From: Panopea generosa
Lineage: Eukaryota; Mollusca; Bivalvia; Adapedonta; Hiatellidae
NCBI GenBank assembly: GCA_029582155.1
Contig: CM055907.1
Span: 30,342,983-30,406,982, forward strand
Direction: 5' to 3'
DNA length: 64,000 nucleotides
Below the pieces are notes generated by a model. It saw only the letters and a program-made list of their open reading frames with translations, was not told the DNA's origin and made no database searches. Shown in pieces: positions 1-64,000 of this stretch. The position numbers and the translations under genes were made by a program. The stretch's first letter is position 1. The number at the start of each line of letters is the position of its first letter.

Positions 1-1880
1 CCGATAAGTTACATAAGCCGTTCTGTGTTTATAATATGCTGCCCTACGTGTCACTTACTTCTCTCCCCACGGGTTCTGCTTTATTTTATAAATAGATTTC
101 AATTAAGTTGCAAATAACAAACAATATACATGTATACAGTTATATTCGTGTATGGTAACGTCCAGTATTTCTGTCCAATAACGTACTAAATTCATTGTTA
201 CTAACACGTTTTTATAAATATAATTTAATTCAACCCTAAAGGCTATTAAACTGTACCTCTGTTACGGCTCTGGTTAGTGACGGCGAGACAATTTTTGTGT
301 TTAAAAGTTCGTAATAAAATAGATGTTACTTGGTTTGAATATTCACAAAATGATTCATATAGGCTGTGATTTCCTGCTGTAGATGAGTTAGCATAGCATG
401 GTAGATGTTTGTACAATTATAACAACAATAAGACCACCGATTCCAACATAAAAATATCTTTACTAAGAAATTTTTCAAGATTTATTTTAGAAAAAGGAAC
501 ACTATTGTTTTATTTTGTTAAGCGTTGGTGTGTCATTTTTCTATCTTTTAACATTAAAACTATGGCCAATACATCAGTAATTGTTTATCAGCTAAACAAT
601 AACAAGACCGCTATGTTAAAATAGAGTAGAAGATCCATATCCCCTTTAAAACAGAACCTTGTAAATTTAACTTTGAAATGAGACCTTAAAAGATGTATAT
701 TTGTGAGTGTTGATTTACCCTGGCGAGTCCGTGGATGTATTACAGTTGTGTATACAACTCTGTGACATTTGTAGTATGAAAAGAAAGATTTTGATATATG
801 AATGAGTAATAAAACAGCGTTCCGTATTATGTTGATGTGTGTGCTTACAAAGCTATTTGACACGGTCACATACTGGGTATTTGCGAAGCAGTCGGACACA
901 TTCGTTAATCTGTCTATAATAACAGTTGGCATGTTTTTCTAAATTCAGGGATGCAAGTGATTGGTTGTTATTCGGGCCTTCTATAAATGTACGTTTATTC
1001 GCGTGCGTGAATGCCATCCTGCCTAACATAAACACTATTTAGTTTTTTCCGTATTTAATTAAACTGATTTCCAACCATAAGTTCGTAGTAGAGGTACTAT
1101 TTCAAAGACATGTTTATTTTTATCAAAAAGGTTGCAAAAGGTGGTTGTAATATGTGTCAGATTTCTTTACAGACACGATCTAACTCACTATGTGCAATAT
1201 CAGACGTTAAAATGTTAAAACTCATATCAAAATTGAAGCAATATTTGAAATATAGTTTGGGTCTATGGAAAACTTCTGATATCAAGTATGCCCATATTCA
1301 TGCGCATTGATAAAATTTGGTTTGGTTGGCCTATTTACTTTTTTCTAGCATGAACTCGATATATACATTTTCAAAGTCTGTATTGTAACAAATATCATTT
1401 TCTTCATATGTAACATAGTAGAATATTATTCTACTTCACACTGCACCTGCTTGCCACATGTAATGTAAATATGATAGTTTGTTTATTAAAAAGCTTGGAA
1501 CGTACCAACCTGTTTTTGTGATGTTTGATTGTTTGAACGCTACAATTGGTTGACAAAATTAACATTGTTGTTCCTAGACAATGTCCTAATATTTGTGTAT
1601 GATTTTTCCAATATTTGCTATTTGACGTCTTATAACATGTCATAAAAGGTATACATTACCTTAACTTTATCAGTATACATGAATTTAGTTGTAAATTTAC
1701 TTAATGATGAATAAACACAATTTGATGATGTCGGTCAACAACATACTTGCGTAAAACGGGTAAACCATTTTTAGTATGGTCATCGAGTATATGTGTACAT
1801 ATTCTCCGTTTTTATTTGTTAATATGTGCGTGAACAGATCCCCAAATTTCTTCAGAGTTCATTCCTCGTCAGTAGTTGAA
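1..1880. other. AT-rich DNA, no gene recognised
   Basis: Only short open frames are present, several of them without an ATG start, and none resembles a known protein or carries a recognisable domain. I see no tandem array or transposon end here. It could be intergenic or intronic sequence. The only item of note is at its right edge, where a short ATG frame runs into a good splice donor. Confidence 0.5.
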
Positions 1881-1908
1881 ATGGGCAGCATTGATCAGGT
1901 TAGCTCAG
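1881..1908 (+). other. Possible short first coding exon with consensus splice donor
   Basis: An ATG at 1881 has G at -3 and G at +4, a favourable translation context. It opens the short frame MGSIDQVSS and then meets CAG|GTAGGT at 1908/1909, close to the ideal donor site. The exon would end in phase 1. No downstream exon was identified, so this rests on two short signals and could be chance. A splice-site model or RNA reads would decide it. Confidence 0.18.
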
Positions 1909-1910
1909 GT

Positions 1911-2955
1911 AGGTGATACCTTGTATGTTAGATATCTTCAAAATTCAAAATGTAAAATGAGACTTGGATACGATTGCTAGTATATTGTTGCATTGAGTGA
2001 ACTCTTAAATTCCATGATTCGAAAATTCATCTTAAATTTATGTTAAGCTTAGAATGTATTTAACAACTTGAACCTGCATGCCAAATGTCTTTACTTGCTG
2101 TATTTGCCTCCGTTTTTGTCTTCGTTCCGAATAAATTTTCTATCAAACTTAATTTTTCAACTACACATTCATTTCAACCAATTGGTATATTTAATTTTAA
2201 TTGAAGCTTAGCAATATGTTTAAAATCGTTACCAAGAGTAACCAAAATAATAAATGTATTCAATCTGCTCAGTATTTTCATTTGGGAATTTGAACCCAGT
2301 AGCTTCCTATTTTCCCATGTTTTTCATCCGTGGCAGGACTATTCTTATTTCTTCGGATGAGTAATTAGCGCCTATTACCCTTGCACTTTGGTAGCATGCA
2401 CAAACGTTGACCAAAAATAGTCATTTAAAGTATTAATATATTGAAATATAATAATGAAAAATAAAAATATTACTTAACAGTGTTGAGTACAACACAGAAT
2501 TTATATGGATAAATACACAGCAGACACATTTAGATTGTGTGTGAATCCAATTCAGTTTTATTGTCAGTACAGTTGATCCTTTTATATCAATTAGCAGGTT
2601 CTGTATAACAGAATGTATGGGGATTCTGAACAAGGAAAGCAATGAAGTGATAAGTAATGTTACATTTAAAGTATTATCTTTCATATTCAAATACGATAAC
2701 TTTTTTATATATTTCTTATTATGAACTGCTGCTGATCTGAATATACCTATATCATAAATGCATAAAAATATGATGTCAAAAGATAGTTTTATGGGACAGT
2801 TAGTTAATTCAAAGAAAACATACATAACGTATTGCTTATGTCCGTAAAACAAGTGCTATATTTTCATTTGTTGTCTCTCATTCTGCTCAGCGATACATTT
2901 ACAAAGTGTTTGTTCGTTAAAATATATCACTATTCTCTACCTCCTTCAATCTCGT
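1911..2955. other. AT-rich flank, probable 3' UTR side of the neuropeptide gene
   Basis: No convincing coding region. The open frame at 2433-2852 on the minus strand has no recognisable domain and biased, low-complexity content. Because the neuropeptide exon on the minus strand ends at 2966, the upper part of this stretch is probably its 3' untranslated region. Confidence 0.4.
2557..2562 (-). other. Possible polyadenylation signal AATAAA
   Basis: The plus strand reads TTTATT here, giving AATAAA on the minus strand about 400 bases after the neuropeptide stop codon. The position is reasonable for its poly(A) signal, but the hexamer is common in AT-rich DNA. Confidence 0.3.
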
Positions 2956-2965
2956 AGTAAGTTTG

Positions 2966-4834
2966 CTATTGCTCGTTTCCAATATCACTTTTCGCCGCTG
3001 GTTCATAGGATTTGCTGCCCTTGTGTATGTCTCGCTTGATTAATCCAGATATATGTCGAAACCTCATACCATCGTAACCTTGCTTATTGTCTTGAAAGTT
3101 GTCGAAACCATTGTCATCAAAAATACCTCTTTTTATAAACCCGTACCCAATACGATCAAAATGACCTCTATCATTCCATGGGCTACGTCTTGAACGGACT
3201 GCATAAGTCTGATCATTGCTGTTGTCGAAACTTTCATCACGTCGAACAAGGCCTGAATTTATTCTATCGAAATAACGCTTATCTATAACATTATCAATAA
3301 GTTCTCCTTCGTCCTTTTTGACAAAGCCAGACCCGAGTCGATCAATTCGCCTTTTTGCCAATGGATCTCTTTTTACAAATCCACTAGATAATCTATCAAA
3401 ATATCGTTTTTCTTGATCAACGTCCATGTCTTGTTGGAAGTCGAATGGCATCGGGTTTTCTGCATTCTTCTTTATAAATCCACTAGTTAGTCTGTCAAAA
3501 CCTCTTTTGTCGTCATCCATATTTGATCCCTTTTTCACAAAACCCGAAGATAACCTGTCAAAATATCGCTTTTGGTGAGTTTCATCTACAAAATCATCAT
3601 TTCTTTTAACAAACCCAGAGGAAAGGCGATCTAAATAGCGCTTTTGGTATTCATTGAATACAGAGTTATCGAAACCATCATTCTTCTTTACAAATCCAGA
3701 CGAAAGACGATCAAATCCCCTCTTTTTCGGCTTTGTGTACTTATTTTTCTTTACGAAACCAGAACTCAACCTGTCAAATCCGCTTTTCTCCTGTTTTAAA
3801 TCAACTTTTTTTATGAAACCTGTTGATATACGGCCAAATGATCTCTTCGCAGAATCTTCTTCATAGTCTTTTTTCACAAATCCTGAACTAAGTCTATCAA
3901 ATCCTCTTTTAACACTGTTTAACTTGTTTTTCTTAATAAATCCGGACGACATACGATCCAAAGATCTCTTATCGGCACCGTCATGACCATCATCGACTGA
4001 TTTTTTTACGAATTCTGAACTAAGTCTATCAAATCCTCTTTTGTCATTGTTTGACTTACTTTTCTTAATAAATCCTGACGACATACGATCCAAAAACCTC
4101 TTATCGGTACTGCCACTGCTTCCATCGTCCGATTTTTTTACGAATCCTGAACTAAGTCTATCAAAACCTCTTTTATAACTGTCAAGTTGGCTTTTTTTAA
4201 TAAATCCTGATGCCATTCGATCAAAATATCGCTTCCCAGTATCAGTGTGAACTTGATTATCACCTGTAGATTCTGGTTTAACAACTTTAGCGGCTGAGAA
4301 GTCTATTTCTTTCTTCACAAAACCTGACGAAATTCTATCAATTGTTCGTTTATCGCTCTCTTGTTCCAACGAATCAATATCCTTTTTAACGTAATTGCTA
4401 GACAATTTGTCAAACCCTCTTTTGTGTCCCGAATCATTTTCCTCAGTTTGAACACTATTCTTCAATTCAGATGCTGTTAAAGAAGTATCGATCGTTGATC
4501 TTTTTCGTCTCACAAGACCCATACCGATTGAATCCATGTCTCTGTTTTCGTTTTCAATTTGGTCAGATTCAACTGTCTCCAGCATATCCAAAAGATTTAC
4601 GAACCGCTTTAACGAATCGATGTCAGACAACTTCGTTGTATAAATTTCTGGGTCATGTTGTAAATTAACAGTATCGTCACCACTTCTCTTTATAAATCCC
4701 CATGATATTCTATCCAACGACGGTCCTCTTTTATTGTCGAATCTTGATTTATAACTGTAACTGCGAGTTCCACGTAGGTGAAAAGGGTTGTATTGACGAT
4801 AGTAAGACTGAAAGGATGGTGGGTAAATAGACAT
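2966..4834 (-). CDS. Multicopy neuropeptide precursor, pedal peptide/orcokinin-like, main 3' exon
   Basis: The frame encodes 622 residues made of about 21 short repeats separated by acidic linkers. The core is GFDRLSSGFV; four copies are identical, and variants include YFDRLSSGFV, YLDRLSSGFV, FLDRMSSGFI, TIDRISSGFV and SFGRISTGFI. Nearly every copy is preceded by KR and followed by KK, KR or RR, as expected for prohormone-convertase processing in secretory granules. No Gly precedes the basic sites, so the peptides are probably not amidated. The D-x-L-S-x-G-F pattern resembles the pedal peptide/orcokinin family (for example YDPLSAGF in the starfish myorelaxant peptide); that assignment is inference. 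There is no signal peptide after the first ATG, and the frame stays open upstream to 4879 past a plausible splice acceptor, so at least one 5' exon carrying the signal peptide is missing. The stop is TAG at 2966-2968. The products should be secreted neuropeptides acting on a G-protein-coupled receptor. Confidence is high for a peptide precursor and moderate for the family. Confidence 0.88.
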   Translation of the reverse strand: MSIYPPSFQSYYRQYNPFHLRGTRSYSYKSRFDNKRGPSLDRISWGFIKRSGDDTVNLQHDPEIYTTKLSDIDSLKRFVNLLDMLETVESDQIENENRDMDSIGMGLVRRKRSTIDTSLTASELKNSVQTEENDSGHKRGFDKLSSNYVKKDIDSLEQESDKRTIDRISSGFVKKEIDFSAAKVVKPESTGDNQVHTDTGKRYFDRMASGFIKKSQLDSYKRGFDRLSSGFVKKSDDGSSGSTDKRFLDRMSSGFIKKSKSNNDKRGFDRLSSEFVKKSVDDGHDGADKRSLDRMSSGFIKKNKLNSVKRGFDRLSSGFVKKDYEEDSAKRSFGRISTGFIKKVDLKQEKSGFDRLSSGFVKKNKYTKPKKRGFDRLSSGFVKKNDGFDNSVFNEYQKRYLDRLSSGFVKRNDDFVDETHQKRYFDRLSSGFVKKGSNMDDDKRGFDRLTSGFIKKNAENPMPFDFQQDMDVDQEKRYFDRLSSGFVKRDPLAKRRIDRLGSGFVKKDEGELIDNVIDKRYFDRINSGLVRRDESFDNSNDQTYAVRSRRSPWNDRGHFDRIGYGFIKRGIFDDNGFDNFQDNKQGYDGMRFRHISGLIKRDIHKGSKSYEPAAKSDIGNEQ

Positions 4835-4862
4835 GCCGCAACATCTGCAATAGAAGATGAAA
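4835..4862 (-). other. Probable splice acceptor upstream of the neuropeptide exon
   Basis: On the minus strand the sequence runs TTCATCTTCTATTGCAG and then enters the exon at 4844, a pyrimidine-rich tract followed by CAG. From there the frame is open through Cys-Cys-Gly to the first Met at 4834. A second candidate, CATCCTTTCAG ending at 4808, would start the exon at Ser10 in phase 0. Either site fits a precursor whose signal peptide lies on an earlier exon. Confidence 0.45.
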
Positions 4863-4882
4863 TAAACATTACGATCATTTCA

Positions 4883-7676
4883 TAGAAACGCGTAATTCAT
4901 TCTATTAATATATAGTTTATGCACTGAAAAAAAAATGAAAATTTTTCTTACAACTTGTTTTATGTTTTATTTTAAAATACTTTGTTGCCTGTGTTGATAT
5001 AGCGTTAGTTCTTGTTGGAATTGAACTAATGAATCTCATTTTTCAAAATGCTGCTTTTAATGATTTAAAGGTGTGTTGTTATTTCTATTTCAACACCAAG
5101 GTTTTTTTAAGTTTAATTTAAATACCTAAAACCTTAAATGAATTATAACTAGTTACATTAATTCACTTATTCAATGTCAATAAAATTATTTTCAGGTTTA
5201 CTGCAGCCAGTCTAAATTCATGAACATCTAGATATTTCTCTTAAGTTTAAAATAAGAAGTATCTAAGAGTATACGTTAATATGCTGATGAATGAAAAGGC
5301 CGGTGGTTAATCATAACCTTTGATAAACGACTGTAAACGGCTGTAACGACAAAACTGACAGGAGAGATATAAATTGTTATCTTAATATTACTATTCACAA
5401 AAACCAAAGCTATTAGTACGATTGGTTTGTTAGCACTATGCGAAGTGGACTCCAATGGAAGTGATACTACCTCAATGGAAAACAGCATCAAACTGATAAA
5501 ACAACTCTGCAAAATGGCGACCACATTGCTTTGAATCGATTCTTAATAAAAATACAGCTAGTATATAAAATGAATACGCCTATGTTAACGAATTTATTGT
5601 AACAAAGTTCTGGAACAATGTTTTCTTATCCGTGGTATCAATGCTCTGTCATTTTGTTTACGATTGTATTGTATTGCATTGTGTTGCTACGATTTTAAAG
5701 GTAGTAAATCGCTCAAATGTCTTCAAATAAAAATCATAAAAAAATAAAAGTCAATGGTTTTGAATATTAAATCCACTTTATCGTGACACAATCGATATTA
5801 TCATCGTACTGGAAAACGGAATTCCCATTCTTAATATTGACCGGTCTTAAATAATGCTTGAGGGCATTCGCATCTCATTCAGACTCAAATAAAACACATT
5901 TTACAATATGTAAACCAATTCGACGGATCAAATAGACTCATTTGATACGTCACAAAATGCGATGTGATTTTAAGCAGGAAATCAGTTTTATTCTAACCTG
6001 GACGCTTAGATCAAGTTAAGAAATCCCTTTTTACATATATTATTTTGGCATGTTTAAATACATAGCCTTATAGAAATATGGGATCAGTGCGTATACCTCG
6101 GCATAATTGTAGTGTAACAGTTGTTTAACAAGTGCTGAATAAAATAAAGCTGTCTACATCAGTTTGTTTTGTCCAAATGTAATAAGAAAATATATGTTCA
6201 TAATGAATATAATAAAAGTAACTTTTTTCATTAAAGATGATACTAGCTAGTGCAATAGACGCTTTTGTCACACTTTGTTATCGTTATTAAAAGAATGTTA
6301 TACTAGCAAAGTGTTTTTATAACTCATTGAACAAAAGTATTTTATCACTTTCGAATTCGTATAGCTTTGTGTGCAACTATCGGACAATCGTATATAACAA
6401 TTTCACTTATACGTAACATTTATCTACTAATGGTTTAATTATTCAGTTCCATTTTCGTGTGACGTTTTCTGAATAAAACATCAGGTTTTCCATCAACGTG
6501 ACAATTTCTCTGACAGAAATACAGTAAAAACAAGCTGGAAAGGGAATAAATCAACACGGTAACATGTACAATGTGATTGCAAAGATGTAAAAATGTAATA
6601 GTAACGGTATCAAATAATGGAACGTACTTATACATATGTTGCTATAACTAAACTCACGTCGTCGTATATCACGTTGTTACAATGAATTTGGTATTCTTCC
6701 ATAGCATCTGTAGATGATGTTTCCTAATGAAATACTTATGTTTGTGCAATAAAATAATATATGTCTTAAAGGGACACTTGACAAGTTTGAAAATATTTTA
6801 TGAATTTCCGAAATGATGCCTATTTGACATCAAATTACCTTTAAGTAATTAATAAGTATGTAGACAATTTAGTGTCTTAATTACTTTTGTGGTATGCTTA
6901 TAAAGAAAACAAGGATTTCAGTTTGTAAGTTCAGATATTTGTAGCTATATTTCTTAAACTAATGTACACCATCAGTCAATTAAAACTATAAATAAGTTTT
7001 ACTTTTCGTTGGCTAGTCTACTATATGTTTCTATTACAAACGTTATATTTTATTTACACTAATTTTCACAGGTTAATTAAGACAACATATATCTATTTGT
7101 ATAAGTGAGAAACAGAAGGCACGCATTATTTCGTTGTTTTTTTTTTTCTGATATAATAGGTATGCAAATCACATTTTGAAATGACATCATATTTAATTTC
7201 TAGTTGAAAAACGGGAAATGCACATGTGCGTACTGTTCGAGCAGAGATAAAAACAACACACTAATTTATGAACGATGCAATATTAGCTTCCATTGAGAAA
7301 CATTCTTCTTGCTAAATTCGTACTATATAAACTTAATTATCTTTAAATTATTAATCTTAAACAGTCGTGAAATTACACTTAGCTAAATGGTATCACTGGT
7401 GACAGAGTTACGGTTTATATGTTAATTCATTTAGTTATAAAAACCTTTTTATCTAATTGTAACTTATATACATTGATTGCTTTGTTTGCTTTTTAATATA
7501 ATGGGTGATGAAATTGATTAGCATCGATCAGTACCAGCCTTGTATCAAGGTGATTGATCGTGAAGTATAATTCGTAACGTCCTCTTTACTTTGAAATAAA
7601 TTTTGTTACGTTCAATTGTACATTAATTGCAGGTTTTGTCTTGTCAATCGTGCTTTGTGATAATAAATTAGATATT
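4883..7676. other. AT-rich DNA, upstream or intronic side of the neuropeptide gene
   Basis: No credible gene. On the minus strand at 5428-5524 there is a hydrophobic frame that resembles a signal peptide, but it has no suitable ATG. The rest holds only short random frames. I see no transposon ends or tandem repeats until the LINE 3' terminus at about 7677. Confidence 0.45.
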
Positions 7677-8034
7677 TAATCTTTATTTCAGTCTCATCTA
7701 TGTACATTGCAATAACAATAACATTAATATCATACTATATATGTATATAGCCATTCAAATATATGAATTACAAGAGACTATCACACAATGCAAAATACAA
7801 TAAACTGTTCACATAATAAGACTATGTGTAATGCTGCAAATCAATTTATTAAAAAAGTGTTCAGATAACAAAATTTTAAAATTCTGCCCAGAAAAAAGCA
7901 CTAAATTGCACAATAAAATAAATATCTTAAAGTATCTATTATCCCCTCTGATCAGATCAGAAAAGAACTGATTTGCAGCATACACATAGGAGTTGATAAA
8001 AAAGTAACATTATACATATAAAGCAAAAAATGCA

Positions 8035-11000
8035 TTATTTACAAAGGTAAGATTCACGTCTTTGTAATATATTAAAGCAGGTTTTGACACAGACACGAAT
8101 CAAAGATGAGTGGGAAAATAAAAATACTATCTTATCAACATTTGACAAATTATAAAAATTATCATTAAATGCAGCTGCTTTTTTAAATAAAGCATTTCTA
8201 AGATCATTATAAAGATAGTATTCTAAAATTACATGACATTCATCTTCCACTGTATTACAAAATGAGCATTTTATATCTTCTAACCTTAGATTATCATATC
8301 TACCGGTGTCAGTTCTTGTTGGGGCAACACAACAACGAAACTTACTAAAAGCGGACCTATGTCTTAAAGGTAATATATTTTTACAATAATTTTCAACTTC
8401 AAATTGATTTTTAAATAAACGGTAGGTACGTTGTTTGTTTCGTCCTTTACCAGACATACTGTCTACTCGTCTTATAGGTGAAAACCAATCACTGGTATAA
8501 ATATCCAGAACTTGTGACGTCATCAACAAGAGTATGCACAGGGATATTAACATTAATATTTGAAAACTGATGAAGATTAAGTTATACAAACTGCCTTTTT
8601 ACAGTGTTCATCCAATTTTTACAGGAAACATTAGCTTTTAAGTAAGACCAGAGTGCAACCACCCATTTATTGAGTCTACTTTCATTCATAGAGGATAAAC
8701 GACAACAGTATGTAGAAATAGTTTTCCACTGACGAACAATAGTAGGTTACCAAGCCATTTCACCGACAACTGCTGAATTTGGCGTATATTTGCCAACCCC
8801 CATAAAGAATTGCATAGCATGGTTATGAATAGCATTAATACATGAAAACGATTTACAACCCCATATTGCAGCCCAATAATTAATTACAGGCCATACAATG
8901 GAGTCATAAAGTTTTTTATATACGTTATATGGGACTCCTCCAATAAATTTACATTTAGCAATTAAAAGACCAAGGGCACGACTTCCACTTTGCGCGACAG
9001 CTTTAGCTGTAACATTAAAATCCAAATGTTCTTGCAGTACTATACCAAGATAAGGTTTTACTAACCATGTTTAAGACATCATTACCACACTGGAACACAC
9101 ATTCAGTTTTAGGAGATGAAAATGGTCGAAAATGAATATCATTACTCTTGTTACTATTACATGTAAAAGACATATCATTTAAATCACAACAATCCGATTG
9201 AGCAGATACTAATCTCTGTAAATCTGTTTCATTTTCTGCCAATAGAACGATATTGTCGGCATACATTAAAATACAAATGTTATCATTATTTACCGATATT
9301 CCAGTATTAAGGCTTTTCAAATACAAAGCCAAATAATTAATAAATGAATTAAACAACAAAGGAGATAAAACACACCCTTGTCTATACCCACAATATACAT
9401 CAAACCACTCAGTTGTAAGGTTATTCACTCTAACACATGACGAAACAGAGGCGGATAATGACTTTAAAGCAAGAAGCATCTTACAACATATACCATTATC
9501 ATAAAGTCTTTTCCAAAGCATATCCCTATTCTTTGGCTTTTTCCTGGTATAAATAATATGATCTATCGTACTACGCTTTTTCCTAAACCCGTTCTGTTCA
9601 TCGACTATTTTGAAATTGTTTTCACATAATTCACTTAAAAGATTATTTAAAATACTACAGTACATTTTATACATAATAGTTGCTAATGCAATCCCTTTAT
9701 AAGCAAGGGGTGTCCCTTGGGTCCGCAGTAGAAAACTTGGGTATTGTGTTAATGATACATTTAACCCCAAATAGATGGAACTGTGCCATTATTTAAACAA
9801 ACATTAGATAAAACATAAGAAATAAAACGGACATATCATTACACAATACCTCACTTTGAACATTATTGATACCACAAGCTTTACCTCGCTTTGCAGTTTC
9901 AATGGCTTTTTTTACTTCAAATACAGACATTTTATCATTAAAAGGCAAATGTACAGTGTTACTATCGTCCGAGAAGTCTAAATGTAAATGTACCTTGGCA
10001 TTTCCATTACTATTATTGTAAAATAAAGAATTAAAATCAGCTTTCCACTAGTCCAAAACATCTGAAATAGATGTAGAAATAGAACCATCATGAAGTTTAA
10101 CTTCAAAAGGTATACATTTAGATTTGTTCTGGTTTACACCGATCTTACCGATTGACTTCCAGAACATGGACTGATCGACATTACAATCAGTAAGTAATTC
10201 ATTTTGTAAAGAGTACCAATAAAATCGCTTTGACTTGTGTACCTCACGATCAAATAATTTACGAACTTGTACATATTCAGAATTGAGATCTTTTTTAACA
10301 TTTCGTTGAGTACATTTAAGCCACCTTCGTTCGGCATTACTAACATCAGTCCATATTTCTGACAACCTCTCGGTCCACCACTGTTTACCAGGTCTACATC
10401 TTTTACTGTGTTGATTAGACTGTATAGTTTTAAAGGGCATATTATTCTTTACTATACTACACCAATCCTGATAAACACTATCGATATCAAGTTGTGTTTG
10501 TAATCCTTGCTCCAACTTGTCAATAGCAATATTTACATCAGTAAGCACTTCTGTATTATTTAGAAAATAATCTGGTAATTTAGTCAAATCAAATTTATCA
10601 TAACTATTACTAAGTGGTGTTTCAGTATCACAACGCAACATGTTAAAAGCAATGTTCAATTTTAACAAAGAATGATCTGGTATACAAGTTGGTGAAGAGA
10701 ACTCAAATCACCTTACCTGTTTATTAAACCCACAGTCCTAACAATTGAAAAAAATCTGTAAAACAAGACAAATCATCATGACCGCAAGTGCAATAATCTA
10801 CCGCTTACAAACCCTTAGTAGAAATAGAAGTATAATCGTTTTAAGAACAATTTCTCCCATTTAACATACACATATAAGTACTGATAATAAAATCTATAAA
10901 TAGCTCACCATAATGATTTGTTTTAAAATCGATAACATCCCGTTCAATAATATCATCATCGCCGTTAATAAAATCTTCCATATCTCCACATTTACTATTG

Positions 11001-11345
11001 AAGTCGCCACATATATAAAAAATATCTTCATTCTGATATTTATAAATATCTGTAAAAAGAGTATCATAAAAAGCAGCTACATCAAAAGATCTTGAAGAAT
11101 TTTCAGGTGGTAAATAACAAACACATGGCAAGAGAGTGAAATTTTCAACCTTATGATTAAACTTCAACCATAAAATTCCTTCAAACGAGCTTTCTAAGAT
11201 GAATATATTAAATTCATTAAATAATTCTTGACAAAGAAACCAACTCCACCAGAACCGGCTCTAGCATTTTTATGTACAACTTTTCAGTTCAAACCAAACC
11301 ATGTATAACCTTCTATGATCAACTTGTGATCATCGAGTAGATGAG
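8035..11345 (-). pseudogene. LINE copy 1 ORF2 remnant: endonuclease and reverse transcriptase
   Basis: Collinear pieces of ORF2 lie in different frames. The APE endonuclease appears as THLLDDHKLIIEGYTWFGLN and as YICGDFNSKCGD near 11000. The linker follows at 10668-10048, with the GKQWWTERL motif common in CR1-like elements. The RT is at 9770-9015, with YRQGCVLSPLLFN and the catalytic box reading YADNIVLLA, where YADD is expected: the second catalytic Asp is Asn. The thumb is at 9025-8747, and the C-terminal region at 8589-8035 has CSFCNTVEDECHVILEYYLY, a LINE Cys/His motif. Several stops and frame changes separate the pieces. The endonuclease would nick target DNA and the RT would prime there, but this copy is dead. 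Confidence 0.82.
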
Positions 11346-11934
11346 TTTTTGCTAATGCTAAAATGTTCATCGCGGTTAACACGAATCACACGTGATCCTT
11401 TCACAGCGAGATCGCGCTGATTAAGCGCACCAAGAATGGTTCGGAATTTACTGGCCATCAACCGATCTGCTGGGGATTGATCATGGTGTATGTAAACGTT
11501 CCCATACTGCCTACTGGTCTTCAGTTTTGGCTTCTGTGTCATGACCTTACGTTTATCGTCGTTGGTCTTGAATTTAGCAATTATTTCGTCCGGATTGCCA
11601 TCACTGGTACAGTTCTTGCGCTGAGAACTGGCGCACACCACATCACTCACTTGGAGACCGTCGTGATTAGAGAGTTGACCTCGCTGCTGACATTCTCATT
11701 TGCATTCTCTGGAAGGCCTCTAAATACTACATTAAGGGGAGTCTCAGACTGTTGTTGATGTGGGCCATTGGTGACAATAGTTTCAAGTTTAGCACTCATT
11801 TCGTTAAGTTCCTCTGCTACTTCAACTTTGAAGGAATCTTTAAAAGAATCTAACTTAAGTTCAACATCTTTACGGACACGACTCATTTCAGAGTTGACAC
11901 GCTTGTCTAACAATTGGGCAACTTTATTTGACAT
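11330..11934 (-). pseudogene. LINE copy 1 ORF1 remnant, coiled coil plus RRM-like domain
   Basis: Two frames overlap by a few bases at about 11648. The first (11934-11647) has a charged helical stretch likely to form a coiled coil, then LNVVFRGLPENANENVSSEV, the usual opening of the LINE ORF1 RRM-like domain. The second continues with NDDKRKVMTQKPKLKTSR and HHDQSPADRLMASKFR, as in the ORF1 C-terminal domain. ORF1 proteins bind element RNA and act as chaperones. The frame break and the direct run into endonuclease sequence at about 11345 suggest a frameshift plus a deletion that removed the ORF1/ORF2 junction and the endonuclease N-terminus. Confidence 0.7.
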
Positions 11935-11990
11935 CTCTGCTCCAGGCCTGATTCAATCAGATTAAGTTATTAACGTGCAGGTCAAATTGG

Positions 11991-12650
11991 TAGCACACTA
12001 GATCATTGAAAAGTTATCACTTTTATTTCAGTAAAACAATGTCAATATTTAAAGGAAGTAAGTTTTAAAACATCCTTATATATTCTAAAACATTATTGTA
12101 TAATTTTAAAACATACAATTAAGTTTAAAATGAATATTTAATATCATTTAGAACATGAATGAATCTGCACAAACGTGACAAAAAGGATATTTTTACCAGT
12201 GTCCTAAAATTGAAACGCAATTCCAATCCTAAATACTACTCTTTCACAGCTTGACAATATTTGCCTCCTCTTCGGTCTCTTTGTGATATGGCTAAAATTC
12301 AACATGACGGTTATAAAGTCAAATTAAAGTCGCGATACACAATTGATGCATCATCAAAAAATTATTACGATTTCAATCGGGAAATTTATTTTAGTCTGAT
12401 ATAGGAGCGATTTCATTAAATATTATGGTTTCTTTCACTATATATCTTCATGAAAATAAGAACACACCTGAGTATTTTTGGAATGGTACATTGAAAAAAG
12501 AGAGTTACATTACTGACTCCAAGATATTGGGGGTTTGGAGAACAATAAACTTTCGTAAACAATTATAATAATTAAGTTCATTCCTAACGATGACTAACTT
12601 AGGTATCTTGAGTAAGAGTTCATTGGCGTTTGGTTAAAATGTTAACTACT
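11991..12650. other. AT-rich spacer between LINE copy 1 and the 85-bp array
   Basis: No open frame of note and no recognisable repeat. It may contain the LINE 5' UTR, which I cannot delimit because copy 2 is 5'-truncated. Confidence 0.4.
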
Positions 12651-12654
12651 GTAA

Positions 12655-15600
12655 GTTATGACGGTATTACATGCACATGTATATAACTCTTGGATCCACG
12701 CAGTAGTTATCCGAATTCCGGTATTACATGTATAAAACACCTTGATCCACGCAGTACTTACCCGAAGTCATCTAGGTGAATACCTAACTACTGTGAGTTA
12801 TGCCGGTATTAGATGTGTTTACCTACTGGATCCACGCAGTAGTTACCAGAAGTCATCTAGGTGAATACCTAACTACTGTGAGTTGTGCCGGTATTGCATG
12901 TATAAACCTCCTGGATCCACACAGTAGTTACCTGTAGACATCTACGTGAATACGTAACTACTGTGAGTAATGCCGGTATACATGTATATAACTCCAGCAT
13001 CCACGCAGTAATTACCAGAAGTCATCTAGGTGAATACCTAACTACTGTGAGTAATGCCGGTTTTGCATATATAAACCTCCTCGATTCATGCAGTAGTTAC
13101 CCGTAGACTTCTAGGTGAATACCTAACTACTGTGAGTAATGCAGAAATTAGATGTATATACCTCCTGGATCCACGCAGAAGATACCCGAAGTCATCTAGG
13201 TGAATACCTAACTACTGTGAGATATGCCGGTATTACATGTATATACCTCCTGGATTCACGCAGTAGTTACCAGAAGACATCTCGGTGAATGAGTAATGCC
13301 GGTATTACATGTATATACCTTCTGGATCCACGCAGTAGTTACCCGAAGTCATCTAGGTGAATACCTAACTGATGTGAATAATTCCGCTATTACATGTATA
13401 TACCTCCTGGATCCACGCTTTAGTTACCCGAAGTCACCTAGGTGAATACCTAACTACTGAGAGTTATGCCGGTTTTACATGTATATAACTCCTGGATCCA
13501 AGCAGTACTTACCAAAAGTCATTTAGGTGAATACCTAACTACTGTGATTTATGCTGGTATAACATGTATATACCTTTTCGATCCACGCAGTAGTTACCCG
13601 AATTCATCTAGGTGAGTACCAAACTACTGTGAGTTATGCTGGTATTACATGTATATAACTCCTGAATCCATGCAGTAGTTACCAGAAGTCATCTAGGTGA
13701 ATACCTAACTACTGTGAGTAATGCCGGTATTACATGTATATACTTCCTGGATCCGCGCTATAGTTACAAGAAGTCATCTAGGTGAATACCTAACTACTGA
13801 GAGTGATGCCGGTATAACATGTATATACCTCCTGGATTCACGCTATAGTTACCAGAAGTTATCTAGGTGTATACCTAACTACTGTGAGATATGCCTGTAT
13901 TACATGAATATACCTCCTGGATTCACGCAGTAGTTACCAGAAGTTATCTAGGTGAATACCTAACTACTGTGAGATATGCCGGTATTACATGGATATACCT
14001 CCTGGATTCACGCAGTAGTTACCCGAAGTCCTCAAGGTGAATACCTAACTACTGTGAGTAATAACGGTATTACAATTATATATCTCCTGGATACACGCAG
14101 TAGTAGCCCGAAGTCATCGAGGTGAATACTTAACTACTGTGAGTAATGCCGGTATTACATGTATATACCTCCTGGATCCTCGCAGTAGTTACCAGAAGTC
14201 TTCTTGGTGATTTTGTAACTACTGTTAGTTATGCTGGTATTACATGTATATACCTCCTGTATCCACGAAGTAGTTACCCGAAGACATCTAGGTGAATACC
14301 TAACTACTGTGAGTAATGCCGGTATTACATGTGTATACCTCTTGAATCCACGTAGTAGTTACCAGAAGTCATCTACGTGAATACCTAACAACCGTGAGTT
14401 ATGCCGGTATTACATGTATATACCTCCTGGATCCTCGCAGTAGTTACCCGAAGTCATCTAGGTGAATACCTAACTACTTTGAATAATGCCTGTATTACAT
14501 GTACGTATATACCTCCTGGATCCACAATGTTGTTACCCAAAGTCATCTAGGTGGATACCTTACTACCTTGAGTAAAGCCGGTATAACATGTGTATATACC
14601 TCCTGGATCCACGCAGTAGTTACCCAATATCATCAAGGTGAATACCTAACTACTGTGAGTAATGCCGGTTTTACATGTATATATCTCCTTGATCAACGCT
14701 TTAGTTACCCAATGTCATCTAGGTAAATACCTAACTACTGTGAGTAATGCCGGTATTACATTTATATATTTCCTGGATCCACGCAGTAGTTACCTGAAGT
14801 CATTTAGGTGAATACCTAACTACTGTGAGTTATGCCGGTAATACATGTATATACCTCATGGATCCACGCAGTAGTTACCTGAAGTCATCTAGGTGAGTAC
14901 CAAACTATTGTGAGTAATGCCTGTATTATATGTATATACCACCTGGATCCATGCAATAGTTACCCGAAGTCATCTAGGTGAATACATAACTACTGTGAGT
15001 AATGCCGGTATAACATGTATATACCTCCTCGATCCACGCAGTAGTTACCGGAAGTCATCGAGGTGAATACCTAACTACTGTGAGTAATGCCGGTATTACA
15101 TCTATATACTTCGTTGATCCACGCAGTAGTTACCAGAAGTCATCTAGGTGCATGCCTAACTACTGTTAGTAATGCCTGTATTATTTGTATATACCTACTG
15201 GATCCACAGAGTAGTTACCCGAAATCATCAAGGTGAATACCATACTACTGTGAGTAATTCCGGTGTAACATGTATATACCTCTTGTATCCACGCAGTTAT
15301 TACCAGAAGTCATCTAGGTGAATACCTTACTACTGTGAGTGATGCCAGTATTACATGTATATACATCCTGGATCCACGCAGTTGTTAACCGAAGTCATCT
15401 AGGTGAATACCTAACTACTGTGAGTAATGCCGGTATTACACGTATATAACTCCTGGATCCTCGCAGTAGTTACCAGAAGTCTTCTTGGCGATTTTGTAAC
15501 TACTGTAAGTTATGCTGGTATTACATGTATATACCTCCTGTATCCACGAAGTAGTTACCCGAAGACATCTAGGTGAATACCTAACTACTGTGAGTAATGC

Positions 15601-17005
15601 CGGTATTACATGTGTATACCTCTTGAATCCACGTAGTAGTTACCAGAAGTCATCTACGTGAATACCTAACAACTGTGAGTTATGCCGGTATTACATGTAT
15701 ATACCTCCTGGATCCACGCAGTAGTTACCCGAAACCATCTAGGTGAATACCTAACTACTGTGAATAATGCCTGTATTACATGTACGTATATACCTCCTGG
15801 ATCCACAATGTTGTTACCCGAAGTCATCTAGGTGGATACCTTACTACTGTGAGTAAAGCCGGTATAACATGTGTATATACCTCCTGGATCCACGCAGTAG
15901 TTACCCGAAGTTATCTAGGTGAATACCTTACTACTTGATGTCATGCCGGTATTACATGTATATACATCCTTGATACACGCAGTAGTTACCCAATGTCATT
16001 TAGGTGAATACCTAACTACTGTGAGTAATGCCTGTCTTACATGTATATACCTCCTGGATCAACGCTTTAGTTACCCAAAGTCATTTAGGTGAATATCTAA
16101 CTACTGTGAGTTATGCTGGTATAACATGTATATACCTCTTGGATCAACGCAGTAGTTACCAGAAGTCATCTAGATGAATACCTTACTACTGTGAGTAATG
16201 CCGGTATTACATTAATATATTTCCTGGATCCACGCAGTAATTACCTAAAGTCATTAAGGTGAATACCTAACTACTGTGAGTAATGCCGGTATTACATGTA
16301 TATACCTCCTGGATCCGTGCTGTAGTTACACGAATTCATCTAGGTGAATACCTAACTACTGTGAGTAATGCCTGTCTTACATGTATATACCTCCTTGATC
16401 AACGCTTTAGTTACCCAAAGTCATTTTGGTGAATACCGAACTACTGAGAGTTATGCTGGTATAACATGTATATACCTCTTGGATCCACGCAGTAGTTACC
16501 AGAAGTTATCTAGGTGAATACCTAACTACTGTGAGTAATGCCGGTATTACATGTATATACCTCCTGGATCCACGCAGTAGTTACCTTAAGTCATTTAGGT
16601 GAATACCTAACTACTGTGAGTAATGCCGGTATTACATGTATATACATCCTGGATCCACGCAGTAATTACCAGAAGTCATCTAGGTGAATACTTAACTACT
16701 GTGAGTAATGCCGGTATTACATGAATATACCTACTGGATCCACGCAGTAGTTACCAGAAGTTATCTAGGAGAATACCTAACTACTGTGAGTAATGCCGGT
16801 ATTACATTTATATACTTTCTGGATTCACGCAGTAGTTACCCGAAGTCATCTAGGTGAATACCTAACTGCTGTGAGTAATGCCTGTATTACATTTATATAC
16901 CTCCTGAATCCATGCAGTAGTTACCCGAAGTCACCAAGGTGAATACCTAACTACTGTGAGTAATGACGGTATTACAATTATATACCTCCTGGATCCACGC
17001 AGTTC
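12655..17005. repeat. Satellite array, 85-bp monomer, about 51 copies
   Basis: The landmark TACCTAACTACTGTGAG recurs every 84-86 bases (for example 12781, 12866, 12951 and 13035) to about 17000. Each monomer also contains GCCGGTATTACATGTATATA, CTCCTGGATCCACGCAGTAG and GAAGTCATCTAGGTGAA. Copies differ by point changes and small indels. Blocks at about 14160-14480 and 15420-15740 share private variants, including a CTTCTTGGTGATTTTGTAAC-like unit, so multi-monomer segments were duplicated. The BamHI-like GGATCC is kept in most copies. The short frames inside are not genes. Confidence 0.95.
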
Positions 17006-20000
17006 TCAGTTTTAGATTCTCAGTTTAAATTGACGTAATGTAAAAAATAAAGCTCTGTTGTTTATCACTCCCAAAACCAATTCTCACGAATTGGAAGAGT
17101 GACTCGTGAAGCCATATGTTGCACACGGCAAATTCTAAATATTGTCACTTAGCTCTAATTGTAAATTTTGTATATTGAAATGTTATAAATACACAACTAA
17201 AATATCCAAGTAGTCTAGTAGGCAAGTAAGCTAGTAGACAAGTAGGCTAGTAGACAAGTAGGCTAGGAGATATATTGTGCTTCTATTCTCGAAAGGAGAA
17301 TAACTCTTATAAGCGGTTGTACGGTAACTAGCTCAACTGTATGGTAAAATTAGTATCACTTTTTATCGATATTATTGAAACATATTCAATTAAATATCAC
17401 TCCTGTAGAATTGTTTGGTCACATTTTCATAACGTTTTTAAAAATGTTAATAACTTCTTCAATATAACGTTTCCGACAGTAATAATTGAAGATTAGTATA
17501 TTCATGTTTTAAGTTATAATTGCTGTAATCTAAGCATTTATCCTAAGCTAACAGTAGTGCTTTGTTAAGTTTTATACAAATTTCAGTATAATATTGAATT
17601 TCTATAAATTTCCCCTATATAAAAAAAAACTATATATACATGTATATACTAGTAGATGTTCAATGGTTGCGGTTTGTAGATAAACATACAAACTGTCAGT
17701 TGGTCGGAGCGCTAATCATTTGCAATGCAGTCGCGTTTTCGACTCTTCAGACATAACTTTTTAATCTGTACTACTGAAAAGTAAAGGCTAAAACAGATAC
17801 GGTCTATTGCAAGTGATGTTACAATCGAGAGTAAAATGACGACCGAACTGTCACAGCAAATATGCTGTTTCTGACATCCGCATACTGTCCCAGCTAATGG
17901 AACTGCAGTCAGCAGTCTCTCTTAGCTAATTTATACATGCTGTCTCGGTAAGCGTGTGAGATCAATGTGACGTTTGCAGAAGTAGGACGTGGACCAAGAT
18001 TAACATTATATTTGCTAATATCAATGGCTGAGATAAAACAATGTCGCAGCGCACATTAGAGTAGTTCCCTTCATTATAGTTTTATGTTCGTACCAAATGG
18101 TTGTTTTCGTTTGTCATTATGTTAGACTACACTTCTTAGTCTAACTAACTTCTACATAACATTATGCTATATAGAATCGTTTTACCAAACTATGTGGACT
18201 ATTCGTGATAAACGTCTGTTTTTACAGATTCCTTCAATCTTCCAAAAGAAACGCAACAGATTTCATTGCATTGTACCTATATTTCTATTGAACCAAAACA
18301 TACTGTAAGCAAAGACCCGGTTTTCGGGACTTCCGATAATTTTTCGAAATACTATTTTTATATATTTAGTGCAACTATCCCTTATCATTGATACGCATTC
18401 ACATATCATTCAGTTACGGGAGTTTGTTTTTCAGTTTAAATGTCATCACCCTCTCTCATCCGAGAATATTTGATAGTTGATAAACAATATTTAAAATGTT
18501 TCTGTACATCAGGTTCTATCGTGACTATGTTTTACTTCAAGATGTCTTTGATTATACATTCTGGTTAATAAAAAATATGAATATACCGGATCTATACAAA
18601 TAAAATATGAGATATGTTTTCGAAGAATAAAAAAAACTGTTTAGATGAATAATAAAAACATCATCAATTATACTATCCACTTGTGATGTGTAGATATGTT
18701 TATATAACTTCTGGGTGTTGCTGCGATAAAAAGATCCGACAACTTTATCTCAGTATGGTTTACAGCTCTAACGTCGTATTTGAAGTTTCAAACAAGTAAA
18801 ACTCCATGTTGTGGTATACATTTTAGACAAATCGATAATGATATGGGCGAACACGCTGTAGTGTTGTAATTACTGGCAATGGTTGACACATCAAGCAACG
18901 CCCAATGATGCATTGATGTATTGCAATTAAGTTGCATCTAATTATCATAAATCATTACCTCTTGAATAAGTTTTCATATTCTAATTTACAAATGTATTAT
19001 ATTTGTGTTATCAATGATTACGTAAATGTTTTTGTGTCATGTCTTTTATTTTGACATTGTGATCGTTTGCCGTTTTCATCTATGTATAAAAGTAGTCTAC
19101 CGAAATATGTGAATATATTCTTGACAAAAAAAACAACATAATACGTTTATAGCAGAATTTTATCAAAATAATGACATTCACATTTGTTTCCTTCGGACTT
19201 TATTTGATTTGCGCGTGATTCGACATTCTTTACACATGCATAAAAAACATAAAAATCATAATTTAATCCTATAATGAATATTTTGAAAAGGCATAATACG
19301 TTTTTATTATTATTCACTGAACACTATTACTGACATATGCGTATTGATAACAATGTAAATATGAAATTAGAAAAAATATGTGTGCAGGTCACCCTTATTA
19401 TCATTATTTTTTTTCATTTTTGAAAGGAGATAACATTTGTTCAGTAAAGTAGTGGTTGTATTTACTTGTATATGACCAAAATGTAACATGTTTTTCACCA
19501 GTTTTATCAGTCTGAAAATAAAATCCATGAAAAAGCGGTTTCTTCAAAAACTAGTCTTTTTATAAAAAAAATATGTTGATACCTTCTTAAATAAGAAGTT
19601 TGAGAGACATTTAGTAACACTTGAAGACTGATACCTTCATATAAGTGTAATAAGTGATTTGCAGATGACAATCGATTTCAACATAACTGCCCATTTATGT
19701 ATAGTACTACCCAACAATTTTTTTTTTTTCAGTGAAAATCATCATAAGCAAAAAAAAAGGAAATTTAAATGTTAATAAGTCGTGCTGTTAATAAACATTA
19801 ATGTTATATGACATTTATGTTACCCGTATTAGTAGTGCTGTTATGGCATGTACGTATACGACACTTTGTTTGGTAAAGTAACTTGAGTTTGGCTTTGGCT
19901 AATACAATTAATCATAAGAATGAGTCAATCATTATAAAATCTTTAAATCTTTACAATATGTTAGGTAGTCCATAACAAATATTAACCACAATGTGTATAC

Positions 20001-21437
20001 AATAAAGTAATCCAATTGTTTAAAAAGCATTCATAATAATGTTTTCAGTTTTCACTTTTAGAAAATAGTTTCGTCGGCTAAAAGTATGTTTTAATTTAAA
20101 TCTTTCGCTAGCAGTATTATTCGGTTTTAACGTTGTAAATGTTTGAAACATGTACGATTTATATTATTTCGTTCATTATAGATCAGAAAATGTATTTCAG
20201 TTTCAACACATTAAGTCTCACATTGACTGCAAGAGTCTTCCTGTCTTGGAATTCTCTTGTACCTTCCTCATTTTATTTTAATTGACAATAAAAAAAAATA
20301 TATCTTAATTTGTACTATACGTAAATAGTTTCTTCCTTTGCCATTTTTAATCTAAACCATATGCGTATTTATTTTTAAAATTGAACAAAATCAAAAGCCG
20401 GATAGGTCTAAACATTTTATATCGTGCATGTATTCCTTTTTACTTGATACCGGGAAACAAAAATCGATATTTAATTAATGAGTCTGCATTGTTCACATCT
20501 TCATCAGATATATGAAAACTTTTTAATGTTTTATTATTGATTTGCTGTAATATTGACCTAACCAATCCTTTATTTCACTGACCGATACTACTTTTTAAAT
20601 ACTATGTCTGCACTGTTTCATTTTTAGAGCAAACTATTAAGTTGTCTTTTAAGGTAAAGACCTAAACTGATACACCCCTGAATCCCACTGCATTCCCATG
20701 ATTTTTCAACAATTACCTGTCTTAAATAAAAAATAACAATGAGTAAAATAGTATCCATCCAATAACCAACATTTACCCAATAGCGCGATAAAAGATAGTT
20801 CCATGTTGCTATATGCTTGCATTTATTTTCATGATTTAACTTGGTAACTAAAATAATTTTCATGTTTATAGCTATTGACTAAACACGTCAAGAGAAGTTG
20901 GTTAGTGAAGTCTTCTATCAGCTGCAAACCCATTTTTAAAAGCACTGAACGTGTTTAAACGATGATTTTTTTGTCAAACTAAACCTCAATTTATTTCGTT
21001 TATTTTAAATTGTAAGATATCGCCTTTGTTTAAAAGGGACCCACAATGGAGTATCACTCGTTCTCTCAGGCAAGTAATCCCTTACTCTGTTTCGTTTCCA
21101 GGCTAGAAACAAATTAAATGATCGCAATAAATGTCAATAGTAACATGTTACAAAGATGGGTTTAGGTATAAAATGATGATTATTTAGCGTTAAACACTGC
21201 TTTAGAGATGCAGTTCATGAATAATACAGGATGCGTTTAAAATCATGATTGTCTAAATAGGAAACATAGTTCCATTGCTTCAATGTTTTTTCAATAGAAA
21301 GGGTTTTAAAACCGTGATAATTTGATACAGATAACAGCTTCCTTAACACTACACACTGCGATGTATTGAAAGGGACCAACACTGATACTTAAACTGATAT
21401 TTAACTCATGTCCGTTAATCAAATGTATAAGATATAC

Positions 21438-21440
<3 letters not shown>
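17006..21440. other. Unrecognised AT-rich DNA
   Basis: About 4.4 kb without a convincing gene, RNA gene or transposon end. The longest open frame (20624-20863, minus) has no recognisable features. A short 17-bp tandem repeat sits near the left edge. It could be intronic or intergenic. Confidence 0.5.
17208..17271. repeat. Short tandem repeat, 17-bp unit
   Basis: The unit AAGTAGGCTAGTAGAC repeats about 3.5 times with small changes, 200 bases beyond the 85-bp array. It does not resemble the array monomer. Confidence 0.8.

Positions 21441-21442
<2 letters not shown>

Positions 21443-21484
<42 letters not shown>
21443..21484. repeat. (TG)n microsatellite
   Basis: About 21 uninterrupted TG dinucleotides, directly beside a copy of the interspersed repeat also found at 39 kb. 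Confidence 0.95.
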
Positions 21485-21487
<3 letters not shown>

Positions 21488-21496
21488 TAAAATTAC

Positions 21497-21765
21497 TATG
21501 GTTTCACTGTATCTTCGTGATCCAACGGGTTTCTATGTCTGATCTTTATATAGCATGTGAGTAGTTATGTATATTTAAATGGATCCTACTCATCAGTTCA
21601 TGCATGTAAATTGTCCCTCAAGTCGAGATGTGTTGCACGTGTATGATGCCTTGGTCTTGTGTCTTTGGTTTGCATCTAACTAGGCGCGATCATTGTGGTC
21701 TGGTCTTTAGAATTATGTCTGGTTGTTCAAAAGTAATACTCTCCATATATGTATGAATATAAATA
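21497..21765 (+). repeat. Interspersed repeat, copy A (unknown family)
   Basis: This aligns with 39150-39450: both share TTCACTGTATC, TGATCCAACGGGTTT, TAGCATGTGAGTAGTTATG, GGATCCTACTCAT, GATGTGTTGCA and GGTTTGCAT followed by TAGGCGC and TCTGGTCT. The two copies are clearly diverged. No coding capacity or terminal inverted repeat was seen. It could be a SINE, a MITE or an LTR fragment. Confidence 0.7.
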
Positions 21766-22686
21766 TAACATATTAAATATCAACATATATAACATGGGGT
21801 TATATATTATCATATATATATAAATAAGCTTCACAGCATGTACTATTGGAGATCAGCTATAGAGGAGCTGACTGCCTTGCGTTGTATTTTTTCAATCTGA
21901 TACAAAGTGCTTAGTATTTTTGTATGCTACTAAGTGATTAGTATCAAACGCAAGATAATTTCATAAACTTTAATTTATGATGATTTGAAAACATAATAAC
22001 ACATGGACATTGTCAGCGTTTATGACTAGCGTAAAGTCTGATTAGTAATTCATTCGGTGCAGTCAGATTTTTATCCCAATTGTCAACCGAAAGTCAATGT
22101 TTTCCTGAATACCACTTGTGAGTGCGTTGGAATTTTTACCAGTATCGTATTGCAGCGGTCAATCTTCCGTAGGCTGTTCGAGTATTGACCGCAGTTTACT
22201 GTTAACGTTTCGCATTTAAATTACGAGTTTTAAAAATATAGCATCATCACGAGACAACAAGCGGTCACTTTGTTACACGTAGCATGTCGTTAATTTTACA
22301 GCAATTTTTGACCGGGGCTCATTTTCAAACGTCAAATAATGAACGGGATCATTTCCTGACGGGAAATAATAGCTGGTGGTAAATTTCTGTGGGGGAGGGG
22401 TAACAAATTTCCGTTATGCCGACGCCACACACACTCGATGCACAGCCTCTAATGCCAAAGTGAATATTTACCCCACCCTTGTGCAATTAGCATTTATTAC
22501 AGATAAAATATATATCTCAGAAAAAAGAATCGCCAAAACGTTCATCAGAAATGAAAACTCCTCTCATGAACAGATGCCACAAACGGCTTATAACAACATC
22601 ATTGAGTAGTAGGCGGCAAAATCAAATTTGCATAACAAGTGATGTTTGTGGCAGTTAACATACAGAACAGTAATTGAAAATTTGTT
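21766..22686. other. Unrecognised DNA with one 9-bp inverted repeat
   Basis: No credible gene; the open frame at 22376-22609 starts at GTG and has no domain. At 22155-22163 GCGGTCAAT pairs with ATTGACCGC at 22184-22192 across a 20-base loop. Confidence 0.5.
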
Positions 22687-23018
22687 CTGAGGTCTTGTAA
22701 GTGCTATTATGTGCCGAATACGGTGAAGATATACTGACTAGACCTGAGGTCTTGTAAGTGCTATTATGTGCCGAATACGGTGAAGATATACTGACTAGAC
22801 CTTAGGTCTTGTAAGTGCTATTATGTGCCGAATACGGTGAAGATATACTGACTAGACCTGAGGTCTTGTAAGTGCTATTATGTGCCGAATACGGTGAAGA
22901 TATACTGACTAGACCTGAGGTCTTGTAAGTGCTATTATGTGCCGAATACGGTGAAGATATACTGACTAGACCTGAGGTCTTGTAAGTGCTATTATGTGCC
23001 GAATACGGTGAATATATA
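22687..23018. repeat. Six near-identical 57-bp tandem repeats
   Basis: The unit starts CTGAGGTCTTGTAAGTGC and ends ATATACTGACTAGAC. Starts are at 22687, 22744, 22801, 22858, 22915 and 22972, exactly 57 bases apart. I see only two substitutions: CTTAGG in the third copy and GAATAT near the end of the sixth. This homogeneity contrasts with the diverged neighbouring arrays and implies recent expansion or assembly-level duplication. Confidence 0.96.
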
Positions 23019-24199
23019 CCTGAGCATTCTTTAAATCTAACATTTCAAATGGTACAGGTGCACTTCAAACACTAGTTGTCAAGTTTTATATGATGCAAAT
23101 ACGAAGTTAAAATGCATGTTATCCCTGGCCAGTATTATGCTGACCCTTAATTTAGTTTCTGTTTTGGAAAGGGGGTTACCTATTAAATGATAAATGGTTA
23201 GATATGAAAGTATTCTATTTGTAAATATAAACATTGGTTATCCGAATGAACGAAACGCTTGACCGTTTATCCCATAAATACTAACAAATAACACTGATAG
23301 TCTAGCGGTAAACTGTTTCATACATATTTTCAAGTATTTAAACGTTCATTTCATATTCATTTTTTTTTTGTTGGTCTTTCAATATTGAAATGAAACTTTA
23401 AACTTTTCAGTATTTGAGGCTGAGAAGGTAGTTTTGTATCGAATACCGAACGAGGAAATACGCAATATTGAATAACTTGAATTTGTCGCGTTTTCAATCA
23501 TCTGAAATTTGGATTACAGTTGTTGTATAGCTATTCTATTGTAAAATATCAGCATCACACGCTTTATTGAAGCAAAGTAAAAAATATTGCGACAACAATA
23601 TTTTTTTATTTGACAACTATATATAGCTAGTGGCGTCGCGATATGTTTTGAAGTATGAGTAAATAATACACAAAAATTTCAAAATAATGTTCTTCAGATT
23701 ACCAATAAAATAATGATGAATTCTAAATATAATTAACACTTTCTGTCACTAAATGACCACAGTGCAAAGAAATCTAATTCCATGAAAGCATTAACCAAAA
23801 CTCAAGTTTCAATTAATATTTCCATGAATACCACAAATACCAATATTTGCTAGGAACTCACGGCATGAATATTAATTTATATTAACACAACCTGCTAAAA
23901 CAAATATCGAAAAAGTTTAAACGTAAATTGAAAAATTGTGAAGTTGCCGGCAAATGCGAATGCACACATTTACATAAATATAACTTTTATTTAATTAGCT
24001 TAATTTACTGTTAAAATAAGTATTCATGTGGAAATAACATATTGTGTTTTTTTTTCAATTAAAAGCAATGTAACTGTTCAAGAAATTGCGAACGATTTTG
24101 ATGGTCTTTAAATGATAAAAGTTAGCGTGCGAAACAATACAAGTAATCAGCAACTCCATTTAATACTTTTAAAATAAACTTCAGAACTGAAACGTCATA
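23019..24199. other. AT-rich DNA, nothing recognised
   Basis: No open frame of note, no tandem repeat and no transposon end were seen between the 57-bp repeats and the next satellite. Confidence 0.5.
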
Positions 24200-27100
24200 T
24201 CAGGTAATTAATTACCGATAAAACAATGAGCGTACACCTATACCTACCTAACCTATATCAGGTACTTTATTACTAATAAAACAGTGAGCAGACACATTTA
24301 CCAACCTAACCATTATCAGGTACTTAGTTACTAATAAAAACAGTGAGCATACATCTATACCAACATAGCCGATATCAGGTACTTAGTTACTAATAAAATT
24401 AGCGAGAATACATCTATACCAACATAGCCGATAGCAGGTACTTAGTTACTAATAAAAACAGTGAGCATACATCTATACCAACATAGCCGATATCAGGTAC
24501 TTAGTTACTAATAAAATTAGCGAGCATACATCTATACCAACATAGCCGATAGTAGGTACTTGATTACCAATAAAACAGTGTACATACACATATACCAACC
24601 TTGCTGATATCGGGTTCGTAATTACCAATAAAACTGTGTGTATACACAAGTCATATACCAACCTAGCCGATATCGGGTACAAATTACCAACAAAACAGTG
24701 TTCATATACATATACCAACCTAGCCTATATCAGGTACTTAATTACCAATAAAACAGTGTGTATATACACATATACCAACCTTGCCGATATCGGGTACTTA
24801 ATTACCAATAAAACAGTGAGCATACACATATACCAACCTAGCTTATATCAGGTACTTTATTACCAATTAAACAGTTTGTATACACAAAGGCATATTCCAA
24901 CCTAGCCTTTATCAGGTACTTAATTACCAACAAAAGAGTGAGCATACACATATACCAATCCTGCCGATATCGGGTACATAATTACCAACAAAACAGTATG
25001 CACATACATATACCAAACTAGCCTATATCAGGTACTTAATGACCAATAAAACATTGTGTATACAAAAGTCATATACCAACCTAGCCATTATCAGGTACTT
25101 AATTACTAACAAAAGAGTGAGCATACACATATACCAATCTTGTCGATATTGGGCACATAATTACCAATACAACAGTGAGCATACACATATACCAACCAAG
25201 CCGATACCAGATACTTAATTACCTATTAAAACGTGAGCATAAACATATATAAACATAGCCGATATCAGGACCATGATTACTAATAAAACAGTAAGAATAC
25301 ACCTATACCAGCATAGCCGATACCAGGTACTAAATTACCAATAAAACAGTGAGCATACACATATACTTATCTTGCCGATATCGGCAACATTATTACCAAC
25401 AGAGCAGTGTGCATACACATGTACAAATCTAGCTCATACAAGGTACTTAATTACCAATAAAACAGTAAGCATACACCTATACCAGCATAGCCGATACCAG
25501 GTACTTAATTACCAATAAAACAGTGTGCATACACATATACTAATCTTGCCGATATCGGCAACATTATTACCAACAGAGCAGTGTGCATGCACATGTACAA
25601 ATCTAGCTCATACCAGGTACTTAATTACCAATAAAACAGTGAGCATACACATATACCAACCTAGCCGATATCAGGTACATGATTACGAATAATACAGTGA
25701 GCATACACATATACCAACCTAGCTGATATCAGGTACATGCTTACCAATAAAACAGTGAGCATAAACCTATACCAGCATAGCCGATACCAGGTACCTTATT
25801 ACTCATAAAACAGTAAGCATACACCTACACCAATCGTGCCGATATCGGGTACATAATTACCAACAAAACAGTGAGCATACACATATACCAAGCCAGCCTA
25901 TATCAGATACTCAATAACCAATAAAACAGTGAGCATACACATACACCAACCTAGCCGATATCAGGTACATTATTACTAATAAAACAGTCAACATACACCT
26001 ATACCAGCATAGCCGATAACAGGTAATAAATTACAAACAAAACAGTGTGCATGCACGTAAACCAACCAAGCCTATATCAGTTACTTAATTACCAATAAAA
26101 CAGTAAGCATACACATATACCAACCAAGCCGATACCAGATACTCAATTACCAATAAAACAGTAAGCATACACATATACCAACCTATCCGATACCAGGTAC
26201 ATGATTACTAATAAAACAGTAAGCATACACCTATACCAATCTTGCCGATATCGGATACATAATAACCAACAAAAGAGTGTGAGTACACATATATCAACCT
26301 AGCCTATATCAGTTACTTAATTACCAATAAAACAGTGAGCATACTATTATATCAATATTGCCGATATTGGGTACATATTTACCAACAAAACAGTGTGCAT
26401 ACACATATACCAACCTAGCCTATATCAGGTACTTAATTACCAATAAAACAGTGTGTATATACACATATACCAACCTTGCCGATATCGGGTACTTAATTAC
26501 CAATAAAACAGTGAGCATACACATATACCAACCAAGCCGATACCAGATACTCAATTACCTATTAAAACGTGAGCATAAACATATATTAACATAGCCGATA
26601 TCAGGACCATGATTACTAATAAAACAGTAAGAATACACCTATACCAGCATAGCCGATACCAGGTACTTAATTACCAATAAAACAGTGAGCATACACATAT
26701 ACTTATCTTGCCGATATCGGCAACATTATTACCAACAGAGCAGTGTGCATACACATGTACAAATCTAGCTCATACCAGGTACTTAATTACCAATAAAACA
26801 GTGTGCATACACATATACTAATCTTGCCGATATCGGCAACATTATTACCAACAGAGCAGTGTGCATGCACATGTACAAATCTAGCTCATACCAGGTACTT
26901 AATTACCAATAAAACAGTGAGCATACACATATACCAACCTAGCCGATATCAGGTACATGATTACGAATAATACAGTGAGCATACACATATACCAACCTAG
27001 CTGATATCAGGTACATGCTTACCAATAAAAAAGTGAGCATAAACCTATACCAGCATAGCCGATACCAGGTACCTTATTACTCATAAAACAGTAAGCATAC

Positions 27101-28090
27101 ACCTACACCAATCGTGCCGATATCGGGTACATAATTACCAACAAAACAGTGAGCATTCACATATACCAAGCCAGCCTATATCAGATACTCAATAACCAAT
27201 AAAACAGTGAGCATACACATACACCAACCTAGCCGATATCAGGTACATTATTACTAATAAAACAGTCAACATACACCTATACCAGCATAGCCGATAACAG
27301 GTAATAAATTACAAACAAAACAGTGTGCATGCACGTAAACCAACCAAGCCTATATCAGTTACTTAATTACCAATAAAACAGTAAGCATACACATATACCA
27401 ACCAAGCCGATACCAGATACTCAATTACCAATAAAACAGTAAGCATACACACATACCAACCTAGCCGATACCAGGTACATGATTACTAATAAAACAGTAA
27501 GTGTACACCTATACCGGCATAGCCGATACCAGGTACATAATTACCAATAAAACAGTGAGCATACACATATACCAACTTGTCAATACCAGGTACATGTACT
27601 TAATTGCCAATAAAACAGTGATTATACACATATACCAACCTAGCCGATAAAAGGTACTTAATTACCAATAAAACAGTGAGCATACACATATACCAACCTT
27701 GCCGATATCAGGTACTTAATTACCAATAAAACAGTGAGCAAACACATATTCAAAACTTGCCGATACCAGGTACATGTACTTAATTGCCAATAAAACAGTT
27801 AGCATACACATATGCCAACCAAGCCGATAGAAGGTACTTGATTACCAATAAAACAGTGAGCATACACATATACTTACCTTACCGATAACAGGTACTTAAT
27901 TACCAATAATACAGTGAGCATACACTTATACCAACCTTGCTGATATCAGGTACGTAATTACCAATTAAACAGTAAGCATACACATTGACCAACCTTGCCG
28001 ATATCAGGTGGTTTGTTACCAATAAAACAATGATCATAAACATATACATGTACCAACCTAGCCGATACCAGATGCTTAGATACAAATAAA
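24200..28090. repeat. Satellite array, 58-60-bp monomer, about 64 copies
   Basis: The monomer contains CATACACATATACCAACC, TAGCCGATATCAGGTACTTA and ATTACCAATAAAACAGTGAG. Copies are moderately diverged, with two recurrent subtypes: one with CTTGCCGATATCGG and one with CATAGCCGATACCAGG. Several monomers hold a GATATC palindrome. Short open frames inside (for example 24636-24905) are by-products of the repeat. Confidence 0.95.
25201..27480. repeat. Segmental duplication of ~1.3 kb inside the 58-60-bp satellite
   Basis: Sequence starting CCGATACCAGATACTTAATT at 25201 recurs at 26537, an offset of 1336. Later landmarks such as GCACGTAAACCAACC (26053 and 27331) are offset by only 1278, so the right copy lacks one 58-base monomer. 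The missing unit is the one between CTCATACAAGG and CAGTGTGCATAC near 25435-25530. A shorter block at 24721-24840 matches 26416-26535 at an offset of 1695. Confidence 0.85.
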
Positions 28091-28093
28091 ACA

Positions 28094-28535
28094 GTGTCAA
28101 TATTGTCTATAAACTCTAATAATTATATACCAACATTGTCGACATATTCTTACATTTATAAACCAACATTGTCGACGAACTCTAATATTTATATACCAAC
28201 ATTGTTGACGTACTCTTATATTTATTTACATGTACCAACATTGTCAACATACTCCAACATTTGCACACCAACATTGTTGACATATTCTAACATTTATATA
28301 CCAACATTCTCGACATACTCTAATATTTGCATACCAACATTGTCGACATACTCTAATATTTGCATACCAACATTCTCGACATACTCTAATATTTGCATAC
28401 CAACATTGTCGACATACTCTAATATTTGCATACCAACATTGTCGACATACTCTAATATTTGCATACCAACATTGTTGACATACTCTAACATTTGTATACC
28501 AACATTGTCGACATACTCTAATATTTTGTAAACTA
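28094..28535. repeat. 33-bp minisatellite, about 12 copies
   Basis: The unit ATACCAACATTGTCGACATA + CTCTAATATTTGC repeats every 33 bases, with the first copies more diverged. Because 33 is divisible by three and the unit has no stop in one frame per strand, open frames run on both strands (28094-28531 plus, 28294-28578 minus). The plus frame starts at GTG. Nothing suggests a protein. The part ATACCAACATTGTCGA resembles ATACCAACCTTGCCGA of the adjoining satellite. Confidence 0.93.
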
Positions 28536-28559
28536 ACACTGCCGCCGTACTTTTGTATT

Positions 28560-29320
28560 TTGCAATTTTTCTAAGCATATGTACACTATATACACAATTC
28601 CAATTAGTAGTTTCTAATTATTTGAAAGTCAAAAGTATCGACTTTTTAGAATTTTTATTATCAACATTGTCAACCTTGTATGTGTATTGACTTTAACATT
28701 TTGTCTTAATGAAATCATGAAGCTGCCTTATAAATGCAGTCCATCCCTCTTGAATACTACATATAGGTTTGGTAATATCAGTTACTCGAATAAGAACATC
28801 ATACAACTCGGGGGATATCAGCACATCATACACGTGAACAATATAGATATTTGCTTTCCCGGAACACAAATTGTTTCTCGTACATCTGTCAGAATATTAA
28901 TAGAGATGCGGCTATTTTTTGCTCCCAGAATTTAGTCAGATCACACTCCATACGTCAAAAGCATTCTGTCATATGCTGGTTGTATATGAAAAGTCGTTAG
29001 TTTACGCTTTGTTTGATCACTCCTGCCAAATTAACTTTATGTTTGGGCGTAACTCGTGCTTATTCGTACATTAGGTTGAATTAACTATGCTTCCGGATGC
29101 ATTGACAAAAACATTGTTCGTTTTATACCAGTGTCATTTGGCGATATTGTAGAGTGTTTAGAGAGAAGAAAAATGGAAATTAGAAACCAATGTTAAACAT
29201 TTGATTGTAATTGTTATTGGTGACGATGAACAATGGACACAATTTGTCTGTTTAAATCGAACAATTGTGTCAATCAAACACTAATATTATAGTGACTGCT
29301 TCGTTGTTCCGATGATAAAA
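28560..29320. other. Unrecognised DNA between two repeats
   Basis: The frame at 28687-28935 starts at TTG and shows no recognisable domain. No transposon signature was seen. Confidence 0.45.
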
Positions 29321-29327
29321 CAAATAT

Positions 29328-29399
29328 GTATGGTAGTAGTTGTATAAATACGTATGGTAGTAGTTGTATAAATATGTATGGTAGTAGTTGTATAAGAAT
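29328..29399. repeat. Three tandem 24-bp repeats
   Basis: GTATGGTAGTAGTTGTATAA plus four bases is repeated three times. It lies next to, and may have seeded, the GTA-rich tract that follows. Confidence 0.9.
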
Positions 29400-29499
29400 A
29401 GCAATTTTAGCAGCAACAATATTATAAGAAGAACTAGTGGAAGTATTACTCATAACAGCAGTAGTGACAGTAGTGCTATTAATATGGGCAGTAGTTGTA

Positions 29500-29512
29500 T
29501 AAGCAGCAAAGC

Positions 29513-29562
<50 letters not shown>

Positions 29563-29877
29563 CAGTAGTAGTAGTAGTAGTAGTAATAGTAGTAGTAGAA
29601 GTAGTAGTATTGTAGAAGTTGTAGTAGTAGTAGTAGTAGCAACAGCAGCAGTAGTAGTAATAGTAGTAGTAGCAGCAGCAGCAGCAGTAGTAGTAGTAGA
29701 AGTAGTAGTAGTAGTTGTGGTAGTAGTAAAAGTAGAAGTAGAAGTAGTAGTAGTAATATGTAGATGAAAAAGTAGTAGAAGTTCTAGTAACATTAGTACA
29801 AGTAGTAGAAGCAATAGCAGTTTCAGTAGTAGTAGCAGTAGTAGTAGTAGTAGTACATGTTGCAGTAGTAGTAGTAA

Positions 29878-29927
<50 letters not shown>

Positions 29928-29945
29928 ATAGTAGTAGTAGTATGT
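29500..29945. repeat. (GTA)n trinucleotide tract, interrupted
   Basis: Long runs of GTA/TAG are interrupted by GCA, GAA and ATA variants. Because the unit is three bases, all frames give homopolymeric open frames (poly-Val, poly-Ser, poly-Thr, poly-Tyr, poly-Leu). These are artefacts of the repeat and not proteins. Confidence 0.95.
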
Positions 29946-31810
29946 TGTTTTGGTAGTAGAAATAGCTGTGATAGCAAGTATGGTGTTGCATTTTTATTTG
30001 CAATACTAAATTATTCATAAATATTATCCTTAAAAATGAAAAATATAATTATTGTAAATAATTGAGTTTGTGGGTTAATCAGCCATCCTTGCCGGTATTT
30101 AGTTGTCATTGCGTTTAATACGCAAAGATAAGATATCCCATCCATTTACAACACAGAAACATCAACATATTTTAGCAGTTGCATTGTTTCATCAAATGCA
30201 TGGGTTCAATACAGTTTTGGTTTAAATACTTTGCTGAAGACGAAAAATGGGATATTAACAGGAAGTATTGTTCTGTTTGTACATTGTATTGTATGTTGTA
30301 TTGAGTGTGAAAACGTTGTTTCAGTTCACAACGAATATAGTGCACGGGAGGTGCAGGCTACATGTATTTGAACCCAGCTTTGTTAACGTCATTAGTGAAT
30401 TTAACTGCAAGCAATGGGTGTAACTGTAGCTATTTGTGTATTTGAGGTATGAGATGAGAAACTGTGATGATTTGGTGTCGAACGGTCTCTGTGACATATG
30501 TTTTGATCTTGTAATGTCTGAGAGAGTCTATATGTCATACATATAATTTGTGACGGTATAACCAATTGATACCCATAAACGATTCTGCCATATACAGAAT
30601 AGAGAGTTGTAGTTACATTGTAACATCTACTTCCAGTTAACATACATCAACAGCAGAATATTGTTTATTAAATCTCTGGGCATAAATTGTGTATTGTCGT
30701 CAGAGGGGCACATTTCGTGCGACCTTGGCCGTCTAAACACTTCGTAGTTTTCGTGACTGTATCATATATCAACTTATGTGGTGAATGCTGTACATTATAT
30801 AAGCACATACTTATGGTATATGCTCACAGTGGGGTGTTATGTTAGCTCATGTTGATGAGTCGACCGGGCGACTCGTTTTGCTGCAGGTTTCGGTAGTAGT
30901 CACTGGAATGACGTAACATAGGAAGCAGTCAATTTTTGAAAGAGTGAAATTATATTATTATTATGATAAGCATACGTTTTTGTTTTGTTTTTATATATGC
31001 TGAATTTGGCAATGTATTGGCGAATATATATTAGCTAACAAAACATACTATGATTTGTTATAATAGTTTTTGATGTCATATCCTGGCCTGTTTAGGGAAA
31101 TAGGATTTATCAAATACAACTGGAACTATATGTGTATATCAGTCGGGTATAGTTAATTATCCGTTACTTATGAAGGCATTATCTTGTCAGTAAACATCAG
31201 TTCAGGCTCACTTTACATTGTTACTTTCTTGTATCTAGTTGTTCTATATTATAACACACATACAGCTTCAACTGCTCTCAGTCAGGGTTTCCCCCAAACA
31301 TAAATTATGGTGTCATGGCACATACTGTGGCTGTGTGCACTGCTAATCAAAGTCGAACACTGTTCGAATGCTTCATCTGACTTTCTCTGAGCAGATTTTA
31401 TCAGGGCCATTGCAGACGCTTTCAAGGTGCTACCTGCGCTGCTTTCGGTATTGTTATATACTGCCTGGTCCGCTAAATTTCTCGTATGATGTTCATCGGT
31501 GTAAATTAAATACCAAATAATTAGTAAACGTTTCTGCAGTCTGCGTTTTGTGATGAAAGTTATCAGATCGTTTTTCTGGAGTGAACTGCGGTTTCATGTA
31601 CACCACGACCGGGGTGTATTTTGTATTGTGTGTAATGACATATGGTGAAATGCTGCATTAATATTGGTTGGTATATTGTAAAATACCACACATAAAAGAG
31701 GTTTGTTGATATGACTATGGTGATATACCGCATTTAGTATTTTAGCTCGTGTTCGATGAAAGCTCACTGCTTATATAAATCATGGTCTGTTCTCATTATC
31801 GTTAAACAGC
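29946..31810. other. Unrecognised DNA
   Basis: No convincing gene; the frame at 30401-30643 (minus) has no recognisable features. A GAGTCG/CGACTC hairpin lies at 30857-30874. Near 31660-31740 are traces resembling the AATACCACA unit of the array at 32.5 kb. Confidence 0.45.
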
Positions 31811-32288
31811 CGACGCAGTTACTGCCTGGTTCCCCAACTGTACCGTGTGATACAGGTTAATTGGTATGTGTATTAGATAGCATCGCAGCTCTGGTGGAGT
31901 TGTGTCGACGCAGTTACTGCCTGGTTCCCTAAATGTACCGTGTGATACTGACTAATTGGTGTGTGCATTCGATAACATCGCAGCCCTGGTGGAGTTGTGT
32001 CGACGCAGTAACTGCCTGGTTCCCTAAATGTATCGTGTGATACTGTCTAATTGGTAAGTGCATTAGATAACATCGCAGTCCTGGTGGAGTTGTGTCGACG
32101 CAGTTACTGCCTGGTTCCCCAACTATACCGTGTGCTACTGGCTAATTGGTGTGTGTATTATATAACATTGCAGCCCTGGTGGAGTTGTGTCGACGCAGTT
32201 ACTGCCTGGTTCCCTAAATGTACCCTGTGATACTGGCTTATTGGTGTGTGTGTGTTAGATAACATCGCAGCCCTGGTGGAGTTGTGTC
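31811..32288. repeat. Five tandem 95-bp repeats
   Basis: CGACGCAGTTACTGCCTGG recurs at 31811, 31906, 32001, 32096 and 32191, exactly 95 bases apart. Each unit ends with CCTGGTGGAGTTGTGT. Copies differ at a few positions. No coding frame spans them. Confidence 0.95.
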
Positions 32289-32589
32289 CTAAATTTCATT
32301 TCTCTGCTGCAGTCTCTATTTTATGAATGGCTATTTGGAATGTACTGTGGTTTCATTTACATCTCAGTAAGGATGTATTATGTGTGTGAGATATGTATGT
32401 ACAAGGTCAAAGGGTCTGTTCAGTGCTTGGTTTTAGATAATATATTTATAAAGTTGGTGTTGATTTATTCATAATAAAAAAAAGGTATTTGGTTGGGTAC
32501 TAAGAATTTGTTTGAATGTCATTTAATAATGGTATTTGGTTAAATACTACATAAAAAAGGTTTTTGGTGTTGAATACCACATTAAATCT

Positions 32590-33545
32590 CTAAATATTTT
32601 GCGCCATCTTCTGTTCCACTATGGAACACTTTACCTACATCTGAAAGAAACATAAAATCCCTTTGTAAATTTAAAAATGTCATAAGTAAATCACGTTCCA
32701 ACAGAAGTGAAATTCCATCATATTATCTAGTCGGTACACGTCAATGTTTCGTTATCGTTGCCCAACTTCGAAATGGATGTAGCGACTTAAAATCAGATTT
32801 GTTTTCTAATCACTTGGCAGAGAATGAAACTTGCAACTGCGGCTCTAGAAGAGTAGATACTGAATGTTATTTTTTTCAATATAATGTATATAGAAATGAA
32901 CGACTTCACCTCTTCAGGGCAGCTCGTAGATTTCATCCTCTGAGCTGTAACACTGTGTTACTAGGTCGTCACGGTTTTTCTGAAGAGGACAATACCATAT
33001 TATGTTTGGAGGTTCAAAAGTACATAAAATATACCGTTTTAACTTAATATGATACGAGATTGTAAAATGACATACTTAAAAATCAGGTCTGGGAGTCATA
33101 TATATATAATTATATAAAAGAAAAGTTTCTAAATAGTTTTCCCTTTTTTTTCATTTGCAGCAGTTTATTATTATTATCTTATCTTTTCTTTAACCATAAA
33201 TTACTTTATTTATGGTATTTAAAGAAATGAATATTTAATTCTCAATTACATACTCTTACTTTTATATCTATTTTTCTTACATTTATTCCAAATCTTATTT
33301 TTAGAACATATTTTTTGAAATAGTAATGCTAAATATTTTTCAGCTAAGAACGAGTAACCCTACAATTAACATGACTGTAAATATTATTAATATATATAGT
33401 ACTTCATCTGCACGAGGGACGGGTCGTAGCTAATGTTGGCAGAACTTGTGGCCCACCCCTCTTGCTTATATGTGTGTGTACATATTTATAGTTATACTAC
33501 TATTGTAATATAATTGTATGATTATAAGAAATAAATTTCTTTAAA
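32590..33545 (+). mobile_element. LINE 3'-end fragment (CR1/L2-like) inserted in the hairpin array
   Basis: Array units lie on both sides, ending near 32585 and resuming at about 33546, so this is an insertion. The left part codes for a LINE C-terminus. The right part is AT-rich and ends in AATAAATTTCTTTAA, a plausible 3' tail. Its protein differs from that of LINE copies 1 and 2, so it belongs to another family. It is strongly 5'-truncated, as is usual for LINEs. Confidence 0.7.
32597..33047 (+). pseudogene. LINE ORF2 C-terminal fragment
   Basis: The frame is open from about 32597, well before the first listed non-ATG start. It reads APSSVPLWNTLP, then FKNVIS, then QLRNGCSDLKSDLFSNHL, then CNCGSRRVDTECYFFQ and ends with EVQKYIKYT. 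The W-N-x-L-P motif, the Arg-rich G-C-S-D-L segment and the C-x-C-G...E...Y-F-F zinc-like motif are typical of the end of CR1/L2/Jockey-type ORF2. No RT domain remains. It stops at TAA. Confidence 0.72.
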
Positions 33546-36349
33546 CAATACCACATTAAAAATGTATTTGGTGTTCGTTACAATATAAAAGTATTTGGTT
33601 AGCTACCACGTAGTAAAGGTATTGGGTTTGAAAAACATAGGTAATATGATGTTGTACATCACATAAAGAAAGGTATATGATTTTGAATGCCACATAAAGA
33701 AATGTAACTGGTTTTGAATACAAAATAAAGAAGTATATTTGGTTTTCAATATTAAATAAAGAAAGGTATTTGGTTATGAATACCAAATAAAGAAAGATAT
33801 TTGGTTTTGAATACTAAATAAAGAATGTTATTTGGTTTTGAATACCAAATAAAGAAAGGTATTTGGTTTTAAATACCAAATAAATATAGGTATTTGGTTT
33901 TGAATTCCATATAAACAAAGGTATTTGGTTTGCATATCACAGAAAGAAATGTATTTGGTTTTGAATACCAAATAAAGAAAGGTATTTGGTTTTAAATAGC
34001 ACATAAAGATAGGTATTTGGTTTTGAATACTGCATAAAAAAGGTATTTGGTTTGAATACTACATAAAAAAGGAAAATGTATTTTGGTTGTATACAATTTA
34101 AAAATAAGGTATTGGTTGAATACCACATAAAAAAGAAAAAGGTATTTTGCTGAATACTACATGAAAAAAAATCGTATTTGATTAAAAACCACATAAAAAT
34201 GTAAATGGCATATGGTTTGCATACCACATGTTAAAAAAGGTATTTGGGTAGAATACCTCATAAAATGGTGTTTGATTTAGCTACCACATAAAATTGGTTA
34301 TTGATTAAAATGCAACGTAAAAATGGTATTTGGTTTAATTATCACATAAAAAAGTATTTGGTTCGAATGCCACAAAAACGAAAAAAAAAAGTATTTGGTT
34401 TGAATACCACAAAAATGGAGTTTGGTTTAAATACTACGTAAAAAGGGGTATTTGGTTTAAATTCCACTAAAATGGTATTTGATTTAAATACCACATCAAC
34501 AAGATGTGTGGTTGGAATAGCACAAAAATGGTATTTGGTTTAAATACCACAAAAATAACTTTTTGGTTTGATTACTACAAATGGAATTTGGTTTGAATAC
34601 CATATAAAAAGGTATTTGGTTTGGATACCACAAAAAAAAAAGAAAAAATGGTATTTTGTTTAAAAACACAGAAAAGGTATTAGCTTTTAATACCGCATAA
34701 AATACATGATTTTTGGTTTAAATACTACATCAATAAGGTATTAGGTTTGAATTCCAAATAAAAAGGTACTTGGTTTGAATACCACATATAAATAAATGGT
34801 AATTGGTAGTTGGTATGAGCACTACATAAAAAGATATTTGGTTTGAATACCACATAATAAAAAGGGTATTTTGTTTATAAACCACGTAAAAGGGTATTAG
34901 GTTGAATACAACATAAACAGGGTATTTGGTTTGAATACCACATAAGAATAAATGGTATTTGGTTTAAATACCACATAAAATGTCTGGTTGGAAAACCACA
35001 TTAAAACGGTATTTAGTTAAAATACCACATAAAAAGGTTTTTGGTTTAAATACCACATTAAATAGGTATTTGGTTTGAAAAACACATAAAAATAAATATT
35101 AATTGGTTTGAATACCATATCAAAATAAATGATAATTGGTTTGAATACAACATAAAACGGTATTTGGTTTAAATACGACATTAAAACGGTATTTGGTTTG
35201 AGTTCCGCATAAAAACGGTATTTGGTTTGAATAACACATCATTTAAACAAAGGTATTTGGTTTGAATACCAATTAAAAAAAATTGATACTTGGTTTGAAT
35301 ACCACACAAAAAGTTATTTTGTTTAAAAAACACAAAACAAATAAGGTATTTGGTTTAAATAACAAATAAAAAGATACCAGTTTTGAATACAACATAAAAA
35401 GGTATTTTGTTTGAATTCTCCACTAAATACATGGTATTTGGTTTGTATACCACATTAAAAGGTATTGGTTTGAATGCCACATAATAAAAAGGTATTTGGT
35501 TTAAATATCTCATAAAAAATGTATTTGATTCAAATACCACATAAAAGTCTTTTTTTTGAATCCTACATAAAAATAAATTATATTTTGTATGAATCCCACA
35601 TAAATGATATTTGGTTTGACTATCACATAATAAAAAAGGGTATTTGGTTTAAATACCACATAAAACAGATATTAGCATTGAAGGTATTTGTTGTGAAAAC
35701 TTTATAAAAAGATGTTTGTTTTATTACCGCAAAAACGAAAAATTGGTATTTGGTTTGAATATCACAAAAAAAAAGAAAAAGAAAAAAAAAAAAGAACGAT
35801 TTTGGTTTAAATACCACATAAAAACGTGATTGGTTTGAATACCACATAAACAGATATTTGGTTTAAAATTGGCATTAAAATAATATTATTTATGGTTTGA
35901 ATACCTCATGATACAGATATTTGGTTTAAATGTCACATAAACAAATGGTAGTTGGTTTACACACAACATAAACTAGATATTTGATTTTAATACCACATAT
36001 AAAAAGGTATTTGGTTTTACTACCACATAAAATGGTATTTGATTTAACTTATATTTAAAAATGTATTTGGTTTGAATACTACAAAAATAACAATAAATGG
36101 TATTTGGTTTAGCCATCACATAAAAAGATAGTTTGCTTGAATACCACAAAATATGGTGTTTAGCTTAAATAAGACGTAAAATGGTATTTTAATACCACAT
36201 AAAATATATATGGATTAAATACCACACAATATGGTATTTGGTTTAAATACCGCATAAAAAAAGGTATTAGTTTTGATATCCACATAAAAAGTATTTGGTT
36301 TGTATACCACATATAAAAAGTATTTGTTTGATACCACATATGATCGTTT

Positions 36350-37300
36350 TGGTGTTCTGCTGTGATGGTGTGTTGCTGTGATGGTGTGCTACTGTGATGG
36401 TGTGTTGTTGTGATGGCTGTGATGGTGTGCTGCTGTGATGGCTGTGCTGCTGTGATGGCTGTGATGATGTAATGGTGTGTTGCTGTGATGGCTGTGCTGC
36501 TGTGATGATGTGCTGCTGTGCTGTTGTGATGGTGTGCTGCTGTGATGATGTGCTGCTTTGATGGTGTGCTGCTGTGATGGTATGCTGATCTGATGGTGTG
36601 CTGCTGTGATGGTGTGCTGCTGCGATGGTGTGCTGCTGTGATCGTGTGCTACTGTGATGGTGTGTTGCTGTGATGGTTGCGATGGTGTGCTGCTGTGGGG
36701 GATGTGCTGCTGTGATGGTGTTCTGCTGTGGTGTTGTCCTATTGTGATGGTGTGCAGCTGTGATGGTATGCTGCTGTGATGTGCTGCTGCGATGGATGTG
36801 GTGCTGTGATGATGTGCTGCTGTGGTGGTGGTGTGCTGCTGTGATGGTGTGCTGCTGTGACTGGTGTGCTGCTGTGATGGTGTGCTACTGCAATGGCATG
36901 TTGCTGCGATGGTGTGCTACTGAGATGGTGTGCTGCTGTGATGGCTGTGAAGGTGTGTTGCTGTGTTGTTGTGATGGTGTGCTGCTGTGGTGGCTGTGCT
37001 GCTGTGATGATGTGCTGCTGTGATGGTGTGCTGCTCTGATGGTATGCTGCTGTGATTGTGTGCTGCTATGCTGGATGTGCTGCTGTGTTTGCTGCTGTGA
37101 TGGATGTGCTGATTTAATGGTGTGTTGCTGTGATGATGTGCTGCCATGATGGTGTGTTGCTGTGACGGATGTGCTGCTGTGATGGTTTGCGACTGTGATG
37201 ATGTGCTGCATTGCTGCTGTAATGGTGTATTGCTGTGATGGTGTGAGGCTGTGAAGATGTGCTGCTGTGATGGTGTATTGCTATGTGGGTGTGTATTTCT
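36350..37300. repeat. TGTGATGG/TGTGCTGC array, ~15-bp unit
   Basis: Irregular repeats of TGTGCTGCTGTGATGG over about 950 bases. Open frames on both strands (36760-37023 plus; 36885-37211 and others minus, His/Ser/Gln-rich) follow from the simple composition. No gene is proposed. Confidence 0.93.
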
Positions 37301-37304
37301 TGCA

Positions 37305-38815
37305 ATGCTATTATGTGTCCCGTTCGTCCGATTTACAAATAAATTGAAAGGATAAAGAAAACCATCTGAAAGTCAGGGTCACATTATCAAACTAGTGTCA
37401 GCGATATTAACATTTTTATATTATATATATAAATGTATTTCATTAACGATTTTGTCAAAAATAATGCTCCTATTGACAAAATCATAAATGAATTACCTCA
37501 ACATATTCCAAAATTCTAAATATCGATTACAATAGACAATTGGCTCTGAAATTCAGCCGGCGTCTTTATCCTGTCAGTATAGTTTCTCATGAAAAAGATG
37601 GATGAGTCAAGTGTAGTTATTTTAATGCAAACTGTTATAGAGGTATAAATGTGGTTAGCAGTAATGTCAGCTCAATAAATACATGTTATTGCACACTGAA
37701 TTGTTTTGATGACAATATCAATATGATCAATATTTTGATATTTTGACGAGTATATTTTATTGTTTTCATTTGTAGCTTGGCACAATATAATATGAATGTT
37801 TGGCGACTTCTTGATTAATGGTCTCACATAGCGTAAAACAATTGTATGGCTAAAATATAAAAACAATTGAAACATCCCGAATGACATATTAGTATTTACT
37901 ATAATGAATGTTAAAATGTTCTTTGATAACTTCATGTTAAGTACATCATCAATAAACATGCGTATCAATTGCATTTTCCTAATATCAAGGTCTGTAAAAG
38001 GTTCCAATTCATGTCCCTCACGGATCATAATTTTTTCTATACCGTTAGAGAAAACCTATTCAACTCAATAGTCAGTACTTATAATGTCGTTCACGCTTAG
38101 CGAGTATATACAATTACATTAACTGAATCAAGTAACGACACGATGTATACAATATGATCTACAATAAACGTCTAAAATTGCAGTCGATAAATGCTGAGAA
38201 GAAGCATAATTAGAGTGTAAATGCTTAGCTTCCGGCAAAAATGTTCAAGTTTTGAAATTATTTCCAATTGATCACATTTCTTCTTTTTGTATAAAATATT
38301 TGTTTATACAGAATCGTCGCATTTTTATAACGAAAAAAGTAAATCATATTTCAAAACTTGAATATCTCTTTTAACTCTGAATGCAATCGAGGCTTGTTTA
38401 TTCTTCCTTTCGTTACTATGTTTTCAAGGGACCCTTTTATCAGATATAATTGTAACAATTTATGTTGATACAAGATAACACATGACTGTAAAATAAAATG
38501 TACAATAAAAGTCACTTTTTATGAAAATTAATATGTTTCAGGATACTTTAATTGATATATCAAATGTACAGAATTTTAATCTATTTTGAATCGGATATAT
38601 AAACAAACAAGCATGTGTTGATGAATTTAAATATTTTTCAAATTCAACGCCGTTGAAAGAATTACAATCTAATGTTCTGGAGCAATTTGTTGCTTATTTC
38701 CGTTACAAAGATGCTCAAATATATGTTAAAACTTAATTTGTAAAGGTATGTTTCCACAAAGCACTGTACAAACTGTACATGCATGAGGCTTGTTTTGTAA
38801 CACACGTAAATACTG
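37305..38815. other. AT-rich DNA with one unassigned ORF
   Basis: Apart from a 118-residue minus-strand frame at 37672-38028, nothing is recognised. No repeat or transposon end was seen. Confidence 0.45.
37672..38028 (-). CDS. Hypothetical ORF, 118 residues, possibly not a gene
   Basis: The frame has a true ATG at 38028 and a non-repetitive sequence beginning MIREGHELEPFTDLDIRKMQ. A hydrophobic central stretch (about residues 42-68) could be a membrane segment. I recognise no domain. The N-terminal third looks more protein-like than the Asn/Ile-rich remainder. It could be an exon running into intron sequence, although no strong GT donor stands out, or it could be chance. It is listed because it is the longest non-repeat, non-transposon frame in the central region. 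Confidence 0.15.
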   Translation of the reverse strand: MIREGHELEPFTDLDIRKMQLIRMFIDDVLNMKLSKNILTFIIVNTNMSFGMFQLFLYFSHTIVLRYVRPLIKKSPNIHIILCQATNENNKIYSSKYQNIDHIDIVIKTIQCAITCIY

Positions 38816-38880
38816 TATTATAGTCAGACACTCAGTAATTATCATATTTTAATCAAATTAGTTTAATAGGTTTAATATTG
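38816..38880 (+). repeat. Short repeat shared with 48688-48745
   Basis: ATTATAGTCAGACACTCAGT followed by AATTATCATATTTTAAT and AAATTAGTTTAATAG is found here and, with a few changes, at 48688. The two copies lie on the same strand outside the Ty3/Gypsy remnant, one on each side. Confidence 0.7.
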
Positions 38881-38884
38881 GAAC

Positions 38885-39065
38885 CATGATCGGATACATA
38901 TATATAGTATATAAGTCATGGTCGACACCAAATTTATTGGTTTGGCAGAGGCCTTGATATTGTATCAATGGTTTGCATTGTAGTTAGGCGCACTCGCTGT
39001 AGTCTGGTCTGTACATTTATGTCTTGGTTATTCACAAATAATTATCTCAATATATATATCATGCA
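38885..39065 (+). repeat. Interspersed repeat, copy B (partial)
   Basis: From TAGTATATAAGTCATGGTCG through GGCAGAGGCCTTGATATTG, GGCGCACTCGC and TAGTCTGGTCTGTACAT to TTATTCACAAATAATTATCTC, this nearly matches 39316-39460. It lacks the first half of the unit seen in copies A and C. Confidence 0.8.
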
Positions 39066-39149
39066 TTGTGAATGAGCATCTGAAATGATCCCAAAAATCG
39101 TAAATTTCGTTGTTGTGAATTTTATTATCTCACTGTATGAAATTAAATA

Positions 39150-39480
39150 TATATGAATTCACTGTATCTATATGATCCAACGGGTTTATAAATATGTCCT
39201 TTAAATAGCATGTGAGTAGTTATGAATCCTTTTCTGGATCCTACTCATATAAAGCTATCACTTCATGTATGTAAATTTGTCCACCCTGTCCAGATGTGTT
39301 GCATGTAATTCCATAGTATATAAGTCATGGTCGACACCAAATTTATTAGTTTGGCAGAGGCCTTGATATTGTATATATGGTTTGCATTGTAGCTAGGCGC
39401 ACTCGCCGTAGTCTGGTCTGTACATGTATGTCTCGGTTATTCACAAATAATTATCTCCATATATATATATATATATATAC
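39150..39480 (+). repeat. Interspersed repeat, copy C (longest)
   Basis: It contains both halves of the repeat: the part starting TTCACTGTATC shared with copy A, and the TATAAGTCATGGTCGACACC part shared with copy B. It ends in an (AT)n run directly before the Ty3/Gypsy remnant. Confidence 0.78.
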
Positions 39481-39515
39481 ATATATATAATATATATATT
39501 CGGGAACATAATTTT

Positions 39516-40594
39516 ATGAAACGCGTTAATTTTAGATCAGCAATTAAAGAGAATGAAAGTCACAAAAAAATGCAGATAAATTATAGACCACAAAGGAAAT
39601 GTCAAAAATGCAGGAGAGATGGTCACCTGACTAGATTATGTAGGGTACGCGTCGCGTCGCGGAAGATAAATACATTTATTAGTAAACCACGAAATGACAG
39701 GAATAAAATTGTATGTTGGGTTTGCATAAAATAGGGCACATTAGGAGAGATTGTCTTCTCAACAATAAAAGGAGTTACTATAGAAATAGGGATAGTGCGC
39801 TCAGGAATTTCAGAACAAATAATGGGCATAGAGCTGATAAAAGACAGGGAAGCTGCAAATCCCGAGACATAGATTTGGGTGTGATGACTGGGGAAGGAAA
39901 AAAATCGCCCACCTACAAAATATCATTATCTGGGAATGCGAATTCTTGTTTAATTGATGTAGGAAAGAATCGTTTAAGATGTTTAGTAGATACAGGTGCC
40001 ATGGTTAGCTTAATTCATTACACAATATACAAAGAATTGAAGAATAAACCGAGATTAGAAAACAAATTTGCGAACTTACAATCAGTTGACGGTAGCTTAT
40101 TAAATGTGTTAGGTAGAATAAATTTTAAATTTAAATTGAAGGGAGAGAAAATTGAACACCCATTTTATGTAGTGTCAGACATGAATATAAAATGTAATAT
40201 TAGAGCAGGATTTTTTGTATGAAAATGGAGTTTATTATGATTTAGGATGTTTACGTATAAGGAAAGTAATGGTTCCGCTAGTAAGTGATATTCACATAGG
40301 CTCAGTTGTAAGATTAGATAGAAAGGTAACTTTGAAACCGAATTCACTGTAAGTATGTACAGGTAGAATTAAGAAGAATTCAAGCATTTTAGAAAATAAA
40401 AGTTATGTTATTGACAAGTTTGAGACAGGTCACATAAGTAAACGACCCGAATTAGTTATTGTGCAATCAGTAATTAAATGAAACAAAGCAGGAAAATTAC
40501 CAATCGTTATAGTTAATGATGAAAACTCAACTCAGAGTAAATTGAACGGGTACAATAATAGCACTTTAAATAAAATATCAGAAGTGTATGCAGT
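39516..40594 (+). pseudogene. Ty3/Gypsy gag C-terminus and protease remnant
   Basis: The first knuckle, CQKCRRDGHLTRLC, is a CX2CX4HX4C motif. The second begins CWVC in the same frame and continues as KIGHIRRDC in the next, so a one-base frameshift at about 39725 splits it. The protease follows in the second frame with RCLVDTGAMVSLIH; DTG is the aspartic protease active site. The frame ends at TGA at about 40220 and later sequence reads through further stops until the insertion at 40595. Gag would package RNA and the protease would mature the polyprotein. The capsid region is absent. Confidence 0.82.
40591..40594. other. Left target-site duplication CAGT
   Basis: CAGT directly precedes the left LTR and occurs again at 43657-43660 after the right LTR. 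A 4-bp duplication fits an LTR-element integrase. The left copy could be read one base longer or shorter. Confidence 0.6.
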
Positions 40595-41546
40595 TATTAC
40601 GTAACGATTTTGTACGTATAATGGACAGTTCGTCGTCAACGTAACGTGCGTTGTCGGACGTGCCGGTGCGTTGAGCGTTGTTTATTGATGAATGAGCAAA
40701 TGTTAGAGAAGTGTTGATGAAGTTGAATATACTAAAATAAATTTATTACGTTGAATGTCACAGACAGCAAACACGACGACACTTATCAATTTTCTATCAG
40801 TTTTAATATAATTTAAAGTCACACAGTTTATAATAAAATAGTTCCAAAGATATAGATATAAACAAAATCACAGTATTGTATCAAAGTTGTTATACCATTC
40901 ACTAAAATCTCACTATAAAAGCGGTGTCCATAACATAGACTATTTGCGAATAACTAAGATAAAAAAACGCTGTCCAAATATCGGATAACATCCAAATATA
41001 TATTAAGTTCACAAAGTTAAATTAAATTTTACAAAGTACTGACGGCTTTCCAATCTGTCTGGTAAACTATCCAGACAGTTACTATGTCCTAAAAGTTGTT
41101 CTCCCCTCATCCTCTATTAACTATTTCCTAAAATACTAAAATTGTTTTGTTTGCACATACATGGCTTTGGTATGGTTTAGATACTTAATCATTAAAAGAA
41201 AACATAAAGGCAAACAAGATATACTGGACAATACATGGTAAAAATGTTATGTACACCAAAATCAAAATGTTTTCACACCTTCAATTTCTATAATCAATTA
41301 GGCTTCAACAGTATATACATAAAACGAAAGTTTGGAATAATTTCACATAATACTGGATTAATAATCAGTTTAAGATAATAAGTGTTTACAGTAGTAGTTA
41401 AGATATCAAGATGTTGGCATTGAGCATATGTGAGAGCAGGTTTAACCAGCATTGACAAGTTGCATTTGAAGATAAAATGTAATAAAATTTTTTTAAATAA
41501 ACTAAAAAGTTGCTAAAGATATTTTCATAAAAATCACTCCATAATA
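40595..41546 (-). repeat. 3' LTR of the non-autonomous element
   Basis: In the element's sense (minus strand) this is the downstream LTR, directly after the polypurine tract. AATAAA hexamers on the minus strand at 40742-40747 and 40681-40686 could serve as poly(A) signals. It aligns base for base with 42704-43656 apart from about ten differences. Confidence 0.9.
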
Positions 41547-41561
41547 ACTTCCCCCTGTTTT
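41547..41561 (-). other. Polypurine tract
   Basis: The minus strand reads AAAACAGGGGGAAGT immediately before the 3' LTR, the position and composition expected for the primer of plus-strand DNA synthesis. Confidence 0.8.
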
Positions 41562-41666
41562 AGAAAATCTTTGTCCTCAAAGTTAATATAAATAACTGCA
41601 ATTAAAATAGTTCAACGTTTTTAATGTAATTGGCAATTTGTATAAACAGAGAAAGATTCTGTCCCT

Positions 41667-42656
41667 TTAAATATTCATCTGATTGCAATAGATTGTAAAG
41701 TGGCCCTTTCTTTTGCAATACGCACACACAGCTCCCTTGGCGACACATTTGTTTGATGGATGATATTTGTCACTACCACATTTATTGCAATAAAAATCAC
41801 AGGAACATGAAGGTCCCGTGCAATTTCTATCGACGTATTGGCTTAAACAAATAGTTCTAGATAAACTTCTTGTATCAGTCTTGGCAGTTGAGAGGCAATT
41901 TAACAATTTCTCGTCCTTGCTTCTAAGGCGCGAATGAACATTGGACAGATATTCGAATTCTGCACTTTTCTTTGATAATGTGATGTTCACCTCTTCGAGT
42001 TGCTGTTGAAGGTTGGAATACTTCTCTTCTAAAGTCGTATTTTCACTCTTCAGATTGTGAAACACGTTTTTCAGTTGCTCCATTTCATCTTTCACAATCT
42101 GGTAGTTGAGTTTACACTGTTGCTGTGTTTGTTGTTCATGCTGTATTATCATGTGCAGCTCATCGATATCTTCTTCTAATTTACCCATCTCGCTTGGATA
42201 AAAATTTAATCTCATTTCCGCTTCTATCTCTCTTATGTATTGCATTTTGATGTTGTCATATTTTGGTAACACTTTACTTAATTCATTATTTTCTACAGAA
42301 CTAAAAGGCATTTGAACACAAACAGATTTCCTTTCGTTATAATTAATCATTCTGACACGATCACGTTGTTGCTTTTTAGCCGATTTCTGATTTTTAGATT
42401 TTTCCGAATATGATTTATTACTAGTTACACTTGATACACATCCGGTAGGTTTCCTGGAAAAGTCCAAGTTGTTGTTGCTGTGTGGACATGATTTGGCATA
42501 ATGTCCGTAGTTTCTGCATACGAAACACTGTCTTGACAGAGCCTTGCAATAGTGGTTATAAACAACATACTCACTACATCTCCGGCACGTCCTGGCTTCT
42601 AATTTCTGCTGTTGAATGGTAGGCACTCGCTTTTGGGGTATTTGATAACAATCCAT
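41667..42656 (-). CDS. Gag-like protein: zinc knuckle, coiled coil, two zinc knuckles
   Basis: The ATG at 42656 gives 329 residues; the frame is open 24 bases further to a GTG, which I do not use. An early Cys pair (C24, C27) precedes a zinc knuckle CFVCRNYGHYAKSC at residues 44-57. A Lys/Ser-rich basic stretch follows (about 75-105), then a Glu/Gln/Leu-rich region (about 155-260) that should form a coiled coil. Two C-terminal knuckles lie at residues 290-304 (C-x2-C-x5-H-x4-C) and 311-324 (CAYCKRKGHFTIYC). Zinc knuckles of this type bind RNA in retrotransposon Gag nucleocapsids. The usual capsid domain is not evident; the coiled coil may provide assembly instead. The frame is intact, unlike all its transposon neighbours, which suggests recent arrival or selection. 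The start lies only 47 bases after the 5' LTR. Function is inferred from motifs alone. Confidence 0.8.
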   Translation of the reverse strand: MDCYQIPQKRVPTIQQQKLEARTCRRCSEYVVYNHYCKALSRQCFVCRNYGHYAKSCPHSNNNLDFSRKPTGCVSSVTSNKSYSEKSKNQKSAKKQQRDRVRMINYNERKSVCVQMPFSSVENNELSKVLPKYDNIKMQYIREIEAEMRLNFYPSEMGKLEEDIDELHMIIQHEQQTQQQCKLNYQIVKDEMEQLKNVFHNLKSENTTLEEKYSNLQQQLEEVNITLSKKSAEFEYLSNVHSRLRSKDEKLLNCLSTAKTDTRSLSRTICLSQYVDRNCTGPSCSCDFYCNKCGSDKYHPSNKCVAKGAVCAYCKRKGHFTIYCNQMNI

Positions 42657-42684
42657 TTTGTGAGAGGGAACCGGAAACACGATA

Positions 42685-42701
42685 CCACTGATTCTGCGCC
42701 A
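42685..42701 (-). other. Primer-binding site
   Basis: Two bases after the end of the 5' LTR the minus strand reads TGGCGCAGAATCAGTGG. TGG complements the CCA end of a tRNA and the position is right for minus-strand priming. The tRNA was not identified. Confidence 0.75.
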
Positions 42702-42703
42702 GT

Positions 42704-43656
42704 TATTACGTAACGATTATAAACGTATTATGGACAGTTCGTCGTCAACGTAACGTGCGTTGTCGGACGTGCCGGTGCGTTGAGCGTTGTTTATTGATGA
42801 ATGAGCAAATGTTAGAGAAGTGTTGATGAAGTTGAATATACTAAAATAAATTTATTAGGTTGAGTGTCACAGACAGCAAACACGACGACACTTATCAATT
42901 TTCTATCAGTTTTAATATAATTTAAAGTCACACAGTTTATAATAAAATAGTTCCAAAGATATAGATATAAACAAAATCACAGTATTGTATCAAAGTTGTT
43001 ATACCATTCACTAAAATCTCACTATAAAAGCGGTGTCCATAACATAGACTATTTGCGAATAACTAAGATAAAAAAAACGCTGTCCAAATATCGGATAACA
43101 TCCAAATATATATTAAGTTCACAAAGTTAAATTAAATTTTACAAAGTACTGACGGCTTTCCAATCTGTCTGGTAAACTATCCAGACAGTTACTATGTCCT
43201 AAAAGTTGTTCTCCCCTCATCCTCTATTAACTATTTCCTAAAATACTAAAATTGTTTTGTTTGCACATACATGGCTTTGGTATGGTTTAGATACTTAATC
43301 ATTAAAAGAAAACATAAAGGCAAACAAGATATACTGGACAATACATGGTAAAAATGTTATGTACACCAAAATCAAAATGTTTTCACACCTTCAATTTCTA
43401 TAATCAATTAGGCTTCAACAGTATATACATAAAACGAAAGTTTGGAATAATTTCACATAATACTGGATTAATAATCAGTTTAAGCTAATAAGTGTTTACA
43501 GTAGTAGTTAAGATATCAAGATGTTGGCATTGAGCATATGTGAGAGCAGGTTTAACCAGCATTGACAAGTTGCATTTGAAGATAAAATGTAATAAAATAT
43601 TTATAAATAAACTAAAAAGTTGCTTAAGATATTTTCATAAAAATCACTCCATAATA
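42704..43656 (-). repeat. 5' LTR of the non-autonomous element
   Basis: The upstream LTR in the element's sense. Differences from the other LTR include GATTATAAACG against GATTTTGTACG near one end, one extra A in an A-run and GCTAATAAG against GATAATAAG. A plus-strand open frame at 43540-43920 begins inside this LTR and runs into the Ty3/Gypsy RT; the fusion is accidental. Confidence 0.9.
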
Positions 43657-43660
43657 CAGT
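43657..43660. other. Right target-site duplication CAGT
   Basis: Matches 40591-40594. Beyond it the interrupted Ty3/Gypsy pol resumes. Confidence 0.6.
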
Positions 43661-45144
43661 CAGTGACACATTTTTTAAAAAAGGCAAATAATCAGTCTAA
43701 ACAGTCAATTGATGACATTTTCACGCAAATAAGCGCACCTGAAGAACATAACGATAAAATAGCTGAATTTTTGTATAGAAATCAAAGTACCATATCAGTA
43801 TCAGCGACTGATGTAGATGACACAGATCTTTTACAAATGCGAATAGACACAGGAACTAGTGATCCCATTAAAGTAAGGCCATATAGAATACCGTTAATTG
43901 ACTTAAAATATGTAAATTAAGCGGTAGATGAACTTTTAACGACAGGTATAATAAGTAGATCGCGTAGTCCGTACTCTGCTCTACTTCTGCTGGTAAGCAA
44001 AAAAATAGTAATGAGAAGCGAATGTGTATAGACTTTCGTGGTCTTAATGAGGTAGTAAAAGGTTACGCTTTTTCTGTTACCCAGAATTGATTCAGTGTTA
44101 GATAAATTAGGTAATAACGCCATATTCTCCTCAATAGATTTACGCAGTGTTTTTCTGTGTAGGTATACATCCAAGAGATAGCGAGAAAACAGCATTTAGC
44201 ACTTCTAAAGGTCTTATGGAATGGAATCGGACTCTATTTGGACTCAGAACGTCACCGAGCTTATTCTCAGAAGTTATGACGCGCGCGCTGAACGGGTTAG
44301 AATATTGTGCAATTCCATTTTGGTAAGACTATTGAAGAGTATTTAGTACACTTGCAAATGGTACTAGGCAGGTTCAAAGAACATAAGTTGAAAATGAAAT
44401 TAAGTAACTGTCAGTTTATGAAACCTGAAACTAAACACTTGGGGTTTATTGTTAACAAAGATAGTATTAAACAAGATGCACAAAAAGTACAAGCGATAAA
44501 AGGGTTAGCTCCACCCACTACAGATAAGGCAGTCCGTAGTTTTGTAGCTATGCTTGGCTATTATAGACGATTTGTACCAAATTTTAGCAAAATAGCAGAA
44601 CCACTTATTAATCTGACAAGAAATGCTAGATTTAAATGGGATGAGAATTGTCAATTAGCATTTGAAACATTAAAATCAAGTAAAGCAGAAGCTCCATTAT
44701 TAGTTTATCCAGATATGAATAAGAGATTCATTTTGTACACCGACGCTAGTAATAGCTCAACGGGAGCTGTGTTAGAGATGAAATGTGAACAGATGTAAAA
44801 AAAAACCTATGTACTTTCTTTCTCACAAATTATCGCGTACGCAAATCAAGTGGCCGATTATTGAAAAGGAGATGTTTTCAGTAGTTTACGCTGTGTCACA
44901 CTTTCATCATTATTTACATGGGTCTAAGGTACTAATTTACACTGACCACAAACCACTGCAATATATTCTTGAGAAACAGCAATTCAATAATCGTAAGGTA
45001 GCTATGTCTGGATTACTTATTCAGTCATATGATGTAGAGATAAAACACATCCCAGGGAAAGACAATATTGTAAATACGTATTATCACGAATACCGGAAGG
45101 GAATTCTCAAGATAATGAAACCGAGGAACTGTCCTCAGAAATAG
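43657..45144 (+). pseudogene. Ty3/Gypsy reverse transcriptase and RNase H remnant
   Basis: The RT N-terminus reads IDTGTSDPIKVRPYRIPL, then RSRSPYSALLL and CIDFRGLNEVV in successive frames. After GLEYCAIP the sequence jumps to FGKTIEEYLVHLQMVLGRF. The segment that should hold the YxDD catalytic box is missing, apparently a short deletion with a frame change at about 44327. The connection domain and RNase H follow: PETKHLGFIVNKDSI, VAMLGYYRRFVPNFSKIAEP, FILYTDASNSSTGAVL, a stop/frame break at about 44800, then SHKLSRTQIKWPIIEKE and IYTDHKPLQYI. The enzyme would copy element RNA into DNA. This copy has lost the active site. Confidence 0.85.
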
Positions 45145-46440
45145 GTGTAGTCGATAGGGCTTTCTTAGTAAATACAAAAGACACGTCAAATATTGACCCA
45201 CTTAAATATCTACACGCTCAGGCAACTGTAATACATGACGAAGGGAAACAAAAGTTACTATATATTAATATGCAGGAAGAACCATCAAAAGATGATGAGA
45301 TTGTCAAAATTAAAAAGTCATTGAATGATGGCAGTGCCAATAAAACTACCGATCGAAACTTTCTAGTGCTTGAAGAGATTCTGAATTTTGTAGCAAATGC
45401 CGACAGTGAAGCTGTTCTGAGGTTGTACGTTCCGTCACATCTGACTGATGTGGTGTTAAAAAGTTATCATGATTTGGGGCATGTTGAGATAGATAAGACG
45501 GTTGATATGATTAAACAAAAGTATTATTTTTCAAACCTGTATAAATGCGTGATTGAGTACATAGAGAAATGTGTACCTTGTCAACAGCAACGGGTCGCAG
45601 CGATTAAGCCACCTATGGGAGAAACCGAAATGAATCCGTATCCATTTATTAAAATTGCTGCTGACATCAGTGGACCATATCCAACAACGCTTTCCGGTAA
45701 CATGTATATATATACTGTTACATGTACATACTCAGGCTGGATTGAATCATATCCATTGCCAAATAAGTCAAATGACTTGATTTTGTACGTGCTACTCTAG
45801 GAAATTTTTACAAGACATTCTATACCCCTCGTATATCTGAGTGATAACGGAAGTGAGAATGTGTCCCGAAAAGTTATAAAGACACTCACTTACTGAATGT
45901 TAAGTGCATAACAACTAGCTTTTACTCACCACAAGGTAACGGACGTGTTGAAGTTTCACACACCAATCTGATAGATATGTTATCAAAGAAAATTAAGCAT
46001 GACCCTACTACTTGGGATCTATTTCTTAATCAGTCTAGCTGCAATTCGAATGACAGTTAATCAGTCAAGCAAAACAACTTCGTTTAGTCTCTTATATACC
46101 AGAGACGCGACATTTCCAACAGACAAAGTACTTACCCCAAGGCGCAAGTATTTTGGTACTGATGCTCATGAAATAGCGTTACAAGAATGTATCACCGTAT
46201 GAAGGGTCTAAAATGCAAAAGAGCTAATAAGGCAAAGGGAGCGAGCAGTGAAGTAGAATTTAAAGTTGGACAGGCAGTATACTTGAGAAATCACTTAAGA
46301 AAAAGTAAGTTGGATCCAAGGTAGATACCCTTTTATAGGATAATTGAACAGAAATCACCTCTGACTTTTATTATCAAAAATTATCTTGATGGGAAGACTA
46401 GAGAAACTCATGCTAGGCAAATAAAACCTTCAATTTAGAG
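45145..46440 (+). pseudogene. Ty3/Gypsy integrase remnant
   Basis: The HHCC zinc-binding domain is visible as SYHDLGHVEIDKTVDMI and KCVPCQQQ in the frame 45270-45800. The catalytic core starts ADISGPYPTTLSGN and continues TYSGWIESYPLP to a stop at about 45800. Later frames give LSDNGSEN, then YSPQGNGRVEVSHTNL (the core Glu region), then VGQAVYLRNHLRKSKLDPR and KTRETHARQIKP of the C-terminal domain. The integrase would insert the cDNA. At least three stops or frame changes disable it. Confidence 0.83.
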
Positions 46441-47091
46441 AACTGGGATATACCGAAAGACCCACGTGGTCATCTATTACGTAAAGTAGCATATCCCCAG
46501 AGGGTAGTGAGACTGAGTCAAGTAGCGATTCAGATTTTAGCAAGGTTGACTGATAAATATAGAAAGGTTAGAGACGGTTCTTCCAATGAAGAAAACATTC
46601 ATCTTATGGAACTTTCCAGAATACTTAAAGAACGAAATAACCTTATTAAGCTGAAAAATAAAAGTAATGACAGCGACAGTGACGGTAGCAGTAGTAGTAA
46701 ATCAGATACTAACGTATCTTTGAAGTCAGAAAGTTCATTCAAAACGTCTAATAGACGGGAACAAGTAAATATGTCTGATTTAGAATAAATTAGTAGTGAA
46801 GCTGAGTTATCAAGAGTAAATAACTCTGGAGTTAGAGATCCAGAAGTAGACAGTGATTTTGAACCGGAAGTAGAAATGGACATTAACTATGTTCAAAAAC
46901 CTAAGCAAATTAAGTCTACAAAGAAGGAAGTAGAAATGGACATTAATTATGTTTAAAAACCTAAGAAATTTAGGTCTACGAAGAAAACGAGTTTCAGTAG
47001 TAACAGTGATAGTTGTAGTAGTAGTAGCAGTAGCAGTAAGGAATCAATATCTCAAAAGAAGCTAAAGGTTTTATTTAACGCTCTCTTTTAG
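46441..47091 (+). pseudogene. Ser/acid-rich C-terminal extension of the Ty3/Gypsy polyprotein
   Basis: After the integrase C-terminal domain, coding-like sequence continues: WDIPKDPRGHLLRKVAYPQR, a charged helical part (RILKERNNLIKLKNK), a Ser/Asp-rich stretch, an in-frame stop at about 46788, then more Ser-rich sequence ending KLKVLFNALF at a TAG at 47091. No envelope or chromodomain motif is visible. It may be an integrase tail or a separate third ORF. A 60-base piece is duplicated in tandem near its end. Confidence 0.5.
46866..46985 (+). repeat. 60-bp tandem duplication within the retrotransposon tail
   Basis: GGAAGTAGAAATGGACATTA at 46866 and 46926, followed by AAAACCTAAG and GTCTAC, are two copies exactly 60 bases apart. 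The second has acquired a TAA. As 60 is divisible by three, the duplication kept the frame. Confidence 0.85.
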
Positions 47092-47785
47092 ATTCAGATC
47101 ACAAAGTTGTTTCAATTGATTCATAACAGGCTTTTAGATTTAAACTAAGTTACACCTCTGATAATAATTATAATAAATAAAATAAAAAGTAATGAATTTG
47201 AAATTAGATGAGTTTATAATCAAAATGACTACGAATAAAGAAATAATGCAGGACGCATATTAAAATGAATGTTATGTATCTAATGTAATAACACATAATA
47301 AAGACGCAGTAAGGAAACGTGTAAAATATATCTGACCATTTGCGAAGTTATTTAAAACAGTATGCATTACATAAAAATTGATTTCTTTAAAGAAATAAAC
47401 TTTGCAAACTGATTATTATTAATCAATAAACACTAATTCAAAAAGAAATAAGCATTTTGAATATTTTATAGTTATAAGTTTTGACAATCTTAGCTGGAAT
47501 GAAAATGATCTTACTATAATTCAAAAATTTAGTCATGTTTTTTTTTATAGACATAGGGGATTATTATTTATAGAATGTTTATATAAGGAAAGAAATAAGT
47601 ATTACTATAGAGCTCGTAAATTGAGAATGCTTATTAAAGCATGATTCCACGAAGCCTGCAAACAGTAATGGAGAATGGCAGAAAACGGTTCAGAAGCAGA
47701 AGAAATGGCAGCACGACCACGAATAAAAAAACCCGAGTTAGGGACTCGGCGATTCAGCAACTTCGTCGGTGTTGATACAGGAGGC
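47092..47785. other. AT-rich DNA after the Ty3/Gypsy relic
   Basis: This may include the remains of a 3' LTR, which I cannot confirm without its partner. A short hairpin, CCGAGT/ACTCGG (47733-47749), follows an A-run. No gene is recognised. Confidence 0.4.
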
Positions 47786-48095
47786 GTCGAGAATTCGATA
47801 TCGACGATGGAATTCAATATCGACGGTGGAATTCGATATCAACGGTGAATATGATATCGGCGGTGGAATTTGATATAAATGGTGAATCAGATATCGACGG
47901 TGGAATTCAATATCGACGGTGGAATTCGATATCAACGGTGAATATGATATCAGCGGTGGAATTTGATATAAATGGTGAATCAGATATCGACGGTGGAATT
48001 CGATATCAACGGTGAATATGATATCGGCGATTGAATTTGATATAAATGGTAAATCAGATATCGACGGTGTATCTGATATCGGCGGTAAATTATAT
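47785..48095. repeat. GATATC/GAATTC-rich tandem repeats, ~17-18-bp basic unit
   Basis: Variants of GATATCGACGGTGGAATTC repeat over 300 bases. A longer pattern is visible: GAATATGATATCGGCGGTGG, then AATTTGATATAAATGGTGAA, then TCAGATATCGACGGTGG, recurring about every 95-100 bases. The units are rich in the palindromes GATATC and GAATTC. No gene. Confidence 0.85.
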
Positions 48096-48138
48096 CAACG
48101 CAACGTATCTGGTTGAAACCAGTACGATAAATGATGGA

Positions 48139-48148
48139 CTATATAAAG
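48139..48148 (+). promoter_or_regulatory. TATA-like box (CTATATAAAG)
   Basis: A near-consensus TATA box follows the GATATC repeats, downstream of the Ty3/Gypsy relic. It could be the promoter of a degraded LTR. No transcript start can be assigned from sequence. Confidence 0.25.
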
Positions 48149-48687
48149 GGATACAAATAGCACGAAGACGACAACGGTATGGGTTGTCAAAATTGATCCA
48201 ATAAACATATGGCACGGCGACGTATGAATGGTAATGGTACGAACAGCTTATGATACATATGGCGCAACGACGTTTAATTGTACGATTACTCAGTGATTAT
48301 TCATGGTACGGCGACGTATAATAAATGGTACAACGACACATGGCTATGGTACAACGACACGCGGAAATGGAAGCCATTCTTCGACTACATTATACATCGC
48401 TAAAGGATACGACCGCGAGCAGAATATTCAGTTTAGACATTAAAGTGAATTTATATAAATAGTGTGTATATTAATCCGATTTATCTGAAATGACATAGCA
48501 CATGAACTTTGATAAAGAGTGATAAGACACAGTACGAGAAAATGGAAAAACGTGGACTTTAGAGACGTGATATAAAACAAAAACACTTGAAAATGTTCAG
48601 AAGTAATAATTATATTGTGACTTCATTTTATTTAAAAAAATAAGAAAGTATATTAAATACATTCTTTTAATTTGATAGGGGCATATG

Positions 48688-48745
48688 CATTATAGTCAGT
48701 CTCTCAGTTATTATCATATTTTAATTAAATTAGTTTAATAGTTTG
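48688..48745 (+). repeat. Short repeat shared with 38816-38880
   Basis: ATTATAGTCAGTCTCTCAGT followed by TATTATCATATTTTAAT matches the copy left of the Ty3/Gypsy relic with a few substitutions. Sequence beyond 48750 does not match. Confidence 0.7.
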
Positions 48746-48875
48746 ATAGTGTGACTGTATATGATTCTAGCGAGGTCTTTGTATAGGACAAGTAAGATGA
48801 ATTTTGGACAGTTTACTTTGGGCAGGCAAAAATGTGAAGTCATGTTTTAGTTTAGGGAGATTACTTTGGAAAGTT

Positions 48876-48900
48876 GGGGGGGGGGGGGGGGGGGGGGGGG
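48876..48900 (+). repeat. Run of 25 G
   Basis: Twenty-five consecutive G, then CGGGGTGGGAGG. It is a candidate G-quadruplex site, and its exact length is likely to be uncertain in any assembly. Confidence 0.85.
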
Positions 48901-49142
48901 CGGGGTGGGAGGCTGGTTAAGTTACATGGTTTGATTGAGATAATGGTTGGGGTTTAAGTAGGAACTGATATAAAAATGGGGACGTGTTTTGAACTATATT
49001 TTAGAAACTGCAATGTGTTAATAGAATTTATTAAAGTTTTCAATGACAGCTGTTAGAAATAAATATATATAGAAACTCCAGCTTTATGTGTTAATGAGGC
49101 ATGATGTTGAAACAATACTAGATTCCGCCTTTTTAAACCATT

Positions 49143-49245
49143 ATATAGCGACCGGGACAATACTCATATAAAAAAGTATATAGCGACCGGGACCATACTT
49201 ATATAAAAAAGTATATAGCGACCGGGACAATACACATATAAAAGT
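49143..49245. repeat. Three tandem 35-bp repeats
   Basis: TATATAGCGACCGGGACAAT plus ACTCATATAAAAAAG recurs with TAGCG at 49146, 49181 and 49216. Each unit has a GC-rich core in AT-rich surroundings. Confidence 0.92.
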
Positions 49246-50140
49246 GACATAAACTATGTCTGTTAAAACCCGACTCGCGGAACAAATATTATGTGATGCC
49301 ATTATTAAAATAAAACATTATCACACGTTAAAAGTGTATAACACTACTCAATTATTTCTGAGCACTAAAAGTCTTGTGAAATCAACTGTGAAATGGTTAA
49401 TCAATATAATTGACACACATTAGAACAATAAAACGCTTACGATACTGCGTGTAATTATCAATTATTGCTTAAAATATAGGACAGATAAAGCAATTATTAA
49501 ATATAATTATTTGTTTACACGCGAAATATATTAAATGTGAATAAAACAATGGACATAAAAACTTTGATAGCATGCAGTTGTCAAACTCCATACATTAGAG
49601 GGAATATTGTATCATACCAAGTATCATGGTAGGTTGACCAGAGCGGGATGTGGTTATAGCAACAATACTAATGGGCGTCGCAACAACAACCGAGGGCAAT
49701 ACAACCGAAGTCAGAGTAATCCTACTTACATGTAGCTGTCAGTCAGGTTTTGGAAAGTCCGTGGCTGGAGCGTAATTATGTGTTTTTAATACTAATATTG
49801 ACATTTTGGCATTAACAGAAACTCATCTACTTCATGATCACAAATTGACCTTAGAAGGTTATACATGGTTTGGTTTGAACCGAAAAGTTATATATAAAAT
49901 TGCAAGAGCCGGTTCTGGTGGAATTATTTAATGGATTTAATATATCCATTTTAGAAAGCTAGTTTTAGGGAATTTTATGGTTGAAGTTTAATCATAAGGT
50001 TGAAATTTTCACTCTTTTGACATGTTTTTTTTATTTACCACCTGAAAATGCTTCAAGATCATTTGATGTAGCTGCTTTTTATGATACTCTTTTATCAGAA
50101 ATTTATTAATATCAGAATGAAGGTGTTTTGTATACGTATA

Positions 50141-51650
50141 CTGAACAAAATAAGTAGCTTCCGCTGTGTTTGAGTGCAGATATATGTAAATATGAAAACA
50201 AGAGTTAAATTATTTTTATATGAATTGCAAGAGTATTTCAATGTGAATTTGTGTGAAATTTTTTATGTCTCTACATTTATGGAGAACTGATGAAATGGTT
50301 GATTAAATGTGGTAGGGGTCGTACACCAAACTCACACATTAATACCGGGTATGGCCACTTCAGACATCGAGGACTGTCTGGCATCAGTGACTCATAGAAC
50401 CGACAAGTGTGTTGATTTCGGCCTGTGGAATGTTGTTCCAGTCCTGAATTAAGGCTTGTGATGTTCGACGGTGGAATAGGGCGAAGTCTAACACGCTTGT
50501 CCAAATTATCCCACATGTGTTCGATGGGATTCATATCTGGGCTTTTGGCGGCCCAGTCATCAATAAATGCAATGTTATTCGTCCTGAGGAAATTCACAGT
50601 ATCTCTAGTTGTATGGCTTGTGGCATTATCCTGTTGAAACAGAATGATATTGGCATTATTTTGAAACATTGGGATGACGTGCCTCGCAAGAATCTCATCG
50701 GTAGCGTTGGTCATTCAAATTCCCATAGATCACGACGAAAGGTGTGCGATAGCCATGCGCAATGCCTGCCCAGACCATGACGGAACCTCCACCCACAAAA
50801 CGATCTGGTTTAAGTACACAGCAGTCGGCATAACGTTCATTTCTTCTACGGTATACTCGAACCCTGCCATCACTCCAATGAATGGAAAATCTTGACTCAT
50901 CGGAGAAGAGAACACTATTCAATTGTTGCTTTACCCAGCGATTGTGTGTACGTGCCAAACTAACACGATTAACGCAATGACGTCGCGTCATAACACAGCC
51001 AACGTAAAAACGACATCCAAGTAGACCACCTTCGCGCAGACGATTGCGTACAGTTTGGTCAGATATTCGGTTGTTATGTGTACCAGGGGTGTTTGCAGAA
51101 GTGGCAGTGGCAGTTTGGAAACGATTGCGTAGGTTGGTGTTCATGATATAGCGGTCTTGCCCATGCGTCGTGACGCGAGGACGTCCACTACGTGGTAAAT
51201 CTTCCGTACGTCCTGTTGCTTGAAAACGTTTCCTAAGGTTTCGAATAGCACGGCAAGAACTGCCAACAATCCTAGCAACCTCATTCGTCGCAATACCAGC
51301 ATTAAGCATGTCAATGGCACGTTCACGTAAATTTGGTGGAATTCTAGGCATATCAAAAAGAAAGAAAACTGAATTTTTTTTTCAACGTTTTTTTCTTATT
51401 GACAACAAAGTCTATAAAATCAGACTGAAAGGTTTGGTTTCATAATCACGGATAATGCTGGTCCGTGCATGCACCAGGAAATCGACATAAACGTTTTCTT
51501 TTTTGTGTAATGCGTACAATCCAGTTACAATAGGTTTTATTTGACAATTAATCGTTAGCCCGAACATATGTAGGCCATTTGATATGTTGATTTCTTTTTA
51601 TAACAGTAAAAATATACGTATAGAAATCGGAAGTTTCTTTTTTGTTTCAT
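50141..51650 (-). mobile_element. Tc1-like DNA transposon, 1.51 kb, inserted in LINE copy 2
   Basis: Imperfect terminal inverted repeats of 23 bases lie at 50141-50163 and 51628-51650 (about 17 of 23 matching, best over the inner CTTCCG). TA occurs outside each end (50139-50140 and 51651-51652), the Tc1/mariner target duplication. LINE endonuclease sequence matching copy 1 stops at the left end and resumes at the right. The transposase is on the minus strand with two frame breaks, so the copy is inactive. Confidence 0.88.
50277..51351 (-). pseudogene. Tc1-like transposase, frameshifted, DD35E spacing
   Basis: ATG at 51351 opens MPRIPPNLRERAIDMLNAG, a paired-type helix-turn-helix domain with a second helix region (RRAI-like, RKRFQATGRTEDLPRSGRPR). 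The first catalytic Asp is in VLFSDESRFS and a conserved GGGSVMVWAGI follows. The frame ends after GNLNDQRYR at 50695 and resumes one base out at DEILARHVIP. The second Asp is in FQQDNATSH and the Glu in DMNPIEHMWD, with 35 residues between them against 34 in classic Tc1. A second shift near 50455 garbles the C-terminus, whose intended frame reads LIQDWNNIPQAEI. The enzyme would cut and paste the element at TA sites. Confidence 0.88.
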
Positions 51651-54375
51651 TATATATATGACGACTTCAATAGTAGATGTGGCGAAATGGACGATTTTAT
51701 TATCGGCGTTGGTGATATTATTGAACGGGATGTTATCGATTTTAAAACAAATCATTATGGTGAGCTTTTTACAGATTTTCTTATCATGTGTATGTAAAAT
51801 GGGAGAAATTGTTCTAACAACGATTATACATCTATTTCTACTAAAGACTTCACCAACTTGTATACCAGATCATTCTTTGTTAAAATGGAACATTGCTTTT
51901 AACATGTTGCGTTGTGATACTGAAACACCACTCAGTAATATTTATGATAAATTTGATTTAACTAATTTTCTAAATAATACAGAAGTGCTTACTGATGTTA
52001 ATATTGCTATTGACAAGTTGGAGGATTACAAACACATGATATCGATAGTGTTTATCAGGATTGGTGTAGTATAGTTAAGAGTCTATTCAACACAATAAAA
52101 GATGTAGACCTGGTGAACAGCTGTGGACCGAGAGATTGTCAGAAATATAGATTATGTTAGTAATGCTGAACGAAGGTGACTTAAGTGTACTCAGCGAAAT
52201 GTTAAAAAAGATCTTAAATCTGAATATGTACCAGTTCGTAAATTACTTGATCGTGAGGTACATAAGTCGAAACGTTTTTATTGGTACTCTTCACAAAATG
52301 AATTACTTATTGATTGTAATGTCGATCAGTCCAAGTTCTGGAAGTCAATCGGTAAGATCGGTTTAAACTAGTACAAATCTAAATGTATACCTTTAGAAGT
52401 TAAACTTCATGATGAATCTATTTCTACATCTATTTCAGATGTTTTCGTCAAGTGGAAAGATGATTTAGTTCTTTATTTTACAATAATAGTAATGAACGTT
52501 ACCAGGCACATTTACATTAAAGACTTCTCGGATGATAGTAACACTGTACATTTGTCTTTTAATGATAATAACTCTGTTTTTTAAGTAAAAAAAAGCCATT
52601 GAAAATGTAAAGCGAGGTAAAGCTTGTGGTATTGATAATATTCAAAGTGAGGTATTGTGTAATGGTACGTCCGTTTTATTTCTTCATGTTTTGTTTAATG
52701 TTTGTTTTAATAATGGCACAGTTCCATCTATCTGGGTTAAATGTATCATTAACCCAATACCCAAGTCTTCTACTGCTGAACCCAAGGGACCCCTTGCTTA
52801 ATAAGGGATTGCATAAGCAACCAGTATGTATAAAATATATTGTAATATTTTGAATAACCATTAAAGTTAATTTTGTGAAAACAGTTCCAAAATAGTCGAT
52901 GAACAGAACGGGTTTAGGAAGAAGCGTAGAACGATATGTCATATTTCAACTCTTACTAGTATTATTGATACATGTAGCAGGAAAAGCTAAATAAGTCTAC
53001 ATTTTGTGCTTTCAAAGACTTTCGAAAAGCTGATGATTATATAAATAGTGATATGCTTTGGAAAAGACTTTATGATAATGGTATCTGTGGTAAGATGCTT
53101 TTTGCTTTAAAGTCATTCCATGTCTCTATTTCGTCATGTGTAATAGTGATGACCTTTAAACTGAGTGGTTTAATGTACACTGTGGGCTAAGACAAAAGTG
53201 TGTTTTATCTCCTTTGTTGTTTAATTTATTTATTAATGATTTGGCTTTGTATTTGAAAAGCCTTAATATTGGAATATCGGGTAATAATGATAACATTTGT
53301 ATTTAAGTGCATGCCGACGATATCGTTCTATTGGCAGGAAATGAAACAGATTAACAGAGATTATTATCTGCCCTATCAGATTGGTGTGATTTAAATGATA
53401 TGTCTATTATTAGTAACAAGAGTGATGTTATTAATTTTCGACCATTTTCAACTCCTAAAACTGATTTTTTGTTCCAGTGTGGTAATGAAGTCTTACACAT
53501 GGTTAGTAAATACACTTATCTAATTATAGTACTGCAAGAACATTTGGATTTTAATGTTAGAGCTAATTTACATTAAAAGCTATCGTGCATAGTGGAAATC
53601 GTGCCCTTGGTCTTTTAATTGCTAAATGTAAATTTATTGGAGGAGTCCCATATAACGTTGATACAAACTTTTATGACTCAATTGTTTGGCCTGTAATTAA
53701 TTATGAGGCTGCAATATTGGGTTGTTAATTATTTTCATCTATTGATGCTGTTCATAACCGTGCTATACGATTCTTTCTTGGGGTTGGCAAATATACGCCA
53801 AAATCAGCAGTTGTCGATGAAATGGCTTGGCAACCTACTATTGGTAATCTATTTCTACATACTGGTGTCGTCTATCCTCTATGAATGTAAGTAGACTCAA
53901 TAAACGGGTTGCACTCTAATCTTACCTAAAAGCTAATGTTTCCTGTAAAAATTGGATGTACACTGTAAAAAAGCAGTTGGTATCACTTAATCTTCATCAG
54001 TTTTCAAATATTAATGTTAATATCCCTGTGCGTACTCTTGTTGATGACGTCACAAAGAAAGTTCTGGATATTTATACCAGTGATTGGTTTTCACCTATAA
54101 GACGAGTAGACAGTATGTCTGGTAAAGGACGAAACAAACTACGCACCTACCGTTTATTTAAAAATCAATTAAGTTATTGTAAAATTCTATTACCTTTAAG
54201 GCATTGGTCCGCTTTTCTGCAGTAAGTTTCGTTGTGGTGTTGCTTTAATAAGAACTGAGACCGGTAGATATGATTATCTTAGGTTAGAAAATAGAAAATG
54301 ACCATTTTGTAATACAGTGAAAGATAAATGTCATGTAATTTTAGAATGTCATCTTTATAATGATTTTACAAATGT

Positions 54376-54384
54376 TTTATTTGA
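54376..54384. other. SINE target-site duplication, left copy
   Basis: TTTATTTGA here is repeated at 54681-54689 on the far side of the SINE. The matching region of LINE copy 1 has the related sequence once. Confidence 0.8.
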
Positions 54385-54680
54385 TTGATTGATTGATTGA
54401 TTGAATATTTAGTGTAATTTTTATGCAATCGAGGGCTAACATATGATCAGTTAACCTAACCACTGTTTCCTGGGATTAACCAGTACTCGAGCACACCCCC
54501 ATCTCTGCAAGTAACTGATAACTTTCCCACTTGAATCAATGGTGAGAGACGAATGATAATGAGACAAAATGTCGTATATCAATCATCATGGAGACTGTTG
54601 CCGGGCGGGGTATTCGAACTTACGACTACTTGATTGATAGTCAGACGCTTAATCGACTGAGATAATCGGGCCCGGCTTGC
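54385..54680 (-). mobile_element. tRNA-derived SINE, ~296 bp, inserted in LINE copy 2
   Basis: On the minus strand it starts with a tRNA-like head, has a body of about 190 bases containing CAAGTGGGAAAGTTATCAGT, CAGAGATGGGGGTGTGCTCG and CCAGGAAACAGTGGTTAGGT, and ends in a (TCAA)n tail. A 9-bp duplication, TTTATTTGA, flanks it. The body resembles conserved central domains shared by SINEs of many invertebrates, including molluscs; I could not check which one. It is probably transcribed by RNA polymerase III and mobilised by a LINE. Confidence 0.88.
54600..54676 (-). other. tRNA-like head of the SINE with A and B boxes
   Basis: In minus-strand sense the 77 bases begin GCCGGGC and end GCCCGGC, a perfect 7-bp acceptor stem. 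The A box region reads TATCTCAGTCGATTAAGCG (54646-54664) and the B box AAGTTCGAATACC (within 54607-54622). These are internal RNA polymerase III promoter elements. The anticodon is not clear. Confidence 0.85.
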
Positions 54681-55196
54681 TTTATTTGAAAAAGCAGCAG
54701 CAATTAATGATATTTTTTATAATCTGTCAAATGCTGATAAGATAGTATTATTATTTTCCCACTCATCTGTCTCGTGTCTGTGCCAAAACCTGTTTTAATA
54801 TGTTACATAGACGTGCATCTTACCTTTGTAAATAATGCATTTTTTGTTTTATATATATAATGTTACCTTTTTATCAACTCCTTTGTGTATGCTGCAAATC
54901 AGTTCGTTTCTGGTCTGATCAGAGGGGACAATCGATACTTTAAGATATGTTTTATATTGCACAAAAGTGCATTTTTTTTACTTGTCAGAATTTTAAAATT
55001 TTGTTTATAATTACACTTTATTATGAATCGATTTGCAGCATTACACATTGTCTTATTTTATGAATAGTTAATTGTATTTTGCTTTGTGTGATAGTGTCTT
55101 GTAATTCATATATTTGAATGGCTATGTACATATTTTGTATGGTAAAAATGTTATTGTTATTGCGATGTACATAGATAAGACTAAAATAAAGATTAA

Positions 55197-55640
55197 TAAG
55201 TATACCAAATTAGATAGGCATAGAACAGTAGCACTCAAACGACACACCAGTCATAGTAGCACAAGCCAAACAGTATATACGTGATTATTATAGGGGACCA
55301 CCATTTAGTGTAAGATAAGACAATAAAACTCCGTCAGTGTCTGATGTTGATGAATGTGGTGCACGTGACAAACAAGCTGACACTCATTTTGGTTTTCAAG
55401 GTTGGTGTAAGGAAGATATAAAGTTCATATTCATGTCTGCTATACGATAATAATTATGTTAATCACCAGACAAAAATTTACTTAGATGATACAAAGAAAA
55501 GTGTTGCAATGAGATGGTTGGAGGATGTTGGACCAGGATGTTTCATAAAAAAATGCGTAAGATATATATAGCCAAGATAAATTACTGCCATTGTTGTAAC
55601 TTAAATACTTGTGTGGAAACAGGTATTTACACAGTCTCAT
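55197..55640. other. Unrecognised DNA before the 60-bp array
   Basis: About 440 bases after the LINE 3' end, with no recognised gene or repeat. The frame starting at 55514 runs directly into the array. Confidence 0.45.
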
Positions 55641-58600
55641 TTCGTGATATGGTTAGCGGCTGGGGTAAGCCAGGCAGGGTGGACCTGCTAACCAGGCTTG
55701 TGTATGATATGGTTAGGGGGTTCGGTATGGGAGGCAAGGAGGACCTGCTAACCAGTCTTATGTAAGATATGGTTAGGGGGTGGGGTAAGCCAGGCAGAGT
55801 GGACCTACTAACCAGGCTTATGTATGATATGGTTAGGAGTTGGGGTAAGCGAGTCAGGGCGCACCTGCTAACCAGGCTTATCAATGATATGGTTAGGGGG
55901 TGGTGTGAGCGAGGAAGGGTGAACCTGCTAACCAGGCTTATGTATGATATGGTTAGCAGATTGGGTAAATGAGGCAGGGTGGACCTGCTAACCAGGCTTG
56001 TGTATGATATGGTAAGCAGATTGGGTAAACGAGGCAGGGTGGACCTGCTAACCAGGCTTGTGTATGATATGGTTAGGGGGTGGGGTGAGCGAGACAGGGT
56101 GGACCTGCTAACCAGGCTTATGTATGATATGGTTAGAAGGTGGGGTGAGCGAGACAGGGTGGACCTGCTAACCAGGCTTATGTATGATATGGTTAGCAGA
56201 TTGGGTAAACGAGGCAGGGTGGACCTGCTAACCAGGCTTGTGTATGATATGGTTAGGGTGTTGGGTAAGCGAGGCAGGGTGGACTTACTAACCAGGCTTA
56301 TGTATGATATGGTTAGGGTGTTGGGTGAGCTAGACAGGGTGGACCTGCTAACCAGGCTTATGTATGATATGGTTAGGGGGTGGGATGAGCGAGACAGGGT
56401 GGACCTGCTAACCAGGCTTATGTATGATATGGTTAGCGGATTGGGTAAGTGAGACAGGGTGGACCTGCTAACCAGGCTTATGTATGATATGGTTAGGGAG
56501 TTGGGTAAGCGAGGCAGGGTGGACCTGCTAACCAGGCTTATGTATGATATGGTTAGGGAGTTGGGTAAGCGAGGCAGGGTGGACCTGCTAACCAGGCTTA
56601 TGTATGATATGGTTAGGGGGTGGGATGAGCGAGACAGGGTGGACCTGCTAACCAGGCTTATGTATGATATGGTTAGCGGATTGGGTAAGTGAGACAGGGT
56701 GGACCTGCTAACCAGGCTTATGTATGATATGGTTAGGGAGTTGGGTAAGCGAGGCAGGGTGGACCTACTAACCAGGCTTATGTATGATATGGTTAGGGTG
56801 TGTGTTAAAAAACCAGACAGGGTGGAACTGCTAACCAGGATTATGTATGATATGGTTAGCGGGTGGGGTAAGCGGGACAGGTTGGACCTGCTTACCAGCT
56901 AATGTATGATATGGTTAGGTGGTGGGGTAAGCGATGCAGGTTGGAGCTGCTAACCAGTCTTATGTATGATATGGTCAGTGGATTGGGTAAGCAAGGCAGT
57001 GTGGCCCTGCTAGCCAGGCTTATGTATGATATAGTTAGGGGGCGGGGTAAGGGAGGCAAAGAGAACCTGCTAACAAGGCTTATGTATCATATTGTTAGGG
57101 AGTTGGTTAAGCAAGGCTGGCTGCACCTACTAACCAGGCTTATGTATCATATTGTTAGGGGTGGGTTAAGCCAGGCTGCCTGCACCTACTAACCAGGTTT
57201 ATGTATGATATAGTTAGGTGGTGGGGTAAGCGAGGCTTGGTGGACCAATTAACCATGCTTATGTATGACATGGTTAGTGGGTGGGGTAAGCCAGGCAGAG
57301 TGGATCTGCTAACCAGGCTTATGTTTGATATGGTTAGTGGGTTGGGTAAGGGAGGCAGGGTGCACTTGCTAACCAGGATTATGTATGCTATGGTTAGTGG
57401 GTGAGGTAAGCGAGGCACGGTGCACTTGCTACATTGTAACCAGGCTTATGTATGATATGGTTAGGGGCTGGGGTAAGCCAGGCAGGGTGGAACTGCTAAC
57501 CAGGTTTATGTGTGATATGTTTAGGGTGTGGAGTAAGCCAGACAGAGTGCACCTGTTAACCAGGATTATGTATGCTATAGTTAGTGGGTGAGGTAAGCGA
57601 GGCACGTTGCACTTGCTAACCAGGCTTATGTATGATATGGTTAGGGGTAGGGGTAAGCATGGCAGGGTGGACATGCTAATCAGACTTCTGTATGATATGG
57701 TTAGGGGCTGGGGTTAGCCAGGCAGGGTGGAACTGCTAACCAGGCTTATGTGTGATATGTTTAGGGTGTGGAGTAAGCCAGACAGAGTGAACCTGTTAAC
57801 CAGGCTTATGTATGAAATGGTAAGGGGGTGAGGTAAGCGAAGCAAGGTGGACCTGCTAAGCAGGCTTATGTATGATAATATTAGTTTGTGGGGTACGCGA
57901 GGCACGCTGAACCTGCTGACCAGTCTTATGTATGATATGGTTAGGGGTAGTGGTAAGAGAGGCAGGGTGCACTTGCTAACCAGGCTTATGTATGATATTA
58001 ATAGGGGTCGGGGTAAACCAGGCAGGGTGGACCTGCTAACCAGGATTATGTATGAAATGGTAAGGGGGTGGGGTAAGCGAGGCAGAGCGGCCTTGCTAAC
58101 CAGACTTATGTATGGTATGGTTAGGGGGTGGGGTAAGCCAGGCAGGGTGGATCTGCTAACTAGGCTTATGTATGATATGGTTAGGGGATGGGGTAAGACA
58201 GGCAGGGTGCACTTGCTAACCAGGCTTATGTGTGATATGATTAGGGGGTGGGGTAAGCCAGGCAGGTTGGACCTGCTAACCAGGATTATGTATGATATGG
58301 TAAGTTTGTGGGGTAAGCGATGTAGGGCGGACCTGCTAGCCAGGCTTATGTATGAATTGGATAGGGGGTGGGGTAAGCGAGGCAGGGCGGCCCTGCTAAC
58401 CAGACTTTTGTATGATATGGTTAGGGGGTGGGGTAAGCCAGGCAGGGTGGACCTGCTAACCAGGCTTATGTATGATATGGTTAGGGGATGGGGTAAGCGA
58501 AGCAGGGTGGACCTGGTAACCATGCTTATGTATGATATGGTTAGTGGGTGGGGAAAGCGACCAGGTTGGACCTGCTTACCAGTCTTATGCATGATATGGT

Positions 58601-60090
58601 TAGTGGGTTGGGTAAGGGCGGCAAGGAGAACCTGTTTACCAGGCTTGTGTATGATATGGTTAGGGGATGGGGTAAGACAGGCAGAGTGGACCTACTAATC
58701 AGGCTTATGTATAATATGGTTAGTGGGATGGGTAAGGGAGGCAGGGTGCACTTGCTAACCAGGATTATGTATGATATGGTAAGAGGATGGGGTAAGCCAG
58801 GCAGGGTGGACCTGCTAACCAGGCTTATATATGATATGGTTAGATGGTGGGATAAGCCAGGCAAGGTGGACCTGCTAACAAGGCTTATCTATGGTATGGT
58901 TATGGAGTGGGGTAAGCCAGGCAGGGTGGACCTGCTAACCAGGATTATGTATGATATGGTTAGAGGATGGGGTAAGCCAGGCAAGGTGGACCTGCTAACC
59001 AGGTTTATATATGATATGGTTAGATGGTGGGATAAGCCAGGCAAGGTGGACCTGCTAACAAGGCTTATGTATGGTATGGTTATGGAGTGGGGTAAGCCAG
59101 GCAGGGTGGACCTGCTAACCAGGCTTATATATGATATGGTTAGATGGTGGGATAAGCCAGGCAAGGTGGACCTGCTAACAAAGCTTATGTATGATATGTT
59201 TATGGAGTGGGGTAAGCCAGGCAGGGTGGACCTGCTAACCAGGCTTATATATGATATGGTTAGGTGGTGGGATAAGCCAGGCAGGGTGGACCTGCTAACA
59301 AGGCTTATGTATGATATGTTTATGGAGTGGGGTAAGCCAGGCAGGGTGGACCTGCTAACCAGGATTATGTATGATATGGTTAGAGGATGGGGTAAGCCAG
59401 GCAGGGTGGACCTGCTAACCAGGCTTATATATGATATGGTTAGATGGTGGGATAAGCCAGGCAAGGTTGACCTGCTAACGAGGCTTATGTATGATAAGTT
59501 TATGGAGTGGGGTAAGCCAGGCAGGGTGGACCTGCTAACCAGGCTTATGTATTATATAGTTAGGGGGCGGGATAAGCCAGTCAGGGTGGACCTGCTAATC
59601 AGGCTTATGTATTATATGGTTAGGGGGCGGGATAAGCCAGTCAGGGTGGACCTGCTAATCAGGCTTATGTATTATATGGTTAGGGGGCGGGATAAGCCAG
59701 TCAGGGATGACCTGCTAATCAGGCTTATGTATCAGATGGTTAGGGGGTGGGATAAGCGAGGCAGGGTCACTTGCTAACCAGGCTTATGTATGATATGGTT
59801 AGGGGGCGGGATAAGCCAGTCAGGGTGGACCTGCTAATCAGGCTTATGTATGATATGGTTAGGCGGTGGAGTAAGCCAGACAGTTCGGACCTGCTAACCA
59901 GGCTTATGTGTGATATGGTTAGGGGTGGTGTAAGCAAGGCATGGTGCACCTTCTAACCATTTTTTTGTATGATATGGTAAGGGTGTATCATAATCGAGGC
60001 AGGATGCACCTGCTATCTAGACTGATGTATAATATGGTTATGGGTTGGGGTAAGCGAGGTAGGGTTGACCTGTTAACCAGGCTGATGATC
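55641..60090. repeat. Minisatellite array, 60-bp monomer, about 74 copies, open on both strands
   Basis: The monomer is GGCAGGGTGGACCTGCTAAC + CAGGCTTATGTATGATATGG + TTAGGGGGTGGGGTAAGCCA, almost always 60 bases (20 codons). It has no stop in one frame per strand, so long frames arise: 58548-59777 plus (409 codons, motif MVRGWGKPGRVDLLTRLMYD) and 57714-58592 minus (292 codons, motif SLVSRSTLPGLPHPLTISYI). Frames break at small indels and stops and change register along the array, and there is no flanking start, signal peptide or exon. I treat it as noncoding. It contains TTAGGG and G-runs in each unit. Confidence 0.93.
58743..59520. repeat. Higher-order repeat inside the 60-bp array
   Basis: Three monomer types alternate: A (TTAGAGGATGGGGTAAG), B (TTAGATGGTGGGATAAG) and C (TTATGGAGTGGGGTAAG). 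The order read by eye is A B C A B C B C B C A B C. A 240-base shift also aligns 56341-56520 with 56581-56760. Confidence 0.85.
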
Positions 60091-62240
60091 TTCAAGCAGT
60101 GATCGTGGCTTTAACGTCTTTTATAATATTTTGCAGTACGAAGCATTTGCGGAAAAAGTGTCTTGTTCAAGGACACGACAAATAGCCGCGGCGGAGGATA
60201 TTAATGGCCTTCAATAATGTATCTTCAATACTGAAAATGTAAGTTTAGCGAATCATTGTGTTATTATTGTTTGCTGAACAGATCAATTGGTCGAGCAAAA
60301 TGATAAAGGTAAATTCCAGTTGTATATTATGTAGTTAGTTTCATTTAAGTATATCGACAGGATACATGGATGTATCATCAAATATATTGATGACATGTTA
60401 TTGATTTGGGGGAAATGTTGAACGAATAGTTAAATGTTGTTTTTTTTCGCGAAAGGTTTAACCAACAGTAAAATTAGCTAAATCATGCTAAATATAAACA
60501 GCTATAAGGCAATTGATATTATAAAATGGTTAAAACGCTAAATGTGAACAATAAATATATATATATATATATATAAACGCCAGTTCACATCTTATCCTAA
60601 ACCACTTAATATCAATGAAATAGTATTTGTTAAACAACTGTCAAACAGCATTCAAAGGAAACAACCGTTATAATTGCACAATTACAAACAATGAAGTTGC
60701 AAGTCAAAATAAGAATGCTACAGACGCAAGGACCAGAATCATTCCTGTGCAAAGCAAAGTTAGTGTAGCAGCTCTGTTTGATGATGTCTCTTCTTGCCTT
60801 ATTATGTTATTACATACGCTATATGTTGTGATGACCATAAATCAAATGCCTTGTCTATGTCATAGTAGAAAGTGACCACCTGCACTGCTATAATTCGAGC
60901 TTAATGTTTCGTATAAGGTCGTACATCTTTTTTCGTAGACACTTGTCTAGATCAGTGGAACATTACTTCTACTAAGAGCTGGCAAAGAACGTGATTCATT
61001 GCGCAACATGTATGTCCTTCGTCTGCCAAACAAAACCATAAATTGCTTTTTCTTGAACCAAAGCATTAGAAAAGTGTCATTTCTCTACAGACTCCAGTCA
61101 GCTGTACAACTAAAAGGGAAGATTGCTCATACAATCACTGGATTCGGTGTGATTGTCATTCGACGTTAATTAGAGTTTAGCACGCTCACTTAAGTGTTTA
61201 GCTGAAAATATAAATCTTGAAGATTGAAATCAAGAGCCAAAACAAGGACATGTTAATCCAATAATGCCTGTAAATTAGTTCAGGTCGACATAATTATATT
61301 CTGCTTGTTGGACCTGAATGTTTTCTATGGCGTATTTATTTGATTTCCAAAAACTTGAAAGCATACTTGCAGACAATTGCAATAATTGACAATTTCTCTA
61401 TGAACTCCATGAAGAAATGTTGTTCAATAACACGGCTTAGAGACTGAGAAGGTATTGATAACGGTTTTAGGTCTAATAATGATGAAGCACATATGAACTT
61501 TAATTTAAATAAGATTTTATCATGAGTGCAATTTTAATTAATTAAATACATTAACATTCATGTTTAGTAATTATTTGTAAATGCATTCAGCATAACAGAC
61601 TTCAAACACAATCTGAGAAACAACATGTTTATATATGTATGCACAGCAATGTGATATTTATATAACTGGTAACAGAAAACATAATTTGATTTCTCAAAAG
61701 TCGATTGCTTCATTCTTTTAGCAAAGTCATTGAAAATGTACTTGAATACTTCTGGTACTAATCGTTTCAAACGTTATTCGTTATATAACAGGTTTCAATA
61801 AGATAACATACAAACAACTACTGTTACCAATAATGAGATTCATGTAGCCATAAGTAACCAGTTTTCGGATTTTAACCAAATCAGAAAAATATATCTGCCA
61901 CACCATGTTCTGTCAAGATAAGACATTGTCCCTGCTTCTCTCTTTTTTAAATAAGACATCATTTAACATCTTAATATGTTATTTAAAATAAATATCATTT
62001 CAACTGCTTCTGTCGGTGTCAAAGAAATATCATTAGCGTATGTGTCCTTTATCAAAAGTGTTATCTGCTTTTCCTCTTGAAGAAATTTCGTTTGGCATAA
62101 GATACCTATCAACGTTTTAGCAAAAATTTAATTATAAATTTTAAGTAGAAAAACATCATAAAACATATTGATTAGAACGATTGCTTCACTGATATGTGTC
62201 TTTTACGGCTGCCCATGTCACCGGATGATTAACATGTGTT
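60091..62240. other. Unrecognised AT-rich DNA
   Basis: Contains a short (TA)n run near 60560. The frames at 60627-60875 (TTG start) and 61564-61770 have no recognisable domain. No transposon end or array was seen. Confidence 0.5.
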
Positions 62241-63193
62241 GGCAAGGTAACGATTATGAAAATAATTCGTCGTCAACAAAACGTTCGTGCCCGGACCTGC
62301 TGATGCGACTAGCGTTGCTTATTTAAGAATAGGTAAATGTTGTTGAAAGTGATGAAGTTAAAGAAACTAAATAAATGTATTACTGTGAATTTAACAGACG
62401 TCAAATACGACGACACTTATCATTTTTTCAGTTTTAATTTATTTTTAAGTCACACAGTTTATAAGTAAATAGTTCCAAAGATATAAACATAATCAAAATC
62501 ACAGTATTGCATCTAAGTTGATATACAATTCACCAAAATCACACTTATAAAACGGTGTCCATATCATAAACTATTTGCGAATAAACTTATATAATAACAC
62601 TGTCCATAAAATATGGGATAATATCCATATGTATATCAAGTTCAAAGTTAAATTAAATTTCACAAATTCCTGACTGTTTTCCGATCTGACAGGTAAAATA
62701 TCCAGACAGTGACTATATCCAAAACTTCAAAGTTTAGGTAAGTTAAGTTTAGTAAAATGACTATTAACCTCTTCCTAGTCTTCAATACTAAAATTGCTTG
62801 TTTGCACAATACATGCCTTTGGCAGAGTTTAGATACTGAATCAACAAAAGAAAACAAATTAACTGGACAACACATGGATAAAATAATATGTACACCAAAA
62901 TCAAGAAGTGATCACACCTTCAATTGCTATAATAAATTAGGCTTCAACAGTATGTACATAAAACGAAAGTTTGAAATAATTTCACATAATACTTGATGAT
63001 TAGTAATCAGTTTGAGCTAATGAGTTTTTACAATAGTAATTTACATGTATCTATTAAGAACTTGGCATTGGACATGTGACAGCATGTTTTACAAGAAATT
63101 GACATGTATGTGAAGATACAATGCAATAAAATATTTATAAACAAACTGAAAGTTTCAAATTAAAGACGTTTTCATAAAAATCACTCCATAATA
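62241..63193 (-). repeat. Solo LTR of the 40.6-43.7 kb element family, diverged
   Basis: Sequence from GTAACGATTAT at 62247, through CGACGACACTTATCA, AAGTCACACAGTTTATAA, TAGTTCCAAAGATATA and TAGGCTTCAACAGTAT, to AAATCACTCCATAATA at 63193 aligns with both LTRs of the complete element along its length. The predicted length is 953 bases, the same as theirs. Substitutions and small indels are many, so it is older. There is no internal sequence, as after LTR-LTR recombination. The outer end at about 62241 is degraded and no target duplication is clear. Confidence 0.87.
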
Positions 63194-63205
63194 CTTGTAG
63201 TATTA

Positions 63206-63960
63206 CGAGGGGCATTCAATAAATTCTGTCACTAACGGCCTTCCATAGAAACAATGTTGCGTAAGAACATGAACAACTCGTGCACTTGTTTGGGGATGTT
63301 TATTCACTACACCTGCGAGTTCTCAATTTAATCCGATTATAATTGACCAAGATATCCATCGTTGAATTATACATACTCATATAGAGTGGCTATATTAAAT
63401 GTCATAATGAAACCTGAAGAAAAATTAGAAATTAGAGCTAACATTAAAGCTTGAGTTTCTTTGCAGTTATCGCCAAAATAGAATTATTCTGAATTGTGTC
63501 GTATACATGATAGTTATACAGTAATATTACGAACAGTTTTTTGTTGGGTTAAGAAATTTAAGGAGGTCAGCATAGCCTGTCCAGGTAAGCCTGCTGTTGC
63601 AGCAACAAAGAAAAAAATTGGTGCTGTTAGAGCTATGGTAGAAGAAGTTTGACGGTATACTGTTTCCCAGATAACTTATAGTTCCGATTAACTGTTTGCA
63701 ATTAAAGAAGCTTTGTGCTAGATGGAACCCCAACTTGCTGACATCTAATCAAAAACCAAGCGTTTAAATTGTGCTGAAAATTTCTGAAAACTTTAAAAAT
63801 TGTAATCTTTTTTCCTATTTCCCATTCCCAATCAAAAGCGTGTATCTGTGCGAATTGGGAGCGGGGGCATACTTTGAAGGGTTTGTCTGAAAAAAATCCC
63901 TTCCCTGTGAAAATCTTAAATACCCGAAGACCAGTGACAGAATATATTGAATGCCCGTCG
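63206..63960 (+). mobile_element. Mariner-like element, 755 bp, internally deleted
   Basis: Terminal inverted repeats of 28 bases (left CGAGGGGCATTCAATAAATT..., right complement CGACGGGCATTCAATATATT...) match at about 26 positions. TA flanks both ends (63204-63205 and 63961-63962). The length is well below the ~1.3 kb of full mariners. It lies 12 bases beyond the solo LTR. Confidence 0.9.
63407..63800 (+). pseudogene. Mariner transposase N-terminal remnant
   Basis: ATG at 63407 starts KPEEKLEIRANIKA and soon meets a stop. Further on the frame gives VFCWVKKFKE, then GKPAVAATKKKIGAVRAMVEE, the second helix-turn-helix region of mariner transposases, and then CARWNPNLLTSNQK, matching the conserved A-R-W-x-P-x-L-L-T segment before the catalytic domain. 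The DDE/D catalytic part is absent and sequence passes directly to the 3' end. At least three stops are present. Confidence 0.78.
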
Positions 63961-64000
63961 TACGACGCTTTGTTAGAAATTATAATCTGACTTGCATTTT

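Follow-up and report, generated by a model that had tools for sequence, protein, structure and literature searches.

The stretch of DNA analyzed here (the window: 64,000 nucleotides, C14 30342983-30406982, from a genome of 1.47 Gb) contains on its minus strand, at 40595-43656, a complete LTR retrotransposon of 3062 bp, as read from the sequence. The family that it represents, F1, is a real, recently active element with an unusual protein. Together with the sister families F2, F3 and F4 it probably constitutes a non-autonomous LTR lineage that retains its own protein, is without capsid and pol, and is mobilized by a Ty3/Gypsy helper; as such, it has the appearance of a parasite that has long lived on larger retrotransposons. 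Among known systems F1 is nearest to the TR-GAG elements of plants, of which it is a capsid-less animal variant.

Structure of F1 and its copies in the genome

The two LTRs of the window copy, of 952 and 953 bp, stand in direct orientation and differ by 10 mismatches and one gap column over 952 aligned columns (left 40595-41546, right 42704-43656). Within the interior, the longest open frame has 344 codons; over 500 dimer shuffles, the maximum is 188 and the mean 85. Read in the orientation of the element, the 5' LTR end is CGTAATA/AC/TGGCGCAGAATCAGTGGT and the interior end is AACAGGGGGAAGT/TATTATGG. The ends of the linear DNA, GT/TATTATGG ... CGTAATA/AC, include on each side two bases that are outside the integrated LTR, as would be expected if the integrase trims two bases; trimming of this type is established biology for retroviruses and for Ty3. 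The features of the element, and those of its surroundings, are the following:

40591..40594, no strand: target-site duplication CAGT, left copy (sequence)
40595..41546, minus: 3' LTR in element orientation, 952 bp, starting with TATTATGG and ending with CGTAATA (sequence, LTR alignment)
40681..40686, minus: AATAAA in the 3' LTR, a possible polyadenylation signal (LTR motif listing)
41547..41559, minus: polypurine tract AACAGGGGGAAGT, adjoining the 3' LTR (sequence)
41667..42656, minus: single intact ORF with ATG start, 329 aa (open frame exceeds 500 shuffles)
41685..41789, minus: C-terminal zinc-knuckle pair, residues 290-324 (motif by eye; resembles the nucleocapsid of Gypsy L051)
41874..42197, minus: long helix or coiled coil, residues 154-261 (best-confidence part of the AlphaFold2 model)
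42486..42587, minus: N-terminal zinc-knuckle pair, residues 24-57 (sub-threshold zf-CCHC; resembles the family P nucleocapsid)
42684..42701, minus: primer-binding-site position TGGCGCAGAATCAGTGGT, 18 nt, 2 nt inside the 5' LTR (sequence; tRNA-Ala-type sites here in older copies and sister families)
42704..43656, minus: 5' LTR in element orientation, 953 bp (sequence, LTR alignment)
43657..43660, no strand: target-site duplication CAGT, right copy (sequence)
39713-40222, strand opposite to F1: protease match of the host Gypsy remnant (domain match)
44307-44798, strand opposite to F1: RNase H of the host Gypsy remnant (domain match)
45270-45800, strand opposite to F1: integrase zinc-binding domain of the host Gypsy remnant (domain match)

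A first-pass annotation of the window had placed both ends of the element exactly, and the LTRs, the 4-bp duplication, the polypurine tract, the primer-site position and the intact ORF that it listed are all present; it was likewise correct in finding no pol in the interior, which consists of 1157 bp with a single ORF of 329 aa. The window copy is nested in an apparently decayed Gypsy element of the opposite strand. No Rfam family is recognized in the region 40500-43800 at E up to 1, and the element accordingly has neither a tRNA nor a 5S promoter.

Searching the genome with the F1 LTR gave 42 matches (40 of 461 candidates scored), and searching it with the F1 protein gave 54 matches at E up to 0.001 (122 of 131 candidates scored); one of the latter, on C16, sits in an open frame of 647 aa. 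Near-full copies of F1, that of the window included, are 11 in number, with interiors 97-100% identical to that of the window, which agrees with the expectation of the first-pass annotation that many copies would carry the same short interior. The ORF is intact in seven of these copies, has one stop in three, and is frameshifted in one. Perfect 4-bp duplications flank 9 of the 10 copies that have two complete LTRs, the tenth (on C15) being part of a tandem array. LTRs devoid of interior occur 13 times among the loci L001-L030, and 9 of the 13 have perfect duplications (L002, L013, L019 and L023 do not).

It is as the short unit that F1 has recently multiplied. The insertions at C5:81.76 Mb and C13:12.21 Mb are 99.97% identical over 3066 bp (approximately one difference), and they have different duplications and unrelated flanks; furthermore, the LTR pairs are identical within the C1 copy and within the C13 copy. 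We also scanned the genome for the junction between LTR and primer site. With up to two mismatches allowed there are 41 matches, versus 22 for a reversed control pattern, so that the two-mismatch rows are near noise; at no more than one mismatch, 13 of 14 junctions belong to F1 and are each located directly before an F1 ORF, of which, in one case within the C15 array, only the first 35 residues are present. Pol is found behind none of these 13 junctions. The fourteenth match (C15:52665905, L056) is not an element. Since F1 multiplies without pol, it must be mobilized in trans, and the dependence on enzymes supplied in trans that had been proposed from the window copy is therefore borne out by a unit that has multiplied without pol in eleven near-full copies.

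The F1 protein and its sister families

With the F1 protein as query, the Pfam library returns a zinc knuckle below threshold (16.8 bits, as compared with a cut-off of 20.8) and coiled-coil-type matches that are also sub-threshold. No Gag or capsid model is matched by F1 at E up to 10, or by F2 at E up to 0.1, while Retrotrans_gag (1.2e-13) and Ty3_capsid (1.1e-7) are both picked up by this library in the Ty3/Gypsy family P, which is described in the next section; the domain by which TR-GAG elements are defined is thus not recognized in F1, and the term 'gag-like' of the first-pass annotation does not apply in the strict sense. The double-knuckle/coiled-coil architecture that it had also proposed is retained as regards the coiled coil, and is refined as regards the knuckles to two pairs, one at each end of the protein (residues 24-57 and 290-324). 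An AlphaFold2 model based on 7 sequences (mean pLDDT 55.6, pTM 0.26) reaches good confidence in one part alone, a long helix spanning residues 154-261 approximately; no capsid fold is visible in this model, which is too weak to exclude a small domain. A search of 5.8 billion proteins yielded no relatives, either with the ORF alone (482 candidates) or with a two-row profile of F1 and F2 (1687 candidates), and the best E value in a sequence search of the PDB was 0.19.

The F1 ORF has accumulated fewer amino-acid changes than expected without constraint. Pooled over ten young copies, Nd/N is 0.0101 and Sd/S is 0.0312; in the same copies, 22 distinct departures from the majority codon are synonymous and 38 are non-synonymous or stop, which corresponds to a rate ratio of 0.39. 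The values of dN/dS for single copies with respect to the window range from 0.17 to 0.84, with few changes each, and those for the older copies L059 and L060 are 0.67 and 0.55.

Diverged families that have LTRs, or pieces of them, show the same succession of knuckle pair, coiled coil and knuckle pair. F2 (L052) is an LTR element built on the plan of F1, with an ORF of 361 aa and LTR copies that are 99% alike over 783 bp; its protein is colinear with that of F1, at 26% identity over 317 aa (E 4e-18 in a single comparison), and its ORF is represented by three full copies, two of them without stops, and by one piece of 91 residues. F3 (L053, L054) and F4 (L067) are decayed, and display a knuckle pair, a helix-type stretch and a second knuckle pair in the same order as F1. 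A search with the F2 LTR gave 26 matches (25 of 25 candidates scored). Two loci considered as full-length F2 on the basis of LTR spacing or open frame (L064, L065) were rejected, as the F2 LTR that each contains is followed by neither a primer site nor an ORF. We also note an F2 LTR pair at C4:49463228/49465476 and a decayed F2-like piece at C5:71603996.

The knuckle pairs were compared with two reference nucleocapsids, those of family P and of L051, using stretches picked by eye and shuffles in which cysteines and histidines were kept fixed. For F1 to F4 respectively, the N-terminal pairs have z values of 3.2, 5.0, 2.3 and 4.4 versus P, and of 1.0, 1.3, 2.4 and 2.0 versus L051; the C-terminal pairs have z values of 4.9, 3.1, 4.5 and 3.5 versus L051, and of 2.2, 0.9, 2.3 and 3.2 versus P. 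The N-terminal pair of F3 and the C-terminal pair of F4 do not discriminate between the two references. Because the N-terminal pairs mostly favor P and the C-terminal pairs favor L051, these scores suggest that the two ends of the protein may derive from two different nucleocapsid lineages. L051, a match of the F1 protein search, was itself considered as a helper and discarded: it is a Ty3/Gypsy gag-pol element with a different primer site and a different LTR end, and for this reason it was used only as a source of nucleocapsid sequence.

LTR elements often give rise to non-autonomous deletion derivatives, and one could therefore regard F1 as an ordinary internal-deletion derivative of a single autonomous element, in which the ORF is a left-over gag with no role in transposition. 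The presence of broken ORFs in 4 of the 11 near-full copies, some of which still have near-identical LTRs (C1), fits an RNA that is mobilized whatever the state of its own ORF, or in trans. We nevertheless consider this explanation unlikely: there is no pol behind the 13 F1 junctions or at the F2 LTR loci that were read (25 of 25 F2 candidates scored), the entire ORF is conserved between F1 and F2 at 26% identity and is under constraint, and a capsid, which would be expected in a left-over gag, is not recognized, although that of P is.

Family P and the primer-binding site

No pol-bearing autonomous relative with a similar LTR was found among the LTR candidates scored (40 of 461 for F1, 25 of 25 for F2); with this coverage of the F1 candidates, a relative that carries pol could have escaped notice if its F1 LTR is more diverged. 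Family P (L055, L061-L063) has, according to Pfam, a Ty3-type capsid and reverse transcriptase in L061, and a protease and integrase in L055. Its LTR starts with TATTATC after GGCAGAGGGAAAC, and its LTR end is CCCCGTAATA/AC/TGGTGGAGAA. P and F1 have in common the LTR termini TATTAT...GTAATA, the 2-nt spacer AC and the style of the polypurine tract; the body of the P LTR has no similarity to that of F1 beyond short pieces at chance level. All copies of P that we read are damaged, and the one on C6 has an aberrant 5' end, of which only the last 140 bp match its own 3' LTR.

The P element L055 and the F3 element L053 have the same primer site, complementary over all of its 18 bases to tRNA-Ala(AGC). 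The identical run with this tRNA-Ala primer site amounts to 13 bases in F2, 10 in P L061, 8 in F4 and 7 in the older F1 copy L043; the young F1 site of the window agrees at 12 of 18 bases, with a longest run of 3. A scan for TAATA-NN-TGGTGGAGAATC with up to one mismatch produced 23 matches, versus 3 for the control; the pattern occurs without mismatch four times, in two older F1 copies, in F3 L053 and in P L055. Nine of the 23 matches could be attributed by their coordinates, eight to short elements and one to P; three of the remaining 14 share one sequence, perhaps that of another family. In view of the tRNA-Ala-type sites in older F1 copies and in the sister families, a primer site of this type seems to have existed earlier in the F1 lineage and to have changed in the young copies.

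Common termini, spacer and primer site fit mobilization by a P-like helper. That family P itself is this helper is a plausible identification, toward which, on balance, we remain slightly on the skeptical side. The first-pass annotation had named as support for its reading a full-length relative sharing LTR, primer site and polypurine tract with the short unit, and P corresponds to this description in part: it resembles F1 in the LTR termini, the spacer AC and the style of the polypurine tract, its tRNA-Ala site (that of L055) is shared by F3 and partly by F2, and its nucleocapsid resembles the N-terminal knuckles of the F1 protein; it differs from F1 in having a Ty3-type capsid, protease, reverse transcriptase and integrase, in its unrelated LTR body, and from the young F1 copies in the primer site.

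Proposed mobilization, and comparison with known systems

The mode of action that we infer for the F1 protein involves the following steps. Transcription of F1 would start in the LTR; the protein would oligomerize through its coiled coil, bind the RNA of the element by means of its knuckles, and steer this RNA into the particles of a Ty3/Gypsy helper; the helper would provide capsid, protease, reverse transcriptase and RNase H in trans, and its integrase would recognize the TATTAT...GTAATA ends and produce the 4-bp duplications. The best candidate for the helper lineage is family P or a close relative. More tentatively, it is possible that the only gene of the element encodes a dedicated adaptor, in which two nucleocapsid modules, each akin to a different Ty3/Gypsy lineage, are connected by the coiled coil, are free of any capsid, and bridge the RNA of the element to foreign Gag particles; if this were true, the element would have specialized in its own packaging, rather than in its own copying.

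According to a different hypothesis, the protein would serve in the evasion of defence, in RNA export, or as an interfering decoy that lowers the activity of the helper, and the RNA would ride in helper particles by virtue of its own cis signals. Copies with a broken ORF (C1) have also moved recently, from which it follows that the protein may act in trans or outside packaging; on the other hand, nucleocapsid-type knuckles at both ends would point to contact with RNA or with particles, and we regard this hypothesis as quite improbable. Finally, the capture of a host gene for a knuckle/coiled-coil protein, subsequently carried by an LTR element, would accord with the lack of any match in the 5.8-billion-protein search and with parts that are not those of a standard Gag, but it is very improbable, as the protein is present in four diverged families, none of the 54 genome matches was recognized as a host gene (about half of them were read beyond their table rows), and both knuckle pairs resemble Gypsy nucleocapsids. 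Two outcomes that the first-pass annotation had singled out as contrary to its reading, namely a full pol gene in most copies, and an ORF that is an ordinary host gene captured once, were looked for and not found within the candidates scored.

A non-autonomous lineage mobilized by a Ty3/Gypsy helper, which is the reading that we prefer, can be placed alongside several known systems. In the accessible parts of PMC8704663 and PMC9784723, the plant TR-GAG elements are described as having two LTRs, one ORF and no pol, and as being mobilized in trans; one of them transposes in Arabidopsis ddm1 (PMC8704663), and the Arabidopsis example has a full GAG of 562 aa and a closely similar autonomous relative (PMC8704663, PMC9784723). 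As far as these descriptions go, F1 is like TR-GAG in its two LTRs, single ORF, absence of pol and, by inference, mobilization in trans, and differs from it in having two knuckle pairs; neither a Gag or capsid domain nor an autonomous relative with the same LTR was recognized. The comparison with TR-GAG, originally drawn from the window copy, is valid for a unit that multiplies without pol, and does not extend to the GAG domain or, among the LTR candidates scored, to an autonomous relative with a similar LTR.

TRIMs are reported, in the accessible text of PMC6934838 and PMC10886601, to be shorter than 1000 bp and non-coding; the same sources describe the biv-TRIM, small non-autonomous LTR elements of bivalves for which no autonomous partner was found, and Helenus, an animal element with 4-bp duplications. 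On the strength of that text, F1 resembles biv-TRIM and Helenus as a small non-autonomous LTR element of an animal, and Helenus also in its 4-bp duplications; at 3062 bp, with a conserved ORF of 329 aa, it falls outside the size and the non-coding character by which TRIMs are recognized.

The first-pass annotation had further considered that an animal element of this kind would be new. This is too strong, since the mammalian MaLR/THE1 elements have a gag-like ORF and no pol, are mobilized by another family, and derive from ERVL, a vertebrate retrovirus lineage. F1 can be likened to MaLR/THE1 by description, not by sequence, as an animal LTR element with a short interior lacking pol; it differs from them in that their ORF is gag-derived and their lineage is ERVL. 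MaLRs are classified as nonautonomous ERVLs in the accessible part of PMC10089650. No comparable animal element was encountered in the literature searched, a search that Repbase and most subscription journals lay beyond and that does not imply absence from print.

In the portions of the compared papers that are accessible, non-autonomous LTR elements are either non-coding (TRIM), or encode just one retroelement protein, be it a plain Gag or a different one (TR-GAG and the TR-types of PMC9784723). A capsid-less nucleocapsid/coiled-coil protein kept across diverged families would suggest a parasite retroelement that lives on RNA handling alone, and entry into helper particles would become a question about one small protein. 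F1 also adds to what is probably a bivalve genome a recently active, protein-coding, non-autonomous LTR family, the bivalve cases found in the literature being, in its accessible parts, of the non-coding TRIM type.

With regard to the source of the DNA, no TTAGGG or TTAGG arrays are present in seven contig-end stretches. Elsewhere in the window, the gene at 2966-4834 (minus strand) has 14 relatives at E up to 0.001, and those with a named source come from two bivalves, Mya arenaria and Dreissena polymorpha, or from a snail, Babylonia areolata; these sources support an animal origin of the genome.

Surroundings of the window copy

The window copy of F1, the short LTR retrotransposon family that carries neither capsid nor pol, sits within a Ty3/Gypsy element, the two being in opposite orientations with the Gypsy pieces on the plus strand. 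These pieces are listed here together with other features of the window:

2966-4834, minus strand, 622-aa ORF with numerous FDRLSSGFVKK-like repeats and dibasic sites
9015-9770, minus strand, reverse transcriptase piece
39713-40222, plus strand, Ty3/Gypsy protease piece
44307-44798, plus strand, Ty3/Gypsy RNase H piece
45270-45800, plus strand, Ty3/Gypsy integrase zinc-binding domain piece
50695-51351, minus strand, Tc1/Tc3-type transposase piece
55979-59777, long coding-like tandem-repeat array with several reading frames open

With its repeats and dibasic sites, the ORF at 2966-4834 resembles a neuropeptide precursor. The named proteins related to it come from Mya arenaria, Dreissena polymorpha and Babylonia areolata, and all of them are uncharacterized.

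Junction-like sites elsewhere in the genome

Three identical junction-like sites (LTR end, 2-nt spacer and primer-site start), TAATAGCTGGTGGAGAACC, are found at C9:48164133, C9:49855958 and C16:57199767 of the same genome (G000), and perhaps represent an additional LTR family whose primer site is of the tRNA-Ala type.

Arrangement of individual F1 and P copies

At C15:60400000-60408500 (L038) the layout is tandem: a complete F1 element has directly beside it a further 142 bp of interior sequence and 90 bp of LTR sequence. A short repeat, TTCTTATTCCGGGGCCACCTGG or its complement, borders an F1 solo LTR (L023, C7:65372835) on its broken side; the same repeat lies within the aberrant 5' end of the C6 copy (L061/L063) of P, the Ty3/Gypsy family with capsid and pol, and also precedes the 3' LTR of that copy.
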